Assembly: GCF_007752135.1 (NCBI RefSeq)
Contig: NZ_CP036298.1
Location: 4,340,001 to 4,404,000, forward strand
Length of the DNA: 64,000 bases
Reading direction: 5' to 3'
Source: Aureliella helgolandensis
Lineage (GTDB): Bacteria > Planctomycetota > Planctomycetia > Pirellulales > Pirellulaceae
Shown here: one piece after another, positions 1-64,000 of the stretch
Layout: every line of letters begins with the position of its first letter
How positions within the stretch are numbered: the stretch's first letter is position 1
Made by a program: the position numbers and the translations under genes
Notes under the pieces: generated by a model
Database searches by the model: none
Told to the model about the DNA's origin: nothing
The model's input: the letters and a program-made list of their open reading frames with translations, nothing else

Positions 1-452
1 AGCAAAGCATGTTCGAGCACAGCATGAAGGCGCCTTTGATCGTCGTTGGTCCCGGCATACCTGCAGACAAGCGAATTGAAACTCCCGTCTATGTCCAGGA
101 CTTCACCGCCACGGCAATTGACTGGGCGGGTGCACCCCGCCCTGAGACGCTTGAGTTCCAAAGCCTACTGCCCATCATTGCAGGTCAACGCCAACAACAA
201 TACGACGTAATCTACGGGGCATACATGCCCAACAAGCAACGCATGATTCGCGCTGGTGATTTCAAACTGGTGCACTATCCCAAGGGGGATACCTACCAAC
301 TGTTCAATCTTCGAGAGGACCCGCATGAAATTACCAATCTAGCTGCGAACCCTGACCAGACCCAACGCGTTTCCGATTTGAAAGATCAACTCGCGAAGTT
401 AATGCACAGCATGGACGACCCGATGCTGAGTACCGCTCAGGAAGAACGCTAG
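1..452 (+). CDS. Sulfatase, C-terminal fragment (5' end outside window)
   Basis: The reading frame is open from the first base (codons begin at position 3) to TAG at 450-452, so this is the last ~150 residues of a longer protein. The sequence shows the typical C-terminal half of alkaline-phosphatase-fold sulfatases: an EHS...PLIVVGPGIP segment that follows the active-site half, a VYVQD segment, and a C-terminal YQLFNLREDPHEITNLA block, in which the LxxDPxExxNL signature is characteristic of arylsulfatase/choline-sulfatase-type enzymes. The catalytic Cys/Ser motif lies upstream and is not visible, so activity cannot be judged. Planctomycetes carry many such enzymes for desulfating algal polysaccharides; the substrate here is unknown. 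It converges on the corC-like gene 177 bp downstream. Confidence 0.9.
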   Translation, partial: QSMFEHSMKAPLIVVGPGIPADKRIETPVYVQDFTATAIDWAGAPRPETLEFQSLLPIIAGQRQQQYDVIYGAYMPNKQRMIRAGDFKLVHYPKGDTYQLFNLREDPHEITNLAANPDQTQRVSDLKDQLAKLMHSMDDPMLSTAQEER

Positions 453-629
453 CCGCAGCCATCCCTTTGAGGCCGTCGCGTCCTCTGGGGGCCGTCGCTA
501 TCCAACGACACACGCCCCGGACTCCGTCGCGGAACCACGCATCCGCCAGTAGTGCTCCTGGGGGCGGGGCCCAGTGGTTTAAGCTGCCAGCCAAGAGGCC
601 GTACCGCAGTACTCAGGTGCGATCGACAA

Positions 630-1946
630 TCAACGCTCGACCTGGTCGACGATCTCCAGTCGCACTCGTTGCACCATGCGTTTGGTGGCTTTCAGGACGG
701 TGATGAGAATTCCGTTAATCTCAACCTGTGTACCAACTTGCGGAATTTCGGACAGGCGATGGATGACCAGGCCACCCACGGTGTCGTAGTCGTCTGACTC
801 GGGCAGATCAATCCCGAGCAACTTACCGATACTTTCGATCTGGACTTTGCCTTCCGCTTCGATTTGATGCGTTGCTTCGTCATAAACTAAATCGCTATCT
901 TCTTCCGTATCGAGTTCATCGGCAATCTCCCCGACAATCTCTTCCAACGCATCTTCAATGGTTACGACTCCCACAAATTGCTGGTATTCATCCACGACAA
1001 TCGCCATGTGATTGCGATTGTGCAGAAAGACGCGCAACAGTTCATCAACGGTTTTATTGCCGGGGATGAACCAAGGCTTTCGCAAAATGCCTTCGAGCGT
1101 ATCGGGGCCTGGGGAGAAGTTGGTCGACGCCAGCGCACTCAACAGATCTTTAACGAACAGAATGCCAATGATCTGATCTTTCGTTTCGCGATAGACCGGC
1201 AGTCGCGTCCGCCCACAATCGGCAACATGCCTCACCACCTCTTCCCAGGGCTGATCGACATCGATGGCATCCACTAGACTACGCGGAGTCATGATTTCTT
1301 CGACATCATTCTCGTCCAGATCCATAATGCCTTGGATCATCTCGGGCACGCCCTGCGAAAACACACCGTCGCGCTGGCCAGCGGCAACCATCGTCCTGAT
1401 TTCGTCCTCCAGCATCTCCTCTTCAAACTGCTCATCATCAGGCTCATCGCTGAGACGCTGCCCCACCCAAGAAAAAACCTCTCCCAGTCCTACCACGGGA
1501 CGAGTGAGTACGGCTACGCCATACCACAAGGGCCACGTGTGATACAGGAACAACGAAGAACTGTAGCGGACGACAATTCTGGGTAGCCATAGTCCCGCCA
1601 AAGTCAGCAGAACCAACCAGCTAATCACCCACATCAAGAGGGTCGCTGGGCTCACATCGGCCGAGAGTCTACCGTCGAAGTGTGTCACTTCGCCCGTGGT
1701 GTAGAACCATGCTCCCGCGGCCAGGGATCCGATCACTAAGCCGAACAGCAAGAGATATTGAGCGGTCGTTGAGGCTTGATCGAGGTTATCCAGAATGTGC
1801 CCAAAGCGTTCGGGCTGTCGGCGGAGTCTGCTGTAAGCCTCTAACTTGCGACCATTGAAATTTTCAAGCACGTGCAGGCCAAGGCCACCGAGCAAAGTCA
1901 GCGCCCAGCAGATACACATCAGCATTCCCAGCCAAGTGATACTCAT
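630..1946 (-). CDS. CorC/HlyC-family membrane CBS-domain protein
   Basis: 438 residues from ATG 1946 (a TTG codon directly upstream is less likely). The N-terminal ~150 residues have several hydrophobic segments (DUF21/CNNM-like transmembrane region), followed by an acidic linker, a CBS pair around residues 210-340 (MTPRSLVDAI... and MAIVVDEYQQFVGVVTIEDALEEIVG, split here for brevity) and a C-terminal CorC_HlyC transporter-associated domain. Family members are linked to Mg2+/Co2+ efflux; the name hemolysin is historical. It is the last gene of the run phoH-pgpH-ybeY-corC, with only 15 bp separating it from ybeY. The phoH-ybeY-corC (ybeZ-ybeY-ybeX) association is widely conserved in bacteria, which supports the assignment. 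The transported ion cannot be deduced from sequence. Confidence 0.9.
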   Translation of the reverse strand: MSITWLGMLMCICWALTLLGGLGLHVLENFNGRKLEAYSRLRRQPERFGHILDNLDQASTTAQYLLLFGLVIGSLAAGAWFYTTGEVTHFDGRLSADVSPATLLMWVISWLVLLTLAGLWLPRIVVRYSSSLFLYHTWPLWYGVAVLTRPVVGLGEVFSWVGQRLSDEPDDEQFEEEMLEDEIRTMVAAGQRDGVFSQGVPEMIQGIMDLDENDVEEIMTPRSLVDAIDVDQPWEEVVRHVADCGRTRLPVYRETKDQIIGILFVKDLLSALASTNFSPGPDTLEGILRKPWFIPGNKTVDELLRVFLHNRNHMAIVVDEYQQFVGVVTIEDALEEIVGEIADELDTEEDSDLVYDEATHQIEAEGKVQIESIGKLLGIDLPESDDYDTVGGLVIHRLSEIPQVGTQVEINGILITVLKATKRMVQRVRLEIVDQVER

Positions 1947-1961
1947 CAATCTTTTCAGTAA

Positions 1962-2444
1962 CTAGTACGAAATATTATCCCAACGGTCCAGCAATTCGGC
2001 TGCATGCGCAACGCCAAGCGCTAACAAACAAGCTTGCTCGGCGGCTCGCATTTCGCGCCGCTGAGACTCGTCTAGATCATCCAATCCAGCGACATGCAAC
2101 AATCCATGGACTACATACAACAGCAGCTCATCTTCGACGCTCCAGCCGGCGGCTTGGTGCAATCGGGCGGCGGTGTCCACGCTGGCAATCACCTCGCCGT
2201 CGACCACCTTGTCTTCCATCTCGATCACAAAACTAATTACATCCGTGGCCCAATCGTGCTTCAATTCAGTGCGATTGACTTCACGGATCGCGTCATCGCC
2301 AACGATACTGATACTGGCTTGGAATCGATCAAAACCGTAGTGTTGGGCGATCCATGATGCAGCCAGCCTAATTCGCTGAGAATCGTCGTAGACGGAGTCT
2401 ACATAGTATTCGATATCGAGGTCGATCGCAGGTGGATTGGTCAT
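1962..2444 (-). CDS. ybeY: Endoribonuclease YbeY (rRNA maturation factor)
   Basis: 160 residues from ATG 2444; a GTG one codon upstream is an alternative. YbeY is a single-strand-specific metal-dependent RNase needed for 16S rRNA 3'-end maturation and 70S quality control. The zinc-site motif HGLLHVAGLDDLD is present near residue 110. In the canonical motif HGxLHLxGYDH the third metal ligand is His; here that position is Asp, a substitution that could still bind metal. The upstream segment EVNRTELKHDWATDVISF is also typical. It sits between pgpH-like (6 bp upstream) and corC-like, the usual neighbourhood. The length is normal for the family. Confidence 0.93.
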   Translation of the reverse strand: MTNPPAIDLDIEYYVDSVYDDSQRIRLAASWIAQHYGFDRFQASISIVGDDAIREVNRTELKHDWATDVISFVIEMEDKVVDGEVIASVDTAARLHQAAGWSVEDELLLYVVHGLLHVAGLDDLDESQRREMRAAEQACLLALGVAHAAELLDRWDNISY

Positions 2445-2450
2445 CACGGC

Positions 2451-4811
2451 TTAGGCTGAAGCCTGTCCCGAGTATTTGACGCGACCGTGGTAGATCGCAG
2501 TGAGGGACTTGACCAGTGAACTCTTGAGTCGATCGAGTTGTTGGAGGGTGAGTCCGCATTGATCGAATTGCCCGTCCAGCAATTTCTTCATCGCAATCTG
2601 GTCCACCAAGTTTTGGATGCGCGATGAGGTCGGTTCGACTAGGGTGCGACTGGCACTCTCCACGGAATCGGAGAGCATGAGAACCGCAGCTTCGAGAGTC
2701 TGCGGTTTGGGACCAGGATAACGAAACGACGTTTCCGAGACCTCTTCTTTGTTCGGATCAGCCTGGCTGCGTTTGGCGGCTTCGCGATAGAAGTACTCGA
2801 CTAGCGTCGTACCGTGATGCTGCTCAATAAAGTCGATAATCGGCTTGGGAAGTCGATGCTGCCGCCCCAAGTCGGCGCCGTCTTTAACATGGGCGATGAT
2901 GACCAAGGTGCTCATGGCCGGTTGCAATGTGTCGTGGCAATTGCCGCCTTGCTCTTGATTTTCGATAAAGTAGTTGGGTTTGAACATCTTGCCAATGTCG
3001 TGGAAGTAGGCTCCCACGCGTGTCAATAATCCGTGTGCGCCGATCGAGTCGGCTGCTGCTTCAGCAATGGCAGCAACGTTGATGGAATGGTTGTAAGTTC
3101 CCGGCGCGCGCTGCGCCAATTGCCGCAGAAGCGGGTGGCTCGCATCGCCCAGCTCCAATAGGCTTAAATCGGTTTGAACCCCAAACAGCTTTTCGATGAA
3201 TGGCAACAGACCTGTCATCAACGCTGTCGCTAGAAGGGTAAAGCCGCCCAGTCGCAAGGCTTCGCCACCAAGACTGGGCAATAGCCAAGTCCAGTCAATT
3301 GTCAAATTGCTCGAGTTGGTTTCGGCGGCCACAATGGCTGAATTTAGCTTTCCAAGGACGGTGTCCACGCCCAGGTGGGTGAGGGCCACAATGACGCCCG
3401 CAGCCAAGCCGACGTAGATCAGCTTGGTGCGTGTGCGAATGCGTCCCAAGAACAACACCGCCGCGCACGTGCCACTGCACAGCGTTACAAATCCGCCGAT
3501 ATCCAATCCCAAACCGAGGGTGATGATCAAACACAGGCAGGTCGTCATCAACAATGCGACTTGGCGACCAAAGGTGATCGTCATGATAATCGCGCAGAGA
3601 ATTAGCGGCACGATTTCAGCCCGCATGGGATCGGGCGCCGCATACCGGCACAGGACGCAGGTGACAACGGCCAGTCCCAACAAGCGAATTAGGTTGGTCG
3701 GTTCGGTCAGGAGAGTGCGGTCATATTGGTAGTAAACATAGATTCCGCACAGTAAATAGATGGCAGCCAACATGCCTGAAAATGCGAGCAAACGGAAGAG
3801 CGTCTCGCCCCAAGAAAGCTTCGCGATCCAGGCATCGTATTCCGCATGAAGGAGAGGTAACTCCTTCGCGCGGGTGATCGGCTTGCCCGCCTCAGCCAAC
3901 TTGCTGACGGTCGGAATATAGTTCACATAAGCTGCCTCGACCGATTCCTCGGCTTTGAGCCGCACCTTCTCACTGAGGTCTTGGCGGTAAGAAAGCGTCA
4001 CTGGCAAATTGCGGGCGATGTAGCCACTGACCATCTTGGCGACCGGTACCGCGTCGGGCGTCGTGTAATATTTCTGGAAGCCCTCGACCAATTTCTGCGG
4101 CAATTCGACCGCCACATCCGCGTGCCGTACGAGGGCCACATTGACGACCACCCCTTCATCGGGCAGACCGACAGGGAAGACCAATATCGAACGCTGCATC
4201 CCCTGCTCACTGTCGTGGCTCAGCGATTGCAGCAGCCCGGTTCCCGCAAAAGTCTTGAGGATATCCCCCAACGCCTGCTGAAATTTGCCATCGTCCAACT
4301 TGTTGGGCCCCGCAAACAGCGAGCGCAAGGCCTGCAGATTTTCTTTATCGTCGGGCGTTACACCATCGACCGGTTGCGGCCGCAGTGCTTCGAGTGCCGC
4401 CAACTGCTCTTCAGTCAAATCTTCGTAGGGTGTGCTGTCCAATAGCAACACCACTCGGCTCTTGATAGCGTCCAGCAGACGAAAGATCGGTTGCGGGCGG
4501 TTTTCGTAGAGGCACAATTCTCCACGGCGCTTCTCGCGGCGATTCTGCTCTGTTTGGCCCTCGTCGTAGACTTCGAAAGCTACGCGGGCCACCACATCCC
4601 GCTCGGGTATCTGCCCCTCGCGGAAGGAAAACGGAGGCAACCAACCGCGCAGCGTCACGATAATCAGCAGCGCGGCAACTAGAGCCACGGAGCTTTGCAA
4701 CAGCGTGCGTCCAGTGAGGAACTGACGCAGCCAGCGACTCAGGACGCTAGGTTCCAGCTGTAGTGATGCAACGCGTTTACTGCGAGTGCGTTTGGAGTGC
4801 GTTTGAGCCAT
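2451..4811 (-). CDS. pgpH: 7TM-HD family phosphohydrolase (PgpH-like)
   Basis: 786 residues from ATG 4811. The order is: a basic N-terminus, one transmembrane helix (~35-55), a large extracytoplasmic 7TMR-HDED region to about residue 320, a block of seven transmembrane helices (~325-540) and a cytoplasmic HD domain. The HD motif is seen as YNHSINVA followed by VGAYFHDIGK at about residue 600, and then HHGTTLVEYFY. Listeria PgpH of this architecture hydrolyses c-di-AMP, so a role as c-di-AMP phosphodiesterase is plausible but inferred. The position between phoH and ybeY is conserved in many Gram-positives and other phyla. The gap to ybeY is a few bases, so co-translation is likely. Confidence 0.9.
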   Translation of the reverse strand: MAQTHSKRTRSKRVASLQLEPSVLSRWLRQFLTGRTLLQSSVALVAALLIIVTLRGWLPPFSFREGQIPERDVVARVAFEVYDEGQTEQNRREKRRGELCLYENRPQPIFRLLDAIKSRVVLLLDSTPYEDLTEEQLAALEALRPQPVDGVTPDDKENLQALRSLFAGPNKLDDGKFQQALGDILKTFAGTGLLQSLSHDSEQGMQRSILVFPVGLPDEGVVVNVALVRHADVAVELPQKLVEGFQKYYTTPDAVPVAKMVSGYIARNLPVTLSYRQDLSEKVRLKAEESVEAAYVNYIPTVSKLAEAGKPITRAKELPLLHAEYDAWIAKLSWGETLFRLLAFSGMLAAIYLLCGIYVYYQYDRTLLTEPTNLIRLLGLAVVTCVLCRYAAPDPMRAEIVPLILCAIIMTITFGRQVALLMTTCLCLIITLGLGLDIGGFVTLCSGTCAAVLFLGRIRTRTKLIYVGLAAGVIVALTHLGVDTVLGKLNSAIVAAETNSSNLTIDWTWLLPSLGGEALRLGGFTLLATALMTGLLPFIEKLFGVQTDLSLLELGDASHPLLRQLAQRAPGTYNHSINVAAIAEAAADSIGAHGLLTRVGAYFHDIGKMFKPNYFIENQEQGGNCHDTLQPAMSTLVIIAHVKDGADLGRQHRLPKPIIDFIEQHHGTTLVEYFYREAAKRSQADPNKEEVSETSFRYPGPKPQTLEAAVLMLSDSVESASRTLVEPTSSRIQNLVDQIAMKKLLDGQFDQCGLTLQQLDRLKSSLVKSLTAIYHGRVKYSGQASA

Positions 4812-4906
4812 GAGGCCTCGATTGTGTTACACAGTTCGCGTCGCATTGGCAACGCGCTAAAAAGTCGCCCCTTGCCAAGGGGAATTCCACGCCCGTCACA
4901 CGAAGT

Positions 4907-5950
4907 CTAACTTGCAGGGGTCCCAGCAGGCGGATCGGAATCTTTTGGATTCAAAGTCGATTCTGCTGCATTGCGCGATTCATATCTGTTCACAATATCC
5001 TGTACCAAGCGGTGGCGGACAATATCCTGAGTCGCCAACGACACGAAGCTAACTCCACGGATTCCAGCAAGGCGATGCCATGCATCGCGTAATCCACTAG
5101 TCACTCCCCCAGGTAAATCGACCTGGGTGACGTCGCCGGAGACCACAATTTTGGAACCATCCCCCATCCGCGTTAAAAACATCTTCATCTGAGCCGAGGT
5201 CGTATTCTGGGCTTCGTCCAAGATGATAAATGCATCATTCAACGTCCGCCCGCGCATGTAGGCCAGCGGGATAACTTCGATGACATCGTGCTCCATGAGG
5301 TACTTGACTTGATCGTAGTCTAGCATCTCATTGAGGGCATCGAGTAGCGGCCGCAAGTACGGATTTAATTTCGCCTGCAAATCACCGGGCAAAAACCCAA
5401 GACTTTCCCCCGCCTCCACCGCGGGACGCACTAGCACGATTTTGCGAATTGTCTGGCTTTTAAGGGCTTCAACGGCAAGGGCTACGGCTAAGTACGTCTT
5501 GCCACATCCGGCCGGTCCGCGACAAAAGGTGAGATCGTTGAGCCGAATAGCCTCGACATACCTAGCTTGCCCATCCGTCCTAGGCTTAATTATACGTTGC
5601 TTATGAGCCAGGTTCACTTCGGCCTTAGCAGAGTTTTTGGGGCGAGCTTCGCCGCTCTTGGGTGGGGGAAGAGAGCTGCTGCCTGAAACTGTAGGGCTGA
5701 CGCCCCGCAGCACCCCCTCCACTTCAGCCAGCGTCAGGCTGCCCACCTGCTGGACGCGTAAGTGGAGATCTTCCATGGCGTGGGTTGCTAAACGCACCGC
5801 CTCCGCCTCCCCAATAATTTTGAGTTTTCCATCGCGGTGCGTGATGGCTACACCATAGTGATTGCGAATGATCTTCAGGAATTGATCTTGGGGACCGAAC
5901 AGGCTAAGCACTGCTGCGGGGTCGACCAAGTTAATATTCGCTTCGGACAT
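4907..5950 (-). CDS. ybeZ: PhoH-like ATPase (YbeZ)
   Basis: 347 residues from ATG 5950, preceded by GGAGAGG at a suitable spacing. The N-terminal ~120 residues form the small alpha/beta domain typical of PhoH-like proteins (IRNHYGVAITHRDG...IIGEAEAV). The ATPase core shows Walker A GPAGCGKT near residue 145, a Walker-B-like ILDEAQN, and sensor residues GDVTQVDLP. PhoH/YbeZ proteins are NTPases that act with the RNase YbeY in RNA metabolism. Here the gene is in the same operon as ybeY, 95 bp upstream of pgpH-like. The extra ~25 residues at the C-terminus look disordered. Confidence 0.95.
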   Translation of the reverse strand: MSEANINLVDPAAVLSLFGPQDQFLKIIRNHYGVAITHRDGKLKIIGEAEAVRLATHAMEDLHLRVQQVGSLTLAEVEGVLRGVSPTVSGSSSLPPPKSGEARPKNSAKAEVNLAHKQRIIKPRTDGQARYVEAIRLNDLTFCRGPAGCGKTYLAVALAVEALKSQTIRKIVLVRPAVEAGESLGFLPGDLQAKLNPYLRPLLDALNEMLDYDQVKYLMEHDVIEVIPLAYMRGRTLNDAFIILDEAQNTTSAQMKMFLTRMGDGSKIVVSGDVTQVDLPGGVTSGLRDAWHRLAGIRGVSFVSLATQDIVRHRLVQDIVNRYESRNAAESTLNPKDSDPPAGTPAS

Positions 5951-5973
5951 AGATCCCTCTCCGCCTTGCCTGA

Positions 5974-6900
5974 CTACTGGCCAGGTCCTTGAATAAGTTG
6001 CGCGACCACGATCAGGTAGCCCACTACGGAAGCGGGCAGAAGAGAATCAGTAACATCCCACAAACCGCCTAAGCCGGGCAACAATCGACCACTGTCTTTG
6101 TAGCCCATTTCGCGTTTAAAAATCGATTCGAGCAGATCCCCAGCCACCCCAGCGAGAGTCAGTAGCGTGCCCAACAAGACAACGCCCCAAGTGGATACCT
6201 GCAGCTGGTCCGCCTCGAAGACTCGCGGCGCACAGATCTTAAAGTAGATCCAACTCGCGAGGATGGCGACCACGACCCCACCTACCAAACCTTCGACCGT
6301 TTTACCGGGACTGACGTTGGGGCATAGTTTCGTGCGTCCCAAGGCGCGTCCTGCAAAGTAGGCTCCCGCATCCGAAAACTTGGTTACGAGAATCACGCCG
6401 ACTAACAAGTAGAGCCCCCAACCGCTGCTTCCGGTGAGTCGCAGTGCTAGGGCGAACGCAAAGCATCCGCCAAAGTACACGGACACCCAACCCGCCAGCA
6501 AGGATCGCATCAAGCTACCAGAATGGGGCTGATAGCTCCGCATAAACCACAGAAAACAGCCGACTAGAGAGATCATGGACGCGGCCAGCGGCCAACCTAA
6601 GGAACCGAGCAAGCAATCCGCTGGATAGCTTGCTCCCGTCAGCAGCGGCCAATAGGCAGGCACGGTGGCCGCCAGCATCACCCCACCACAGCCGATCAAC
6701 GCTGGAGCTGCGATTCCGCGAAACTCACCATGGTGCCCCATCCATACGCACTCAACGGCGCTCCCGTAAATGAGATACAGCCCTAGCGGTATCATCCAAA
6801 AACCGGTGCAGCCCAGTACGGGCCCCCGTGCGTCGAGCCCCACAAACACGAGTGCTGAACTGATGATGACCAAAGCCGATAAGAGCCGGTAGCGAAGCAA
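5974..6900 (-). CDS. cdsA: Phosphatidate cytidylyltransferase
   Basis: 308 residues starting at TTG 6900, preceded by GGGAG ten bases upstream; the next in-frame Met would remove the first membrane helices. An integral membrane enzyme that makes CDP-diacylglycerol from phosphatidate and CTP. Multiple hydrophobic helices are followed by the C-terminal signature FKREMGYKDSGRLLPGLGG and WDVTDS. In the classical signature (PGHGG...DRxDS) there is a His and an Arg that are Leu and Val here; the metal-binding Asp residues and the KR...KD part are kept. pgsA, which uses the product, is encoded at 30510-31124. Eighteen bases separate it from uppS upstream. Confidence 0.93.
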   Translation of the reverse strand: MLRYRLLSALVIISSALVFVGLDARGPVLGCTGFWMIPLGLYLIYGSAVECVWMGHHGEFRGIAAPALIGCGGVMLAATVPAYWPLLTGASYPADCLLGSLGWPLAASMISLVGCFLWFMRSYQPHSGSLMRSLLAGWVSVYFGGCFAFALALRLTGSSGWGLYLLVGVILVTKFSDAGAYFAGRALGRTKLCPNVSPGKTVEGLVGGVVVAILASWIYFKICAPRVFEADQLQVSTWGVVLLGTLLTLAGVAGDLLESIFKREMGYKDSGRLLPGLGGLWDVTDSLLPASVVGYLIVVAQLIQGPGQ

Positions 6901-6918
6901 AGCAGAGAAACTCCCGCG

Positions 6919-7689
6919 TTAAGCGTGTGTGTTGGGCAATGGGGACTTGCCTTGCAGTCCACCAAAACGCCGATTGCGCCCCGCGTAGTCGGCAATCGCC
7001 AACGCTAGCTCAGAGCGGCCAAACTCGGGCCACAAAGTATCGGTCACGTAGATCTCAGAATAGCTTATTTGCCATAATAGAAAGTTGCTGATACGCATCT
7101 CGCCGCTGGTGCGGATGAGCAAATCGGGATCGGGCAGCCCCGCCGTGTACAGGTACCGATCCACCGTGTCTTCGGTGATGGACGATAACTCCATTTCCCC
7201 CTGCTGCACCTCCGCCGCAATTTGCCGGATAGCATCGACCATCTCAAGTCGAGCTCCGTAATTGATCGCCAGACACAGCGTCATCCCATCGTTGGAGGCA
7301 CAGGCCTGGTAGGTGCGTTCCATCTCCTCTTGAACTTCCAACGGTAAGCGATCACGCTGCCCAATGAATTTGACTCGGAGGTTGTTCTCAACCAAACTCT
7401 CGCGCTCCGCGATCAAGTATTCCTTGAGCAGAGTCATGAGAAATTCCAGCTCCAGGGCCGGGCGCTTCCAATTCTCACTACTGAGGCAGTAGAGTGTCAG
7501 CACCTCCACACCGAACTCTCGGCAGGCCTCCATCACCGCGCGGACCGATTCCACCCCGCGCAAATGCCCCTCGATGCGCGGCAAACTCTGTTGCTGCGCC
7601 CAACGACCATTCCCGTCCATGATCACCGCCACATGTTTGGGACGACGCTCAAGTGGAACATTCAGTTCAACGGCTTCCATTCCTTCCAT
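6919..7689 (-). CDS. uppS: Isoprenyl transferase (undecaprenyl diphosphate synthase)
   Basis: About 256 residues from ATG 7689; TTG 7698 and ATG 7680 are alternatives because the real homology begins only at HVAVIMDGNGRWA. Cis-prenyltransferase that elongates farnesyl diphosphate with isopentenyl diphosphate to the C55 lipid carrier used for cell-wall and glycan synthesis. All family hallmarks are visible: the catalytic Asp in IMDGNGRWA, SSENWKRP, and the C-terminal PDPDLLIRTSGEMRISNFL with the conserved RxxxxRxS pattern, then SEIYVTDTLWPEF. It is immediately upstream of cdsA in the same direction, the common uppS-cdsA pairing. Confidence 0.96.
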   Translation of the reverse strand: MEGMEAVELNVPLERRPKHVAVIMDGNGRWAQQQSLPRIEGHLRGVESVRAVMEACREFGVEVLTLYCLSSENWKRPALELEFLMTLLKEYLIAERESLVENNLRVKFIGQRDRLPLEVQEEMERTYQACASNDGMTLCLAINYGARLEMVDAIRQIAAEVQQGEMELSSITEDTVDRYLYTAGLPDPDLLIRTSGEMRISNFLLWQISYSEIYVTDTLWPEFGRSELALAIADYAGRNRRFGGLQGKSPLPNTHA

Positions 7690-7778
7690 AGGCTGCAACG
7701 CTGTACCTCAACTGTTAAAGCGAAATGGTATCGGTGTTGAGCAAAGCCAACTCAATAACCGCGGGGGCATCTCTTGCA

Positions 7779-9098
7779 CTAGATACCGTCTAAACGCATT
7801 AGGTCCTCACGATCGGTAAAGATCGTCTGCTCGCGATCCGGTCCCACCGAAACGACTTTGACCGGTACACCAATCAACTCGCTAATGCGTTCGAGATACC
7901 GATGCGCCAGTTCGGGCAAATCGTCCATGGTACGCGCGCCGGTCACATCTTGCTTCCAACCCGGCAGCGTTTCGTAGATCGGCTTAGCCCGGCGAAGCGT
8001 CGCAGCGTCGCAGGGGAAGTGCTCCACCCGTTGGCCGTCAATATCGTAGGCCACACAAACTTGGATCTCGTCAAAGTGTGCCAAGACATCCATCATCATC
8101 AACGCCAAGGAATCGATCCCGCTCAGACGGGCAGTATAGCGTACAGCAACTGCGTCAAACCAGCCACAGCGACGGGGGCGTCCCGTCGTCGTACCGTACT
8201 CGTTTCCTAGATCTCGAATCTTCTGCCCCACTTCGCAGTTCAACTCCGTCGGAAAGGGGCCGCCTCCCACACGCGTCGAGTAGGCCTTGGCAACGCCGAT
8301 CACACGCTTGAGCCACTTGGCAGGAACGCCCGAACCGCTGCTAATCCCCACCCCGGAGGAATTGCTACTGGTAACGAACGGAAATGTGCCGTGGTCGATG
8401 TCTAAGAGAGACCCCTGAGCGCCTTCCATCAAGAGTCGCTTGCCGTCATCCAATTCGTCCAGCAGGCAGTTGGTGGTGTCGCCAATCAAGCCGCGAAGCT
8501 GCTCGGCCCACCCCTTGGCGGTCTCGGCAATGGCCTGAGCATCGAGACGCGGGTCCGCCGCATCGGCTCCCATGCCCACCAGCAGCGTTCGCTTGGCCTC
8601 CACGACGTTGGCAATCCGCTCTTCCAGATCGGGTTGCATCAGATCTGCCGCACGGACGGCAAACGTTCTGCCAACCTTATCGCGATAACAAGGCCCGATC
8701 CCGCGGAGGGTCGTTCCGATATTCTCGCCTTGAACCAGCAAACGGTTCATCAATTCGTCTTCGAGCAGATGCCAGGGCATTACCAGATGCGCTCGCTCGC
8801 TGATCGTCAGGTTCACGCGAGGATTAATTCCCCGCTTCTCGAGCCCGCTCAACTCTCCGATCAGAGTTGTGGGTTCAATCACCACACCCGGTGTGATGAA
8901 ATTCTTCACCTGCGAATGGAGAATTCCGCTGGGAACATGATGCAATTTGTACACTTCGGAACCGCTGACGACCGTATGCCCAGCGTTAGCCCCTCCCTGA
9001 TAGCGTACGACGCAGTCGTGGTCAGGCGCAAGTAGGTCAACCAACTTGCCCTTTGCTTCATCTCCCCACTGCAAACCAATCACACAAGCAGCTGGCAC
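7779..9098 (-). CDS. purA: Adenylosuccinate synthase
   Basis: 439 residues from GTG 9098, with GGGAG six bases upstream. GTP-dependent enzyme that joins IMP and aspartate, the first committed step to AMP. The N-terminal P-loop reads [11 protein letters not shown]; most homologues have GDEGKGK, so Gly is replaced by Ala in the loop. Other signatures are clear: [55 protein letters not shown] and [12 protein letters not shown]. The length is normal. It is the first confident gene of the minus-strand housekeeping run, 89 bp upstream of uppS. Confidence 0.97.
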
Positions 9099-9115
9099 AC
9101 TAAACTCCCACCGAT

Positions 9116-9442
9116 TTAAACATAATTAGGAACGAGTCGCCGGCGATCCTTAAGGAGTGCCAGGGACCGCGATGATCCGAACACAATACATTCCCAAGCA
9201 GCACACGCTGACGGCGCCGCAGGGCTTACGTCTACCCCATAGGTGTCAAAACACACCATGGCCTGGTTACTTAGGTGAACCAACACCCGGTAGATAACCG
9301 TATTGCAAGGGGCACTGAAAGGATCGCGATCGCCGAGCTGTACTATGGCACGGAGACCGCTTCCCATTGAGGACTTTGGCAATGCAAGCTGAGAAGTATC
9401 GACACCTTGTGCGTGGGCGTCAAGTAACGGCAGCGAGCCCAT
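9116..9442 (-). CDS. Small hypothetical protein upstream of purA
   Basis: An open frame of 108 codons beginning with ATG 9442 (GGTGGA directly before it) and ending 17 bp before the purA start on the same strand. I do not recognise the protein. It has a hydrophobic/aliphatic central part ([17 protein letters not shown]) and a basic C-terminus, with no signal peptide or membrane helix. That central part faintly recalls the opening of large secreted planctomycete proteins with a CFDTD motif, so it could also be a remnant. Composition alone does not prove that it is coding. Confidence 0.3.
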
Positions 9443-9540
9443 TCCACCGTAGCTCGGTGCACATTCGGCTCAAAACCCCCATTATACCAACATTTCGTGG
9501 TAAATCGCCTAAACTTCGCAGTGGCGAGAGGGTCGCGTAG

Positions 9541-9560
9541 GTGTAGACTTACACTATAAA
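9541..9560 (+). promoter_or_regulatory. Perfect 5-bp dyad abutting a TATAAA box
   Basis: GTGTA-GACT-TACAC (9541-9554) is a perfect inverted repeat, and TATAAA begins at the next base (9555-9560), 95 bp upstream of the PIN-TRAM gene. The arrangement fits an operator overlapping the -35/-10 spacer of a promoter reading rightwards. No -35 hexamer is convincing, so this is a suggestion only. Confidence 0.25.
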
Positions 9561-9654
9561 TTCTTTACATGCATGGCAGCCTCGTCCGTATGCTTCCACC
9601 TGACTGTGGGCTGCGCGGCCTCCTTTATCTATTTGTCGACTAGAATTTTTTACT

Positions 9655-10680
9655 ATGGCGTTATTGATCCTGAGAGTCTGCTTCATTTGTGTAGCAGCGG
9701 GCATCGCGACCCTTTTGCTCCGCATTGATATCAGCGGACCAGCATATATCCCTTACCTGGTGATTTTTGGCTCGGTCCTGATGTCTCTGGGCGTGATTGC
9801 CGTAGACATTTTCACGCCTCGCAAGCAAATTGAGGTCATTTCGGGCGTCTACTTCGGCTTGCTCGTCGGCGTGCTAATGACCTACATCTTGTATCTGGCC
9901 TTAGCTCCCTTGATTCCCGCGAACAGCCCCTACACGGCCCCCACGTTACTACTCATGGGGTCCGTCTTGTGCTACGCCTGCACCAGCCTTCTGTTGCAGA
10001 CCAAAGACGACTTTCGCTTCGTCATTCCCTACGTCGAATTTGCTCGGGATTTGAAGGGGTTACGCCCCATTGTGTTGGATACCAGCGCCATTATCGATGG
10101 TCGGTTGGCCGAATTCGCCGAAACCAACATCATCGAAAGTCAGCTGGTCATGCCCGGCTTCGTGCTGGCTGAGTTGCAAGCGATCGCCGACAGCAACGAC
10201 CGTCTACGGCGTGCTCGGGGACGAAGAGGACTGGATATTCTGAACAGACTGCGCACGCAGCCTAACATCGAGTTCCAAATCTACGATCGTGAGCTACCCG
10301 AATTTGCGGGGCAACCGGTCGACATGAAACTAGTGATTCTTGCCAAGCACCTGGAAGGCAAAATCATTACGGGGGACTTCAACCTGAATAAGGTGGCCAA
10401 AGTCCATAACGTGGCGGTCGTCAATCTGAATGAGATTGCCGCCTCCCTGCGGCCCCAATTCTTGCCGGGCGAGGCATTTGAAGTGCGCGTGGTCAAAGCG
10501 GGCGAAGGACCAGAGCAGGGGATTGGATACCTCGATGATGGAACCATGGTAGTCATCGAAGGGGGGAGGCACCGCATCAATGCCACTCTGCCCGTCGTGG
10601 TAACCAGCACGCTACAGACTCAAGCGGGCCGCATGTTGTTCGCCAAAGTCGATGATGCGGCCATTCGTTCGGGCGCGTAA
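9655..10680 (+). CDS. Membrane-anchored PIN-TRAM domain protein (YacL-like)
   Basis: 341 residues from ATG 9655. Four hydrophobic segments occupy residues ~1-125, then a PIN-like nuclease domain and a C-terminal TRAM domain (~270-335). PIN acidic residues are seen in VLDTSAIIDGR near residue 140, in LAELQ, and in ITGDFNLNKVAKV; the basic stretch RRARGRRGLD is also typical of the family. The TRAM part has GEGPEQGIGYLDDGTMVVIEG (in two halves), an OB-like RNA-binding fold also found in TrmA/MiaB-type proteins. The architecture matches B. subtilis YacL, a membrane PIN/TRAM protein of unknown substrate. Endoribonuclease activity is inferred from the domain only. It stands alone, divergent from the purA side. 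Confidence 0.9.
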   Translation: MALLILRVCFICVAAGIATLLLRIDISGPAYIPYLVIFGSVLMSLGVIAVDIFTPRKQIEVISGVYFGLLVGVLMTYILYLALAPLIPANSPYTAPTLLLMGSVLCYACTSLLLQTKDDFRFVIPYVEFARDLKGLRPIVLDTSAIIDGRLAEFAETNIIESQLVMPGFVLAELQAIADSNDRLRRARGRRGLDILNRLRTQPNIEFQIYDRELPEFAGQPVDMKLVILAKHLEGKIITGDFNLNKVAKVHNVAVVNLNEIAASLRPQFLPGEAFEVRVVKAGEGPEQGIGYLDDGTMVVIEGGRHRINATLPVVVTSTLQTQAGRMLFAKVDDAAIRSGA

Positions 10681-10932
10681 CGCACCGGTGCCCTTCTACC
10701 CCCCAGTGCTGGGAAAAACACTGCATCTCACGTCTTTTGGGGTATAGGCCGGACGAGGCTGCGCCGGTTCGCGCACCTCGACATTCACATTTCGCGTATT
10801 AGTTTACGAAATTGCGAGTTCCGCTTTGACTCTCCGTTAGTGCAATCTATTGTTCAGCGGTTCAAATTTTTCGAACTTGCCTCCTTCCTACAGAATCCGC
10901 GGGCGATTCACTAACACCTGCGAACGACCGTT

Positions 10933-11307
10933 ATGAATAACGCCAACTCCTGCTCTCCTAACGCTGAGTCCATCGATTTCGACGCACTGCTCGCGAGATG
11001 CATGGGGCGGTCCGATCTGATGGAGCGCATTCTGAAGAGTTTTCATAAATCGGCATCGCACGAAATTGAGACGTTGATGATTGCCATTGAGACGTCGAAT
11101 CTCGCTGCGGTTCAAAGTGGTTCCCACAAGCTCAAGGGGACCGCATTAACCGCTTCCGCGAACAAGCTGGCCCAATTGGCCAATGAACTCTATTCGACCG
11201 CGAATAGCGATATGACATTTGAATTCCCGGATTTGTCGGCCCAACTCACCCAGGAATTCGAATCCATCGAAAAACTCCTTGCCATGCGAGAAATGGGGGC
11301 CGTCTAG
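10933..11307 (+). CDS. Stand-alone histidine phosphotransfer (Hpt) protein
   Basis: 124 residues from ATG 10933. The whole protein is one Hpt domain: an acidic amphipathic helix bundle with the phosphorylation motif HKLKGTA (consensus HxxKG, His about residue 66) followed by the usual ASANKLAQLANEL helix. Hpt proteins relay phosphate between receiver domains. The stop codon shares one base with the GTG start of the next gene (TAGTG), so the two proteins are probably made together. The hybrid kinase at 13903-19803 ends in a receiver and has no Hpt of its own, which makes it the obvious candidate donor. Confidence 0.9.
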   Translation: MNNANSCSPNAESIDFDALLARCMGRSDLMERILKSFHKSASHEIETLMIAIETSNLAAVQSGSHKLKGTALTASANKLAQLANELYSTANSDMTFEFPDLSAQLTQEFESIEKLLAMREMGAV

Positions 11308-12407
11308 TGCATCAACAAAATGACCAACGCGCAACCGTGCTCGTGGTTGATGATGACATTTGCTGTAGTGAGCTGCTGTGCGGGGTCCTTCGCGAAATGG
11401 GAGTGCATACCATCAGCGCTCAAAGTGGCGCTGAGGCATACGAACTCATTTGCCAAGGTGAATGCCGTATCGTCATTTCCGACTGGCAGATGCCAGAGAT
11501 GACTGGCATTGAATTGTGCGAAAAAGTACGCCGCCGACAACTTGGCGACTACGTCTACTTCATGCTGCTGACCTCGCTACACGGCCGAACCAATTTGGTG
11601 CGTGGTTTGCAAGCGGGTGCTGACGACTTCATCACCAAACCTTTTGATCCCTATGAGCTGCACGTACGTCTGCGAGTGGCAGAACGCATCGTTTCGTTAG
11701 AGAACCGCGGTCTGATCGTCTTTTCATTAGCCAAATTGGCTGAGTCTAGGGACCCCGAGACCGGAGCTCACCTGGAGCGGATGCGGGAGTACTCTCGAGT
11801 CTTGGCCCAGTATTTAGCCACGCAACCAAAATACGAACACATCATCGATGCGGACTTCATTCGCGCGATCTACCTAACCAGCCCTCTCCATGATATTGGT
11901 AAGGTCGGTATACCGGATAACATTCTGCTCAAACCGGGACGCTTGACTTCGGAAGAATTTGAGATCATGAAGCAGCACACGACGATCGGCTGCAATACGC
12001 TCGATGCTGCCTATGCGGCCTGCCCATCGGCAGAATACTTGAGACTCGCACGAGACATCGCCAACTCTCATCACGAAAAATACGACGGATCAGGCTATCC
12101 CAACGGATTGAAGGGCACTGAGATTCCGTTGTGTGGCCGGATCGTGGCACTGGCAGATGTGTACGACGCCCTGACGACGAAACGGGTCTACAAGGATGCG
12201 TTTAGCCACGAAGCGGCTAAGAAGATTATCATCGAGGGACTCGGCAGCCATTTCGACCCCGATGTCGTCGATGCTTTCCTTCACAAGGAAGACCGCTTTA
12301 TTCAAATCAAGAATTGCCTCGACGGCGAAGATCCCTTGCCTGTCAACGCAATCCCTGTCCCTATGTCGGTCAGCCCACCTGTGGCGATGGCTGGCCTTTC
12401 AACCTAA
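11307..12407 (+). CDS. Response regulator with HD-GYP output domain
   Basis: 366 residues from GTG 11307, overlapping the Hpt stop by one base. Receiver at ~5-130: acidic pocket VVDDD, phosphoacceptor Asp in IVISDWQMPEMTG, Thr/Ser in LLTS, Lys in ITKPFD. HD-GYP domain at ~145-340: HLERMREYS, the metal site HDIGKVGIPDNILLKPG, HTTIG, and the defining HHEKYDGSGYPNGL followed by ALADVYDALT. HD-GYP proteins of this type degrade c-di-GMP. All motif residues expected for activity are present. With the Hpt partner it forms the likely output end of a phosphorelay. The C-terminal ~25 residues are proline-rich and not part of the domain. Confidence 0.95.
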   Translation: MHQQNDQRATVLVVDDDICCSELLCGVLREMGVHTISAQSGAEAYELICQGECRIVISDWQMPEMTGIELCEKVRRRQLGDYVYFMLLTSLHGRTNLVRGLQAGADDFITKPFDPYELHVRLRVAERIVSLENRGLIVFSLAKLAESRDPETGAHLERMREYSRVLAQYLATQPKYEHIIDADFIRAIYLTSPLHDIGKVGIPDNILLKPGRLTSEEFEIMKQHTTIGCNTLDAAYAACPSAEYLRLARDIANSHHEKYDGSGYPNGLKGTEIPLCGRIVALADVYDALTTKRVYKDAFSHEAAKKIIIEGLGSHFDPDVVDAFLHKEDRFIQIKNCLDGEDPLPVNAIPVPMSVSPPVAMAGLST

Positions 12408-12495
12408 CTCACCAGCCTTCCACTACGTTTCGCATCCACGGGATGCCGTCGCTCCCAAGATGCGAAACGGTGCAGGCAATAGCGCGCTAGACGGC

Positions 12496-13650
12496 TCAAG
12501 AAGCCTCGGTCGCCCCTTCGCTACTAGCGGTGGACGACTGCACTTTGGTACCTGCTGTACCAGGTGCGCGGCGACGTCGCGGCTGAGCTTCGGCAGAGTC
12601 GAGACGAACAATTGCACCTGGGACTTTGCGCGCTACGAAATTTACGATGATCTGGGTAGCATCGCGCACTGTGTCCATCGCGTGCACATTGAATCCAGCT
12701 TGTTCGTAGAGTCGCAAGACGTCCTGCAGAGTTCGCTGGTAAAAGAACCAGTCCAAGTGCCATTGATAGGGAGTCTGGTCGTATTGCTCAGTGTCCTTGA
12801 AAGCAATGTACAAAACACCCTGCTCGTTGAGAGTCTCCCCCCAGCCATGTAGCAATCCCACCAAGTGCTCATCGGTGAGGTAGTCGCAAAGACCGACACT
12901 ATAGATCACATCAAATTTGCCGAAATGGCGAATCGTGTTCTCAGCCGACCGCGTGCGCAACGCGTTGTAGCGATTCATCGACATCGTTGTCGAGTCAGGA
13001 AGCTGCGGTTTCACGTGCTGACTGACATAGTCGATTGCTTGCGGATCATTGTCCAATGCGACAACCTCGACTCGCTGAGAGCGGGCGGCGGGCCACTGCA
13101 AAAACTCGCGACAGGGACCACTGGCGATATCAAGTATGCGCACCGGTGCGTCGCCATCGCGACGTCCCAGCTCGGTCAAGAGAAAGCTACGAACCGATGC
13201 CATTCTGGCGCGCACGGCTCGGGCCAAAGGTAGATCGAGGATGCACAAATCAATGTAGCCACCCAATCCACAGGCTGGCGTCGCTTCCTCGTAGAGCTTT
13301 AGCAACATTTCGTAATCGCCCGCAAAACCACTGGGCTTCGTGCGGGAGCGATGTGCAATCCAGCTCTGCTCCATCCAATGGCCCGTTCGATCGCGAAACA
13401 GCTTCTGTGCTTCCAACACTTGCGGTTGGGTAATGCCTTCCGTGGTCTCAAATTCTCGGCAAGCGGCTTGCGATTTTTCAAACGCGGCCAAAACCTGCTG
13501 GTGCCAACGATCACCGTGAACCGGAACTTGATCCGCGGGAATCTCTTTTTCTAGTTGCGAAAGGGAGCCAGCAAACTCCTCAATACTACTAAGAAATGTC
13601 GTGAGAGCGCTCGTATAGCTTGGTGCAGAACTGGTTTGAGAAGCTGCCAT
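12496..13650 (-). CDS. SAM-dependent methyltransferase, PhcB-like
   Basis: 384 residues from ATG 13650 with GAGGA six bases upstream. An N-terminal helical part (~1-165) is followed by a class I methyltransferase fold. Motif I is VRILDIASGPCREF (about residue 170), motif II is VVALDNDPQAIDYV, and FDVIYSVGLCDYL is the post-I/IV region. Before motif I is KPSGFAGDYEML, which matches my recollection of the family named after PhcB, the enzyme that makes the methyl ester of a 3-hydroxy fatty acid used as a quorum signal by Ralstonia. That family assignment is from memory and needs a profile search. The C-terminal ~40 residues are Arg/Ser/Thr-rich and probably disordered. It lies between the HD-GYP regulator (convergent, 88 bp) and the giant hybrid kinase (divergent, 252 bp). 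Confidence 0.8.
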   Translation of the reverse strand: MAASQTSSAPSYTSALTTFLSSIEEFAGSLSQLEKEIPADQVPVHGDRWHQQVLAAFEKSQAACREFETTEGITQPQVLEAQKLFRDRTGHWMEQSWIAHRSRTKPSGFAGDYEMLLKLYEEATPACGLGGYIDLCILDLPLARAVRARMASVRSFLLTELGRRDGDAPVRILDIASGPCREFLQWPAARSQRVEVVALDNDPQAIDYVSQHVKPQLPDSTTMSMNRYNALRTRSAENTIRHFGKFDVIYSVGLCDYLTDEHLVGLLHGWGETLNEQGVLYIAFKDTEQYDQTPYQWHLDWFFYQRTLQDVLRLYEQAGFNVHAMDTVRDATQIIVNFVARKVPGAIVRLDSAEAQPRRRRAPGTAGTKVQSSTASSEGATEAS

Positions 13651-13873
13651 CAGTAGTCCTCTGAAAGGAAAAGACGAAGTTCATTAAGCGAAACCGATGT
13701 TTACTTAGAGCTTCCGTAGGAATTTTCATTCCTTCGTTCAAAGGGGCAAGCGAATTATTACAACAATCTACGCCGCCACCAGTACACAGACCGAATTCCT
13801 CGCGCGTTTCTCTTTTTGTGTCCTAGACTGTACCGTGCATCTAGATAGAAACCCCATCAGTTCAGGGGGAGGC

Positions 13874-13906
13874 ATGCCTGCTATCCTCGAAGGGCAAGAG
13901 AATTGA
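13874..13906 (+). other. Possible 10-codon leader ORF overlapping the hybrid-kinase start
   Basis: ATG 13874 follows a purine-rich GGGGGAGGC and runs ten codons to TGA 13904-13906, which overlaps the TTG start codon of the kinase (TTGA). This is the geometry of translational coupling. It may simply be chance, because the TTG has its own AAGGG nine to ten bases upstream. Confidence 0.3.
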
Positions 13907-16900
13907 ATACGCATTGGTTTCAGCAACTTGTCATTGACGAACCGCTTCCAGTATTGGAGGGAGGTCGTTATCTCTATCGGGAGACGCTACACGCAGATCC
14001 AAAGAAGCAAACGCTGCGATGTACGGATTCCCGCACTCAAGCAGATTTGGTGGTCAGAGCGTTTAATACGCAGCTCTTGCCGGCAGGTGCCAAAACACTT
14101 TTGCTCCACGAAGCGGAGGTCGGATCCCAAGTTAGTCCTTCCGGTGTATTACCCATCCTCGAATATGGCTACCAAGAGGACATTCTCTACATCGTCTTAC
14201 CGTTCGCCTATGGCATTCGCCTCGACCAGCAATTCCAGCAAGAACGACTCACGCTTTCCGCCTGCCTGAGGCTGGGGATTCAGTTATTTCAGTCGCTCGC
14301 CGACCTCCACAATGCGGGTGCGATTCACCGCAATATTAGGCCATCGAACATCTTCATTCGCGACACCACCGCGGAGAAGATTTCGATTATTGGATTGGGG
14401 GATATCAAGCGGTTTAACCAGGAGAAGCTCTACGGACAGCACGCGGCCAGCAGCGTCATGTACATGTCTCCCGAGGAAACCGGCTCGATCGACTACGATG
14501 TTGGGCCCTCATCCGATCTTTACTCCGCCGGTGTACTGCTCTTCCAGTGCCTAACTGGCGTTCCTCCGTTTGCCTCAGGTAGCGTCAGTTCGGTACTCTT
14601 GGAGCATTTGACCGCGAGCGTTCCCGATATCTGCAGTCTGACTCCCAACGCCCCCCGGGAATTGAATGAGGTAGTCCAGCGTCTGCTGCACAAGGATCCC
14701 CGAGATCGCTATCAAACCGCGACTGCTGTCGCCACAGACCTCCGCGCTATTGAACATGCGCTTGGACAAATGCACCCGTCACGTATTGTCGTTGGAGTCA
14801 CCGACCGCCGGCGGTCGTTGACGGTCCCCGCCTTCGTCAATCGCGATATAGGGTTACCACAATTGTCCCAGGCGCTAGATGAAACCAACGAGGGGCAAGG
14901 TTGCTTGGTCTACGTTGAAGGAGTTTCTGGCAGCGGAAAAAGCCGCTTACTCATCGAGACGGCCAAGCTCGCTCGAAGTCGGCGGCAACTCGTCTTACGA
15001 GGACAGTGCGTCAATCGTGTGGGGAATTCGCCGTATGCAGTGTTTGATGGAATTGTCGATGGATTGCAAAATGCTATTCAAGAAAGCCCCGCTGCCCTGG
15101 ACGAGATACGCAAGCAACTTGGTGATTTAAGCGAAACCTTGGTGGCAGCTTTACCGCGACTGAGAGAGATGCTGGCAGTAGCAGCCAGCGGAGTAGTTGC
15201 TCCTGAGGCATTCGGTGAAAACCGAACGGTCGAAGCTCTGCAGCGATTCCTGGAGTGCGTCGGGGAGGTTTTCGGGCCGACCATCGTAATGTTGGACGAT
15301 TGCCAGTGGTGTGATGCCCTGACCCTGCGCGTCATTCAGAGATGGCGCGAAAAATCGGAACGCGTCGCTCTAAAGACGACATTGATCGCTTCTTTCCGAC
15401 ACGAAGAGGTCGACGAGACGCACCTGTTGAGAAATCAGTCTCCGCGTCACCACATCGCTTTGCAACCATTCTCCGATGAAGAAGTCGGAAAGTTGCTTGA
15501 GTCGATGGCGGGCAGCTTGCCACGCGAAGTATTGCGTACCGTGCAACGCCTGGCGCAGGGCAGTCCCTTCATGGCTACAGCCGTGTTGCGTGGCCTCGTT
15601 GAAGCATCCGCTCTAGTGCCGTTGGAAACGGGTTGGCAGATTCGAGCTGCAGCCTTCGCGGATCTCCAATCCTCGGATCAAGCTGCTTCCATTTTGGCTA
15701 AGCGGATCGACCTCCTACCTAAGGACACCCTACGCGTCCTGTCTATCGGTGCCCTCCTGGGTAAGGAGTTTTGTCTCGATATCAGCATGGCATTGGCTGA
15801 GGTCACTGCGGCGGAAATTTTCGAAGCCTTGCGGCAGGCTCGCGAGCGTCAGCTTGTCTGGGCAAAGTCTGACGGAGCTAGCTTTACGTTCGTTCATGAC
15901 CAGATCCGCGCCGCCCTGCAACGCTGGCTGCCTGACGACGAAAAGCGGCCCCTTCACCACCGGGCTGCCGAGTACCTCGAGGAACATTCACCAGACCATT
16001 TTGCAGAAATCGCCTATCACTTCGATCAAGCGGGGGAACCGCAACGGGCTATAGAGTTTGCGATACGTGCCGCCGAACAGGCTCGTCGACAGTTTTCGCT
16101 GGAGTCTGCCGAGCAACAGTATCTGATAGCCGTCCGTAGCGCAACAACCGCCGACTTACAGACTCGCTTCAATATCTCTTCAGGCCTGGGTACGACATTG
16201 ATGTTGCGTGGCAAGTATGCCGACGCCGCCGTCTACTTAGCACAGGCTGCCGAATTTGCCGACGGCACTTTCGCGAAAGCTCAGATCCAGACGCAGCAAG
16301 CAGAACTGAATTTTAAGCGGGGCGATATGGATCAGGCGACCGTTGCCTTTGAGCATGCCCTAGGCTCGTTGGGATGTTTTGTTCCACAGAATGCATTAGC
16401 TGTGTTCAGCGCACTCTGCTTTGAGGCTTGCGTGCAAATCCTGCACACGTTGCTTCCACGATGGTTTGTACACCGTATCAAACGGGAGCCAGATGCGTCC
16501 ACCACGCTTGCAATCGGGCTCTACAGTAAACTAACCCACGGCTATTGGTTTTGCCGCACAAAGGGGCAGTGTTTGTGGGCGCATTTGCGAGGCCTCAATC
16601 TAGCCGAGCGCTATGCACCGACCCCAGAATTGGCACATGCGTACTCGGAACATGCCCCCGTGGTGAGCCTGATCCCACTGTTTCACCGTGCCGTTACCTA
16701 TGCTGAAAAGTCCTTGGCTCTGCGCAAGCACTTTCAAGATGTCTGGGGAGAGGGGCAAACGCTTACCTTCTACAGCTGCGTTTTGTACTATGCGTCCGAT
16801 TTTCGAAAATGTGTCGAAAAGGGACGCGAGGCGGTACGGCTACTGGAGATGACTGGCGACTACTGGCAAGTGCACATTGCCAGATATCAAGTTGCTGCCT

Positions 16901-19803
16901 CCCTCTACCATCTCGGCGATTTTGAGGGCGCGTTGAACGAAGTCCGTCTAAATTATCGCTCAGGTACAGAACTGGGTGACGAACAGGCCTCCGGTATCAT
17001 CTTTGATGTGTGGGCACGTGTCTTCCGGACACCGCTCCCCACCGAGTTACTGGAAGTTGAACTGCAACGCTCGCGGCAAGATCGTCAGGGCTCCGTGCAA
17101 GTTCTCATTGCTGCCGGCATCCATGACGTCTATCAACATCAATGGCCGACCGCAATCGAGTCTCTCGAGCAGGCCTACGCACTGGCTCGCAAGGCTGGGA
17201 TCCTCAACGCATACACACTACCAGCTTCGGCTTGGTTGGCTACCGCCTACCGTCGACAGGCTGCCGAGGTGCAGACGTATCAACCGCGACAATGCAAGCA
17301 CCTTCTTCACAAAGCCAAGACCGCAGCGCGACGTGCAATTCGGCAATCCAAGCTCTGTAGGAATGACCTGCCGCGCGCCTATCGCGAACTGGCCTTGGCC
17401 TATGCGATGCAAGGCAATCATCAGCGGATGCTACGCTTCCTGGATAAAAGTGTGCTGACCGCCCGCCAACATCATGCTGAGTATGAGCTCGCTCTATCGC
17501 TGTACTACCGCGGAACACTCACCAATTCAGTTACCTCATACAACGGTCAAGCGGATCTATCCGCAGCCAAGGCATTGTTCGAATCTTTAGACGCACGCCA
17601 ACCCAAAGAGTCCAGCGCTACTCACGAGCTGGAGCAGAGCCTATCGTTGGTCGATCGATTCGATCGCGTCCTACACTCCGGACGAAGTATCGCTTCGGCT
17701 CTGTCGGCGGATCGAATCTTTGCAGAGGCCAAAACAGCCGCCGTGCGTTTGCTGCGCGGCGATGAATGCTACTTCATCGAGCTCGACGACGAACAGTGTC
17801 CGATCAATCAGTCTGGGTACAGTTTGGACTCGGAAATGCTGGGCTTCGTGCAATCTGCGATTGATGCGGGCCAAGCGATCTCGATCTCAAACGATTCTTC
17901 CACCGAAGATTCCAGTACCGCGACCGGTGATCGCTCTCGACTCTGTGTCCCGATTCGCAAGCGAGATTCCGTCGTTGCCTGCCTCTACGTTGCGCACCAT
18001 CAAGTGCGTAATTTGTTCGGTGAGGATGAGCTGCGACTCGCCGATTTTGTTGCGGCGATTACGGGTGCTGCTCTGGAGAATGCAGCTGGCTTCTATGAGC
18101 TCGAACAACTCAATGCAACCTTGGAGCAGCGAGTGGCCGATGGTACCGCAGTGGCACGTGCTCGTGCCGACGACCTGGCGAAGTCCAATACGCAGCTGGA
18201 GCGTACAACCCGCGAGCTGCTCGTCGTCCAGGAACAACTTCAGGACGCTAAGGAAACCGCCGAATTTGCCAACGATTCCAAGAGTCGATTCTTGGCTACG
18301 ATGAGCCATGAAATTCGAACCCCAATGAACGGAATCCTCGGGATGACAGAACTAGCGTTGCGTTCAGAATTGAACAACAAACAGCGGAATTGCCTCACAA
18401 TCGTGAAACAGTCTGGCAACGCGCTGCTGGGACTGCTCAACGACATCCTCGACCTATCTAAGGTTGAGGCGGGGAAAATGGAATTGGAGAATATCCAGTT
18501 CGAACCGACCGCAACCATTGTGGATGCGATCAAATTGCTTTCAATCAATGCCGCGAACAAACAAGTCGAATTGGTTTGCGATCTGTCACCAGAATTGCCG
18601 CAATCGCTTTACGGGGATCCGTGCCGCTTGAGACAGATCATTGTCAACTTGGTTGGAAATGCAATCAAATTCACTGATGTTGGAGAGGTCGTGGTACGAG
18701 CACGATTGACCACGGATTCATCCGACCGCTCCTGCCTCCAGCTCTCAGTACGCGACACCGGCCCCGGCATTCCTCCAGCCAAGCATCAAGCGATCTTTGA
18801 GTCCTTCCAGCAAGACGACTCCTCCACAACACGCCGCTACGGCGGCACGGGACTTGGACTGACGATTTCTGCCCAATTGGTAGCTCTCATGGAAGGCAAA
18901 ATTTGGGTCGACAGTGAACTAGGGCAGGGCAGCACGTTCCACGTGCAGCTGCCTCTCTCTCAGGCCGTCCCAGCGGAATCCTTCACCCACTCTCTAGCAG
19001 ACACATCCATTGCCATCGTGACTTCCGTATTTTCAGCGGCGGAAAGCTATCGAGATACGCTCCAGTTTGCAGGTGCCCATTGCACCCATCTCACTGACCT
19101 AGAACCCAATGTAACAGCGCTATCCGCCGCAGCGAACTCGAACGCCCGAAGGTCGATCATCCTGTTTGACCTCGGATTCCAGAGTTCAGAATGGCCATCC
19201 ACCGATTCGATTCGAGCGCTTCAACAAGCTCAGGTTGAAGTATTCGTACTACTGCCGGTCAACGCGCCAGAAGAGGCAACGCTCAAATTAGGCATCCCCT
19301 ATGAGAACTGCTTAGCAAAACCGACCTCTGCCAAAGAATTGGTTGAAGCACTAACCACATCATCTTCCGAGGATATCGAGAGCAACGTGGCGACAAACTC
19401 ACCCGCATCAACCGCAGGACTCAGTATCCTTCTGGTGGATGACGCTGAGATCAATCAAGAGGTCGCACAGGGGGTCCTGGAAATCTTTGGACACCGATGT
19501 ACCGTCGCATCCTCTGGACAGGAGGCAGTAGATGCAAACCACCAAGATTCGTTTGATGTCGTCCTGATGGATCTCGAAATGCCCGGCATGGATGGTCTTC
19601 AGGCCACGCGTGAGATCCGTAAAACAGATAACGGCCCTCATCGCACTCCGATCATCGCAATGACTGCTCACGTTTTGGAAGGAACCGAAATCAAGTGTCT
19701 GGAAGCGGGCATGGACGCCTGTCTCACCAAACCCATCCAGCCAGAGACGCTGCAAGCCATGCTTTTGCATTGGACAACAGGCAACCTCCAACCGGCCTAT
19801 TGA
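13903..19803 (+). CDS. Giant pseudokinase-STAND ATPase-TPR-GAF-histidine kinase-receiver hybrid
   Basis: 1966 residues from TTG 13903, the only possible start after the in-frame stop at 13846. Domains: a Ser/Thr-kinase-like fold (~20-285); an AAA/STAND NTPase with Walker A GVSGSGKS (~340) and Walker [10 protein letters not shown] (~462); a helical TPR-like region (~710-1190); GAF (~1250-1390); a coiled coil (~1395-1460); HisKA with [10 protein letters not shown] (His ~1468); HATPase with [14 protein letters not shown] and GGTGLGL; a degenerate receiver; and a true receiver with [13 protein letters not shown] (Asp ~1890) and Lys in LTKP. The kinase-like domain has Arg in place of the beta3 Lys (LVVRAF), HRN for HRD and GLG for DFG, so it is probably catalytically dead. 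The overall plan resembles cyanobacterial HstK-type sensors. No membrane segment is seen. It lacks Hpt; a free Hpt gene is 2.6 kb upstream. Confidence 0.95.
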
Positions 19804-21071
19804 TAGACCGACAATCCAAAGCTCAAGAAATGCGCATCCAGGGAGTTCTCAACGCTTGTACCAGCCAGAGCCCCAGAACCCGGTGCAAAGATGGGACCAG
19901 TCCGATTGCTATCGAGCATGTAGCTGTAACCGATATTCACGGCGGTCGTCGGGGCAGTTTGAATGGACAACCCAGTACTGAGCATGTGCTGGTAGATCAG
20001 CGGCGACGCGACGTTGAAAAAAGCCTCATTGTTGCTGACCGGATTTTGATTGTAGGTATAGCCACCGCGGATCGCGATGCCATCGTGCACTTGGAATTGG
20101 GCGCCTAAGGCAGTGGCCAGTACCGAACTCCAATCGAGTCCCACAAGACGGCCTGTCCCGTCAAATTCGGCGGGATCTCCCAAACCTGCTGTATTGGCGT
20201 AATCCACAAAGCGGACGTCGCAGGCGAACAGCCAGCGGTCTATTCCAGCATACGAGGTGCCCAGTGAAAGAACCAAGGGCAGATCGATGTCAGCCGTCAA
20301 CGTGCGAGGTCCTCCCGTTGCGTCCTCACCATTGAAGTCAAACTTCTCCATCCACGTGGGACTCTTCAGCGACGCACCGAAACGCCATTCATCGTCATAG
20401 ATATAGAAAGCACCGACTTGAAATCCGGCTCCCCAGTGGTAACGCGTCGAACGTCCGGAGGAATAGCCATTCGAATTTGGCGAATCAAAGACAAAGGGCT
20501 CAATTCCCAGCTGTCCGGTAGTGATGGTGGGGCCGGCCGCGATCGAGAGTCTCTCGGTTAGGGAATAGGAAATGACCGGAGCCAGCTGCATGAACGATGC
20601 TTCAGAACTAACACGTCCCAAGCCACCACCCGCTTGAGGTGCCAGAACCGGATTGCTGGGATCCGTCTGCAGATTGGTCTTAAATCCTGCCACCGCGTTC
20701 ACACCTAAACCATAGGTGAGGGCGGGATTCGTCGACTTGTGAACCCAACCAATATTAGGGATGGGAAAAACGCCTGGGTCCGCCTCCGTCTCTCCATGGG
20801 CATTTCCCGCGGTCGACGCCAAGGTATGATTGGCAAACAAGAGATCTAAGCTGAACTCAGTTTCGCTAGCCGCCAAGCCGCTGATAGTGGCGGGATTCCA
20901 ATAGAGAGCCCCTAGGGCATCGATGGGTGCGGCGGTTGACGCCCCTCCCATACTGCGATTGACCGGACCAGCTGCAGAAATCAGCAGGCCTTGCGCATTC
21001 ACACTGTGGGAGCAAAGTAGTGCAAAGATGACCGTCCAATAGAGCTTCTGTGCAGAACGAGCGACTTGCAT
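19797..21071 (-). CDS. OmpP1/FadL-family outer-membrane protein
   Basis: 424 residues from ATG 21071. A signal peptide (about residues 1-27, ending SVNA before QG) is followed by the FadL N-terminal pattern AGPVNRSMGGASTAAP and ALYWNPATISGL, then alternating beta strands rich in aromatic residues and a C-terminal aromatic-containing strand (SFGLSVYQ), as expected for an outer-membrane barrel. FadL-type channels take up hydrophobic compounds such as long-chain fatty acids or aromatics; the substrate here is unknown. Its stop lies inside the end of the hybrid kinase gene (7-bp convergent overlap). The position next to a PhcB-like/sensor module is suggestive for lipid-like signals but is not proof of a link. 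Confidence 0.9.
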   Translation of the reverse strand: MQVARSAQKLYWTVIFALLCSHSVNAQGLLISAAGPVNRSMGGASTAAPIDALGALYWNPATISGLAASETEFSLDLLFANHTLASTAGNAHGETEADPGVFPIPNIGWVHKSTNPALTYGLGVNAVAGFKTNLQTDPSNPVLAPQAGGGLGRVSSEASFMQLAPVISYSLTERLSIAAGPTITTGQLGIEPFVFDSPNSNGYSSGRSTRYHWGAGFQVGAFYIYDDEWRFGASLKSPTWMEKFDFNGEDATGGPRTLTADIDLPLVLSLGTSYAGIDRWLFACDVRFVDYANTAGLGDPAEFDGTGRLVGLDWSSVLATALGAQFQVHDGIAIRGGYTYNQNPVSNNEAFFNVASPLIYQHMLSTGLSIQTAPTTAVNIGYSYMLDSNRTGPIFAPGSGALAGTSVENSLDAHFLSFGLSVYQ

Positions 21072-21190
21072 TTACGTTGCCTTGGTTTTAACGAACGGAC
21101 GATCGACGAATGCCTCTGGTACATTCGGCACAACTGGTGCAGCATGACTACATTAATCGTAATTGTTTCCGAGAAGTTAAAGTTGCAAGT

Positions 21191-22249
21191 CTAGGAGTCG
21201 CTCCACCTCCACCGAGCACCGTGCCGTGACGGCGCCACAACATCGATTTTCCAAGGTTCCGAAGTTGACTCCCTGACACGCTGCGCAATCTCTTCGGCTG
21301 CCGGTTTGGATTCAGCGAATCCAAAGATCGTCGGCCCCCAACTGCTTTGGCCAACTCCCTGCAAGCCTGCGCGCTGGGCCTGCAGTACGGCCGAGGCGAC
21401 CTCGGGGCCGTTGAACTTGCCTCCCTGGACCTCATGGAACATCTTCGATGCTAAGTCCATGTAGCGATCCAGCAAGGAGATGAATTTGCCAAATGCGAAC
21501 GCCCCCGCCTGGAACGACTCCAACATTTCCTCCGCAATACTCAGCATACGGTTACGGTCTGGATTCGGAGTCCGGCCGATGCGAGCCAGCAGCTTTGCTT
21601 CCGAATCTCCGAAAACGCGCCGATTGCTCATCGGTTGTATCAAGAGTACGCGCCACGATTCCGGCAAATTGATCGTCTGACAATCAAAACCACGTGACCT
21701 CGCTTCCCCCTTAGATTGGCTAGCGGACTCACCGCGATCCAGCACCAACCCGCCACTCAGAAAGCACTGCAATCCGATGGCCGAACGCAATCCTCGTCCT
21801 GACCGCTCAGCCAACTCCTGCAATCCTAGCACTCCCGCAACCTGGGACACTGGCTGCCACCCCTCTCCCATCGGAAGAGAACCTTGCGTCTGCGTTTTTT
21901 GCCAGAGCCACAAACCAAAGGCGGCAGCTACGCCCAACTGAGTGCCACTTCCCAAGCCAGCGTGCGCGGGGAGGCCGGACACAAGCTCGATGCTAGGCAC
22001 AGGACAGCCATTATGGTTGCCAGCCAGCCAACGTTCTAGGATGGGACGCAGACGCTTCGCGCTGTCCCGCTTGGCTCGATTTTGCGAAGGCGATTGAGGC
22101 CTGTGCTCGACGCAAGCGGGGGAGGAAAATCGCAAGTGGTTTCCCGGCTGGGCAACTCCCAGACCAAGGCCTGCGAAACGCAGAGGCGCAGCGGGGCAGA
22201 GTTCCATTAGTCCAAAGTGAATGCGGCAGCCAGTTTGAATCTCGAGCAA
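21191..22249 (-). CDS. mptG: Beta-ribofuranosylaminobenzene 5'-phosphate synthase-like (GHMP fold)
   Basis: 352 residues from TTG 22249; the first Met is inside the conserved start, so TTG is preferred. The N-terminus CRIHFGLMEL and the GHMP ATP-binding-like motif LPAHAGLGSGTQLG are characteristic of beta-RFAP synthase, which makes the aryl-ribose precursor of tetrahydromethanopterin from 4-hydroxybenzoate or p-aminobenzoate and PRPP. A later SSWGPTIFGF segment is the usual C-terminal glycine motif. Planctomycetes are known to have H4MPT-dependent C1 genes, and the preceding gene (DUF447) belongs to the same set. The gap between the two is 10 bp. Other GHMP kinases are a less likely alternative given the HFGL start. 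Confidence 0.85.
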   Translation of the reverse strand: MLEIQTGCRIHFGLMELCPAAPLRFAGLGLGVAQPGNHLRFSSPACVEHRPQSPSQNRAKRDSAKRLRPILERWLAGNHNGCPVPSIELVSGLPAHAGLGSGTQLGVAAAFGLWLWQKTQTQGSLPMGEGWQPVSQVAGVLGLQELAERSGRGLRSAIGLQCFLSGGLVLDRGESASQSKGEARSRGFDCQTINLPESWRVLLIQPMSNRRVFGDSEAKLLARIGRTPNPDRNRMLSIAEEMLESFQAGAFAFGKFISLLDRYMDLASKMFHEVQGGKFNGPEVASAVLQAQRAGLQGVGQSSWGPTIFGFAESKPAAEEIAQRVRESTSEPWKIDVVAPSRHGARWRWSDS

Positions 22250-22259
22250 CGTGCTACTC

Positions 22260-22889
22260 TCATCCTTTGTTATCTACGAAACCAGTGTGATCTGCATGAC
22301 CATAGTATTCTACAAAATAGTTCTGTAGCAATTTCCAAGCATCCAACTCGCGTTTCCCGGCAGTCTTTGTAACCGCTACCTCAAGTTTCGCAAGGCTAGC
22401 TTCAACCTCTCCCTGCTCCAGCAGATGAACGCGGGTCGCCAAGATTGTGGCTTCGAGTACGGCGTGCTTGGCTCGATTCCATCCCCAAAAGTCGCGGAGA
22501 TGCCCGCTACTATGCACTGTGGCATGGGCTTCGCTGCGAATTGAGCTGAGGTCCCAGTCGGTGATCTCGAGCCGAAACCATCGGCAAGCAGAAGTCAGGA
22601 TCTGCCCTCCAGCAGCATGCGGCTGGAATTCGAGCGATAGAGGCTGCCCGAGCGCTGCCTGTACCACGGGCAACACATCGTCGACGATATGAAAGATCCC
22701 TACCGGATTGCTGCGGAGCAGTTTGAAAGTTGTGGAAGTCTGGAAAGGGCGCAGCGTCCACCGTGTAAAGTCCTCGCTCACGACAGGCCCCATGGGAGCC
22801 ACATGGGCGGTCCCATCGTCGCGCTGTGTCGACAGCAGGCCTTCCACAATCATGCTTGGCCCCGTTGCGGTAGCATCGGACTCTCCCAT
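22260..22889 (-). CDS. DUF447-family protein
   Basis: 209 residues from ATG 22889, whose A is also the last base of the TGA stop of the hydrolase gene (TGATG), a classic coupled start. A longer open frame upstream overlaps the hydrolase and is not needed. The protein begins MIVEGLLSTQ and has HVAPMGPVV, FKLLRSNPVGIFHIVDD and a C-terminal WGWNRAKHAVLEATILATR segment, as in the DUF447 family, a split-barrel flavin-reductase-like group found in methanogens and H4MPT-containing bacteria. The biochemical role is not established. Ten bases separate it from mptG, which supports a shared role in methanopterin metabolism. Confidence 0.82.
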   Translation of the reverse strand: MGESDATATGPSMIVEGLLSTQRDDGTAHVAPMGPVVSEDFTRWTLRPFQTSTTFKLLRSNPVGIFHIVDDVLPVVQAALGQPLSLEFQPHAAGGQILTSACRWFRLEITDWDLSSIRSEAHATVHSSGHLRDFWGWNRAKHAVLEATILATRVHLLEQGEVEASLAKLEVAVTKTAGKRELDAWKLLQNYFVEYYGHADHTGFVDNKG

Positions 22890-23734
22890 CAATGGGCTCC
22901 ACTCAGAGCAATTTCTCGGATAAATCGATTGTACATCGCAATCACCTCGTCCCGCTCGTTGTCCCGAAAGGGATCGTGCAGACGGTCCTTGAGAATCTCG
23001 ACTCGACACCAGGGACCGCCACGTCTGCCAAACTCTTGAGACGCTTCAGGACAAGTCCGGATATCGGCCGTACCGTGGGTCAGCAGCAATGGCGTCGATA
23101 GAGTGTGCGCCTGCTCCAATGACCATCTTCCACTATCGATCAATGCCGCTCCCAAACGCAAGGAGAGCTGCGCATGGAATAAGCGATCCTCCCGAAATGC
23201 TTGCTGTTCGACCTCTGAGTTCATGAGATGCTTGGGGTTCACCCGCGACCGCAAGCGATAATTGGGAATGCACTTCAGTAGGATTCGCGCCAACCGTTCA
23301 AAGGCAGCGCTCGGCGGATTCATCGCCAGAATCATTGGGCTGGAAGAGATCACTCCGGCCGGGCGTGGATACTCTCGTAACGCATAGTTTAAAACCAAGT
23401 TTCCCCCCATACTGTGGCCAAACAGGGTAGGGGCAACGCTGGCGTACTCGCGTTGACACCACTGATACATCGCGTGGATATCATCCAACAGCGAAGAATA
23501 GGATTGGATGCAACCGCGGGCTTCTGGACTGAGGCCGTGCCCTTGCTGGTCGAATGCAACGACCGCGAACTCGGCAGCCACCCAATCCTCTGCCAGTCGG
23601 TGATAACGGGCTCCGTGTTCCCCTAAGCCATGCACGATCAGCACGCACCCCTTGGGGGGCACCTCTGGATCCCAGCGGTGCACATATTTCGATTGGTTGG
23701 ATGCGATCGTTGTCCACTGGGCGGCGTAGCGCAT
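22889..23734 (-). CDS. Alpha/beta hydrolase (monoacylglycerol lipase-like)
   Basis: About 281 residues from ATG 23734; an open frame extends to 23800 but the family homology starts after residue 10 of this version. Motifs of the lysophospholipase/monoglyceride lipase group are clear: oxyanion segment VHGLGEHGARY, FDQQGHGLS, nucleophile elbow FGHSMGGN (Ser), the acid in HGTADIRTCPE and the His in LHDPFRDNER. It is predicted to be a cytoplasmic esterase or lipase. The stop overlaps the DUF447 start by one base, so the gene is in the same transcript as the H4MPT genes, yet no role in that pathway is known to me. Confidence 0.88.
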   Translation of the reverse strand: MRYAAQWTTIASNQSKYVHRWDPEVPPKGCVLIVHGLGEHGARYHRLAEDWVAAEFAVVAFDQQGHGLSPEARGCIQSYSSLLDDIHAMYQWCQREYASVAPTLFGHSMGGNLVLNYALREYPRPAGVISSSPMILAMNPPSAAFERLARILLKCIPNYRLRSRVNPKHLMNSEVEQQAFREDRLFHAQLSLRLGAALIDSGRWSLEQAHTLSTPLLLTHGTADIRTCPEASQEFGRRGGPWCRVEILKDRLHDPFRDNERDEVIAMYNRFIREIALSGAH

Positions 23735-23822
23735 CGGCGAAGCTCGTCTGTTCTCGTAGAAAATAGAGGAAGTCGCGCAGTATACTCCACAATCCACCAA
23801 TCGCTCTAGGTGTTCGGCAGGA

Positions 23823-24152
23823 CTACTGCTGCCGCTTCAACATAAACAGCTCATACATGGGATCGGCGATCTGCTCACCACTGGCGTCGCTCAACTCTTC
23901 CGCCAAAACTTGATCGAACTGTCCGCGGAAAATTTCTTCAGCCCGCCCACCATCGAAGTAGGCTGCTGGCTTTTGGGTGGCTCGCATCGATTTGATCAGC
24001 TCACCGAAAAATGTCTGCCCGACGAAATCGGAGAAAGCCTCTTTGAGAGGAGCGTCCACAGCGTCGCTAGCTGGTTGACTGCCAACCTTCTCCGTCAGCA
24101 AGCGGGGCGGTTCTACATTCACCGACACCTGGCTCGGCAAGGGTGGAATCAT
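23823..24152 (-). CDS. flgJ: Rod-binding protein, FlgJ N-terminal type
   Basis: 109 residues from ATG 24152. It matches the rod-binding domain of FlgJ: FSDFVGQTFFGELIKSMR, then the GGRAEEIFRGQFDQVLAEEL block. Unlike enterobacterial FlgJ it has no C-terminal muramidase domain, as is usual outside the gamma/beta proteobacteria. It caps or scaffolds the flagellar rod during passage through peptidoglycan. It is the last flagellar gene of the cluster, 34 bp after flgI. Confidence 0.9.
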   Translation of the reverse strand: MIPPLPSQVSVNVEPPRLLTEKVGSQPASDAVDAPLKEAFSDFVGQTFFGELIKSMRATQKPAAYFDGGRAEEIFRGQFDQVLAEELSDASGEQIADPMYELFMLKRQQ

Positions 24153-24186
24153 TCTTCGGTTCCCAACAAGACGCGAAACAGAGACA

Positions 24187-25350
24187 CTATTCGAAGATCA
24201 CTTCGCCGTACAAATCTCCGTTACGGTCGAGCGTACGGATGATCGCAATCATATCAGCGGTTGGCACGTTCAAGCCATTGAGTGCATCAACGAGATTCTT
24301 GAGCTTAGGGCGCATCTCGTTCACAGGCGACTGACTATCCAAACCGGCAAAGCCTCCAACCCCCGGGCGGGCGTCAATGCTCAGATTCTTGTGGTTGATG
24401 GCGACCGGATTGATCAGGACATCCTCGCCCATGACAATAACGCCCTCACGCTCGTTGATGACCACACGCTTGTTTTTCTTGATATTGGTCAGCGCGATAT
24501 CCATCAAGAGCGATACAAACTTCACCGGTTCATCACGATAGACATTCGGAATCATCACCTCGACATGGTGAGCATCAATCGCTTTAGTAGCAATGTACGA
24601 GTCCGCGGCAGCACCCACGCCAGTCAGCCCACCCTGATTCAAGCCGTCAATCGCGTCTCCAATGAAAACCGCATTGGAAAAACTTGCCAAGTCTCGATCG
24701 AGTATCAGAGTGATTTTGCCATTTTCCGAAAACGCATTGGTAACAGTTGCTTCCATCTTGCAACCGTTGAAAACGGCTCCCGAGGTTGGGATTGAAGGGT
24801 TGGGGAGTGAAATCCGTCCTTCAGCCAAAGCATAGACGACGGGCTGGTCTGCCCGAGGACCGAGCAAATAGGCCAACATCAAACGCCCACCCTCCAGACT
24901 CTTCGCATTGATCGCATTCACTTCGCAATCAAGCCTATCCCCTTGCTGAGCACCAGCTGCTGGAATTTTGGCCGTGACCATTACTTGGGCAACATTTCCA
25001 GCATCCCCCACTTCATCCAGCAAGGGAACACCTTGGGCATCGGTGGCGATACTGGCTCCCATCAACTGGGTTGCCCGCGCCAACGCGCGCATCGTCGGTT
25101 TTATGTCACTGTCTCCCGTCCCCTTGAGCCCTACGACTAACCCCCAGCCCTGGAGCGTATTCTCTTCTTGTCCCTTGAGCCGGCACACATCGCGCAACGT
25201 GACCACAGACTGCGGAATTGAGGTGGAGCGCGCCACAGAAGCGACCGGAGCCACTTGTGCCACAGTAACGGGACTCATTGCCAGCCAAGCGAGCGCACCA
25301 CAAACTGCCTGCTGAAGGGCGATTCGATTGAGTGCGTCAGGGCGATTCAT
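24187..25350 (-). CDS. flgI: Flagellar P-ring protein FlgI
   Basis: 387 residues from ATG 25350, chosen because GGAG lies 9 bases upstream and a clean signal peptide follows (ALQQAVCGALAWLAM..VTVAQ). A longer frame to 25461 is not supported. Family motifs: LRDVCRLKGQEENTLQGWGLVVGLKGTGD (given in part), VMVTAKIPAAGAQQGDRLD, and the C-terminal VNEMRPKLKNLVDALNGLNV with DMIAIIRTLDRNGDLYGE. FlgI forms the periplasmic P ring around the rod. It lies between flgH (181 bp upstream) and flgJ. Presence of P- and L-ring genes indicates a Gram-negative-type envelope for this flagellum. Confidence 0.95.
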   Translation of the reverse strand: MNRPDALNRIALQQAVCGALAWLAMSPVTVAQVAPVASVARSTSIPQSVVTLRDVCRLKGQEENTLQGWGLVVGLKGTGDSDIKPTMRALARATQLMGASIATDAQGVPLLDEVGDAGNVAQVMVTAKIPAAGAQQGDRLDCEVNAINAKSLEGGRLMLAYLLGPRADQPVVYALAEGRISLPNPSIPTSGAVFNGCKMEATVTNAFSENGKITLILDRDLASFSNAVFIGDAIDGLNQGGLTGVGAAADSYIATKAIDAHHVEVMIPNVYRDEPVKFVSLLMDIALTNIKKNKRVVINEREGVIVMGEDVLINPVAINHKNLSIDARPGVGGFAGLDSQSPVNEMRPKLKNLVDALNGLNVPTADMIAIIRTLDRNGDLYGEVIFE

Positions 25351-25531
25351 GATGGATACTCCGAAGACAGGCGTCGTTTGCCGAGCGTGTTGTTGGCCGA
25401 TCATAGAGAATTGGCTGAGAGAATAAATAGCAATCGCAGCGTCCGCTCGCTTGCTAGGCAACCACCAGCGGCCCCGCCGCCATGGTTTACTTCATTTTGG
25501 CCTACAGGTGGTACTCAATTCGATAGGCGAC

Positions 25532-26338
25532 TTAGAACGGTTGCAGGCGGCTAAACCATTCAGTGAACCATCCGCGGCGATAACCATCACGCGTTTGTCC
25601 AGCTTCCCGCTTATCGAGTTTTAGATTGATAATATCGCGACTCAACACCACGTTGTCTGGCCCCAACGCCGTGTCTTGACACTCGCCGCTCAGCGAAACT
25701 TCCCAGCGGTTGTCATTGATGGTGATTGTCTTGTGCGCCTCTAGCACTAGGTTTCCATTGGGACGAATGTCCGCAATCGTGGCGGAGATATTCAGGGTGA
25801 GAGACTCTCGCGTCGTGAGCGTAGAGCTAGCGCGATAGGTTTGATTCATGGTAGCACTCACCTCAGGATCGCCATCGGACTGTGGAGCCGGTTTCATGGA
25901 CAGACCATCGAATCGCAGCCACTCTTCTAGGGCTGCGTCATAAATGGAATTCTTCCGTTGCGATGCAATACCATCAGCTGTCATCCGGGCCGATTCATCA
26001 ACGCGAATCTGCACGATGTCGTGCACCTGCAGGATCCGATTCTTAGGCGGCGGTTGGTAGGTGAAGGCCGAATTCAGCGACAACCCACCGTAGCCTGCTT
26101 GCGCGACCATTTGAGGCGCGTACCCCGCCGGTGCGCCCGCCATTGGTCCAACTTGTTCAGGTCCCGGAGGAGCACTACCTTGCTGCGTCGGGCCACTCGA
26201 AATGCGTGGGTTGTGATACAGGGAACTGCTTTGCGCTTCAACCGCCGACGCCCCACAGGTGATTAGGCACAAGCAGCATACCCCTTGGCAAAATCTCCGC
26301 CAACGGACCTGGCACCCTAAATTACCGCTCAAAAGCAT
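25532..26338 (-). CDS. flgH: Flagellar L-ring protein FlgH
   Basis: About 268 residues from ATG 26338, preceded by GGGGATCGGG; a longer frame to 26455 would overlap flgA and is rejected. The N-terminus has a hydrophobic signal ([21 protein letters not shown]; the LITC could be a weak lipobox, the AVEAQ a signal-peptidase-I site). The conserved FlgH core is present: [42 protein letters not shown] (in part), [10 protein letters not shown], and [13 protein letters not shown]. FlgH forms the outer-membrane ring. An insertion of ~60 Pro/Gly/Gln-rich residues precedes the core, longer than in enterobacteria. Confidence 0.93.
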
Positions 26339-26414
26339 CCCGATCCCCTGATTTATGTCGTGAGTAATTCGTTTGGTAAAGACATGTAGACGCTGCGGTA
26401 TGCCCGCCGAACGC

Positions 26415-27458
26415 CTACCGCGCGGTAGTAACTGGTCGACTGGTTGCAGCCACACGTACCTTCATGGGACCCGAAATGGTCGCAAGCAACTTGCGGCGTC
26501 CCGCCATCTCGACCTCCACCAGATCGCCAATGGCGCCACCACCCATCGCACGCCCTTGCGTGCTGACCGTGATTCCACCAGCCACACATTCGATGGTAAC
26601 GATCTCTCCGCGTGACACCACAATGGGATCGCCCAGGAACTCATCGGACAGCGGTAAACCGGTGCTCAGGCTCCGGCGCATTTGCTTGCCAAGCACTTGA
26701 TCCATATCGGTGAAATACTCAACATCCGCTTTAGAGTTTTTCGGCAATGCTTCATACATCAGTGCGTCGGCGGTCAGCACTTCATCCCGTCGCAAGGGGC
26801 GCTTGGCAGCCACAATCATGGGCGGAAACTCGACCGTCGCCATGATGCTAAGGTTCTTCACCTCATCACCATACCGAACTTGGATCACAAACTGCTGCTC
26901 CCCAAGCCAGGGCTCACTTCCGCCGCCAACTCCAACGATATTCCGTCGAGAACTCATACTACTGACGTGCGGAGTTGGGATGTGCGCCGTGATCCGCCAG
27001 TCGGTTCGTTCCCCAGTCTTCAAAGTCAAATATTCGGAAAGGGCCTGTTCAACGAGCTCCGCGGCTTGACGCACGGTGCGTTCTTGGACAAAGGCCGGAG
27101 TCATGGAGGCCATCACTTGGTGTTCCGAGGATTGGACTCGCTCCAGCCTTGCTTGATCGCTGCCGGTCCAACGAATACTGGCTGGGTGAACCCCTCGCAA
27201 TTCGAGATGCTTGAGCACGTCCTGGCTATACCAAACCTGGGCGGCGCCGGCACGGGGTGCAGGCCCCATTGGCATCTCAAGTACTCGATCAATGGTGCTG
27301 CTCTTTCCGGCGGCAACTTCCACCAACTCTCGCAGGTGCACGACGTCTCCCTGGCAGGCCGGTGTCTCCCGGAACCGCAGCACTGTTTTCTCCTCAGCCT
27401 CAGCGGCGCAAGCTAGGCTCCAGGTCAACAACGCCAACAGTAAGATTTTAAAGTCCAT
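26415..27458 (-). CDS. flgA: Flagellar P-ring assembly chaperone FlgA
   Basis: 347 residues from ATG 27458 (ATG 27476 is also possible and adds six residues). A signal peptide [21 protein letters not shown] begins the protein. The C-terminal ~140 residues hold the SAF/ChapFlgA region: [47 protein letters not shown]. FlgA is a periplasmic chaperone for FlgI polymerisation. The N-terminal ~200 residues are longer than in E. coli FlgA and may be an added module. A gap of 76 bp separates it from flgH. Confidence 0.88.
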
Positions 27459-27509
27459 GAATCGCAGTTCATCCAAAGGTCAATTCGATCTGAAACAATC
27501 CACGCGTCA

Positions 27510-28313
27510 CTATCGTCTCAAATTGGAAATGAGCTGGAGAACTTGGTCGCCTGCCTGTACCGCCTGGGAATTGAGCTCGAAGCCTCTTTGGGTAGTGATC
27601 AAGTCAATCAATTCAGTAACCGGCTCGACGTTCGATGCTTCGAGAGTGCTTTGCCGAAGAATCCCCAAGCCGTCTGACCCTGGATCACTTAAAATGGGAG
27701 AGCTACTGGCATCCGTTTGCTGATACAAATTCTCTCCGACCTTCAGCAACCCATCAGGATTAATGAACTGCGCCATTTGCAATTGGCCCACCTGCTGCAA
27801 TTCGATGTTTCCAGCCTGGCGCACGCTGACCTGCCCATTGGGGCTGATCACGATATCTGTCGCATCTTGCGGGATGGAAATAGGCGGCTCGATGAGACGC
27901 CCCGTTTGCGCGGAACCAATCACCAAGTTTCCATTGGCATTGATATCGAGATTGCCAGACCGAGTGTAAGCGGTGCTTTGCGTCAGTGGATCGAGCACCT
28001 GCATAAAGCCATTTCCTTCAATCGCAACATCCAATTGACGCCCTGTCTGCTGGATGGCTCCTTGGCGAAAATCTTTCTGAGTGCTCTGAACACGCACTCC
28101 CAAACCGACCTGCGTACCAGTAGCCGTGGGCGTCTGCTGCGAATCGAGCATGCCTGGGTAGGCATCGTTGCGATAAAGTAGGTCTTCAAAATTCGCGCGA
28201 TCCTTCTTAAACGCAGTCGTATTGATATTCGCCAAATTATTGGCAATAACATCCAACTTCGTCTGCATTGCATCCATGCCGGTCGCGGCGGTGTACAGAG
28301 TCTGAATACTCAT
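27510..28313 (-). CDS. flgG: Flagellar distal rod protein FlgG
   Basis: 267 residues from ATG 28313. N-terminal rod/hook motif LYTAATGMDAMQTKLDVIANN with NLANINTTAFKKDRANFEDL, then LGVRVQSTQKDFRQGAIQQT and the C-terminal LEASNVEPVTELIDLITTQR with FELNSQAVQAGDQVLQ. These are diagnostic for FlgG, which forms the distal rod that the P and L rings surround. The length is normal. It is 24 bp downstream of the flgF-like gene and 51 bp upstream of flgA. Confidence 0.96.
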   Translation of the reverse strand: MSIQTLYTAATGMDAMQTKLDVIANNLANINTTAFKKDRANFEDLLYRNDAYPGMLDSQQTPTATGTQVGLGVRVQSTQKDFRQGAIQQTGRQLDVAIEGNGFMQVLDPLTQSTAYTRSGNLDINANGNLVIGSAQTGRLIEPPISIPQDATDIVISPNGQVSVRQAGNIELQQVGQLQMAQFINPDGLLKVGENLYQQTDASSSPILSDPGSDGLGILRQSTLEASNVEPVTELIDLITTQRGFELNSQAVQAGDQVLQLISNLRR

Positions 28314-28337
28314 AAATCTTTACTTTCTGCTAAACAA

Positions 28338-29093
28338 CTAGCCCTGTCGCAGTACACGACTAATCAATTGCCCGGTCGCGTCGTCTTGGGTTTGCATCAA
28401 TTTCACATTGGCTTCATAGACTCTCGAAGCTTCGATCAACTCCATCATGGCTTTGGTGGGTTCGACAGCCGACATTTCCAGCGCTCCACTGGTCACTTGC
28501 CGGTCCCGATCAGCCACCGGAACAAGTGGCGTCAGCGATTCGAAGAGGTTTTCCCCAACACGCGACAAATCCCCCTTCTCCTTGGGGCGCACCAGGCCCA
28601 CCATTTGGCGCACTCCATCTTGGACGATGGCTCCATCATCCATTGCCTGAAAGGGACGTGTCTTATCAATCACGACCCGACCACCTCCGGCGGATAGAAC
28701 GGGATCACCGCCGGGCGTCACCAGGGTTCCCTGAGAATCGAATAGAAAATTTCCAGCCCGCGTCAGCATTTGCTTGCCACCATGCTCCACGGTGAAAAAG
28801 CTCTGTTCATCGTTAATGGCGAAATCGGTTTGGTTGCCGGTCTGACGGATGGGGCCCTGCTCGAACATCGTCACCGTCGGGTTGATGCCGATACCGCCAC
28901 CAACGTCATCGACGCCACCCTGTCCGGGAGGGACATCTCCCTGCGCAATGGCCTCCGCATGCTGACTTTGAAGCATGGCCATGTGCGGCTTGAAGCCCGC
29001 CGTATTGATGTTCGCTAAATTATGACTCAGAACCTCAAGCCGATGACTTTGTGCATTGGCTCCAGCTGCTGAGAGATAGAGTCCGTATGGCAT
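28338..29093 (-). CDS. flgF: Flagellar rod protein FlgF-like
   Basis: 251 residues from ATG 29093 (the codon at 29099 is TTG and is less likely). The N-terminal rod motif is LSHNLANINTAGFKPHMAML and the C-terminus ends MSAVEPTKAMMELIEASR, as in FlgF/FlgG proteins. Position ahead of flgG and divergence from the FlgG consensus favour FlgF, a proximal-rod protein. It is the first gene of the flagellar cluster. Between it and the CPBP gene lie 111 bp in which no sigma-28 or sigma-54 type promoter was found by eye. Confidence 0.88.
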   Translation of the reverse strand: MPYGLYLSAAGANAQSHRLEVLSHNLANINTAGFKPHMAMLQSQHAEAIAQGDVPPGQGGVDDVGGGIGINPTVTMFEQGPIRQTGNQTDFAINDEQSFFTVEHGGKQMLTRAGNFLFDSQGTLVTPGGDPVLSAGGGRVVIDKTRPFQAMDDGAIVQDGVRQMVGLVRPKEKGDLSRVGENLFESLTPLVPVADRDRQVTSGALEMSAVEPTKAMMELIEASRVYEANVKLMQTQDDATGQLISRVLRQG

Positions 29094-29204
29094 GACCAAC
29101 TAGCATTCTACGATCGCACCCCTGCGAAATTGACCTATGACTCTCATTTCGCAGCTTTGCAAGCTCTCGTCAAGATTAGCTTTAAAGAAAGCATTAACAC
29201 CGAA

Positions 29205-30437
29205 CTATTTTCCGGCGTTCTCCACGAGCAGCATGACACCCAATGCTATCATGCTGCTGGAATTGAGCATGAAGTGGATAATGATGCAGGGCCATACCGA
29301 CTGCGTGGCTCGATAGATCAAGCCTAGGAAGATTCCCAAGACCGTTAGCGGGATGAAGCTCAGACCGTAGCCCCAGTGGGCCAAGCCGAACAACGTCCCA
29401 GCAACCAGCGATGGCCAAATGGGTGGAATCCCCTGGAGGGGCTCCTGACCAGATTCATTACGCTCTTCCAACTCCCCTTCGCCGCGCAAGGGAGGAGGCT
29501 CGTAGGGGCTGTTCCCGGGGTTTGGTTGAGCCGCGTTGGAGGTTAACTTGGGCTCGGCACCGACAAGCGTTGCTTCAATAATTCCATCTCCACCCACTTT
29601 CTCATCGGCGAGCTCGGATTCCCGGCCCCCGCTGGAAAGGCCAGCGGTGCGCGCAACATACCCCTGAAAACTCTTCCCCTGATAGAACAACGTATTTTCC
29701 GGGTCGGTACGGGCAGACTTACTGGCTCCCAACACGACCGCCGGAAAACTACTAAAGGGAATCGATTGCAACCAGCCCTGCAGCAAGCCGCGAAATAGAA
29801 ACTCTTCGGTCAAAGGGGCCGCGATGGCCGCAGCAAAGACCGCTAACAAGTAGCCATTAACCGACGGCTCGCTCTTCATGGATTCCAACAGAGGATGCGC
29901 GTATTCGACCTTCATCCCAAGACTTACCAAAATGTTGCCCAAATACACAATGGGCAACGCGGCGATCCCCCCGATTACACCGACCTTCCAAGTGCTCGAT
30001 AGTTTGGCGAATCCGAGGCCAACGTGTCGCACCGAAACACTGTAGCGGAGTACCAGCCAAAGCGTTGACACACCCACCACGCACACATAGCCCAAACTAA
30101 TCAATGCAGATAGTGGAAGGGATCCTCCCGCGTCTTCGCCCAACTCGCGAACCGGCAACCCCAAACTCTTTACCGCAACAGCCAGAGCTACGAACTGGCT
30201 GCCGACGACCAGTATTAGCACAATCATAAGGTCGGATAGGCCCCATACACGAGCTTGCCAGGGTGCCACCGGTAGGATCGACTTTCCCTGCGCGTATCGA
30301 ATCCCCAGCACAATCCAACTGACCACCGCGCCGGCCAACATCGCGAGCACAAGCAAGCTAAATCCCAACATGACCAACATCAACAACGGATGCTGCTGGA
30401 AAAATTCAGGGGAGAGATCCGGTGCGTCAACTTGCAT
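29205..30437 (-). CDS. CPBP-family intramembrane metalloprotease with large loop insertion
   Basis: 410 residues from ATG 30437. About eight hydrophobic segments with the three CPBP (CAAX/Abi) active-site motifs: EEFLFRG (~residue 212), FGLAHWGYG (~348) and HFMLN near the C-terminus. The Glu and His residues known to be needed in Rce1-type proteases are all present. Between motif 1 and motif 2 there is a ~110-residue hydrophilic, Gly/Pro/Glu-rich insertion that is not seen in typical members. Substrate unknown. Same strand as pgsA upstream (72 bp) and the flagellar genes downstream. Confidence 0.88.
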   Translation of the reverse strand: MQVDAPDLSPEFFQQHPLLMLVMLGFSLLVLAMLAGAVVSWIVLGIRYAQGKSILPVAPWQARVWGLSDLMIVLILVVGSQFVALAVAVKSLGLPVRELGEDAGGSLPLSALISLGYVCVVGVSTLWLVLRYSVSVRHVGLGFAKLSSTWKVGVIGGIAALPIVYLGNILVSLGMKVEYAHPLLESMKSEPSVNGYLLAVFAAAIAAPLTEEFLFRGLLQGWLQSIPFSSFPAVVLGASKSARTDPENTLFYQGKSFQGYVARTAGLSSGGRESELADEKVGGDGIIEATLVGAEPKLTSNAAQPNPGNSPYEPPPLRGEGELEERNESGQEPLQGIPPIWPSLVAGTLFGLAHWGYGLSFIPLTVLGIFLGLIYRATQSVWPCIIIHFMLNSSSMIALGVMLLVENAGK

Positions 30438-30509
30438 TGCGAAGACTGTTTATCAGCGAGGTGGATGTTGATTGGCGAGCAGGGGTACTCTATCAGGAAT
30501 GCTTAAAAT

Positions 30510-31124
30510 CTAACTCGCGTTTCGAGCGAGTCGCACAGCCTGAATCACATAGTCCGCGCCGGAAGCAACGGTCATCAAGACAGCTAGCCAGATCAGCACA
30601 CTTGTCGTCCATACCAACCAAACCGCGTCGGTCACTCCGTCGAGCAACAGCAGGCTTGAGACAACTGCAGCGCACTGGAACAGCATTTTCCATTTCCCCA
30701 AGGAGCGCGCCGAAAAATCCCCTCCCTTGCCTTCCACCATGGCTCGGATACTGGTCACCAAGAACTCCCGGCCCACGATCACCGTTACCATCCACGCATC
30801 AATGCCACTACCCGCACAACCGACCAAAGCGATTAAGGCAGCGGTGATAATAATCTTGTCGACAAACGGGTCGAGCACCCGTCCCAACTTAGTGACTTGA
30901 TTGAATTTGCGCGCCCACCAACCGTCTACAAAATCGGTTGACGCGGCTACCACAAACACGAACAAGGCTGGCATGAATTGTTGGAACTCAATAAGAATCC
31001 CCACAAAGAACGCCAAGCCGAGTCGAGCCATCGACAGGGCATTGGGCACGTTCCAGATTTGATCGCCAGCAGCACTGGCTGGAGACTGATCCGAGTGCTC
31101 TACTTGAGTCGTTGTCGCGGCCAC
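30510..31124 (-). CDS. pgsA: CDP-diacylglycerol--glycerol-3-phosphate 3-phosphatidyltransferase
   Basis: 204 residues from GTG 31124. The CDP-alcohol phosphotransferase signature D-x2-D-G-x2-A-R-x8-G-x3-D-x3-D is complete in DFVDGWWARKFNQVTKLG followed by RVLDPFVDK. The start of the first helix reads NVPNALSMARLGLAF, as in PgsA. Several transmembrane helices follow. It makes phosphatidylglycerophosphate from CDP-diacylglycerol, the product of cdsA at 5974-6900. The N-terminal ~25 residues are an unconserved Thr/Gln/Ser-rich tail. Confidence 0.93.
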   Translation of the reverse strand: MAATTTQVEHSDQSPASAAGDQIWNVPNALSMARLGLAFFVGILIEFQQFMPALFVFVVAASTDFVDGWWARKFNQVTKLGRVLDPFVDKIIITAALIALVGCAGSGIDAWMVTVIVGREFLVTSIRAMVEGKGGDFSARSLGKWKMLFQCAAVVSSLLLLDGVTDAVWLVWTTSVLIWLAVLMTVASGADYVIQAVRLARNAS

Positions 31125-31341
31125 AGCTTACGATCTCTCGCTTTTAAAAGTTTAGAAGTGGTGGTAGAGGCAGAACCGTGAAGTAGAGGATGCTTTTTCT
31201 AGCCAAGCCGTGCGAAGAATCGAGCAAGCCATTCGCAGTTTTTACTACGGAATCGCCAACCTACTCACCCCCGTAGCGTACCAAACTTGGCATTCTCCAA
31301 TTCGTCCCCAACCGATGCGGGCTCCCGCGCGAGACAGCCTA

Positions 31342-32772
31342 CTATCGTGGCGAGCCAATTGCAGCCCCCACAAGGTCATAATCTTGGTGGCTGACAATCT
31401 CGGTGGGAACGATTTGCCCCATGCTCAGAGGCTTGTGGGGCTGGCCTGTCACATAGACCAAGGCGTCTACGTCTGGCGCGTCGGCAAACGTTCGCCCGAC
31501 CCAAACGTTCTTCTCTTTGTCAACGGCCTTATCCAAGATGACTTCCAAGGCTTGACCAACCTGCCGCTTGCTCCAGTCAAATGCGATCTTTTGTTGCACT
31601 TCCATCAAGACCCGCTGCCGCTCAACTTTGACTTCGTCTGGCAGATGGTTAGGCAATTTTGCGGCTGGCGTATCGGGTTCGAGTGAATAGGTGAAGGCTC
31701 CTAAGCGTTCGAATTTCGCCTCTTTAACAAACTCAACCAACTCCTCGAAGTGTGCGTCGGTTTCACCAGGAAATCCAGTGATAAAGGTGGTCCGCATCAC
31801 GAGATCATCAATTCGCCCTCGCAACTTGGCAACCAGCTCTCGCGTACTATCGGGAGTCACGCGTCGCGACATACGCCGGAGCATTTCGGCATTGAAATGC
31901 TGCAGAGGCATATCGATGTAGGGCACGATTTTTTCCGAATCGGCAATGGCATCGATCAACCGATCGTCGATATACATCGGATAGAAGTACATGAGACGAA
32001 TCCATTCGAGGCCGTCCACTTTTTCGAGTTCCGCCAGCAGTTCGGTCAAGCGACTCTCGCCGTAGATATCTCGGCCATAGTAGGTCGTATCCTGGGCTAC
32101 GACGATCAACTCCCGCGTCCCCGACTCCGCCAGTTGGCGGGCTTCCTTGAGGATCGTTTCTAGTGGCTTGCTGGCATGCTTGCCGCGCATCTTGGGGATT
32201 GCACAGAACGTGCACAATCGATCGCAACCCTCAGAGATCTTGAGGTATGCGAAATGGGGAGGCGTAATCCGCAGCCGGTTGGAATCATCCAAGGCGCGAA
32301 TCGGGGCAGGGCGAAACACCGTGCGTTGCTCGTCTAAACCATCGACTAGGCGATTGGCCATCTGCGTGATATCGTCGCGGCTGAAGACCCCCACCAACGA
32401 ATCGATTTCCGGCCGTTGCTCCAACAGCTTGGCGCGCTCTCGCTCGGCCAAGCAGCCCGATACAATCACACCCTTGATACGCCCCTGCCGCTTGAGGTCC
32501 AGCATCTGGTCGATGGCCTCAAAAGACTCTTGCCGCGCGTTGTCGATGAAACCACAAGTGTTGATGACCACAAAGTCAGAAGACTCGGGGTCTGGTACCA
32601 ACTGAAAGCCCTCGTCGCGCAGCAATCCCAGCATCCGTTCGCTGTCCACCAAATTCTTGGGGCAGCCCAAACTAATGAAAGAGTACTTGCCCCGTGTCTC
32701 GTCGACGGGTAGATCCGCTCCCAAAGTGGGGGACGGGGTACTGTCAACGATGGGAAGCGAAATTTGCGGCAT
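31342..32772 (-). CDS. rimO: Ribosomal protein S12 methylthiotransferase RimO
   Basis: 476 residues from ATG 32772. Radical-SAM methylthiotransferase that modifies an aspartate of ribosomal protein S12. The UPF0004 domain has its three cluster cysteines in SLGCPKNLVDSE, VINTCGFID and VSGCLAER; the radical-SAM cluster motif is CDRLCTFCAIPKMRG (CxxxCxxC); the C-terminal TRAM domain includes VILDKAVDKEKNVWVGR. SLGCPKNxVDSE and CAIPxxRG favour RimO over MiaB. The N-terminal ~25 residues are an unconserved extension. Confidence 0.95.
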   Translation of the reverse strand: MPQISLPIVDSTPSPTLGADLPVDETRGKYSFISLGCPKNLVDSERMLGLLRDEGFQLVPDPESSDFVVINTCGFIDNARQESFEAIDQMLDLKRQGRIKGVIVSGCLAERERAKLLEQRPEIDSLVGVFSRDDITQMANRLVDGLDEQRTVFRPAPIRALDDSNRLRITPPHFAYLKISEGCDRLCTFCAIPKMRGKHASKPLETILKEARQLAESGTRELIVVAQDTTYYGRDIYGESRLTELLAELEKVDGLEWIRLMYFYPMYIDDRLIDAIADSEKIVPYIDMPLQHFNAEMLRRMSRRVTPDSTRELVAKLRGRIDDLVMRTTFITGFPGETDAHFEELVEFVKEAKFERLGAFTYSLEPDTPAAKLPNHLPDEVKVERQRVLMEVQQKIAFDWSKRQVGQALEVILDKAVDKEKNVWVGRTFADAPDVDALVYVTGQPHKPLSMGQIVPTEIVSHQDYDLVGAAIGSPR

Positions 32773-32980
32773 GGCTAATGGTTGCTAGAGTGAACTCGAC
32801 CGACGGATGCTTCGCCCCCGAAACTCATCCCCTCAGCGCGTCTTCAGCAATCTCGAGAAAAGGGCTGAAACGAGGTAGAGATAGTGGCAAAGCCGACACG
32901 GCACATCGCGTGCGGGACCAATTATACAGCGTTTCTCAGATTCCGCATGCCTAAATCGCAATCGGCCCTTGCCGGGCGTT

Positions 32981-34108
32981 CTAACTGCAATCGGCAGCTC
33001 CCCGTTGCTGGTTCAATTGCCGACTTGCGCTCAACAACGCTTCATGCTCCCAATCCGTCAGCGCCAGCCGACCTTCGCGATGCAGCTTTCGAAGAATTTC
33101 ATCAATATCAGCCTCCCGCACCAGCGCCGCGTCAGGCTGGTCCAATGCAGCCTTGGAAACCCAATGCTGTGCCCCGTCTCCATCGGAATCTTGCTCGAAG
33201 CCGGTATTCACCCCAGCGGAGGGTTCCGGGGCAAACGAAAACCCCAGTGGAAGCGCCGTCCCAGGGGATTGGGCGGAATCGGCGCGAATCACCCGTTCAA
33301 TCTTGGGCGAAAACTGGCGTTCTAATTCGGCCGCACGGGCAATCTCCCAGCGTCCCGCCACCATTAAATAGACCGCTGCGGCAATTGCGGCGTACCACCC
33401 CACGATATCTTGCTGCTGCCCGGAGCCCATAACGGCCAGCGTCACTCCGCTCCCCACCGCTAACACCGCTAAATGCGAATCCAATCTGCTCAGACTACGA
33501 AAGACCGTCGGCTCCAGCGTTCCTTTGGCCCGCCAAGCAAACCAAGCGTATCCCACCGCTCGAAAATCAAAGGGAAGGGTAGGCAGGAAATTCAGTCCCA
33601 TCAGAAACAGGTTGACCCAAAGAATTTGGGTTGACCAAGCCACATTGGACCATCCGCCTCGGAAGTCAAAAACCGAATGCCAATCGGTCACTTGAGAATG
33701 GGCTGCTAAAGTCGCTGCCGAGACGACAGCCCCCACCGAAGCTAATCCCAGCGAGGCCAACTGCCCCGAAATCCCGTACATGAGCACGCGGTGCGGCGGC
33801 AGATACTCATACTCGGTCGATAAATTTCCGCTGGGTCCCGCAATGCACTCGATATCTTGGAAGTAGGCTCCCAAGGATAATTGCTGAGTCGCTAAGCGAA
33901 CCGTCAGGCTCACGCACCACACCACCGGCAGCGTCACAGCCACGCTCCGAAACTCGGCCCATTCTGGACGCAAGTAGCTCATGCATAAGAACAGACCGGA
34001 CAAGGTACCCAAAGTCAGTAACAGTGACATATGGATATGTGACCGCCCTAGAACCCAATGATGAGGGTATTGGGCGAAGATGCGTCCAGGGGGCTGCGGA
34101 AGTTTCAT
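32981..34108 (-). CDS. Degenerate site-2-protease (M50)-like membrane protein
   Basis: 375 residues from ATG 34108. The N-terminus (GRSHIHMSLLLTLG) and the spacing of helices recall the S2P/SpoIVFB family. In place of the HExxH zinc motif the second helix reads SLTVRLATQQ, and in place of the NxxPxxPLDGG motif there is NFLPTLPFDFRA. Thus the fold appears kept, but all metal ligands seem lost. About six hydrophobic segments precede a cytoplasmic C-terminal tail of ~110 residues with no known domain (IDEILRKLHREGRLALTDWE at its end resembles the short region in planctomycete rhomboid/S2P proteins). Function unknown; an inactive pseudo-protease is an inference. Confidence 0.65.
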   Translation of the reverse strand: MKLPQPPGRIFAQYPHHWVLGRSHIHMSLLLTLGTLSGLFLCMSYLRPEWAEFRSVAVTLPVVWCVSLTVRLATQQLSLGAYFQDIECIAGPSGNLSTEYEYLPPHRVLMYGISGQLASLGLASVGAVVSAATLAAHSQVTDWHSVFDFRGGWSNVAWSTQILWVNLFLMGLNFLPTLPFDFRAVGYAWFAWRAKGTLEPTVFRSLSRLDSHLAVLAVGSGVTLAVMGSGQQQDIVGWYAAIAAAVYLMVAGRWEIARAAELERQFSPKIERVIRADSAQSPGTALPLGFSFAPEPSAGVNTGFEQDSDGDGAQHWVSKAALDQPDAALVREADIDEILRKLHREGRLALTDWEHEALLSASRQLNQQRGAADCS

Positions 34109-34232
34109 GAGTGGCTTACTGGAAGAGGATTTTCCTATGCCACCATCTTGTACCCATTTTGCAAATTGATCAACTGTTTTTCACAATTTCGCGTAAATAC
34201 GCCGCCACCAGCCCCCTACCGCACAGCCCACG

Positions 34233-34718
34233 CTAGGACCCAATATGGTGCACGTTGTCCATGACGTTTTCAAAACCTTGATCTGGCAATTTGGGGATGC
34301 GACTCCCCTCCACCAATAGATTGAAGGCGAGCTCGATGGTAACGGGGGCATCCCCCTCCATGCAGCTATGTAGAAAATGGAATGGATAGATTGCTAAAGA
34401 GCGTTTTGGACTAAAGACTCCCACCGCCCGGGCATCGTCGAAGTCCTGAAAAATCACTCCCGACCAGTCCCATCCCAAACTCTCAACTAACTGCATTCCC
34501 CATAAACTGCCTAGGATCAATGCGAAGTCTTCGTCTCCTGCATTGTCCGGCCGCTGCCCCTGCTGCCACTGGTAAACAAATCTGTCGATCGCAGCGACAA
34601 CGGCAGATGCAGTCAATGGCTCGGTCGCAACGATCTCCAGCCAAGGCAACGCATCCATGGCACAAGATTCAATGTCGCGCATCAAGTCAGATTCAATAGG
34701 CTCTTCAGTAATTCTCAT
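34233..34718 (-). CDS. DUF3806-like hypothetical protein
   Basis: 161 residues from ATG 34718 (TTG 34733 is an alternative). A small soluble acidic protein with the pattern DEDFALILGSLWGMQLVESL followed by GWDWSGVIF and a later IYPFHFLHSC. This recalls DUF3806, a family of unknown function often found beside secretion or house-cleaning genes. The assignment rests on remembered pattern only. No signal peptide. It stands between the S2P-like gene and the repair operon on the same strand. Confidence 0.6.
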   Translation of the reverse strand: MRITEEPIESDLMRDIESCAMDALPWLEIVATEPLTASAVVAAIDRFVYQWQQGQRPDNAGDEDFALILGSLWGMQLVESLGWDWSGVIFQDFDDARAVGVFSPKRSLAIYPFHFLHSCMEGDAPVTIELAFNLLVEGSRIPKLPDQGFENVMDNVHHIGS

Positions 34719-35057
34719 CAGACTCTGTAGCAATGGGGTAGCTCACACCTCCATTCGGACGTTTTCGGAGGCAGGAAGAAGAATACCCCACCGCTTGCTT
34801 CTTGTCACGCAACAAGCCCAGCAGATTCCCCAATATTCTCTTAATCTTGTCCCCCACCCGATTGACGGGAGATCGAGCAGCCCTAATTGCCCCAGATCCC
34901 AAGCCAGCAACCACCCAGTCGCCACCCACTAAGACATTGCCATACCAGGACTTGACTCCTGCACTCTGCGACCATGCGTGTTCGAAACGCATACGAAATG
35001 CCGAGCCACGGGCGCTGGAAATCGTGAACCACATCAGCTTGTTGCGGCGAGCGTTTG
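34719..35057. other. Intergenic region with one weak open frame
   Basis: 339 bp between the SbcC-like stop and the DUF3806-like start. A 109-codon minus-strand frame (34705-35034, ATG start) overlaps the next gene by 14 bp and has no recognisable family, signal peptide or clear ribosome site; it is not called as a gene. No terminator hairpin with a T-run was seen. Confidence 0.4.
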
Positions 35058-38000
35058 CTACAGCCGAATCACCGGTGCATCAGGAGCCAATTCCGTCACC
35101 ATATCCAAAATCCGTTGATGACAACTGAGCAATACCGTCTGTACCTGTGGCTCCCAATTGGCGATCGCTGCCAGGGTGTGCCGCGTCCGTGCGTCATCAA
35201 AGTTGACGAAGCAATCATCCATGATGACTGGCAGAGGTTCGTTGTGATCGCTGTGGTACGTGATGTAGGCCATTCGCAACGCGAGATACAATTGTTCACG
35301 CGTGCCGGTACTCAGTCGGTCCGGTGCAAACGACTGTTCGTCTGCATTGCGGACCAGCATTGCTCCCCCCTTGCCGCTTTCGTGCTCGACGTCGATATAG
35401 CGTCCTCCCGTCAACTGAGACAAGTAATCGCGAGTCTTTTTCAGAAGGACGGGTTCATTGTCGGCTGCAAAACGCTCTACCGACTTTTGCAAAATGTACT
35501 GCGCCAATCGCTCAACCACCCACTGTTCAGCCAACTCGGCCAGTTCGCCACGTTGATTTTGCAAACTCTGCGAAAGATGCTGAGCCACCTGACTATTGGC
35601 AATCTGGTCGACCTGTTGGGTTAGCGAGCCAATCAGCTGATCCGCCTCTTTCCGCTGCTCATCGATTTCTGACAACTCACGCTGCAACTCCATTTCCCGC
35701 AACTCGACTTGCGGCAAATCCAGCTGTTGCAATTCATCCAACCAAGCTTCGTAGGCGGCTGATCCGGCCAAAGTTTTCAATGAAATCCTGCAATCGGCCC
35801 ACTGCTGCCGCAAGGCCTCCGCCCGCTGAACATTGCTCAGCACTAGAGGTACCGCAGCGGCATTTTGACAGCCCATTTGATTGCAAAGTTCAGTTCGACG
35901 CGATTCAATCGCCTGCAACTGGGTGCGCCAGTCATCCACATGCCTCTGGCGATGTTCGACGGAAGCACTCAGACGAATACGATTCGCCTGTTCCAACCGA
36001 CCGTTCTGCAGCTGCTTAAGCCAAATTTGAGCCTGATCTTCGCTCGCGCGCAGCATCCCACCAACTCGGCTACTGCTCTGGGAGGATTCCTCCCCGTGCG
36101 CAATGCCGCTCTGCCGAACGTCATTGTCCGAAATCTCTTGCTCCTGTGCAGCCAAGGGACTTCCGTCCCTATCAGCCTTACGATCGAGTCCATCTTCGCT
36201 CTGCAATTGCTGGGAAAGGCGAGCGACCGCATTGCGAAAGTCGGCCAACTCCCGATCCACATTCTCAATCTGGCTTTGCAAGCGCTGGACCCCCAAGTCC
36301 TCTCTTCTCAGTCGATCCAATGCATTGAGTAGATCGGTCACACGCTCTAGGGGCCACTCAGAGGGTGTCGGGACCTCCTGCAACCAGTCTCCATAACTAG
36401 CTGCAATAGTCTGCAATCTTGCCCGTAGAGTCTGTCGTTGGTCTACCAGCTGCTGACGAGTTTTTTCACTGGCTGCCAGCCGCGCCCGCTCTCGCTCAGA
36501 ATCGCGTTGCTCGGCATCCCACTCGGCCAGCTGTTTCTGCAAACTGCTCGCCGAAAAATGGCGGTCTAAAACGGTGGGCCAAGCATCCAGTAGTTGCGAT
36601 TGATGTTCCCGCATGACGCCGCGGGCGATTTGCACTTGGCGACGCGTTTGCTCCAACACCCGTTGCCGCTGCTGCCAGCGAGAGTAGTTCTGCAACCAAT
36701 CCAACATCTCCGCTGGCGTCCCCAACACGAGCGGACATTTCTTCCACAAAGCAGCCCAGGAGCTCTCCGTCTTCTCATGGCTTTGTTGAACTTCGACAAT
36801 CTGAGACTGCAACTCTTCGATTTCTAGCGCAGTAGCATCAATATCGTGCTTCCGCTGGTTCAGGATCGCCAAGCTGTCGGCAGATTGCAACATTTGGGTT
36901 TGCAGCACGTCTCCCGTATCACACAACGTTTTTAATTGAGTTAGCCGCGCAAGCTGTTGGTCCGCAGAGATCGTAGCGGCCAACAAAGGCTGCGTCAGAT
37001 CATCCAACCAAGCATCGATGAGTTCCTGACGCTGGTTCCGTAGAAGCGCGTAGTCCCGCAGTAGGTCTCCACCGGCAGCATCACCCTGCAACGGCAACTC
37101 TTTGCGCAATTGCTCGTTGCGTTTGGCAACCTTAGACAATTCGATTTCCAATTGCCGCAGCTGGGTCGACTCCGATTCGAACTGCTCACGAAACTGCTGC
37201 ATCTGCTTGGCGCGTGGTACAGGCCAATCGCACTCAAGATCCACTCCCGGTGCCACGTACTCTGTCAGCTGGGCCGCCAGAGCTTGCAGCTCCGCGTCTT
37301 TGCTTTGCTCCTCCAATTGAGCTACAGCATGTTGATATTCACGTTCATCGGCGGACAGCTTCTCGACCAACGGAGCCAACTGTGGAAAGTTCACGGGAAC
37401 CGAAGGGGCGCTGGATTCTGCCAGCGGCGCATGGGGAGTCTCTAGAGTCTTCAGACTCGCCTCAAGCGACTCATGCTCGGATTTGACAGCGCGAAATTCC
37501 GTGCTCAACGCTTCTAGTCGTTTGCGAACAAGGTCGCTGACCGAAAAGCGACGAATCGATTCATCGCACTCGCGGAGATCTAGGGTTGCGAGCAATTCAT
37601 CACGCGCGTCACAGGCAATCGCAAGCTGCTCATGCAGTTCCTGAAGCTCACTCCGCTTGGAATGCATTTCATCAGCGCGGTGACCCAATTGTTCAACTTC
37701 TGCCGCGTGGCTCCCAAAGTCGAATGCACCGGAGAGCGACTCCAACTCCTTTTGCTCCTGGAGCAACACCGCGGCTTCCGCTTCCAATCGACTGCTCAAT
37801 GACTCGCTCTGCTGAGTCAACGCATTCCATGACGCCACCAGGGTCGAATCCACTCCTTCAGGGAGGCTAATCGCGTCCAATTGCATTTGCAATTCCACCG
37901 ATTGACGCAGGACGGGCAACGCTTCCAATTGCTTGAGCACGGCCGAGCGTTCGACGAACGCGGCCGTGTGTCTCAGCCGAAGCCTTTCGCTGCTGGCCTT

Positions 38001-38636
38001 CGCCGTTGCTAGATTTTCGCGTAAATCTTTGACTGCCGTCGGTAAATACTGTGCCTGCTGCAGAGACTTCTGGGTGTTACTAATCTCCTTCAGCTGGACA
38101 TTGATCGTCGACGTGGAGCCGCGTGCCTTGTAAAGATCGGTGAGTGAGTTGTTGAGGTCCGCCTGCAGCTGTTGCAACGCCCGAATTCCCCCCAACCCTC
38201 CGCCGACGAGTGCATCCGACAGATTTGCGTTTTTGAGAGCAGCCTCGCCAGCCCGCAATTCGTCCAACGAGAATCCGAAGAGCGTCTCGTAGGAGTCTAA
38301 ATCCAGATGACAGAGCCAACGACGGAGTTCGTCATTGGGAATCGCATGCCCCTCTAGCGTCGCGTTGACCTCATCGATGCGGCCCTTCTTACGAGTGAAC
38401 GCCAACTCGCCACCGTCAGCAGTTCGGAGCGAGACCGCAGCTTGCATCGTCTGCCGTGGCTGGAGATAGACGTTCTTGGCCTTGAAGCCAAACAAAGCCT
38501 GTCGCAAGCCATTCAACGCGGTTGTCTTGCCCGATTCGTTCTCTCCATAGATTAAAACTAGTGGGGCGGAATCCAGTTGGAATGTCTTCCTCGCGTAGAT
38601 ACCAAAGTTTTCGAGGGTGATGGACTCAATCTTCAT
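35058..38636 (-). CDS. SbcC/YhaN-like SMC-type ATPase
   Basis: 1192 residues from ATG 38636, overlapping the SbcD-like stop by ATGA. N-terminal half-ATPase with Walker A YGENESGKTTALNG (~30-40) and the YhaN-like LENFGIYARKTF start; two long coiled-coil arms (~200-1000) rich in Gln/Leu/Glu; C-terminal half with the ABC signature LSTGTREQLYLALRMA and Walker B PVIMDDCFVNFDD. The apex of the coiled coil lacks the Rad50 CxxC zinc hook (nearest is CNQMGC, C-x4-C), which fits YhaN rather than classical SbcC. With the SbcD-like nuclease it should form an ATP-driven DNA end-processing complex. Confidence 0.92.
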   Translation of the reverse strand: MKIESITLENFGIYARKTFQLDSAPLVLIYGENESGKTTALNGLRQALFGFKAKNVYLQPRQTMQAAVSLRTADGGELAFTRKKGRIDEVNATLEGHAIPNDELRRWLCHLDLDSYETLFGFSLDELRAGEAALKNANLSDALVGGGLGGIRALQQLQADLNNSLTDLYKARGSTSTINVQLKEISNTQKSLQQAQYLPTAVKDLRENLATAKASSERLRLRHTAAFVERSAVLKQLEALPVLRQSVELQMQLDAISLPEGVDSTLVASWNALTQQSESLSSRLEAEAAVLLQEQKELESLSGAFDFGSHAAEVEQLGHRADEMHSKRSELQELHEQLAIACDARDELLATLDLRECDESIRRFSVSDLVRKRLEALSTEFRAVKSEHESLEASLKTLETPHAPLAESSAPSVPVNFPQLAPLVEKLSADEREYQHAVAQLEEQSKDAELQALAAQLTEYVAPGVDLECDWPVPRAKQMQQFREQFESESTQLRQLEIELSKVAKRNEQLRKELPLQGDAAGGDLLRDYALLRNQRQELIDAWLDDLTQPLLAATISADQQLARLTQLKTLCDTGDVLQTQMLQSADSLAILNQRKHDIDATALEIEELQSQIVEVQQSHEKTESSWAALWKKCPLVLGTPAEMLDWLQNYSRWQQRQRVLEQTRRQVQIARGVMREHQSQLLDAWPTVLDRHFSASSLQKQLAEWDAEQRDSERERARLAASEKTRQQLVDQRQTLRARLQTIAASYGDWLQEVPTPSEWPLERVTDLLNALDRLRREDLGVQRLQSQIENVDRELADFRNAVARLSQQLQSEDGLDRKADRDGSPLAAQEQEISDNDVRQSGIAHGEESSQSSSRVGGMLRASEDQAQIWLKQLQNGRLEQANRIRLSASVEHRQRHVDDWRTQLQAIESRRTELCNQMGCQNAAAVPLVLSNVQRAEALRQQWADCRISLKTLAGSAAYEAWLDELQQLDLPQVELREMELQRELSEIDEQRKEADQLIGSLTQQVDQIANSQVAQHLSQSLQNQRGELAELAEQWVVERLAQYILQKSVERFAADNEPVLLKKTRDYLSQLTGGRYIDVEHESGKGGAMLVRNADEQSFAPDRLSTGTREQLYLALRMAYITYHSDHNEPLPVIMDDCFVNFDDARTRHTLAAIANWEPQVQTVLLSCHQRILDMVTELAPDAPVIRL

Positions 38637-39910
38637 TCTGCCTCCTCCGACGCCAACCTAGCGACCAGCAAATCGTGGGCTGAGCCAATCAATCGCGTCA
38701 GTTCCGCATCTTGCTCCCCTTGCAACGCAAGTGGCCAGCCACTTTCGGCAAGTTCACTCCGCGTCTTTTTGAGCAACTCTTCCAGCACGCTCTCGAGCTC
38801 GGCGCGCTGCACCGGGTTCTCTTGCAATTCAGAGGTCACCGTCTGCAGATACCTCAGTGGCAGCACCAAGTCCTCGATGGCTGGCGCCGAGGTCGGGCGC
38901 GTTGAAATTTTGATCGTCTCCAACCATACCGTTCCTAACTCGGCCAACCTTGCCCCCAGCGTTTGCCCCAAGCGTTGCACGGTGCCAGAACGCGTCAACT
39001 CCGCATGCAAGGGTGTCGCTCCCATCAAGCGGACACGCATTGCCAGCGAACGTCCCTCAGACGATTCAACATATGGCAGGGCCGCCGACTCCAAGACCTC
39101 TTCAATATCCCCTAAATGCTCAACCTGCGACAAATCCAGCTCCAGCTCGTACCAGCGGAGGCTGTCGGTCGGTAAGAATTCGTTCGACAGCAGCTCCCCA
39201 TCCTGAAGTGTGATTAATTGGCACCCCTTGGGCCCGCTTTCGCGAATATGCCGCCCCTGCGTATTGCCACTGTAGCCGATCCAACTGCGTTCACTCAGCG
39301 ACTCGGGGCTACGCACATGGATATGCCCTAGGGCCCAGTAGTCGTAGCCTTTGCTTTCGAGAATACTAACCGATGTTGGCGCGTAGGTATCGTGTTGGGA
39401 CGATCCGGACAAGGAAGTATGCAGTACTCCCAAGTTATATAGTCCGCCAACGCGATCGGGATAGTTGACTGCCAAGTCACGCGTCTCGCTGCGCGCACCA
39501 AAACTCTGCCCGTGAATGGCCAAGCCCGCTGCTTCCAACAGGATCGATTCGGGTGCCTTTGCCCCCAGCTCGTGGACGCCCGTTGGCCATTCGATGACTT
39601 TTCCAGCTCCACTCTGAGCATCGTGATTGCCACGAATGAGGACTACGGGGATTTTCTCACGCGTGAGCCGTCGAAATTGGCTCTCGACCCAGAGCCCCGC
39701 TCCAGCATCCTTTACGGGGCCATCGAATAAATCCCCGGCGATGACCACGGCCGACACGTCGTGCTCAATCGCGTTCTGAACCAGCAGTTCCATACTCCGA
39801 CGACTGGCGCGCTCCAACAGCTCACCGGTCGATTCGTCACCCCTCTTGAGCGCCGCGAGGGGGCTGTCAAGGTGGACATCGGCCACATGGATAAATCGAG
39901 TCTGGGTCAT
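38633..39910 (-). CDS. SbcD/YhaO-like DNA repair exonuclease
   Basis: 425 residues from ATG 39910, which overlaps the stop of the AddBA gene by ATGA; a TTG at 39925 is rejected for that reason. A calcineurin-type metallophosphoesterase: FIHVADVHLDSPL, VVIAGDLFDG, LIRGNHDAQSG, ALGHIHVRSP contain the dinuclear-metal ligands. The VADVHLDSPL form and the C-terminal accessory region are closer to B. subtilis YhaO than to E. coli SbcD. Its stop overlaps the SbcC-like start by ATGA, so all three repair proteins are translationally coupled. Confidence 0.92.
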   Translation of the reverse strand: MTQTRFIHVADVHLDSPLAALKRGDESTGELLERASRRSMELLVQNAIEHDVSAVVIAGDLFDGPVKDAGAGLWVESQFRRLTREKIPVVLIRGNHDAQSGAGKVIEWPTGVHELGAKAPESILLEAAGLAIHGQSFGARSETRDLAVNYPDRVGGLYNLGVLHTSLSGSSQHDTYAPTSVSILESKGYDYWALGHIHVRSPESLSERSWIGYSGNTQGRHIRESGPKGCQLITLQDGELLSNEFLPTDSLRWYELELDLSQVEHLGDIEEVLESAALPYVESSEGRSLAMRVRLMGATPLHAELTRSGTVQRLGQTLGARLAELGTVWLETIKISTRPTSAPAIEDLVLPLRYLQTVTSELQENPVQRAELESVLEELLKKTRSELAESGWPLALQGEQDAELTRLIGSAHDLLVARLASEEAE

Positions 39911-42900
39911 AGGCTTAAATCGCAACCGACAAGGTCGTCAGTACTTAGCATTAATAAATGGGTCGTGATGCGCTGACGCGGAATCTTAAAAAGATGCGCA
40001 ACCACCTGAGCGTAAACGTTCAACTGCGCACGATGATGGGCGACCCGCTCGTCGAGCCACTCGAGTTGCGGCTGCGAACCATCATAGGCATCCGTTTTAA
40101 AGTCGATGATCTCCGCTCCGTAGGGGCGACCATCTTTCATGACGACAGCCAATCGGTCAATAGAGCCTGAGATGAGACAGGCCGCGACAGCCTGCGACTC
40201 GTCCGTCGCCCCCTTGCCTGCCGAGGGTGGGCCAGCAGGCATCGCGGCGCCACGATTTGCTGCCTGCACATCGGTCTCGTCCATCACCAAGCTGATGATG
40301 CGTTCGTTGTCGATCGCTATGGAATCAGGCACTATCCCGAAGACGCCTGCTTGGTAGCGTGACCTGGACAAAGCCCGCCGAACACTGGACAAATCCAACA
40401 TCTGCTCAAAGTCCTCGATCACACGGTCGAGATCTAGATGCCTCAAAGCCTCAGGATCAACTTGCACCATCGCCACCCGTCGCAAGACCTCCCGATCCAA
40501 CTGGTACGTATCCAGCCACTCAATTTGCTCGAAGAACGCATGAATCAAAGTCCCATAGGTTGCCCCCAGGCTACGGCTGTAGGAAAACGCACTCGCCAAG
40601 GGCAGGGGGGCAAAGGTTTGACCGATGTAGGACGGCGCAGTTACTCGCAATCCTCGTGCGGGAGCCCCGGCCGCAGCACGGCGGAGTTGAATGGTCACAG
40701 TAGTGGATGGTTCGACTCCGTTCTCAAACAAGGAACCGTCGCTGGGCTTCCCTGGATCCGCTGCGTTTGACGTGACTTTTTTTGCCTTGGATTTATGACT
40801 CCCTTGATACCACTGAGGGGCTCCCACCTCATACAGGATGGCACCCGGCTCCCCTTTTCGCGGACCATTGGGCGTTCCTGCAGTCAACGTTGATTGCAGG
40901 AGCGAGCCGAATTCTTGCGAGGGTGAGCTGCTGCTGGGTTTGGCATACATATACAACGCGCGACGCGCCCGCGTCATTGCAACGTACAGCAAACACAGCG
41001 ATTCGTTCACCCCACGCTCCTTGTTTAAATCAAAGGCGCGCTGCCAATCCTTGGGCAACATGGCCTGCAGCTCCGCATTCATGTACCGCAACACACCGTC
41101 CGGTGGCATGCAGGGATCGTCGCCACGCAACACCAGCAAACTATTGTTCGACGACATGCCCGTTGTCAGATCGGGCAGAAACACCGCATCAAATTCGAGT
41201 CCCTTACTCTTGTGCACGGTCATGACTTTGACCTGCGCATCGGTAGGCAACGCCACTCGGCCTCCCATCACCGACTCTTCAAATTCCCGCAGTCGCCCCG
41301 CGTAATTCCTCTCAAAATCAATGGCGCTGCGAATCAGTTGCTGCAAACGATGCTGGTCCCACCAAGAGACTTGATCGGCAATCATATCGGCAAGCATCTC
41401 AATCGACCTAGCCAACCCTTGCCGCGATACCTTGCGTCGGAACCACTCCGATATCTCTTGAGGACTTGTCTCACCACGCTGGGGAAGAAATAGTGCGAGC
41501 GGCGACGTCAGCACGTGATGGGCGCAAATCCGATCTCCAGGATGATCTGCGAGATGAACCAGTGAAAGCACCAGCTGAACCGCCGCCGAATCCGTCAAGG
41601 GATTTCCACCATCCTGGCTAGCGGATACACCGCGCTCGCGCAGCAAACCGATCATCCGAGCAACATCGGCATTGGTGCGAAACAAGACTCCGACTCCCGA
41701 CTCGCAATTCTGAGTCAGCTCTGCGATATCATCCGCTGCCTGTGAGAGCACCAGCAGTTTCCGTTCATCGCCGCTGAGGTCTTTGTCCGGCTTGAGCGAG
41801 TTTTTGAGGCAAACGTATCCCTGGAGATCTGTTCGCTGGGTCGCATGGGGTGGAAATCTCTGAGTCCACACTTGGGCGATGCGGTCACAACCGGCGAAAT
41901 TGGAGTGCTCGGTTAAGTTCTGAAACACTTCATTGACCGCCTCAATGACCTGCGGGCTGCTGCGGAAGCTGATACTCAACTCGCTCTCTTCGACACCATC
42001 GAGCGAATCTCGAACCGTGTCGAAGATCTCGGCCACGCCACCGCGCCAACCATAGATCGCCTGCTTGGTATCTCCCACGCAAAAGAACGAGTGATCCGAT
42101 CTCGGCGTTCCGCCTAGCGGAAGCGCCAAAGGACGCAACACATGCCATTGCTCCGGTGCGGTGTCCTGAAATTCATCCAACAGCAGGTGCTGAACTCCGC
42201 AGTCAAGTCGAAAGTGGACGCGTTCTCTTCCGGCTTGAACCTCTTCCGGAACTTCGCCGCGAGACATCCATCCCGACAGGTAAAATGCGATGTCCGAAAA
42301 CGCCAACATCCTCTGGTTCCGCGTGAGCGTTCCGTATTCGACGTCATAAGCCTCTAGCAATTGGTAGCTTGCCAACGTCTGATTGCGACGAATGGGCAGC
42401 AACTCAGCAACCGAGCGCTCCGCCAAAATTTCCAACGCGATGTACAAATCAGATGGAATCTCCTTGCGGTAGTAAGTGGGAGGATCGTCATGAAACTTTC
42501 CATAGACACCGTGCCCCAGGACGGCTTCCCAATCACCGATACTGGCCAGAAGATGCAACTTTTCCATCGCCCCATCGGCACTTTTATGCCCCAGTTTGCT
42601 GCTCGAGACGGTTTGCAATGCCGATTCGACCGCCTGTTCCGACGGCGGTTTGGGAAGTGGCAGCTGATCCCAATGCTCTTGCTCGGTCTGGCGATAGACC
42701 TCATAACCACTTTGTACCGTCTGGCGAATTTGATCCGCCACCTGACGACTCGACTCCCCCTTGGCTAACATTCGTACTAAAGTGACCAGCGTGGCGCGAT
42801 CCTGGCTATTCAGCATGCGGCCGATCGATTCCAACTGAACCACAGGCTCGGCCTGCGGGTCCATCGTGCTCCAGCCCGGTGGCAGGGCCATTTCGAGACT

Positions 42901-45900
42901 GAACGTCTTGGCGATCTGGGCAAAGAAACTGTCGAGCGTTCCAATCCGCAATCGGTGGAGGGTCGAGGTAACTCGCCGCAGCGCCGCCAAACAAGCCGCT
43001 TGAGAAACATCGACACCACTCAGATGCTGTGCAAGTTCCAACCGCTCCGATTCGCTTAAGCACGCTTTGGCGAGCCTCTGCAACACGCGATGCATGATCT
43101 CGCCGGCAGCCTTGCGAGTAAACGTGGTGGCCAGAATCGAATCGACTTCTTGGCCCGACAAAATGATTAACAGCAAACGATTGCTGAGTTGAAACGTCTT
43201 TCCCGTCCCGGCTGAGGCACGGATAATCATTGGCGGCAGGACCGGGCCTCGAACGACCGGTTTCTGGAGCAGCACCTCCGCTCCCTGCAAGACCTCAGCG
43301 GTTAGCCCAGCATTATCCTGAGTCTTGAATCGGTGCAACGACCGTTGCGGAGGTTCAACCGTCACCCGCTGAATCGCAGTCTGGCAGATCCTCTCGTAAT
43401 CGTCGTAGGGAACCGATTCAATCGTCTCTGGCCAGAACTCACCTCGCGCAATGCGGCCCGCAATGGAGTCCGCCAGTTGCTTTGCTTCTTGCAACTGTTG
43501 AGGATCAAATTTGGCCTCATAAAATCCTGTATCCGAAGCTTGTTTCGGCAAGGAAATATAGCCCAGCAGCGGATCATTGTCGGTCCCCAGCTTGGGGCCT
43601 AAGAGTTGATAGAGTGGGAGTTGCAGATCCAGCCACCCCTTCTTCTTACTCCAGTGGACGCTCACTGGCTGCTTTACGGATTCGCTCGTCTTATAGTCCC
43701 AGATTGCCCATCGCCCGGTCTCCGGATGGAAGTCGATTCGGTCTACCCGACCAATAAGCGCAAGCTGATGCTCGCCCTCTCCGACTTTGATTCCATCGGT
43801 AGCCTGGACAGCGGCTTCGACTTTCTTGATGACCCATCCCTCGGCAGCCCGCTCTGCCTGTTTGGCTGCAAAAGCTGTCAAACGCTGCTCTGCTTGTTCA
43901 ATCTGAATCAATACTGCCGCCGGTGGATGTTGTCCGTACCGTTGAATAGCCAATTCACCGATCTTGCGATTCAAAAAGTCGGCAATCTGGTCTGCATCTT
44001 GGCAATTCACCATGGCCGCATCCTGCCCCATGGCATCGAGCGTCTGGTGCACCAAATTGCCAAAACCTGCCGCATCCAATTCCACACTCGCATCGTCCGC
44101 CGCATGGAGACGCAATACTCGCCGCAAATAGAATCGATAGGGACAGGCCATGTACTCTCGAAAGCCGGTCACGGAAATGACCTCGGGCGGCACCACCTCC
44201 ACTGGACGTGGAACCACCAATCCGCTTGCGCCACTTCGCGGCTTCCACCGTTGATGCACTGCGGGCAGAACATCGGCTTCCTCTTCCGAGACCAAATGCA
44301 AAACTCGGCTGGGCAGATCCTGCAATGCACAAGCCATCAGCAACCGACTTGGGACCAACGGATCGCCACTGGCATCTGTCTTTCCCACCACAATTTTCAC
44401 ATGCTCGCGTGCGTGCAACATGACCTGCAGCGAGTAAATGTCTCGGGCGTAGCGGCGGGCATTATCTAGCATCCCCAACTGCTTGCGGAGATTGTTGGGT
44501 AGGAAGGAATCCGAGTTGACACTCTCGGGCACGACGCCATCGTGCATTCCGGTAATGATTAGCGCCGGCGCGTCATCCAAGGCCAGTTCGAGCCACCCCA
44601 GCATTTCGATCGAAGTCACATCGGGTGGAGCTGCAATCAACGCCGTCGTCAAACTCCGTTTCAGCCAGTCAATCATTTCCGTCAGCGACAAACTTGGTTC
44701 AAGACTGGCCGGCATGTCACGCAGAGCTACGATCGCATCGCACAATTGAGTTGCGGCTGAATAGAGTGGGCCATCCAAGGGATCGTCTAAGCGGCAGAGC
44801 GTGCGGTCGTAGGCAGCCGCCAACGCTTGCAGCAAAGGCTGTCCCCAGTGGGAGACCGGTTGCTGCTCGGCATTCAACCCAGCCAGCCATTTGTCTAGAG
44901 CCTGGGTGACGGTCATGTAGACCTCAGCCCCCCGCGCCTCGCCATTGATAAACTCCTCAACCGACTTGGGCATCGCCGCCTGGTAGTATCGATCCAACTC
45001 GGACAACCAATTCCCTGGCAAGTCACATTTGGTAACGCGTAGCAGGTTCCCTACCGCCGGATGCCGCACCAAAGCAGCCAAGGCCGCGTAGCTGCGTGAT
45101 TCAACAAATTGCCCAATCAGGCTCAGCAATTGGACTGGTTCAGATTGCAACAGGGGAGTGCCGGGGCCGTACCTTGCCGTCACCGAGCACAGATCCAGTT
45201 CGTGCTGTAGGATCGGAATCAGTCCACTGTCGGGAACACCGATCGTAATATCTCGGACGTGCAACGCATCGGCAAATTCAGCTAAGCAGGCTGCCGTCAA
45301 TTCGGCTTGATCTTTGGGAGAGCTGCCGACCAGGAGTGAACCCGACGGCAGCTGGACCTCATTCTTTTGCCAGCGGTCGCTGACCAAACAGCCAAACGCG
45401 TCGAAGTCATCTGCCAGCGTCTCTGGTGCAGCAATCCAGACTTCAACCCGCTCTGAAACGCCTTCTAAGAATCCGCGCTGGGTGGCGTTCAAATCAACAC
45501 AACCTACGACTAAGATCTGACGATCGGTCTGTGCCTCGTTAAATCTCAGGGCGCACAATCGGGCGGTCTGAATATCCCATAGCTTCAACCCATCGAGCTC
45601 GTGCAGGTACTCCTGTTGAACTGCTTGCATGGCTTGCCACCGCGGCCCTTCCGGGTGGCCTGCGAGTCGTTCCGCGATCAATTGGAAATCATGGCAATCA
45701 CTAGCCAATTCACGATGCACACCCGATAGCATCCGCCCCAGCTCCAACCATTGCTGAACCGCTCCAGCGGCTGGCGGGGCGGGCACAATATGCCGCATCT
45801 GCTCGGCAGGCAAGCGTTTCAAAGCCCTCACCCAGGCGAGCTGTTGGACGAAATCGCTCGCAAACGGCAATTTGGCGATATACAACTGTTCCGGAAGCGC

Positions 45901-46176
45901 CCCCGAAGTCACCGCCTTGGGTGGGTAGAGAATTATGCCGGCCGCCTGTGCTTTCAGCGCCAGCAATTCGTTGAGCCGTCGGCATGCCAGTCCTCCGGGT
46001 AGGACGATGAGCAGCTCTCGCAAATCACACAACACCCCCTCAGTAAAACGCTGTAGCAATCGGTCCACGACGTTTGGCAAAACCGCTGAATCCCAGCCGA
46101 CAAAGGTTCGTAGTGGATTTTGCGTGTCCCTTGCCTCAGTAGGCTCAGTTGAACGACGTTTCACAGTTCCAGCCAT
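39907..46176 (-). CDS. Natural AddB-AddA fusion (helicase-nuclease)
   Basis: 2089 residues from ATG 46176. N-terminal half (~1-960) is AddB-like: an inactive helicase region lacking a P-loop (VLPGGLACRRLN where Walker A is expected) and a PD-(D/E)XK nuclease with CPYRFYLRRVLRL (~675), GRVDRID (~810) and WAIWDYKTSE (~826). C-terminal half (~975-2089) is an AddA/UvrD-type helicase: ASAGTGKT (~987), LLLDEFQDT (~1333), GDTKQAIYGWRGG, TVHKSKGLEF (~1651), VAMTRARRALY (~1730), then a second nuclease with GSIDRL and AEIIDFKTD (~2022). AddAB resects double-strand breaks for RecA. Only two cysteines (near ~675 and ~929) fall where AddB has its four-Cys iron-sulfur clamp, so that cluster is probably missing. 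First gene of an operon with SbcD/SbcC-like partners. Confidence 0.93.
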   Translation of the reverse strand: MAGTVKRRSTEPTEARDTQNPLRTFVGWDSAVLPNVVDRLLQRFTEGVLCDLRELLIVLPGGLACRRLNELLALKAQAAGIILYPPKAVTSGALPEQLYIAKLPFASDFVQQLAWVRALKRLPAEQMRHIVPAPPAAGAVQQWLELGRMLSGVHRELASDCHDFQLIAERLAGHPEGPRWQAMQAVQQEYLHELDGLKLWDIQTARLCALRFNEAQTDRQILVVGCVDLNATQRGFLEGVSERVEVWIAAPETLADDFDAFGCLVSDRWQKNEVQLPSGSLLVGSSPKDQAELTAACLAEFADALHVRDITIGVPDSGLIPILQHELDLCSVTARYGPGTPLLQSEPVQLLSLIGQFVESRSYAALAALVRHPAVGNLLRVTKCDLPGNWLSELDRYYQAAMPKSVEEFINGEARGAEVYMTVTQALDKWLAGLNAEQQPVSHWGQPLLQALAAAYDRTLCRLDDPLDGPLYSAATQLCDAIVALRDMPASLEPSLSLTEMIDWLKRSLTTALIAAPPDVTSIEMLGWLELALDDAPALIITGMHDGVVPESVNSDSFLPNNLRKQLGMLDNARRYARDIYSLQVMLHAREHVKIVVGKTDASGDPLVPSRLLMACALQDLPSRVLHLVSEEEADVLPAVHQRWKPRSGASGLVVPRPVEVVPPEVISVTGFREYMACPYRFYLRRVLRLHAADDASVELDAAGFGNLVHQTLDAMGQDAAMVNCQDADQIADFLNRKIGELAIQRYGQHPPAAVLIQIEQAEQRLTAFAAKQAERAAEGWVIKKVEAAVQATDGIKVGEGEHQLALIGRVDRIDFHPETGRWAIWDYKTSESVKQPVSVHWSKKKGWLDLQLPLYQLLGPKLGTDNDPLLGYISLPKQASDTGFYEAKFDPQQLQEAKQLADSIAGRIARGEFWPETIESVPYDDYERICQTAIQRVTVEPPQRSLHRFKTQDNAGLTAEVLQGAEVLLQKPVVRGPVLPPMIIRASAGTGKTFQLSNRLLLIILSGQEVDSILATTFTRKAAGEIMHRVLQRLAKACLSESERLELAQHLSGVDVSQAACLAALRRVTSTLHRLRIGTLDSFFAQIAKTFSLEMALPPGWSTMDPQAEPVVQLESIGRMLNSQDRATLVTLVRMLAKGESSRQVADQIRQTVQSGYEVYRQTEQEHWDQLPLPKPPSEQAVESALQTVSSSKLGHKSADGAMEKLHLLASIGDWEAVLGHGVYGKFHDDPPTYYRKEIPSDLYIALEILAERSVAELLPIRRNQTLASYQLLEAYDVEYGTLTRNQRMLAFSDIAFYLSGWMSRGEVPEEVQAGRERVHFRLDCGVQHLLLDEFQDTAPEQWHVLRPLALPLGGTPRSDHSFFCVGDTKQAIYGWRGGVAEIFDTVRDSLDGVEESELSISFRSSPQVIEAVNEVFQNLTEHSNFAGCDRIAQVWTQRFPPHATQRTDLQGYVCLKNSLKPDKDLSGDERKLLVLSQAADDIAELTQNCESGVGVLFRTNADVARMIGLLRERGVSASQDGGNPLTDSAAVQLVLSLVHLADHPGDRICAHHVLTSPLALFLPQRGETSPQEISEWFRRKVSRQGLARSIEMLADMIADQVSWWDQHRLQQLIRSAIDFERNYAGRLREFEESVMGGRVALPTDAQVKVMTVHKSKGLEFDAVFLPDLTTGMSSNNSLLVLRGDDPCMPPDGVLRYMNAELQAMLPKDWQRAFDLNKERGVNESLCLLYVAMTRARRALYMYAKPSSSSPSQEFGSLLQSTLTAGTPNGPRKGEPGAILYEVGAPQWYQGSHKSKAKKVTSNAADPGKPSDGSLFENGVEPSTTVTIQLRRAAAGAPARGLRVTAPSYIGQTFAPLPLASAFSYSRSLGATYGTLIHAFFEQIEWLDTYQLDREVLRRVAMVQVDPEALRHLDLDRVIEDFEQMLDLSSVRRALSRSRYQAGVFGIVPDSIAIDNERIISLVMDETDVQAANRGAAMPAGPPSAGKGATDESQAVAACLISGSIDRLAVVMKDGRPYGAEIIDFKTDAYDGSQPQLEWLDERVAHHRAQLNVYAQVVAHLFKIPRQRITTHLLMLSTDDLVGCDLSL

Positions 46177-46690
46177 TGCGTGTACTTCCCCGATCGGGCG
46201 CCTTAATGCATCGCGCGAAGCGACCCGGCCTTCCTCGCCAAAAAAATCTGCTTCACAAGCCGGCTATTCTAACGCCCCCTGTGACACCTTGGGTCACGAC
46301 TGCCCCAGATTTCCCTCCGCCCTCCATGTCCCGAGCTTCTCTCACTCCCCAGCTCACTCCCCAGCTCACTAACGCAGTTCACTAAAGCAATTCACCAGCA
46401 CGGCCCCATTCTCAGAAAACGCGTTCCTCCGCCCCCCCATTGCTTTGTTTGCTCGGGAACCCCATTTTGCCAAACACATTTTGCTAAAGGACGGCTGCGA
46501 CCTCCGCTCCCACAGAAGTTGAGCACGTGCCCCCTGCAACATGTCACAGGGAACCAGTTTCGCTATCATCTAAAGCAAACGCGAGCCTTTCGGGGACTCC
46601 CATGCCACTGCATTTGCGCGTACCATGAAGGCCCGCCGATCCCATCGACCTAGCTGACGCCCCCGCTGATTTTTTTTGAACTGAGATGCC
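46177..46690. other. Divergent promoter region (repair operon / TPR gene)
   Basis: 514 bp between two divergent genes with no convincing open frame. It holds a nearly perfect dyad GTGAC-A-CC-TT-GG-GTCAC at 46281-46297 (105 bp from the AddBA start), a 12-bp direct repeat ctcactccccag twice at 46341-46364, and the palindrome AACGCGTT near 46420. No clear -35/-10 pair or LexA-type site could be defended. Confidence 0.35.
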
Positions 46691-48199
46691 ATGGGCCGCC
46701 GCGCTCAACGAACACCACGTGGAAAAAGCGGCTCCGCGTCCTCCCAACTGCGGAACACGCCGAAACCATTTGATTGGAAACGCATTGGATTGGCGGTACT
46801 GTCGGTCCTACTATTGCTCGGCATTCTGGCCGTCCTGTGGCCTCTACCCGAAGAAGCTGGGCCCAATATTCAACGACCCAATTTCCAACAGTCCAGTCCG
46901 CGCCAGCCAAAATCCCAACAGTCGAGAAGCAACGAACAGGCACCGCTGCCGCCAACGGAGTCGATCGACAGCTTAGAACGACAACTGGGACTCCACGCTG
47001 CCTCCCCCGACACGGCAGAGAGTGCACTCGATTTTGGGCAGCTGGAACAGGAGATCACGGCCCAAGCAGATTTGGTGGTCAAGGAGTACCCTGCGGACTT
47101 CCAAGCCTGGCACCTAGCCGGCAAAATTTACGGGAAGTACAAGCAATCAGAGCCAGCTGAATTGCGATTCAAGAAAGCCCTAGAGATCGCCCCGAATGAT
47201 TTGCAGGTGCGGCAGGACCTAGCGGATGTTTTGTTGCAAGTTGGCCGCAACGCGGACGCCGTCGCGATACTCTCCGAGGCCACGACTCTCGTCCCCAATT
47301 TTGAAACTCAGCCAGATTTTGTTCATGCACTCGCTGAATCGCTCATGGGGGTTGGACGATTGGATGAAGCGCGTCAATTACTCACGACCATGCTGGAGGA
47401 CTCCCCCGATTCCCCCCATCACTGGATTAGCTTGGGAAAGGTCGAATTGCAGAAGCAAGAGTTCGCACTTGCTGAAGCCAGCTTCCATCGAGCCTTGGCA
47501 CTCGACGAAACTAGTGAGGCAGCTTGGCTTGCGCTTTGTCAAACGCTTGCTTTTCAAAGGAAAACCGAGGAGGCCGCTGCAGCCCGAAAGCAATTGGAGG
47601 CACTGCGCCAGACGTCCTTGTCGGAACGCGAGAGCTTCGAAGAGGAACACCTTCTTTCGTTGAGGCGTTTTGCTGCGAGCAGCTTTCGTTCGCTCGCGGT
47701 TATTCGCCAAAATCATGGAGATAGTAAACAAGCCCAACTGGGATTGGAGCGTTCCCTAGCGCTGGACCCCTCCAATTTGCTCACCCTTTCTCATCTAATG
47801 GTTTTTCACCGCAATGGAGGTGAGTTTCCCGCCGCTGCAGATATAGCTCGCCGCATCCTTAAGCTGCAGCCTGATCTCTTTTCTCACTATGTGAATCTGG
47901 CCAACCTAAGCATGGAGCAGTCAGATCCTCACACTGCAGAACTAGCGCTGCGGCTGGCTGCCCAACGTGAACTGGCAGACGGGCAGGCGCAACTTTCACT
48001 CGCCCAGTTTATGCTAATGCTAAAGCGTCCCGTGGAGGCTATCGCGCCCGCCCGATCGGCCGTGCAGGAGATGGGGTCTCTCGACGCACGCCTAGTGTTA
48101 GTTTCAGCCCTGAATGCCAGCGGCCGAACTGCCGAAGCGCAAGCGGAACTAGACGACGCGAGGATGCGTTTCCCCCGCGATCCACGCCTAAGCCCTTAA
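46691..48199 (+). CDS. Membrane-anchored TPR protein
   Basis: 502 residues from ATG 46691. A basic Arg/Lys/Ser-rich N-terminus is followed by one transmembrane helix (~32-52, LAVLSVLLLLGILAVLW) and a Ser/Gln-rich linker; the rest is made of tetratricopeptide repeats, e.g. YKQSEPAELRFKKALEIAPND, FALAEASFHRALALDETSEA, SKQAQLGLERSLALDPSN. By topology the repeats should be extracytoplasmic (positive-inside rule). It precedes a CRTAC1-type protein by 113 bp; TPR and CRTAC1 genes frequently neighbour each other in planctomycetes. Partner and function are unknown. Confidence 0.9.
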   Translation: MGRRAQRTPRGKSGSASSQLRNTPKPFDWKRIGLAVLSVLLLLGILAVLWPLPEEAGPNIQRPNFQQSSPRQPKSQQSRSNEQAPLPPTESIDSLERQLGLHAASPDTAESALDFGQLEQEITAQADLVVKEYPADFQAWHLAGKIYGKYKQSEPAELRFKKALEIAPNDLQVRQDLADVLLQVGRNADAVAILSEATTLVPNFETQPDFVHALAESLMGVGRLDEARQLLTTMLEDSPDSPHHWISLGKVELQKQEFALAEASFHRALALDETSEAAWLALCQTLAFQRKTEEAAAARKQLEALRQTSLSERESFEEEHLLSLRRFAASSFRSLAVIRQNHGDSKQAQLGLERSLALDPSNLLTLSHLMVFHRNGGEFPAAADIARRILKLQPDLFSHYVNLANLSMEQSDPHTAELALRLAAQRELADGQAQLSLAQFMLMLKRPVEAIAPARSAVQEMGSLDARLVLVSALNASGRTAEAQAELDDARMRFPRDPRLSP

Positions 48200-48312
48200 G
48201 TTCGCAATCTCAGTTCGCTCACCGCTGCTTGATCGACTGCACCGTCTCGACTGCTTCCCAGCTTATTCGGCATCGCTTGCCGAGGACTGTCCCACTAGAG
48301 AATTTTCAAATC

Positions 48313-50043
48313 ATGCGTAATCGGTCGCTCTGTCTCCTACTATCAATGCTCGTTGCTCAAGCCCTCTTCGCCCAAGCACCGGACAACAAGTTGCAATTGA
48401 CCGACGTTTCCAACCAAACTGGAATCGAGTTTGTTCATACCGATGGAGGAAGCGGCGAGCACTATATTGTGGAATCGGTTGTATGTGGCTTGGCATTGTT
48501 CGACTACAACAATGACGGCTGGACCGATCTCTACTTCCTGAACGGGGCTCCCCTCAAGGGAACCGTTACGGATCAACCACCCACCAATGTTCTCTACCGC
48601 AACAACGGAGACTTCACCTTCTCCGACGTCACCTCTTCAGCCGGAGTCGGCGACGTGGGCTATGGGCTCGGAGTCGTCGTCGCCGATTACAATCAAGATG
48701 GATACGACGACCTCTACATCAACAATTTCGGCAAGAACGTCTTATACACCAACAATGGAAACGGCAGCTTTCGCGACAGCTCTGCGGCCATGGGGCAGCC
48801 CGTTCTCGACCAGTTCGGCGCAGGATGCGCCTTTCTTGACATTGAAGGGGATGGCGATCTCGATCTGTATGTGGCCAACTACGTCGACTTTACCTATGAC
48901 CGCCACATTGTCCGCATGATTGGGGAACACCAATTCCATCCAGGCCCAACCGATTACTCCCCAAGTTCTGACATTCTGTTTCGCAACAACAACGACGGGA
49001 CGTTTTTCAATATCAGCCAGGCTGCGGGAATCTCAGCGGTGGCCACCAATAGCATGGGCGTATTGGCGGTCGATGTGGACGAGGATGGGGATTGCGATAT
49101 CGTGGTCGCCAACGACCAAATGGCCAACTCATTGTTCCTGAACGATGGACTTGGCCATTTCGTGGAAAGGGGCGTGGAAGCAGGGATCGGATTTGATCGG
49201 CGCGGCAGAGCCAACGGCAACATGGGCATTGAATTTGGTGACGTGGATGCTGACGGCCTGCTCGATCTGTTCACGACCACCTACCAAGATGAAATGCCTG
49301 TTCTGTACAAGAACTTTGGCGGGGGATTATTCATGGACCAGACTAACCTCGCCCAAATTGACACTCGCCTGACGCCTCATGTGCACTGGGGTTGTGGCTT
49401 GGTGGACTTCGACCATGATTCGGATCTCGATCTCTTTGTCTCATGCGGTCACTTTATGGACAACATTGCGTACATCGACGATCGGACCGCCGTAGACGTC
49501 CCAAACTACCTGCTGGAGAATATGGGAACCGGATCATTCCGCAATCCGACTCACCCCATGGGCAGTGGAATGGACATCGTAGCGAGTAGTCGCGGTGCCG
49601 CGTTTGACGACCTCGACAATGACGGAGATATCGATGTAGTGGTCCTCAATGCAAATGGCAAACCCAATATTCTCCGCAATGAGCTTATCGGAAATTCCCA
49701 AGCATCGTCGACGCCTGAATCGCCTGCTGCCAGGCAGGGAGTTAACTGGCTGCGCCTGCGGTTGATTGGCACAACTTCCAATCGCTCTGCCGTGGGCGCG
49801 AAAGTGAGCATTCAATCGAATGGAAAGCTTCAAATCGCAAACACCGTAGCCGGCCGCGGCTACCAAAGTCACTACTTATCTCGCCTGCACTTCGGGCTCG
49901 GTGGAGATGCGACAACGCTTGCGAACGTCAAATGGGCCAACGGAATCTCAGAAGAATTCGTGATCCCCAATGTCAATCAAGAATGGAACTTGATTGAAGG
50001 TGATGGCCAGGCGAAATCTATCGACAGCCCTTCTGCACTCTGA
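48313..50043 (+). CDS. CRTAC1-type FG-GAP/ASPIC-UnbV secreted protein
   Basis: 576 residues from ATG 48313, chosen because it starts a clean signal peptide (RNRSLCLLLSMLVAQALFAQ); an upstream frame to 48229 is disregarded. Seven or more FG-GAP/VCBS-type calcium-binding loops of the form DxNxDGxxDL are visible: DYNNDGWTDL, DYNQDGYDDL, DIEGDGDLDL, DVDEDGDCDI, DVDADGLLDL, DFDHDSDLDL, DLDNDGDIDV. The C-terminal ~80 residues are the ASPIC/UnbV domain (NWLRLRLIGTTSNRSAVGAK, RGYQSHYLSRLHFGLG). It is predicted to be a beta-propeller protein acting outside the cytoplasm, perhaps as an adhesin or binding protein; the ligand is unknown. Confidence 0.92.
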   Translation: MRNRSLCLLLSMLVAQALFAQAPDNKLQLTDVSNQTGIEFVHTDGGSGEHYIVESVVCGLALFDYNNDGWTDLYFLNGAPLKGTVTDQPPTNVLYRNNGDFTFSDVTSSAGVGDVGYGLGVVVADYNQDGYDDLYINNFGKNVLYTNNGNGSFRDSSAAMGQPVLDQFGAGCAFLDIEGDGDLDLYVANYVDFTYDRHIVRMIGEHQFHPGPTDYSPSSDILFRNNNDGTFFNISQAAGISAVATNSMGVLAVDVDEDGDCDIVVANDQMANSLFLNDGLGHFVERGVEAGIGFDRRGRANGNMGIEFGDVDADGLLDLFTTTYQDEMPVLYKNFGGGLFMDQTNLAQIDTRLTPHVHWGCGLVDFDHDSDLDLFVSCGHFMDNIAYIDDRTAVDVPNYLLENMGTGSFRNPTHPMGSGMDIVASSRGAAFDDLDNDGDIDVVVLNANGKPNILRNELIGNSQASSTPESPAARQGVNWLRLRLIGTTSNRSAVGAKVSIQSNGKLQIANTVAGRGYQSHYLSRLHFGLGGDATTLANVKWANGISEEFVIPNVNQEWNLIEGDGQAKSIDSPSAL

Positions 50044-50054
50044 CCCTGCGGCAG

Positions 50055-50118
50055 CCTTGCTTGGTGCACGCCTTGCTTGGTGCACGCCTTGCTTGGTGCA
50101 CGCCTTGCTTGGTGCACC
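50055..50118 (+). repeat. 16-bp tandem repeat, four copies
   Basis: Unit ccttgcttggtgcacg at 50055-50070, 50071-50086, 50087-50102 and 50103-50118; the first three are identical and the fourth differs only in its last base. Each contains the palindrome GTGCAC. It begins 12 bp after the stop of the CRTAC1 gene. 16 is not a multiple of 3, so the repeat is not a coding repeat. Confidence 0.95.
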
Positions 50119-50620
50119 GCGCCACCACGACGCAGTTAACCAATTCACCGGCAGGCCACATTACGCATTTGTAATCATTTTTCTCAGCCCCCTTTAGGAG
50201 GACGGTGTTATCATTGCGACGCACTTTAAGCTGCACATCGAGCCAGTAGAGGCACCACACCGCCTGCGTGCAGGGGTTTTGCCTTTGATGCATCGCTGAC
50301 AAGGTCCACGTAAGGATTCGAAGACTGTAATTCCTTACCGAGATCTCCCACAGCTCATGACGCTTTAGAGATGCTTACCTTCGATAGTCCTTCACATTTT
50401 TTAAGCGACATTAGCGAAAAACCTCAGCAAAATTAAGCACCTTAGGGATAGGTGCCTCCAGCGAGACGTAAGCTCAGCAGCCGTCTAGATGCTGTGCGAA
50501 TGTTTAGACAGAAGGCAAGATTTGTCCCAATCACGGTTGGGCATTCAAATCCATGACAGTTGCTGCAACAGAAACTGAAGATTGGTCAGAGAGTTATTTT
50601 TCTTTTTAGGAGTAGGGATA
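50119..50620 (+). other. Long leader upstream of the DUF1559 gene with possible RNA structure
   Basis: 502 bp without a credible gene. In the part nearest the DUF1559 gene several stems can be drawn on the plus strand: GCACCT/AGGTGC at 50437-50442/50450-50455 (7-nt loop), CAGCA/TGCTG at 50475-50479/50490-50494, and GTCTA/TAGAC at 50483-50487/50505-50509 (the last two are mutually exclusive). No match to a riboswitch consensus I know. The Shine-Dalgarno AGGAGTAGGG sits just before ATG 50621. Confidence 0.35.
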
Positions 50621-51745
50621 ATGTTTGTTTCTTCATTACGGCCGCGTAAGGTACGCATCAGGCCACTGGGTTTTACGCTAGTCGAGCTTCTGGTGGTGAT
50701 CGCTATCATTGGCATTCTCGTTGGACTTTTGCTACCTGCCGTACAAGCAGCCCGCGAAGCCGCTCGACGGATGCAGTGTAGCAACAACCTAAAACAGAGC
50801 GCTTTGTCGCTTCACAACTACGAATCGAGCTTCAAGCGTTTTCCAGCTCATATGACCGGAACGGGGTCAATCGCCCAGTATGGGCAACGGGGCGTTTATT
50901 CGGGTTGGTACTCACTGCTGCCATTCTGCGAGCAAAGCGCACTTTACAACCAGTTGGAGTCGATGCAGGTAAATCCTTGGAGCTCGGCTACCAATGGAAA
51001 TCTCATCGGAAATCTCCGCCTGTCCTACATGGAGTGCCCTAGTGACGCCGGTGAGCAAGACCCCTATGGTCGCGTTCGCAATGGCATGTCGAGCTATGGA
51101 TTTTGCACCGGCGATGACATTGCAGCTTCCGTAATCGTTCCAGACGAACGCTCCAACACCGCCTTGGCGAACCAAAAGCAACCGGTTTCACACCGCGGAA
51201 TTTTTGGTCGCTATTACTACCCATCGATGGGGGCTCTGTCCGACGGTACCAGTAATACCATTGCCTTAGGCGAACGCTCTCGTCCAAGTAGCCAACGCGG
51301 CAAGGGAATGGCGGCGCTCGACTTGTCCGCGGATCCCAATGCCTATTCTCCACTTAGCTGCAAAGTTCTGTGGGGCGGCAACGAATACATTGCATCCGCT
51401 AACACCGATATCGGTGACCAGTCTCCTGGCTACCGCGTGTTGGGTGGCAACACATTCTTCACCGGACTTAGCACGATCTTGGGCCCTAACTCCGCAGTCT
51501 GCGTGGTGGGCTCAACGTCGCTATCGAATCACTATGCAGGTGGAATTTGGACCGCAACGTCCGAACATACCGGTGGTGTTCAAGTAGCCATGGCCGATGG
51601 TAGCGTGCATTTCATCAGCGATGCCATTGATACTGGCAATTTGGCGACCTTCGCTCCATCACGACTTTCCAGCGGCCCAAGCCCGTATGGTGTGTGGGGT
51701 GCCCTCGGAACCAAGAGCGGTGGCGAATCCGCACAACTCGAATAA
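50621..51745 (+). CDS. DUF1559 pseudopilin-like protein (H-X9-DG type)
   Basis: 374 residues from ATG 50621, preceded by a strong AGGAGTAGGGATA ribosome site; an upstream TTG is rejected. A type-IV-pilin-like prepilin leader GFTLVELLVVIAIIGILVGL (Phe after the Gly cleavage residue, Glu at position +5) is followed by LLPAVQAAREAARRMQCSNN, the hallmark of planctomycete DUF1559, and a C-terminal HTGGVQVAMADGSVHF giving the H-X9-DG motif. Planctomycetes have dozens of such proteins, thought to be exported by a type II secretion-like apparatus; individual roles are unknown. The next gene is a small lipoprotein, the typical pair. Confidence 0.96.
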   Translation: MFVSSLRPRKVRIRPLGFTLVELLVVIAIIGILVGLLLPAVQAAREAARRMQCSNNLKQSALSLHNYESSFKRFPAHMTGTGSIAQYGQRGVYSGWYSLLPFCEQSALYNQLESMQVNPWSSATNGNLIGNLRLSYMECPSDAGEQDPYGRVRNGMSSYGFCTGDDIAASVIVPDERSNTALANQKQPVSHRGIFGRYYYPSMGALSDGTSNTIALGERSRPSSQRGKGMAALDLSADPNAYSPLSCKVLWGGNEYIASANTDIGDQSPGYRVLGGNTFFTGLSTILGPNSAVCVVGSTSLSNHYAGGIWTATSEHTGGVQVAMADGSVHFISDAIDTGNLATFAPSRLSSGPSPYGVWGALGTKSGGESAQLE

Positions 51746-51963
51746 GTCGCATTGAATAACGTTCGCGGGCGGCAATTGCATTTTGTGTCTTCTACGCTTC
51801 CACCTTCCTCGTCAATCGTCGCGGGAAGGGGAAGGATTGTGGTTCACTCTCAGGTGCTTCTGCAGTCTGCCAGAACTAACACCGGATGAAGGAGGGGCGA
51901 CTCGGCTCGCCCCTCCTCGCCAAAAAATACCCAATGAATTTTGTCAACAAGGAGTGGTCCAAA

Positions 51964-52407
51964 GTGAGTTTTTCGCAGATGCGAGTCCTGGGATGTTTGG
52001 CTTGCTGTACGTTTTTTCTAGTCGGGTGTGGTCCTGACCTGAGTCACTTGCCTCCAACGGTTACGGCCGAAGGCATCGTCACCCTAGACGGTGCACCCGT
52101 CGAGGGAGCACAAGTAGTGTTTATCTCAATGGAAGGTGAATCAGCCAGCGCCGCGTCGGACTCCTCCGGAAAGTTCGCTCTGCGTGCGTTCGATGAAAAA
52201 CCTGGTGCGATTCCTGGTACCTACAAGGTGCAAGTAAGCAAGACCATTGCGGAGGCAACCGGCAAGCAAGATCCTGATGGCGGTGACATCATCAAATTCA
52301 ATTTTGGCGTGCCCAAGAAATATACCGGCATCGGCACATCAGGTCTCGAAATGACCGTCCCGGAAGCAGGCTCAAGCGACCTCAAGATCGAGCTGGTTAC
52401 CAAATAG
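51964..52407 (+). CDS. Small lipoprotein with carboxypeptidase-regulatory-like domain
   Basis: 147 residues from GTG 51964, chosen for AAGGAG nine bases upstream; in-frame ATGs at 51934 and 51979 are alternatives. The N-terminus RVLGCLACCTFFLVGCGPD has a lipobox-like LVGC, so the mature protein should be lipid-anchored. The rest is one Ig-like beta-sandwich: TVTAEGIVTLDGAPVEGAQV, DSSGKFALRAF, GTYKVQVSKT. This is the small lipoprotein regularly found after DUF1559 genes in planctomycetes. Its function is unknown; a partnership with the pseudopilin is an inference from co-localisation. Confidence 0.88.
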   Translation: MSFSQMRVLGCLACCTFFLVGCGPDLSHLPPTVTAEGIVTLDGAPVEGAQVVFISMEGESASAASDSSGKFALRAFDEKPGAIPGTYKVQVSKTIAEATGKQDPDGGDIIKFNFGVPKKYTGIGTSGLEMTVPEAGSSDLKIELVTK

Positions 52408-52432
52408 CTTTACCACGTTCCCTTCGCACAAA

Positions 52433-52460
52433 GCCCATCTCGGGTAGGCCCGCGATGGGC
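52433..52460 (+). terminator. Hairpin terminator after the lipoprotein gene
   Basis: GCCCATC (52433-52439) pairs with GATGGGC (52454-52460); inside it CGGG (52441-52444) pairs with CCCG (52449-52452) around a TAGG loop. It lies 26 bp after the stop and is followed by GTGTTTAAAT. The T-run is short, but stem strength and position fit a factor-independent terminator. Confidence 0.7.
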
Positions 52461-52763
52461 GTGTTTAAATACCGCCGATTGCCAGTTTCGACTGCTGGCC
52501 GGCGGCGTGAGGGCCACGTCCGCTAGAGGGTTGCTCCCCAGGCGTTGTGCATTCGTTCAATTCCGGCGTCGGACGCTTTTCAAGGGTCCCAATTGCTGAG
52601 CTGCACAAGTTTCAGAGGGGCGTCTGTTGAGGCACCCGCGTTCGAGTGCTACGGCCGCCTTGCAGCATTCCTACCGGAAGACATCTGGAGGAAAAGCGAC
52701 TCCTGTCGCCCCCGCTGCTTCTTTACAGCACGACTTGATCTCAGGAAAAATTGCGGGCGCCGA

Positions 52764-55700
52764 TCAGGTTTCGGCTTTTGCCAGTATCACGAATTCTTGC
52801 AGCTCGGAAATCGCCTCCGAGATTTCCTCCCATAGGGACTCCAGCAACGCTTGTTCACCTTTGGCGGCGATCTCGGTCAGTCGATCCAGCCCGACCGTCC
52901 CGCCAGAGCCCTTAATCTGGTGTAGGTGCTTGGCGATCGTGTCTCGATCCCTCGCCTTGGTAGCTTCCAGCAGCAGGGGTAGCGCTGTGTCAATTTCTTC
53001 AACCAAGTCATTGGCGAACTTGTTCATCCATTCGTCCTCGAACAGGTCAGCAGCGTTCACTTCTACTGTTTCCAACACGGGCGTTGGCGAGGCCGCTGGC
53101 CGCCTCTCAGCTCTACCCGTCGGTGGCTCCACTGTGCCGGCATGCAAACGCGAATTTTCCACCACCGGTGCGCATTTTCCGATAACTCTACCAACCGTGT
53201 TGGCCTCAACGATCCCCAACAAGGCATTCAATTCGAACGGCTTGGTTAAGTACTCGGAACATCCGGCGGCTCGGCAACGCGACTCGTCGCCAACCAACGC
53301 GTTGGCGGTCAGGGCTACCACAGGTTTCTGAAAACCATGCTCGCGGAGAATACGGACGGTTGAGTATCCATCCAACACGGGCATCTGCATGTCCAGCAGG
53401 ACAATGTCGAACGCCTCTTGGTCAGCCAACAATTGCTCGACAGCCTCCTGCCCATTGCAAGCGGTCATCACCGTTGCACCCGAATCGGTAAGCAACAAGC
53501 TCATCAATCTTCGATTCGATTCGCCATCATCCACCACCAGCACGCGAACTTCTCTGAGATCGCATTTAAGGAAGCGACTCACGCCACGCGTTCGCGCGAT
53601 TGCCAGGGCATCCTCAGGGCTGACTAGGCCCCCATCCTCAGCGCCAACCACCGGCAGACTGAAAATCATCCTTGTGCCTACTTGCGTTTCGCTTTCGACG
53701 TCGATCTTCCCTCCTAACGCTTCTGCCAACCGTTTGCTGATGGAGAGTCCCAAGCCGGTGCCACCGTACTTACGAGTTGTTGAAACATCAGCCTGCTTGA
53801 AAGGCTCAAAGACAGACTCCAGCTGGTCAGCGGTCATACCGATGCCAGTGTCTTCAACGAAGATCTGCAGTCGTTCCGGTGAGCGCTCCGGTCCTTGGGT
53901 TCGTACGATCAGGGTAACGCCTCCCTGCTCGGTAAATTTAACGGCATTGCTGACCAGGTTCGTCAAAATCTGACGTAAGCGAGTAGAATCGCTGATCAGC
54001 GTTGCCGGTACACTCGTTTCGACTTCAATTCCTAAAGCAATGTTTTTCTGGATCGCCTGGGATTGCAACGAAGCCACCACATCACCGACGATCATCACCG
54101 GATTGCATGTAGCGTATTCGGTGACAATTTTGTCCGCTTCGATCTTGGAAATATCGAGGATATCATTGAGCAAATTCAGGAGGTGATGCGCATTGGAATG
54201 CACCGTCTGAAGATGCGAGGTGCGTTCCGCGTCGTCGGCAACGACCCCACGCAGAATCAGGTCCGTAAATCCTAAAATCCCGGTGATGGGTGTCCGTATT
54301 TCATGACTCATCCTGGCTAGAAAATCGCTCTTCGCAGCGTTGGCTTCCTCGGCCGCATTTTTTGCCAACTGCAGCTTCTCTTTCGTCGCTGACAATTGAT
54401 TCGCTGTTCGCTCCAGCTCTCGAGAGTGACGCACGACCGAATCGGTACGCTCTTGCACCTTGCGTTCCAAATTTTGGTTCAAGTCGTGCAATTGGCAGAA
54501 ACTATCCGCCTTTTCCAGGGCTGCACCGGCGGCCGATGCCAAGTAGTCTGCAATTCGAATTTCGTCGTCACCGAAAATTCCAGAGAATCGCCGATTAGCG
54601 ACATATAGAAGCGCAACGGTCTTGTCATTAACATCGATCGGGCAACACAGAAACGTGCCTTTGGACGTGGACGCCGTAAGATTCGAAGCCACCGTCTCGA
54701 CATCTCGGACGACGGTCTGCCTCGTTGAACTGGCTTCCTCGACGAGGCTCAGGTCGAACGCTTGACCTGGCGGAATGGTGGTCGTCTGACTGGCGGCATT
54801 GTCCAGCACCAGCAGAACCTGTTCACCACGCAAGATTTTGGTCGCGGCCGTTCGCACCTCATGATAGATCTCTTCGGGCATGGTGCTGGTTGCAATGCGA
54901 CGGCCCGAAGCAAGCAGGGTATCGAAGCGATTGAACAGCGAGAGGGAGCCCCCCTCATTGACGTTATGTTGGTCTTTCCCCAGCTGCGAAAGTCGCATTT
55001 GAGCTTGCTCGAGAGCGTCCTGATCGATCGGCCAACCCAACTCGCGTCCGTATTCCGCATGCAGGACGCGTGTCTCCGCTTCTTCGACATCCGCCTTGTG
55101 AGCCCTGGCCAGGTCCAAACTGCGTTGGAACATAGCTCTTGATTTTCGAGACTGGCCGCAAATTGCCAGCACGGCAGCATACTCGCGCAAGGCATGAGGT
55201 CGATCATTCGTAAACTGACGAGCAACCGCAACAGCCTGCAGTGCGCAACGGAGTAGTTGTTTCACCCACTTTCGCCGCTCGGAAAGACTGCGCAAATCTG
55301 CAGTCTCGAGCTTACGGCGTAGCGCGGTACACAACCAAGTATAGGACGGACTGACGTACGAGTTGCTAACCTTGGTCTTACGTGCCACGGAGACCGCTTC
55401 TGCAAAGGACGTTGCCGCCTCCTCAAACTGATGCTGAAAAAAGTCATGGACGCCCTTGGCAATCAAAACTTGGCAGGTTCGTTGGGCGTCAATCACTTCG
55501 CGCGACAGTTCCAGGTCGATCACTTCGATCGGCATGTTCCCGCGCGCCGCGCGGACCCAAACGTCAATGATATTCCCCGTACCCTGAAAATCTCCACGTT
55601 GCAGTGCCGACTGGTAATTCACCTGGGCCAGTTCGATCGCTTCGTCCAATTGACCTATTCGGTAGAGCGAGGCCGCTAACTGATACCGTGCGATATGCAC

Positions 55701-58625
55701 TTCCCAGTAGTCGCCGGTGCGTTCCAAAATCTCAACAGCTTGACGCCCCTGCTCAATGCACGCTTCATACCTTGAGAACGAGAAGTGAAGGATGCTGAGG
55801 AAATTCCGGGTTTGGCCCTGCCCCCAAGCGTCGCCCAGCGCCTTGCGAATTTCCAAGGAGCGTTTTCCATATTCCATTCCGCGTTTCTCCCAACGAATCA
55901 GCGTCATCACGGGCGCATGTTCCGAGTAGGATTGGGCAAGGAATCTTGTTGGTTGGAAGCTCTCGGCTGCATTCATTCCACGCAGGTGTGCCCACAGCGT
56001 GAAGTACTTGGTACGGGTAAACCAATAGGCGTGTGCAATCTTGCTGTACAGCGAGAGTGACATTTGTTCTTGTTCGCTAGGAACTTGATCGCAGCGGCCG
56101 CTGAATCTGGGAAACAGCGATTTGCGAAACTGCCGTATCCCTTCCACGGCCAGGCTCCAGCCCAATTGCAACCGATTCTTACAAATGGGCTGATGGAGTC
56201 GCTGCAATGATGCTTCGAAACATTCAACGGCTTGGTCTTTGTTCCCCCGCTTGAAATAGAGTTCGCCTCGTTTCATTAGCAGATGGGCTTGATCCATCTC
56301 CGAACCGACACTGCCCTCTGCTTGATCGAGCCATTTTTCTGCAGCATCATACTCTCCCTGCAACAGCAAGACTTCACTCATCATCGTTTCGATAAAGTGT
56401 TGCTGTTCGGCAGTTGCATAGCGCAGGGCGCGCGCGGCGATTTCTAACTGCTCTTGAGCGCTCACCAACGAAAAACTGCTGCGCGCAATTTTTGCCGCAT
56501 GGATCGCATTCGGCAAAGCCAGTTCGTGCAGGTACGCAGCATCGAAATGGTACGCCAGCTTGAAAAATTCGCTCGGCTCATTCGCTCCCAAGTACCGTCC
56601 GATCTGTCCGTGCATTTTTGTGATGGCGTTGCTCGACAAATCTGCCAGGATTGCTTCCCGTATCTTGTCGTGCACGAAGGACAACACGCGATCCGGTCGG
56701 CTCCAAACCAATCGCTGGGTGCGGGCGGGCTGAATTGCGGCGTAGGCATCTGCAATACTGATTCCCACCAATTCCGCTGCGATATCTAAGCTAAACTCGC
56801 GACCAATGACCGCCGCGACGGCCAGAATATTTCGCGTATTGTCAGGCAAACGGGACAATCGATCAACTAGGATTTCGCTTGCACCTTCCGCGGTTTGAAA
56901 GGTTGAAAGCCGGTGCTGGTCGACTTCCCATTCCCGATCGACGCTGCGCAACGCTCGCGATTCCACCAGCCCACGCACCACCGCGGCTGCCATGAACGGA
57001 CTTCCCTCCGCAAAACGTTGAACGACTTCAATCGCTGTATCGGGAAGATGCCCAGCCATCGATTCGGCCAACTGCCTGACTGCATGGTCGCTCAGCGGAC
57101 CAAGTGACAGTTTCTCAGAAACGTTGATATCCCTTCGCAGCTTACCTGCGATACCTTCATTCGGACGCGCAACCGCAAAAAGACAGCAGTGCTCGGATGG
57201 TTCCTCAGAGATAGCGACTAATATTCGGAATGACTTATCATCCATCCACTGACAATCGTCCAAGGTGATCATCACGCTACGATCCGCCGTCCCTAAGCCG
57301 GTGAATAGAGTCCGAAACGCAGAGATCACCCGTCCCTGGCCCAATTCATCGGGCCCCGATAACGTGTTAATGGGCCATCCAAAGATTTTGGCAAGTTGTG
57401 GCATCGCCGTCGCAACTTCCTGACGATAGTCCTCCATCCGCTGCATGGTCCGGACCAGCAGGGCTGGCTCGTTCGCGATATGCTTTACCAATTGGTCCAA
57501 CGCCTGAAGCCACACGGCTGCTGGCTCTTGGGCGCTATGCTCAGTCGCTCGGCCACGCAGTACTAGGTAGCGTTTTCGAGATGCAACGCGTGCGACTTCA
57601 TTGAGTAAACGCGTCTTCCCCATTCCAGACTCGCTCATCAACAAGATCTTCTTCGATCCACCCACGAGCACTAAGTCGAGAGTGTGCTCCAACATATTGA
57701 GTTGCATATCGCGACCAACAAATGCGGGATCAATAATCGCTGAACGCTGGTCGGCTCCGCCGACTACAAAATCATCGAAACTCTGGTTTCCCTTCAGCAC
57801 CTGGGTAATCACTTGAACGTCATGCAGCGCCGCCCGAGCGCTTTGATAGCGGTCCCGTGGCTCCTTCGATATCAATCGGTCAATGAACTGAAGGATTGCA
57901 TCCGGCGTGTCGTCAGGGTATCGAGTGACATCCGGATCTGCCGTCATGTGTTGGTAGAGGATCTCACTAACATCACCCTCAAAGGCAGTTTTCCCCGTCA
58001 GGGCTGCATACAAGACAAATCCGACAGAATAGAGATCCGAGGAATCGCAAATATCGTGATCGATGATTCCCGACAACTCGGGCGACGTGTAGGACGCGCA
58101 CTCCCGCGCAAGCTGATCATCCTTACCGAACACTTCGGGGCACCACAGTGGGACGTAACCACACAGAACGGAATGCCCGTCACTCCTCATAATAATATTC
58201 GACGGACGAATGTCCCGATGAATACACCCCAGTCGATGGATATGATCTAGCCCATTCAGCAGATCATCGGCTAACACCATCACTTCGTCAGCCGTGAGTG
58301 GACTTTTCTGAAACCTCGATGAGAGCGAATCCCCCTCGACAAAGGGATAGACGACCCGTAGGTTCTCTTCCCCTACTTCGTAGTCGATGGGATGCGCATA
58401 GGTATCGCAGCGGATACTGGATGTCAGACGCGCTTCAGTCTTGAACCGGTCAAACCCTCGTTCGCGAAAAACCCTCTTGGGAACTTCGCGCAGAATGACC
58501 TTCCCCCCCATGTTAAGATCTTCGGCAAGGAAGCAACGGACGATCGATGCATTCGATAGTTCTTTGATAATGCGGTAGCCATCGGCGCTCTGGCCCACGC
58601 TATTACCATTTTCCGTTGAACTCAC
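52764..58625 (-). CDS. Giant pseudokinase-STAND ATPase-TPR-GAF-histidine kinase-receiver-Hpt hybrid
   Basis: 1953 residues from GTG 58625 with GAGG five bases upstream. Paralogue of the protein at 13903-19803, with the same order: kinase-like (~15-280), STAND NTPase with Walker A SESGMGKT (~332) and Walker B MITLDDCQW (~457), TPR-like helices (~690-1190), GAF (~1240-1375), coiled coil, HisKA SHEIRTPITG (His ~1440), HATPase with NAVKFT, DTGIGM, GGTGLGL, receiver with VLLDMQMPVLDG (Asp ~1744), and additionally a C-terminal Hpt domain with HLHQIKGSGG (~1901). In the kinase-like part HRD is intact (~135), but the beta3 Lys is Arg (VILREV) and DFG is replaced by CGY (~153), so phosphotransfer by this domain is unlikely. 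No membrane helix. Its relay could run wholly within one polypeptide to Hpt. Confidence 0.95.
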   Translation of the reverse strand: MSSTENGNSVGQSADGYRIIKELSNASIVRCFLAEDLNMGGKVILREVPKRVFRERGFDRFKTEARLTSSIRCDTYAHPIDYEVGEENLRVVYPFVEGDSLSSRFQKSPLTADEVMVLADDLLNGLDHIHRLGCIHRDIRPSNIIMRSDGHSVLCGYVPLWCPEVFGKDDQLARECASYTSPELSGIIDHDICDSSDLYSVGFVLYAALTGKTAFEGDVSEILYQHMTADPDVTRYPDDTPDAILQFIDRLISKEPRDRYQSARAALHDVQVITQVLKGNQSFDDFVVGGADQRSAIIDPAFVGRDMQLNMLEHTLDLVLVGGSKKILLMSESGMGKTRLLNEVARVASRKRYLVLRGRATEHSAQEPAAVWLQALDQLVKHIANEPALLVRTMQRMEDYRQEVATAMPQLAKIFGWPINTLSGPDELGQGRVISAFRTLFTGLGTADRSVMITLDDCQWMDDKSFRILVAISEEPSEHCCLFAVARPNEGIAGKLRRDINVSEKLSLGPLSDHAVRQLAESMAGHLPDTAIEVVQRFAEGSPFMAAAVVRGLVESRALRSVDREWEVDQHRLSTFQTAEGASEILVDRLSRLPDNTRNILAVAAVIGREFSLDIAAELVGISIADAYAAIQPARTQRLVWSRPDRVLSFVHDKIREAILADLSSNAITKMHGQIGRYLGANEPSEFFKLAYHFDAAYLHELALPNAIHAAKIARSSFSLVSAQEQLEIAARALRYATAEQQHFIETMMSEVLLLQGEYDAAEKWLDQAEGSVGSEMDQAHLLMKRGELYFKRGNKDQAVECFEASLQRLHQPICKNRLQLGWSLAVEGIRQFRKSLFPRFSGRCDQVPSEQEQMSLSLYSKIAHAYWFTRTKYFTLWAHLRGMNAAESFQPTRFLAQSYSEHAPVMTLIRWEKRGMEYGKRSLEIRKALGDAWGQGQTRNFLSILHFSFSRYEACIEQGRQAVEILERTGDYWEVHIARYQLAASLYRIGQLDEAIELAQVNYQSALQRGDFQGTGNIIDVWVRAARGNMPIEVIDLELSREVIDAQRTCQVLIAKGVHDFFQHQFEEAATSFAEAVSVARKTKVSNSYVSPSYTWLCTALRRKLETADLRSLSERRKWVKQLLRCALQAVAVARQFTNDRPHALREYAAVLAICGQSRKSRAMFQRSLDLARAHKADVEEAETRVLHAEYGRELGWPIDQDALEQAQMRLSQLGKDQHNVNEGGSLSLFNRFDTLLASGRRIATSTMPEEIYHEVRTAATKILRGEQVLLVLDNAASQTTTIPPGQAFDLSLVEEASSTRQTVVRDVETVASNLTASTSKGTFLCCPIDVNDKTVALLYVANRRFSGIFGDDEIRIADYLASAAGAALEKADSFCQLHDLNQNLERKVQERTDSVVRHSRELERTANQLSATKEKLQLAKNAAEEANAAKSDFLARMSHEIRTPITGILGFTDLILRGVVADDAERTSHLQTVHSNAHHLLNLLNDILDISKIEADKIVTEYATCNPVMIVGDVVASLQSQAIQKNIALGIEVETSVPATLISDSTRLRQILTNLVSNAVKFTEQGGVTLIVRTQGPERSPERLQIFVEDTGIGMTADQLESVFEPFKQADVSTTRKYGGTGLGLSISKRLAEALGGKIDVESETQVGTRMIFSLPVVGAEDGGLVSPEDALAIARTRGVSRFLKCDLREVRVLVVDDGESNRRLMSLLLTDSGATVMTACNGQEAVEQLLADQEAFDIVLLDMQMPVLDGYSTVRILREHGFQKPVVALTANALVGDESRCRAAGCSEYLTKPFELNALLGIVEANTVGRVIGKCAPVVENSRLHAGTVEPPTGRAERRPAASPTPVLETVEVNAADLFEDEWMNKFANDLVEEIDTALPLLLEATKARDRDTIAKHLHQIKGSGGTVGLDRLTEIAAKGEQALLESLWEEISEAISELQEFVILAKAET

Positions 58626-59471
58626 TATCGCCTCGATTGCAATCGACCAAGCGCATCATTGCAAAACGCGAACGACTTCGGGGCGGGAGTCGCACTCGTT
58701 TTTGGGCAGTGATTGAACGCATACGTGCGGTCCTGTTAGCCATGCCCGAGAAACAGTAGCCCACTGCGCCTTGACTTTCCGGAGAATTCGCCAGAATTAG
58801 CGACTTTTTACCTAGAGGTGTCCGGAATCTAACTATTCTACCAAGGAGAGTGCCACAATCGCCCCTTGCGCCGCCCAGTCCCCCGCCCAGTCCCTAACCT
58901 CGAGTTGGGCGTCGCAACTCCTGTCCAGACTCATCGAGCGACTGAAACGATGCCAGGGGTGTTGTCGACCCCCAAGGCACACGATGCACCACGAGCGCCA
59001 TGAACAAGTGTTCCACCAGTAGTCAATCGCGAGGGCTAGACACTGTGATGCCACTCGCCTCAAACCACCGGTCCCAATGATCTCCGACCACACATTAGAT
59101 ATCTGGATTGCGTGCCCCCAAGGAGCTACAGCAACTCACCGCGCATTAACACCGGATAGCGTGCGAGAAGGCTACGCTATTGCTTGCAGCTACAGGAATT
59201 TACAACTCGATGGACAAAGAGCAGGCAACAGACAGACTAGCTGGCAGGTCCGTAGGTGCTCTGCCGTGCCCAGCGCGGCCCAGCATTGTTAACAGCTGCC
59301 TACCGAGTGGTTTGCGCCGCACTGGCCACCATCATCCAGCGGCACAGAGGCTGGCTAAAATTCCTGCTGTACCTGGATAGAATCTGGTTGGGGAATGCTC
59401 CCCATGCGGACGCGTACCGCAGTACAACTACCACTGAGCAAGTCGCCTCCGTTACGGGGTGATGCAACCGC
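58626..59471. other. Intergenic region without a convincing gene
   Basis: 846 bp between the start of the second hybrid kinase and the end of the redoxin/copper gene. Only short frames without family features are present. It must hold the kinase promoter (minus strand) near 58626-58800, but no sigma-70 type pair stands out. No tRNA-like fold or strong terminator was recognised. Confidence 0.4.
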
Positions 59472-61211
59472 TTAAAGGTTATCCTGCACCGGAACGGTAT
59501 CCATAAACCCAATCATCATCTCTTCAAAGCTCTGGTCCCCCCATTTCACTGACTGGCTGGGATCGGGATTTGTCAAATTGTATTTGCTGTTATCAAATAC
59601 GGCCGTGCATCGAATGCGCGTCCCCTTCGGGAGATTGAGGGGTGTGTCGAGAACGTACTTTAGCTGCCAATTGAAGTCGTAGTTGGGTACGTTCAGAACC
59701 GTTTCCGTTCGCCCGTCGGGGAAATGGGCGTCGTAGCGGAACGATTTACCACGCAGGTGCATGTGGGGAGTGAGGCTGAGTAAATTCTCATCGTGCTTGA
59801 CCACGTAATCAGCCGTCACTTCATGCTTAGCCGCATTCGGCGGAATCACAAAATCTTGGTCAATCGCGGCGCGACCACGCACCCGCTTGCGGACGTTTTC
59901 CTTGTCGGTAAATCGAAACCCCACATAACTCAAGTCGTCGGTTGCTGAACCATTGGGCGTGTAGTGCATCTCGAACAGCAGCTTGCTCCCTGCTTTCACC
60001 TCGATCGCCAGCCCATCTTCGAACTCCATCGGAGGGCTGCCTGGTGCATAGCCAGCCAAAACTTGGCGGAAATCTCGGCGATCCTCCCCAGGTGGTATCA
60101 CGAACACCAAAATGTGATGCACCACCCCACGTTTGTCCGGCCGCGCTTCGGAGGACACAATGTACTTGTCTTCATCCCATTGAGGGTCCACTACGAAATG
60201 TTGATAATCCAACACGCCTTCGGCAGCGACGGAAAAGGGTTCTTCCCGCATTTTGATCACCAGCTCCGGCTCCTCCATCTGCCACCCGGTTGCAAATACT
60301 GGGGGCTCGGGCAGGTCTTTCGGATCGCCTTCGGGCATCCCATTCTCAACCCAGGTGGCAATCAACTCACGCTCCAACTCACTGAGACGGGCGTCATTGG
60401 CAAACGTCCCATGCGCTGGATCCGCATACCAGGGGGGCATCCGATTGTCGTCGATGACTTCCAAAATCGTATCCTCCCAGCCCAAGACATCGTCGTAGCC
60501 GGTCAGCGTGAACGGAGCAATCTCTCCATCGCGATGGCAACTCATGCACTTGCTGTTGAAAATCGAGGCAATGTGCTTGTTAAAAGTAATTTCACCCGTA
60601 GCCGCGATCTCTTTAACGCGACCAATATGGCACCCCACGGCTTTAGTCTCAGCCAACGCAATCGGCTGCCCCGTTAACAAGGCCTCTATGGCCAACGTCA
60701 ACTCGGGTTTGGGATCTCGCTCCTTGGAATAGCCCACTCCATACTGATCGTCGATTCGGCCATGGTAACGCACGATGCGGTCATGATCGATCAAGAACAC
60801 TTCCGGCGTGCGTTGAGCACCCAATGCATCGGCGATGCGGTTTCCAGGATCCTTGAGCATCGGAAACCCGATCTCGTGTCGATGCACGTAGGCTGCGACT
60901 TCCGTTAGGCTATCCTGGCTGTTGGAATTGATTCCCAAAACTTGTACGCCGCGTTCAGCATACTGTTCTTGAATATCTGTCAGCCTGGGGCCGTAGAGTT
61001 TCGCCAGTGGACACTCAGCGCCGAGGAACACGATCGCCACCGCTTGCGAGGAAGCAAAGTCATCGAGCGAAACCTGCTTACCGTAGCAATTCAGCAAGGT
61101 GAACGACTCCACTTTTTCGCCAAGCTTGCTTTCGCGGCTCGTGTCGGCCGACCAACACGTCGCACAACCCAACAGGATAACTGCCCAAAACCGGAGCCCC
61201 GTTTTCCACAT
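59472..61211 (-). CDS. Redoxin-cytochrome c-copper monooxygenase-like fusion
   Basis: 579 residues from ATG 61211 (AGAGG upstream); MWKTGLRFWAVILLGCATCW is a signal peptide or lipoprotein signal. Domain 1 (~25-190) is an AhpC/TSA-like redoxin with VFLGAECPLAKLYGPRL, a single Cys in the usual spot and no resolving CxxC. Then comes a c-type heme site CMSCH within SIFNSKCMSCHRDGEIAPF, and the C-terminal ~300 residues resemble the copper type II, ascorbate-dependent monooxygenase fold, with candidate Cu ligands in VVHHILVF, FEMHYTPNG and LTPHMHLRGKS. Predicted to be exported. Planctomycetes and Verrucomicrobia commonly encode this three-part protein, but a substrate has not been shown to my knowledge. 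Confidence 0.88.
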   Translation of the reverse strand: MWKTGLRFWAVILLGCATCWSADTSRESKLGEKVESFTLLNCYGKQVSLDDFASSQAVAIVFLGAECPLAKLYGPRLTDIQEQYAERGVQVLGINSNSQDSLTEVAAYVHRHEIGFPMLKDPGNRIADALGAQRTPEVFLIDHDRIVRYHGRIDDQYGVGYSKERDPKPELTLAIEALLTGQPIALAETKAVGCHIGRVKEIAATGEITFNKHIASIFNSKCMSCHRDGEIAPFTLTGYDDVLGWEDTILEVIDDNRMPPWYADPAHGTFANDARLSELERELIATWVENGMPEGDPKDLPEPPVFATGWQMEEPELVIKMREEPFSVAAEGVLDYQHFVVDPQWDEDKYIVSSEARPDKRGVVHHILVFVIPPGEDRRDFRQVLAGYAPGSPPMEFEDGLAIEVKAGSKLLFEMHYTPNGSATDDLSYVGFRFTDKENVRKRVRGRAAIDQDFVIPPNAAKHEVTADYVVKHDENLLSLTPHMHLRGKSFRYDAHFPDGRTETVLNVPNYDFNWQLKYVLDTPLNLPKGTRIRCTAVFDNSKYNLTNPDPSQSVKWGDQSFEEMMIGFMDTVPVQDNL

Positions 61212-62881
61212 CGAAGAAACCTCTTTCCATTGATTGCAAAACACACTTCATCAGCGTGCTGGTTAAGTCACCCGGGCCCATTGCCAGGCTGTCGAGCTAG
61301 TAGCACTTTTTGTTTTTATACCGCGTTCTAATACGCATTTTAATACAGCGGTTTCAACACGCCGGCAGTGCCTCGAATTGCGTTGTAGCAGACACCACCC
61401 ATCCTTGCTCGCCACCTTGTTAGGCGTTTCAGCCGCTCAGAGGTGTCTCGGAGTGCTAACTTCTCACTAAAAAAAGAATCGCACTTCAAGCGACGCCTTG
61501 CGAGCAAGCTGCTGCGAGTTCCTATCACGAAGAACCCACTCAAACGACAAGTCGGATAGCGGAGAAAACGCGACAAGGACGGCACACCATCGTGCCATCT
61601 CCAGGATGCCAGTCGAAAACCGCCCAACTAGAATTAAACATGAACTTTCGCATAGGGTCCACTGCGAAATTGTATCGGATTGTAAAAGACGGTCGCACTG
61701 CCAGACCTCAGCCGGTACTTACGCGACAGGAATTCCCGTTAAGTGCAAGGCGTTCTTTCCCTCTCCATCTAGGGAAACGCAGCACATTGCCCCCTGGCCG
61801 CCACCATGGCCGATCCGCTGAAGCCCTGTCCGCGTTCGAGATGGGCTCCCGCCCCACTCTTAGATTACACGGGTCCGCTCTTTGGGCGCTTTCAAGTCAT
61901 CGCAATGCGTCCCCGTCAGCTTACCGCTTGCCTGAGAATAGCGCCGGTCGTTGTCCTCCCAAGCCCCCCAACCGTGGCTAGAAGTGGCACATCGAATGGT
62001 TCAATTCGCGACCTTGACAAATTAAGCAACCACACATCGCATATCGGCGATAAGCAATAAACTAACACGGAAGGCATATCCCGTGAGCGAGGAGAGAAGT
62101 CCTGGCGAATTCATGTTCTGATGGCTGTGGCGGGCTGATCCGGCTTCAGGTCGCCGAGGATGGTTTGGGGCTCGCTCCCTGCGAAACCTACTCGGGGGAC
62201 ATATTCGGGAGACACAGAAGCCACCGACTTCGTCCGCCGCGCTGCCGCAACTCAAAGGAGGGCCGAACTGGGAATCGAAGTGGAAGACGAACCTTTGGAA
62301 ACCCCGGTCTATCGTATACGCCATGCAGACCACTCGCCCGCTCAAGCAGCCTGCTCGAAGATCCTCAACCGAGCTCCCAATCCTACGACCGCCTCCTACG
62401 CTGTCATGACATGCTATCATGCCCAACACACCAGTCCGGTGGTAGTTGGCTGCGCACCCCCGTGCCTCCCATACGCTACTAAGCTCCCCAAAGGCGCGAA
62501 TGATGCGGAGACGGAGGATGCGACCTACGAAAGCTCGCGGCAGATTTTCTGCTAGATGCTTTTCTTCTGACTCAAGTCTAGGGAATTGGTGCGAGCGCCG
62601 GGCTCCGGCAATATGCCATCGCCGCCGCCAGTCGATTGGCTTTGGTAGGGGCCCCCGACAATAGGTAACTGACACTTGCCAGCGCCTCTCCTGCTCGCTC
62701 ACCGGTGCTGGGTCGCACTGAGGTTCGGTTGACAAGCGGCCAGCTCAAGAGGCTTCCACGGGCATTCCTGGGAGGACCAATTGACGTCCGCTGGGGGTGA
62801 AACGCGACGCTTGGGATGCAATGACTTGCTACAATCGGTGTCAGACAAAGAACCTCAAGAGACGACTAGCGGAGCCCCAGC
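61212..62881. other. 1.67-kb region without a recognised gene
   Basis: No frame here shows a protein family, a signal peptide or a convincing start. A 95-codon minus frame (61340-61627) is Arg/Ser-rich and could belong to the repeated small hypothetical families of planctomycetes, but I cannot name it. A 237-codon minus frame (62022-62735) and an opposed 131-codon plus frame (62160-62555) both look like chance frames. The 3' end must contain the promoter of the sulfatase gene; TACAAT at 62830-62835 is a -10-like hexamer without a good -35. Confidence 0.4.
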
Positions 62882-64000
62882 ATGCACGACGCCCCCCACG
62901 ATTTTCTTTCCCGAGCTCTTAGTAACGCTTACCAAGGTGCACTGGGCGGGCTTGCCGAAGCTAGCCGACAGGGGAACTCTCAGCACTGGTTGTTGGCAAC
63001 CATTGTTGGGTTGCTCGGCATCAATTGCCTTTCGACCATCGCCGCAGAGAGACCCAACATCATTGTCCTTTACACGGATGACCAGGGCTATGGGGATGCC
63101 AGCTGCCTCAATCCGCAGGCCAAATTTGAGACGCCCAATCTCGATCGTTTGGCCCATGAGGGAATTCGCTTTACGAATGGACATTCGGCGGATTCCGTCT
63201 GTTCTCCATCCAGATACGGACTTTTGACAGGTCGCTACTGCTGGAGAACGACACTGAAGACCGGCGTCCTGGAAGCCGAGGCAGAGTGCTTAATCGAGGA
63301 TGGGCGGGAAACCTTGGCCACCTTGCTAAGACGCCAGGGCTACACCACTTCGATGGTTGGCAAATGGCATCTGGGAATGCAATTTCCAGGCGATTTTGCT
63401 GCTCGCGACTGGAGTGGTCCGGTTCGAGACATGCCTCTGGACAAAGGATTTGACTACTTCTTCGGCATCCCAGCCTCGCTCAACTATGGCGTACTGGCTT
63501 GGTTTGAGGGAAGGCATGCAGCCACTCCACCGACTCAATTCACTGCCAAGAAGCCCAACTCTCGCCATGTAGATTACCGCATTGCTCCCCCGTATGAATC
63601 CACTCCCGCCGAAACCAAGAGGTTGCATGGCAAAGCGGCCATCGAAGTCGCAGCCGACTTTGTGGACAACCAGTGCCTGACGCGTTTTACCGATCGAGCG
63701 ATCCAATGGATGACCCGCCATATCTCCAGCCAGCCCGCCCCGGCCCCCTTCTTCCTCTACCTCCCGTTCACTTCCCCACACTACCCTGTGTGTCCGTCGC
63801 CGGAGTTTTGGGGACAAGGCGAGTGTGGTGGTTATGGAGAGTTCGTAATCGAAACCGACTACCATGTGGGCCGCATCCTTAATTATCTTGAGTCAGCCGG
63901 TATCGATGACAACACCCTGATTGTCTTTACCAGTGACAATGGCCCCGAGACCTCATGGAAACAACGCGCGAAAAAATTTGACCATGCCAGCAACGGTTCT
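62882..64000 (+). CDS. Arylsulfatase, N-terminal part (runs off the window)
   Basis: An open frame of 373 codons from ATG 62882 to the window edge, with no stop. After an N-terminal extension and a hydrophobic signal segment (LLATIVGLLGINCLSTIAA, ~38-56) the sulfatase core begins: RPNIIVLYTDDQGYGD supplies the paired metal-binding Asp residues, and the formylglycine motif is CSPSR (within DSVCSPSRYGLLTGRY, residue ~108), fitting Cys-type activation. SMVGKWHLG and VFTSDNGPETSW (the DN metal ligands) follow. Exported family-S1 sulfatase; the long pre-signal extension of ~37 residues is unusual, so a later start is possible (no good alternative Met before the core). Substrate unknown. Confidence 0.93.
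   Translation, partial: MHDAPHDFLSRALSNAYQGALGGLAEASRQGNSQHWLLATIVGLLGINCLSTIAAERPNIIVLYTDDQGYGDASCLNPQAKFETPNLDRLAHEGIRFTNGHSADSVCSPSRYGLLTGRYCWRTTLKTGVLEAEAECLIEDGRETLATLLRRQGYTTSMVGKWHLGMQFPGDFAARDWSGPVRDMPLDKGFDYFFGIPASLNYGVLAWFEGRHAATPPTQFTAKKPNSRHVDYRIAPPYESTPAETKRLHGKAAIEVAADFVDNQCLTRFTDRAIQWMTRHISSQPAPAPFFLYLPFTSPHYPVCPSPEFWGQGECGGYGEFVIETDYHVGRILNYLESAGIDDNTLIVFTSDNGPETSWKQRAKKFDHASNGS

Follow-up and report, generated by a model that had tools for sequence, protein, structure and literature searches.

What input feeds the large hybrid histidine kinase of the planctomycete Aureliella helgolandensis, and how would its signal reach an output? The window that we analysed, a stretch of 64,000 nucleotides, places the gene of this kinase close to those of a free Hpt protein and a REC-HD-GYP response regulator (Table 1). 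The original prediction saw in the three proteins a His-Asp-His-Asp phosphorelay controlling c-di-GMP hydrolysis in response to signals gathered by the kinase's pseudokinase, STAND and GAF modules. Its relay to HD-GYP appears to stand, but on the input side it overlooked two conserved genes, one for a methyltransferase and one for a FadL channel.

Table 1 Genes of the locus (10933-21071) and the paralogous kinase gene of the same window
Feature	Position	Strand	Basis
P0002, free Hpt protein, 124 aa, phospho-acceptor His65	10933..11307	+	Pfam Hpt 1.5e-7
P0003, REC-HD-GYP response regulator, 366 aa, phospho-acceptor Asp59	11307..12407	+	Pfam
P0005, class I SAM methyltransferase, 384 aa, candidate signal synthase	12496..13650	-	homology to putative PhcB
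P0004, hybrid kinase without Hpt, 1966 aa, candidate receptor	13903..19803	+	Pfam
FadL/TodX-family outer-membrane channel, 424 aa	19797..21071	-	Pfam Toluene_X 9e-27
Type II kinase (paralogue of P0004) with its own C-terminal Hpt, 1953 aa	52764..58625	-	Pfam

The open reading frames, strands and coordinates first given for the Hpt, REC-HD-GYP and hybrid kinase genes were found again, as was the coupling of the former two by a TAGTG (11305-11309) in which the P0002 stop and the P0003 start have one base in common. The P0005 gene is placed between the P0003 and P0004 genes and is divergent from the latter; because this minus-strand gene separates them, P0002-P0003 and P0004 do not form one operon. 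Promoter and terminator scans of 10650-14100 gave scores close to those of shuffles. The FadL and P0004 genes are convergent, their 3′ ends overlapping by 7 nt. All five genes are also present in Thalassoglobus neptunius KOR42 (L087).

Pfam assigned Pkinase, AAA_16, GAF, HisKA, HATPase_c and one C-terminal Response_reg domain to P0004 and gave no Hpt match, and the full layout reads as pseudokinase, AAA_16/STAND ATPase, TPR-like region, GAF, HisKA, HATPase, receiver-like stretch and C-terminal receiver. In the aligned family, which excludes the type II loci L067 and L068 and any kinase shorter than 1700 aa, the HisKA His1469 was kept in 30/30 rows, the Walker A Lys in 29/30 and the receiver Asp1890 in all 28 rows with a residue there, and the N- and G-box residues checked were invariant save in one row at N1586. 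The HRD Asp slot is occupied by Asn144 (Asp in 3/29 rows with a residue there) and the DFG Asp slot by Gly164 (Asp in 16/29 rows), which places the N-terminal domain, judged by its sequence, outside the active Ser/Thr protein kinases. Both the pseudokinase label and the earlier picture of an Hpt-less kinase ending in a receiver with an intact Asp were thus borne out. An additional receiver-like stretch was read by eye at about 1700-1835, ahead of the canonical receiver and without a Pfam match; its Asp slot (Asp1756) is Asp in 27/30 rows. Since the highest 19-residue hydropathy has a borderline value (1.71 at 833-851), P0004 is predicted to be mostly soluble.

The relay residues downstream are equally well kept: His65 of P0002 and Asp59 of P0003 were each invariant in 31/31 aligned rows. 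P0003 matched Response_reg (7e-23) and HD_5 (6e-30) in Pfam, with an HD pair at 195-196 and HHExxDGxGYP at 255-265, the motifs that by sequence identify it as an HD-GYP c-di-GMP phosphodiesterase. His195, Asp196, His255, His256, Glu257, Gly263, Tyr264 and Pro265 were found in 31/31 rows, and among the residues checked two varied, Asp260 (28 Asp, 3 Asn) and Glu151 (24 Glu, 7 Asp). In a tree of the REC-HD-GYP family, 9/16 rows of a separate branch adjoin hybrid kinases with fused Hpt (L061 and L174 being the same gene, and L063 being labelled free by the length cut-off alone, with its Hpt in a 485-aa frame). Thus the HisKA His and ATPase boxes, the receiver Asp, the Hpt His and the terminal receiver Asp are all intact, and the relay and HD-GYP motifs originally listed are present. 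A relay from P0004 through P0002 to P0003 is well supported by comparative genomics, because the neighbourhood is conserved, the phospho-sites are invariant, REC-HD-GYP relatives adjoin fused-Hpt kinases and the paralogous kinase of the same window carries its own Hpt.

Conservation of the neighbourhood was followed in a kinase-anchored sample of 60 relatives, the genome itself included, with seven candidates scored per genome. The kinase was detected at E≤1e-150 in 19 of the 60, and 17 of these were P0004-type by best match. Hpt and REC-HD-GYP lay within 5 kb of the kinase in 12/17 P0004-type genomes, a co-occurrence that the original prediction had anticipated, and FadL was inside the fetched stretch in 11/17. 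In 12/17 the kinase gene had a divergent neighbour from the methyltransferase family of P0005 (11 strong, 1 weak); of the other five, three had an unrelated methyltransferase fusion (TE-LCM) in the slot, one had a weak relative on the 3′ side instead and one had none. A methyltransferase of either type therefore adjoins the kinase in 16/17 genomes, more than the Hpt-HD-GYP pair or FadL; at L043 the kinase is without one. Because the Hpt-HD-GYP pair is on a different contig from the methyltransferase-kinase pair in G009 and G002, the output link looks looser than the methyltransferase-kinase link.

A class-wide sample of 248 genomes held the methyltransferase in 19 genomes (4 of them also in the kinase-anchored sample), at 20 places, with the kinase adjacent at 19/20, Hpt and REC-HD-GYP at 15/20 and FadL at 14/20; at L185, L187 and L190 methyltransferase and kinase occur with no Hpt-HD-GYP pair within 19 kb. 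FadL was present in 19/19 relatives with the kinase versus 12/41 without it (Fisher 8e-8) and in 17/19 methyltransferase genomes of the class sample versus 64/229 others (1.5e-7; FadL of G107, missed by PF03349 at 1e-10 and found in L177 by our own FadL profile, was counted as absent), p-values that overstate independence because the samples are phylogenetically clustered, 7/19 class-sample genomes belonging to one genus. Kept both in relatives and class-wide, the gene arrangement is more than chance. Beyond the module families and other hybrid kinases, no family was common to more than five compared loci, and one was found at five.

Counts were taken from a profile scan of all stop-to-stop frames, as a greedy ORF caller missed genes (for example, at L065 and L069). 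The frame that it gave for L053 was the wrong one, and the Pfam result with that frame, no family, was given no weight. Loci L071, L072, L073, L075, L076, L077, L079 and L100 repeat fetched contigs and were excluded from neighbourhood, residue and tree counts. Among the other 24 loci of L074-L102, the kinase reached at least 600 bits in 17; L074 and L089 held kinase fragments only, L085, L097 and L099 were short or reached a contig end, the 3-kb contig of L101 carried a different kinase-profile frame, and L096 was clearly negative. Class-sample places L183, L186, L190 and L191, on contigs already seen (shared 60-mer), were kept in the class count.

What the methyltransferase might do is suggested by its homologs. 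PhcB is the enzyme type that makes the methyl-ester quorum signal of Ralstonia. P0005 aligned over 317 columns (hhalign probability 100%, E 2e-57) with a set of six homologs, its members distant, headed by a Paraburkholderia protein (L150) that only gene order and length mark as a putative PhcB: its gene heads a run of methyltransferase, histidine kinase and two response regulators with lengths like PhcB and PhcQ and a third gene shorter than PhcR. We consider P0005 a homolog of this putative PhcB and a candidate signal synthase. NCBIfam and Pfam gave weak generic class I matches and no curated family naming P0005 as PhcB; NCBIfam had no name for the Paraburkholderia methyltransferase, a plasmid search with which returned no record named PhcB among the best 15 of 30 matches, and a search of solved-structure sequences with P0005 (A1) gave no informative match. 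The predicted P0005 model (pLDDT 86) matched class I methyltransferase folds in the PDB with modest TM-scores (0.3-0.45 by query) that do not tell the substrate; many of the matches listed methylate small molecules or polyketides. Distant P0005 homologs had an ORF with a two-component profile within 300 bp in 22/47 cases versus 30/405 control ORFs, and within 2 kb in 27/47 versus 75/405; 25/47 had none within 300 bp.

TE-LCM is a fusion of a thioesterase-like part, matched weakly, with a part of the carboxyl-methyltransferase family LCM (LCM1 structures were matched), and no homology to P0005 was found. Type II kinase relatives in G020 and G007 also adjoin a TE-LCM gene, and G015 has a TE-LCM-type gene with no such kinase within 18 kb. 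The presence of this fusion in the P0005 slot points to an acyl substrate. The FadL gene product scored 94 bits against PF03349 (cut-off 29.7), and a scan of the 8.44-Mb genome turned up no second match at E≤1e-5. By eye, the protein has a signal-peptide-like start and an NPA segment.

Conservation of the methyltransferase and FadL genes suggests a chemical signal of the fatty-acid type. We favour, by a small measure, a PhcB/Rpf-like five-gene signalling module that would relay an acyl methyl-ester-type signal to a c-di-GMP phosphodiesterase. P0005 would make a diffusible signal of this type, which, being hydrophobic, may cross the outer membrane through FadL, as the channel's family suggests; P0004, the predicted mostly soluble pseudokinase-STAND-TPR-GAF hybrid, would detect it inside the cell. 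Judging from conserved anatomy and gene linkage, phosphate would then pass from His1469 to Asp1890, to Hpt His65 and to Asp59 of the REC-HD-GYP protein, whose phosphorylation would change c-di-GMP hydrolysis. The broader proposal, that planctomycetes have their own acyl methyl-ester quorum sensing with two unrelated methyltransferases (PhcB-like or TE-LCM), FadL entry, a cytoplasmic pseudokinase-STAND receptor, a free Hpt and c-di-GMP, is more tentative, and we put it somewhat below even.

The same relay anatomy would serve a cell that senses food. The phosphorelay alone could be the functional unit, responding to an external nutrient (long-chain fatty acids or hydrocarbons) taken up through FadL, the methyltransferase then modifying or detoxifying this nutrient rather than making a signal. 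Import of hydrophobic compounds is a general trait of FadL-family channels, and related REC-HD-GYP proteins adjoin kinases whose ammonium-transporter domain provides a nutrient input (3/5 fused-Hpt kinases scanned). However, a methyltransferase adjoins the kinase oftener than do the other partners, its distant homologs lie beside two-component ORFs oftener than controls, and the compared loci have no further widely common family, so we regard a nutrient sensor as rather unlikely. The tight divergent linkage of methyltransferase and kinase genes would also suit an enzyme akin to CheR, one that adjusts how the relay adapts by methylating a protein, be it the kinase, Hpt or some other. LCM-type enzymes do include protein carboxyl methyltransferases. 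We find such a CheR-like role improbable, given the homology of P0005 to the putative PhcB set, the small-molecule and polyketide enzymes among its fold matches and the acyl substrate to which the replacing TE-LCM fusion, weak as its thioesterase part is, points.

Slightly less probable again is that the kinase signals mainly elsewhere and that the Hpt-REC-HD-GYP pair, its linkage incidental, works apart from it and is served by other Hpt-less hybrid kinases of the genome. The genome has 35 HisKA matches (E≤1e-6) but only 8 Hpt matches, two of them in short frames including P0002, and in the two genomes named above the kinase and the pair occupy different contigs. Against this, the pair is linked to the kinase in most kinase genomes and class-sample places, and the genome's other short-frame Hpt sits between two other kinases (L172).

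The five-gene module that we favour resembles known systems in part. The signal of PhcBSRQ, of Ralstonia, Cupriavidus and Paraburkholderia, is a 3-hydroxy fatty acid methyl ester. As there, a methyltransferase gene, whose product is here a homolog of a putative PhcB, adjoins a histidine kinase gene, with receiver proteins downstream; unlike there, the kinase is a pseudokinase-STAND-GAF hybrid, the output is Hpt plus REC-HD-GYP, FadL belongs to the module, and methyltransferase and kinase genes are divergent, so that the gene order differs from phcB-phcS-phcR-phcQ. The Rpf/DSF system, composed of RpfF, RpfC and RpfG, likewise has a fatty-acid-type signal (proposed here), a hybrid kinase and a phosphorelay (predicted here) to an RpfG-like REC-HD-GYP output (by Pfam), but here Hpt is a separate protein, the kinase lacks the RpfC membrane sensor and the module has a methyltransferase as its candidate synthase. 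Neither a PhcQ-like or LysR gene nor an RpfF-like crotonase was among the window genes scanned by Pfam (6.9-23.0 kb). At L052, L055 and L058 a related REC-HD-GYP gene lies directly downstream of a hybrid kinase of Amt-PAS-HK-REC-REC-Hpt type, which differs in having an ammonium-transporter domain as sensor and a fused Hpt; no profile match to a P0005- or TE-LCM-type methyltransferase was found there. Cyanobacterial Hstk proteins, of the Ser/Thr-kinase-AAA-GAF-histidine kinase type, have the kinase-STAND-GAF-HisKA layout; P0004 departs from them in its degenerate N-terminal kinase, in the receiver that comes after and in having a gene linked to those of methyltransferase, FadL and Hpt-HD-GYP.

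Searches of the open-licence literature found nothing joining PhcB with planctomycetes, 3-hydroxypalmitic acid methyl ester with a planctomycete and a methyltransferase, or PhcB with homologs and fatty acid methyl ester. In the planctomycete quorum-sensing literature, the titles and abstract openings of the matches listed describe no such system, and at that level of detail AHL-based sensing is reported in an anammox planctomycete. If the module is real, planctomycetes would gain a concrete signal synthase with its channel, receptor and output and would be linked to the PhcB and Rpf worlds, and the pseudokinase-STAND-GAF kinase family would become a set of testable receptors.

The three genes named in the original prediction, encoding a free Hpt protein (P0002), a REC-HD-GYP protein (P0003) and a hybrid kinase (P0004), proved to be real open reading frames, and the module is larger than this set. 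As predicted, the first two are coupled through TAGTG, in which P0003 begins at the final base of the Hpt stop codon, and Pfam returned no Hpt match in the kinase, whose receiver-like stretch ahead of the canonical receiver is without a Pfam call. A SAM methyltransferase gene (P0005) lies on the minus strand between P0003 and P0004, so the kinase is not co-operonic with the Hpt–HD-GYP pair. The kinase gene is divergent from P0005 and convergent, with a 7-nt overlap, with a FadL-family gene; a PF03349 search of the 8.44-Mb genome at E ≤ 1e-5 found no other member. The PIN-domain protein upstream of the Hpt gene belonged to no shared family among the 25 neighbourhood clusters listed.

Features of the locus and of the surrounding window
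Feature	Position	Strand	Description	Basis
PIN-domain protein	9655-10680	+	membrane protein, sub-threshold TRAM match
P0002	10933-11307	+	Hpt protein, 124 aa	Pfam
P0003	11307-12407	+	REC-HD-GYP	Pfam
P0005	12496-13650	-	SAM methyltransferase
P0004	13903-19803	+	1966 aa; pseudokinase, AAA_16/STAND, TPR-like, GAF, HisKA, HATPase, receiver-like stretch, canonical receiver
FadL gene	19797-21071	-	FadL family	PF03349
Tandem pair	46691-50043	+	TPR protein, then FG-GAP/ASPIC-UnbV protein
Paralog of P0004	52764-58625	-	pseudokinase/STAND/GAF hybrid kinase with own Hpt; 38% identity	Pfam (Hpt)

Among 60 relatives (own genome included; seven candidates scored per genome), the kinase was present in 19 at E ≤ 1e-150. 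By best match, those of G007 and G020 are type II, like the window's paralog, and the other 17 are of the P0004 type. In 12 of these 17 genomes a gene divergent from the kinase 5′ end encodes a P0005-family methyltransferase (11 strong matches, of which one is truncated at a contig end, and one weak, L048); a thioesterase-like/LCM carboxyl-methyltransferase fusion (TE-LCM) takes its place in three (L041, L044 and L047), a weak relative lies 3′ of the kinase in one (L046), and no methyltransferase was found near the kinase in the last (L043). Conserved co-occurrence, on which the predicted relay depended, was borne out: Hpt and REC-HD-GYP genes lie within 5 kb of the kinase in 12 of the 17. Within that distance L045 has Hpt only and L034 and L036 have neither; L037 and the G029 kinase, itself divided between two contigs, both run up to a contig end. 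FadL fell within the fetched stretch in 11 of the 17. In the reverse search, P0005 matched below 1e-50 in 14 of the 60 relatives, adjoining such a kinase divergently in 12; of the remaining two, G048 is the convergent one and G050 has the two genes on different contigs.

Across the class (248 genomes; E ≤ 1e-60), the methyltransferase was found in 19 genomes at 20 places, 16 of them new and four (own genome, G035, G053 and G054) shared with the sample of relatives. The kinase adjoins it at 19 places, the exception (L191) being a second methyltransferase copy of G098; Hpt and REC-HD-GYP lie in the neighbourhood at 15 and FadL at 14. Gene order equals that of the window at L188 and L189. In seven species of one genus (L176-L182), FadL, Hpt and REC-HD-GYP share one strand and are followed by the divergent methyltransferase/kinase pair, and at L186 the two genes are codirectional, the methyltransferase being downstream of the kinase. 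Named holders among the loci include Pirellulaceae, Pirellulales and Planctomycetaceae MAGs, Thalassoglobus neptunius KOR42 (L087) and Candidatus Laterigemmans baculatus JC640 (L078).

Residue counts covered aligned rows of 30 kinases, 31 Hpt proteins and 31 REC-HD-GYP proteins. No variation was seen at the HisKA His (30/30), the Hpt His (31/31) or the REC-HD-GYP receiver Asp (31/31), and among the HD-GYP residues checked only Asp260 and Glu151 vary. The Asp predicted to be intact in the C-terminal receiver of the kinase is kept in all 28 rows with a residue there. In the receiver-like stretch, the Asp is conserved in 27 of 30 rows and the Lys in all 30. The own genome holds eight Hpt matches, two of them on short frames; the second short-frame Hpt (L172) is located between two further kinases.

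A tree of 47 REC-HD-GYP rows (46 different) contained 30 rows labelled as lying behind a free Hpt, nine behind a fused-Hpt kinase and eight with neither detectable by script. All nine fused rows fall in one 16-row branch with support 100/100, together with six rows of the last kind and one that bears the free label; the window's row lies outside this branch, as do the remaining 29 free rows. Pfam resolved the upstream kinases of L052, L055 and L058 as Amt-PAS-HK-REC-REC-Hpt and that of L060 as PAS-HK-REC-REC-Hpt; the first three, with a fused ammonium-transporter domain and REC-HD-GYP directly downstream, are likely ammonium-to-c-di-GMP relays. In the own genome, an HD-GYP frame and another receiver-profile frame closely follow a fused-Hpt kinase (L173, G000:C1:385000-400000). 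Residue invariance, the fused-Hpt branch and the Hpt-bearing paralog, taken together, lead naturally to a route from the kinase through Hpt to REC-HD-GYP; the proposed phosphorelay is supported in anatomy and linkage, and phosphotransfer along it is what this anatomy would predict.

The methyltransferase resembles a putative PhcB. A profile of the P0005 side (A1) matched a set of six distant homologs (from Paraburkholderia graminis, Pseudanabaena, Rhizobium and three other sources) with a profile probability of 100% and E 2e-57 over 317 columns; P0005 as a single sequence shared 23% identity with its P. graminis counterpart (E 3e-6). The P. graminis gene (L150; 468 aa) is the first in a run of methyltransferase, kinase (445 aa) and two response regulators (134 and 344 aa). 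In published accounts, the order is phcB-phcS-phcR-phcQ, the proteins measure 464-468 (PhcB), 368-374 (PhcR) and 336-337 aa (PhcQ), PhcB makes methyl 3-hydroxymyristate or palmitate and PhcS senses this product (PMC8578825), and the PhcB and PhcQ residues that were mutated are conserved across Ralstonia, Cupriavidus and Paraburkholderia homologs (PMC6989110). Because gene run and lengths agree with these accounts, we regard the P. graminis gene as a putative phcB, although the third gene of its run falls short of the PhcR length. Among 47 distant P0005-homolog loci, a two-component-profile frame lies within 300 bp at 22, versus 30 of 405 control frames (within 2 kb, 27 versus 75); the mycobacterial loci among them had no such neighbours. 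At L103, a 7TM-GAF kinase and also an HD-GYP protein are among the neighbours. At the Omnitrophota loci L103, L104, L109, L138 and L139, a PhcB-like methyltransferase adjoins a kinase-profile frame and receivers, with HD-GYP-profile frames near; these are possibly related signalling sets in another phylum. At L152 (Rhizobium etli p42e) the homolog is divergent from an EAL-domain gene, a further c-di-GMP link. The AlphaFold2 model of P0005 (pLDDT 86) was closest in the PDB to class I methyltransferases; many of these act on small molecules or polyketides, and TM-scores were modest.

TE-LCM proteins showed no homology to A1 in profile comparison. Their LCM carboxyl-methyltransferase domain scored 5e-25 to 1e-27 in three; the N-terminal thioesterase-like match is weak (the best YiiD_C match has 2e-6, and DUF4442 stays below cut-off). 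TE-LCM matched below 1e-100 in six of the 60 relatives, in five adjoining a P0004- or type II-type kinase and in G015 without one beside it; the own genome gave no hit at 1e-20. In both type II genomes, the gene adjoins the kinase divergently. A methylated acyl product is suggested by the use of two unrelated methyltransferases at one position, by the acyl-thioester-type domain of one of them and by the hydrophobic channel that these genomes encode.

FadL was found in all 19 kinase-bearing relatives versus 12 of the 41 others (Fisher 8e-8), and in the class sample in 17 of 19 versus 64 of 229 genomes (1.5e-7), both values being descriptive, as related genomes are non-independent; it sometimes lies outside the cluster. 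As uptake of long-chain AHL signals via FadL is reported for rhizobia (PMC9938287), FadL is plausible as a signal gate. In the scheme that we propose, the PhcB-like methyltransferase would supply an acyl methyl-ester-type signal; this would enter through FadL, be sensed by P0004 and be passed via P0002 to P0003 and c-di-GMP, and the module may serve a quorum role.
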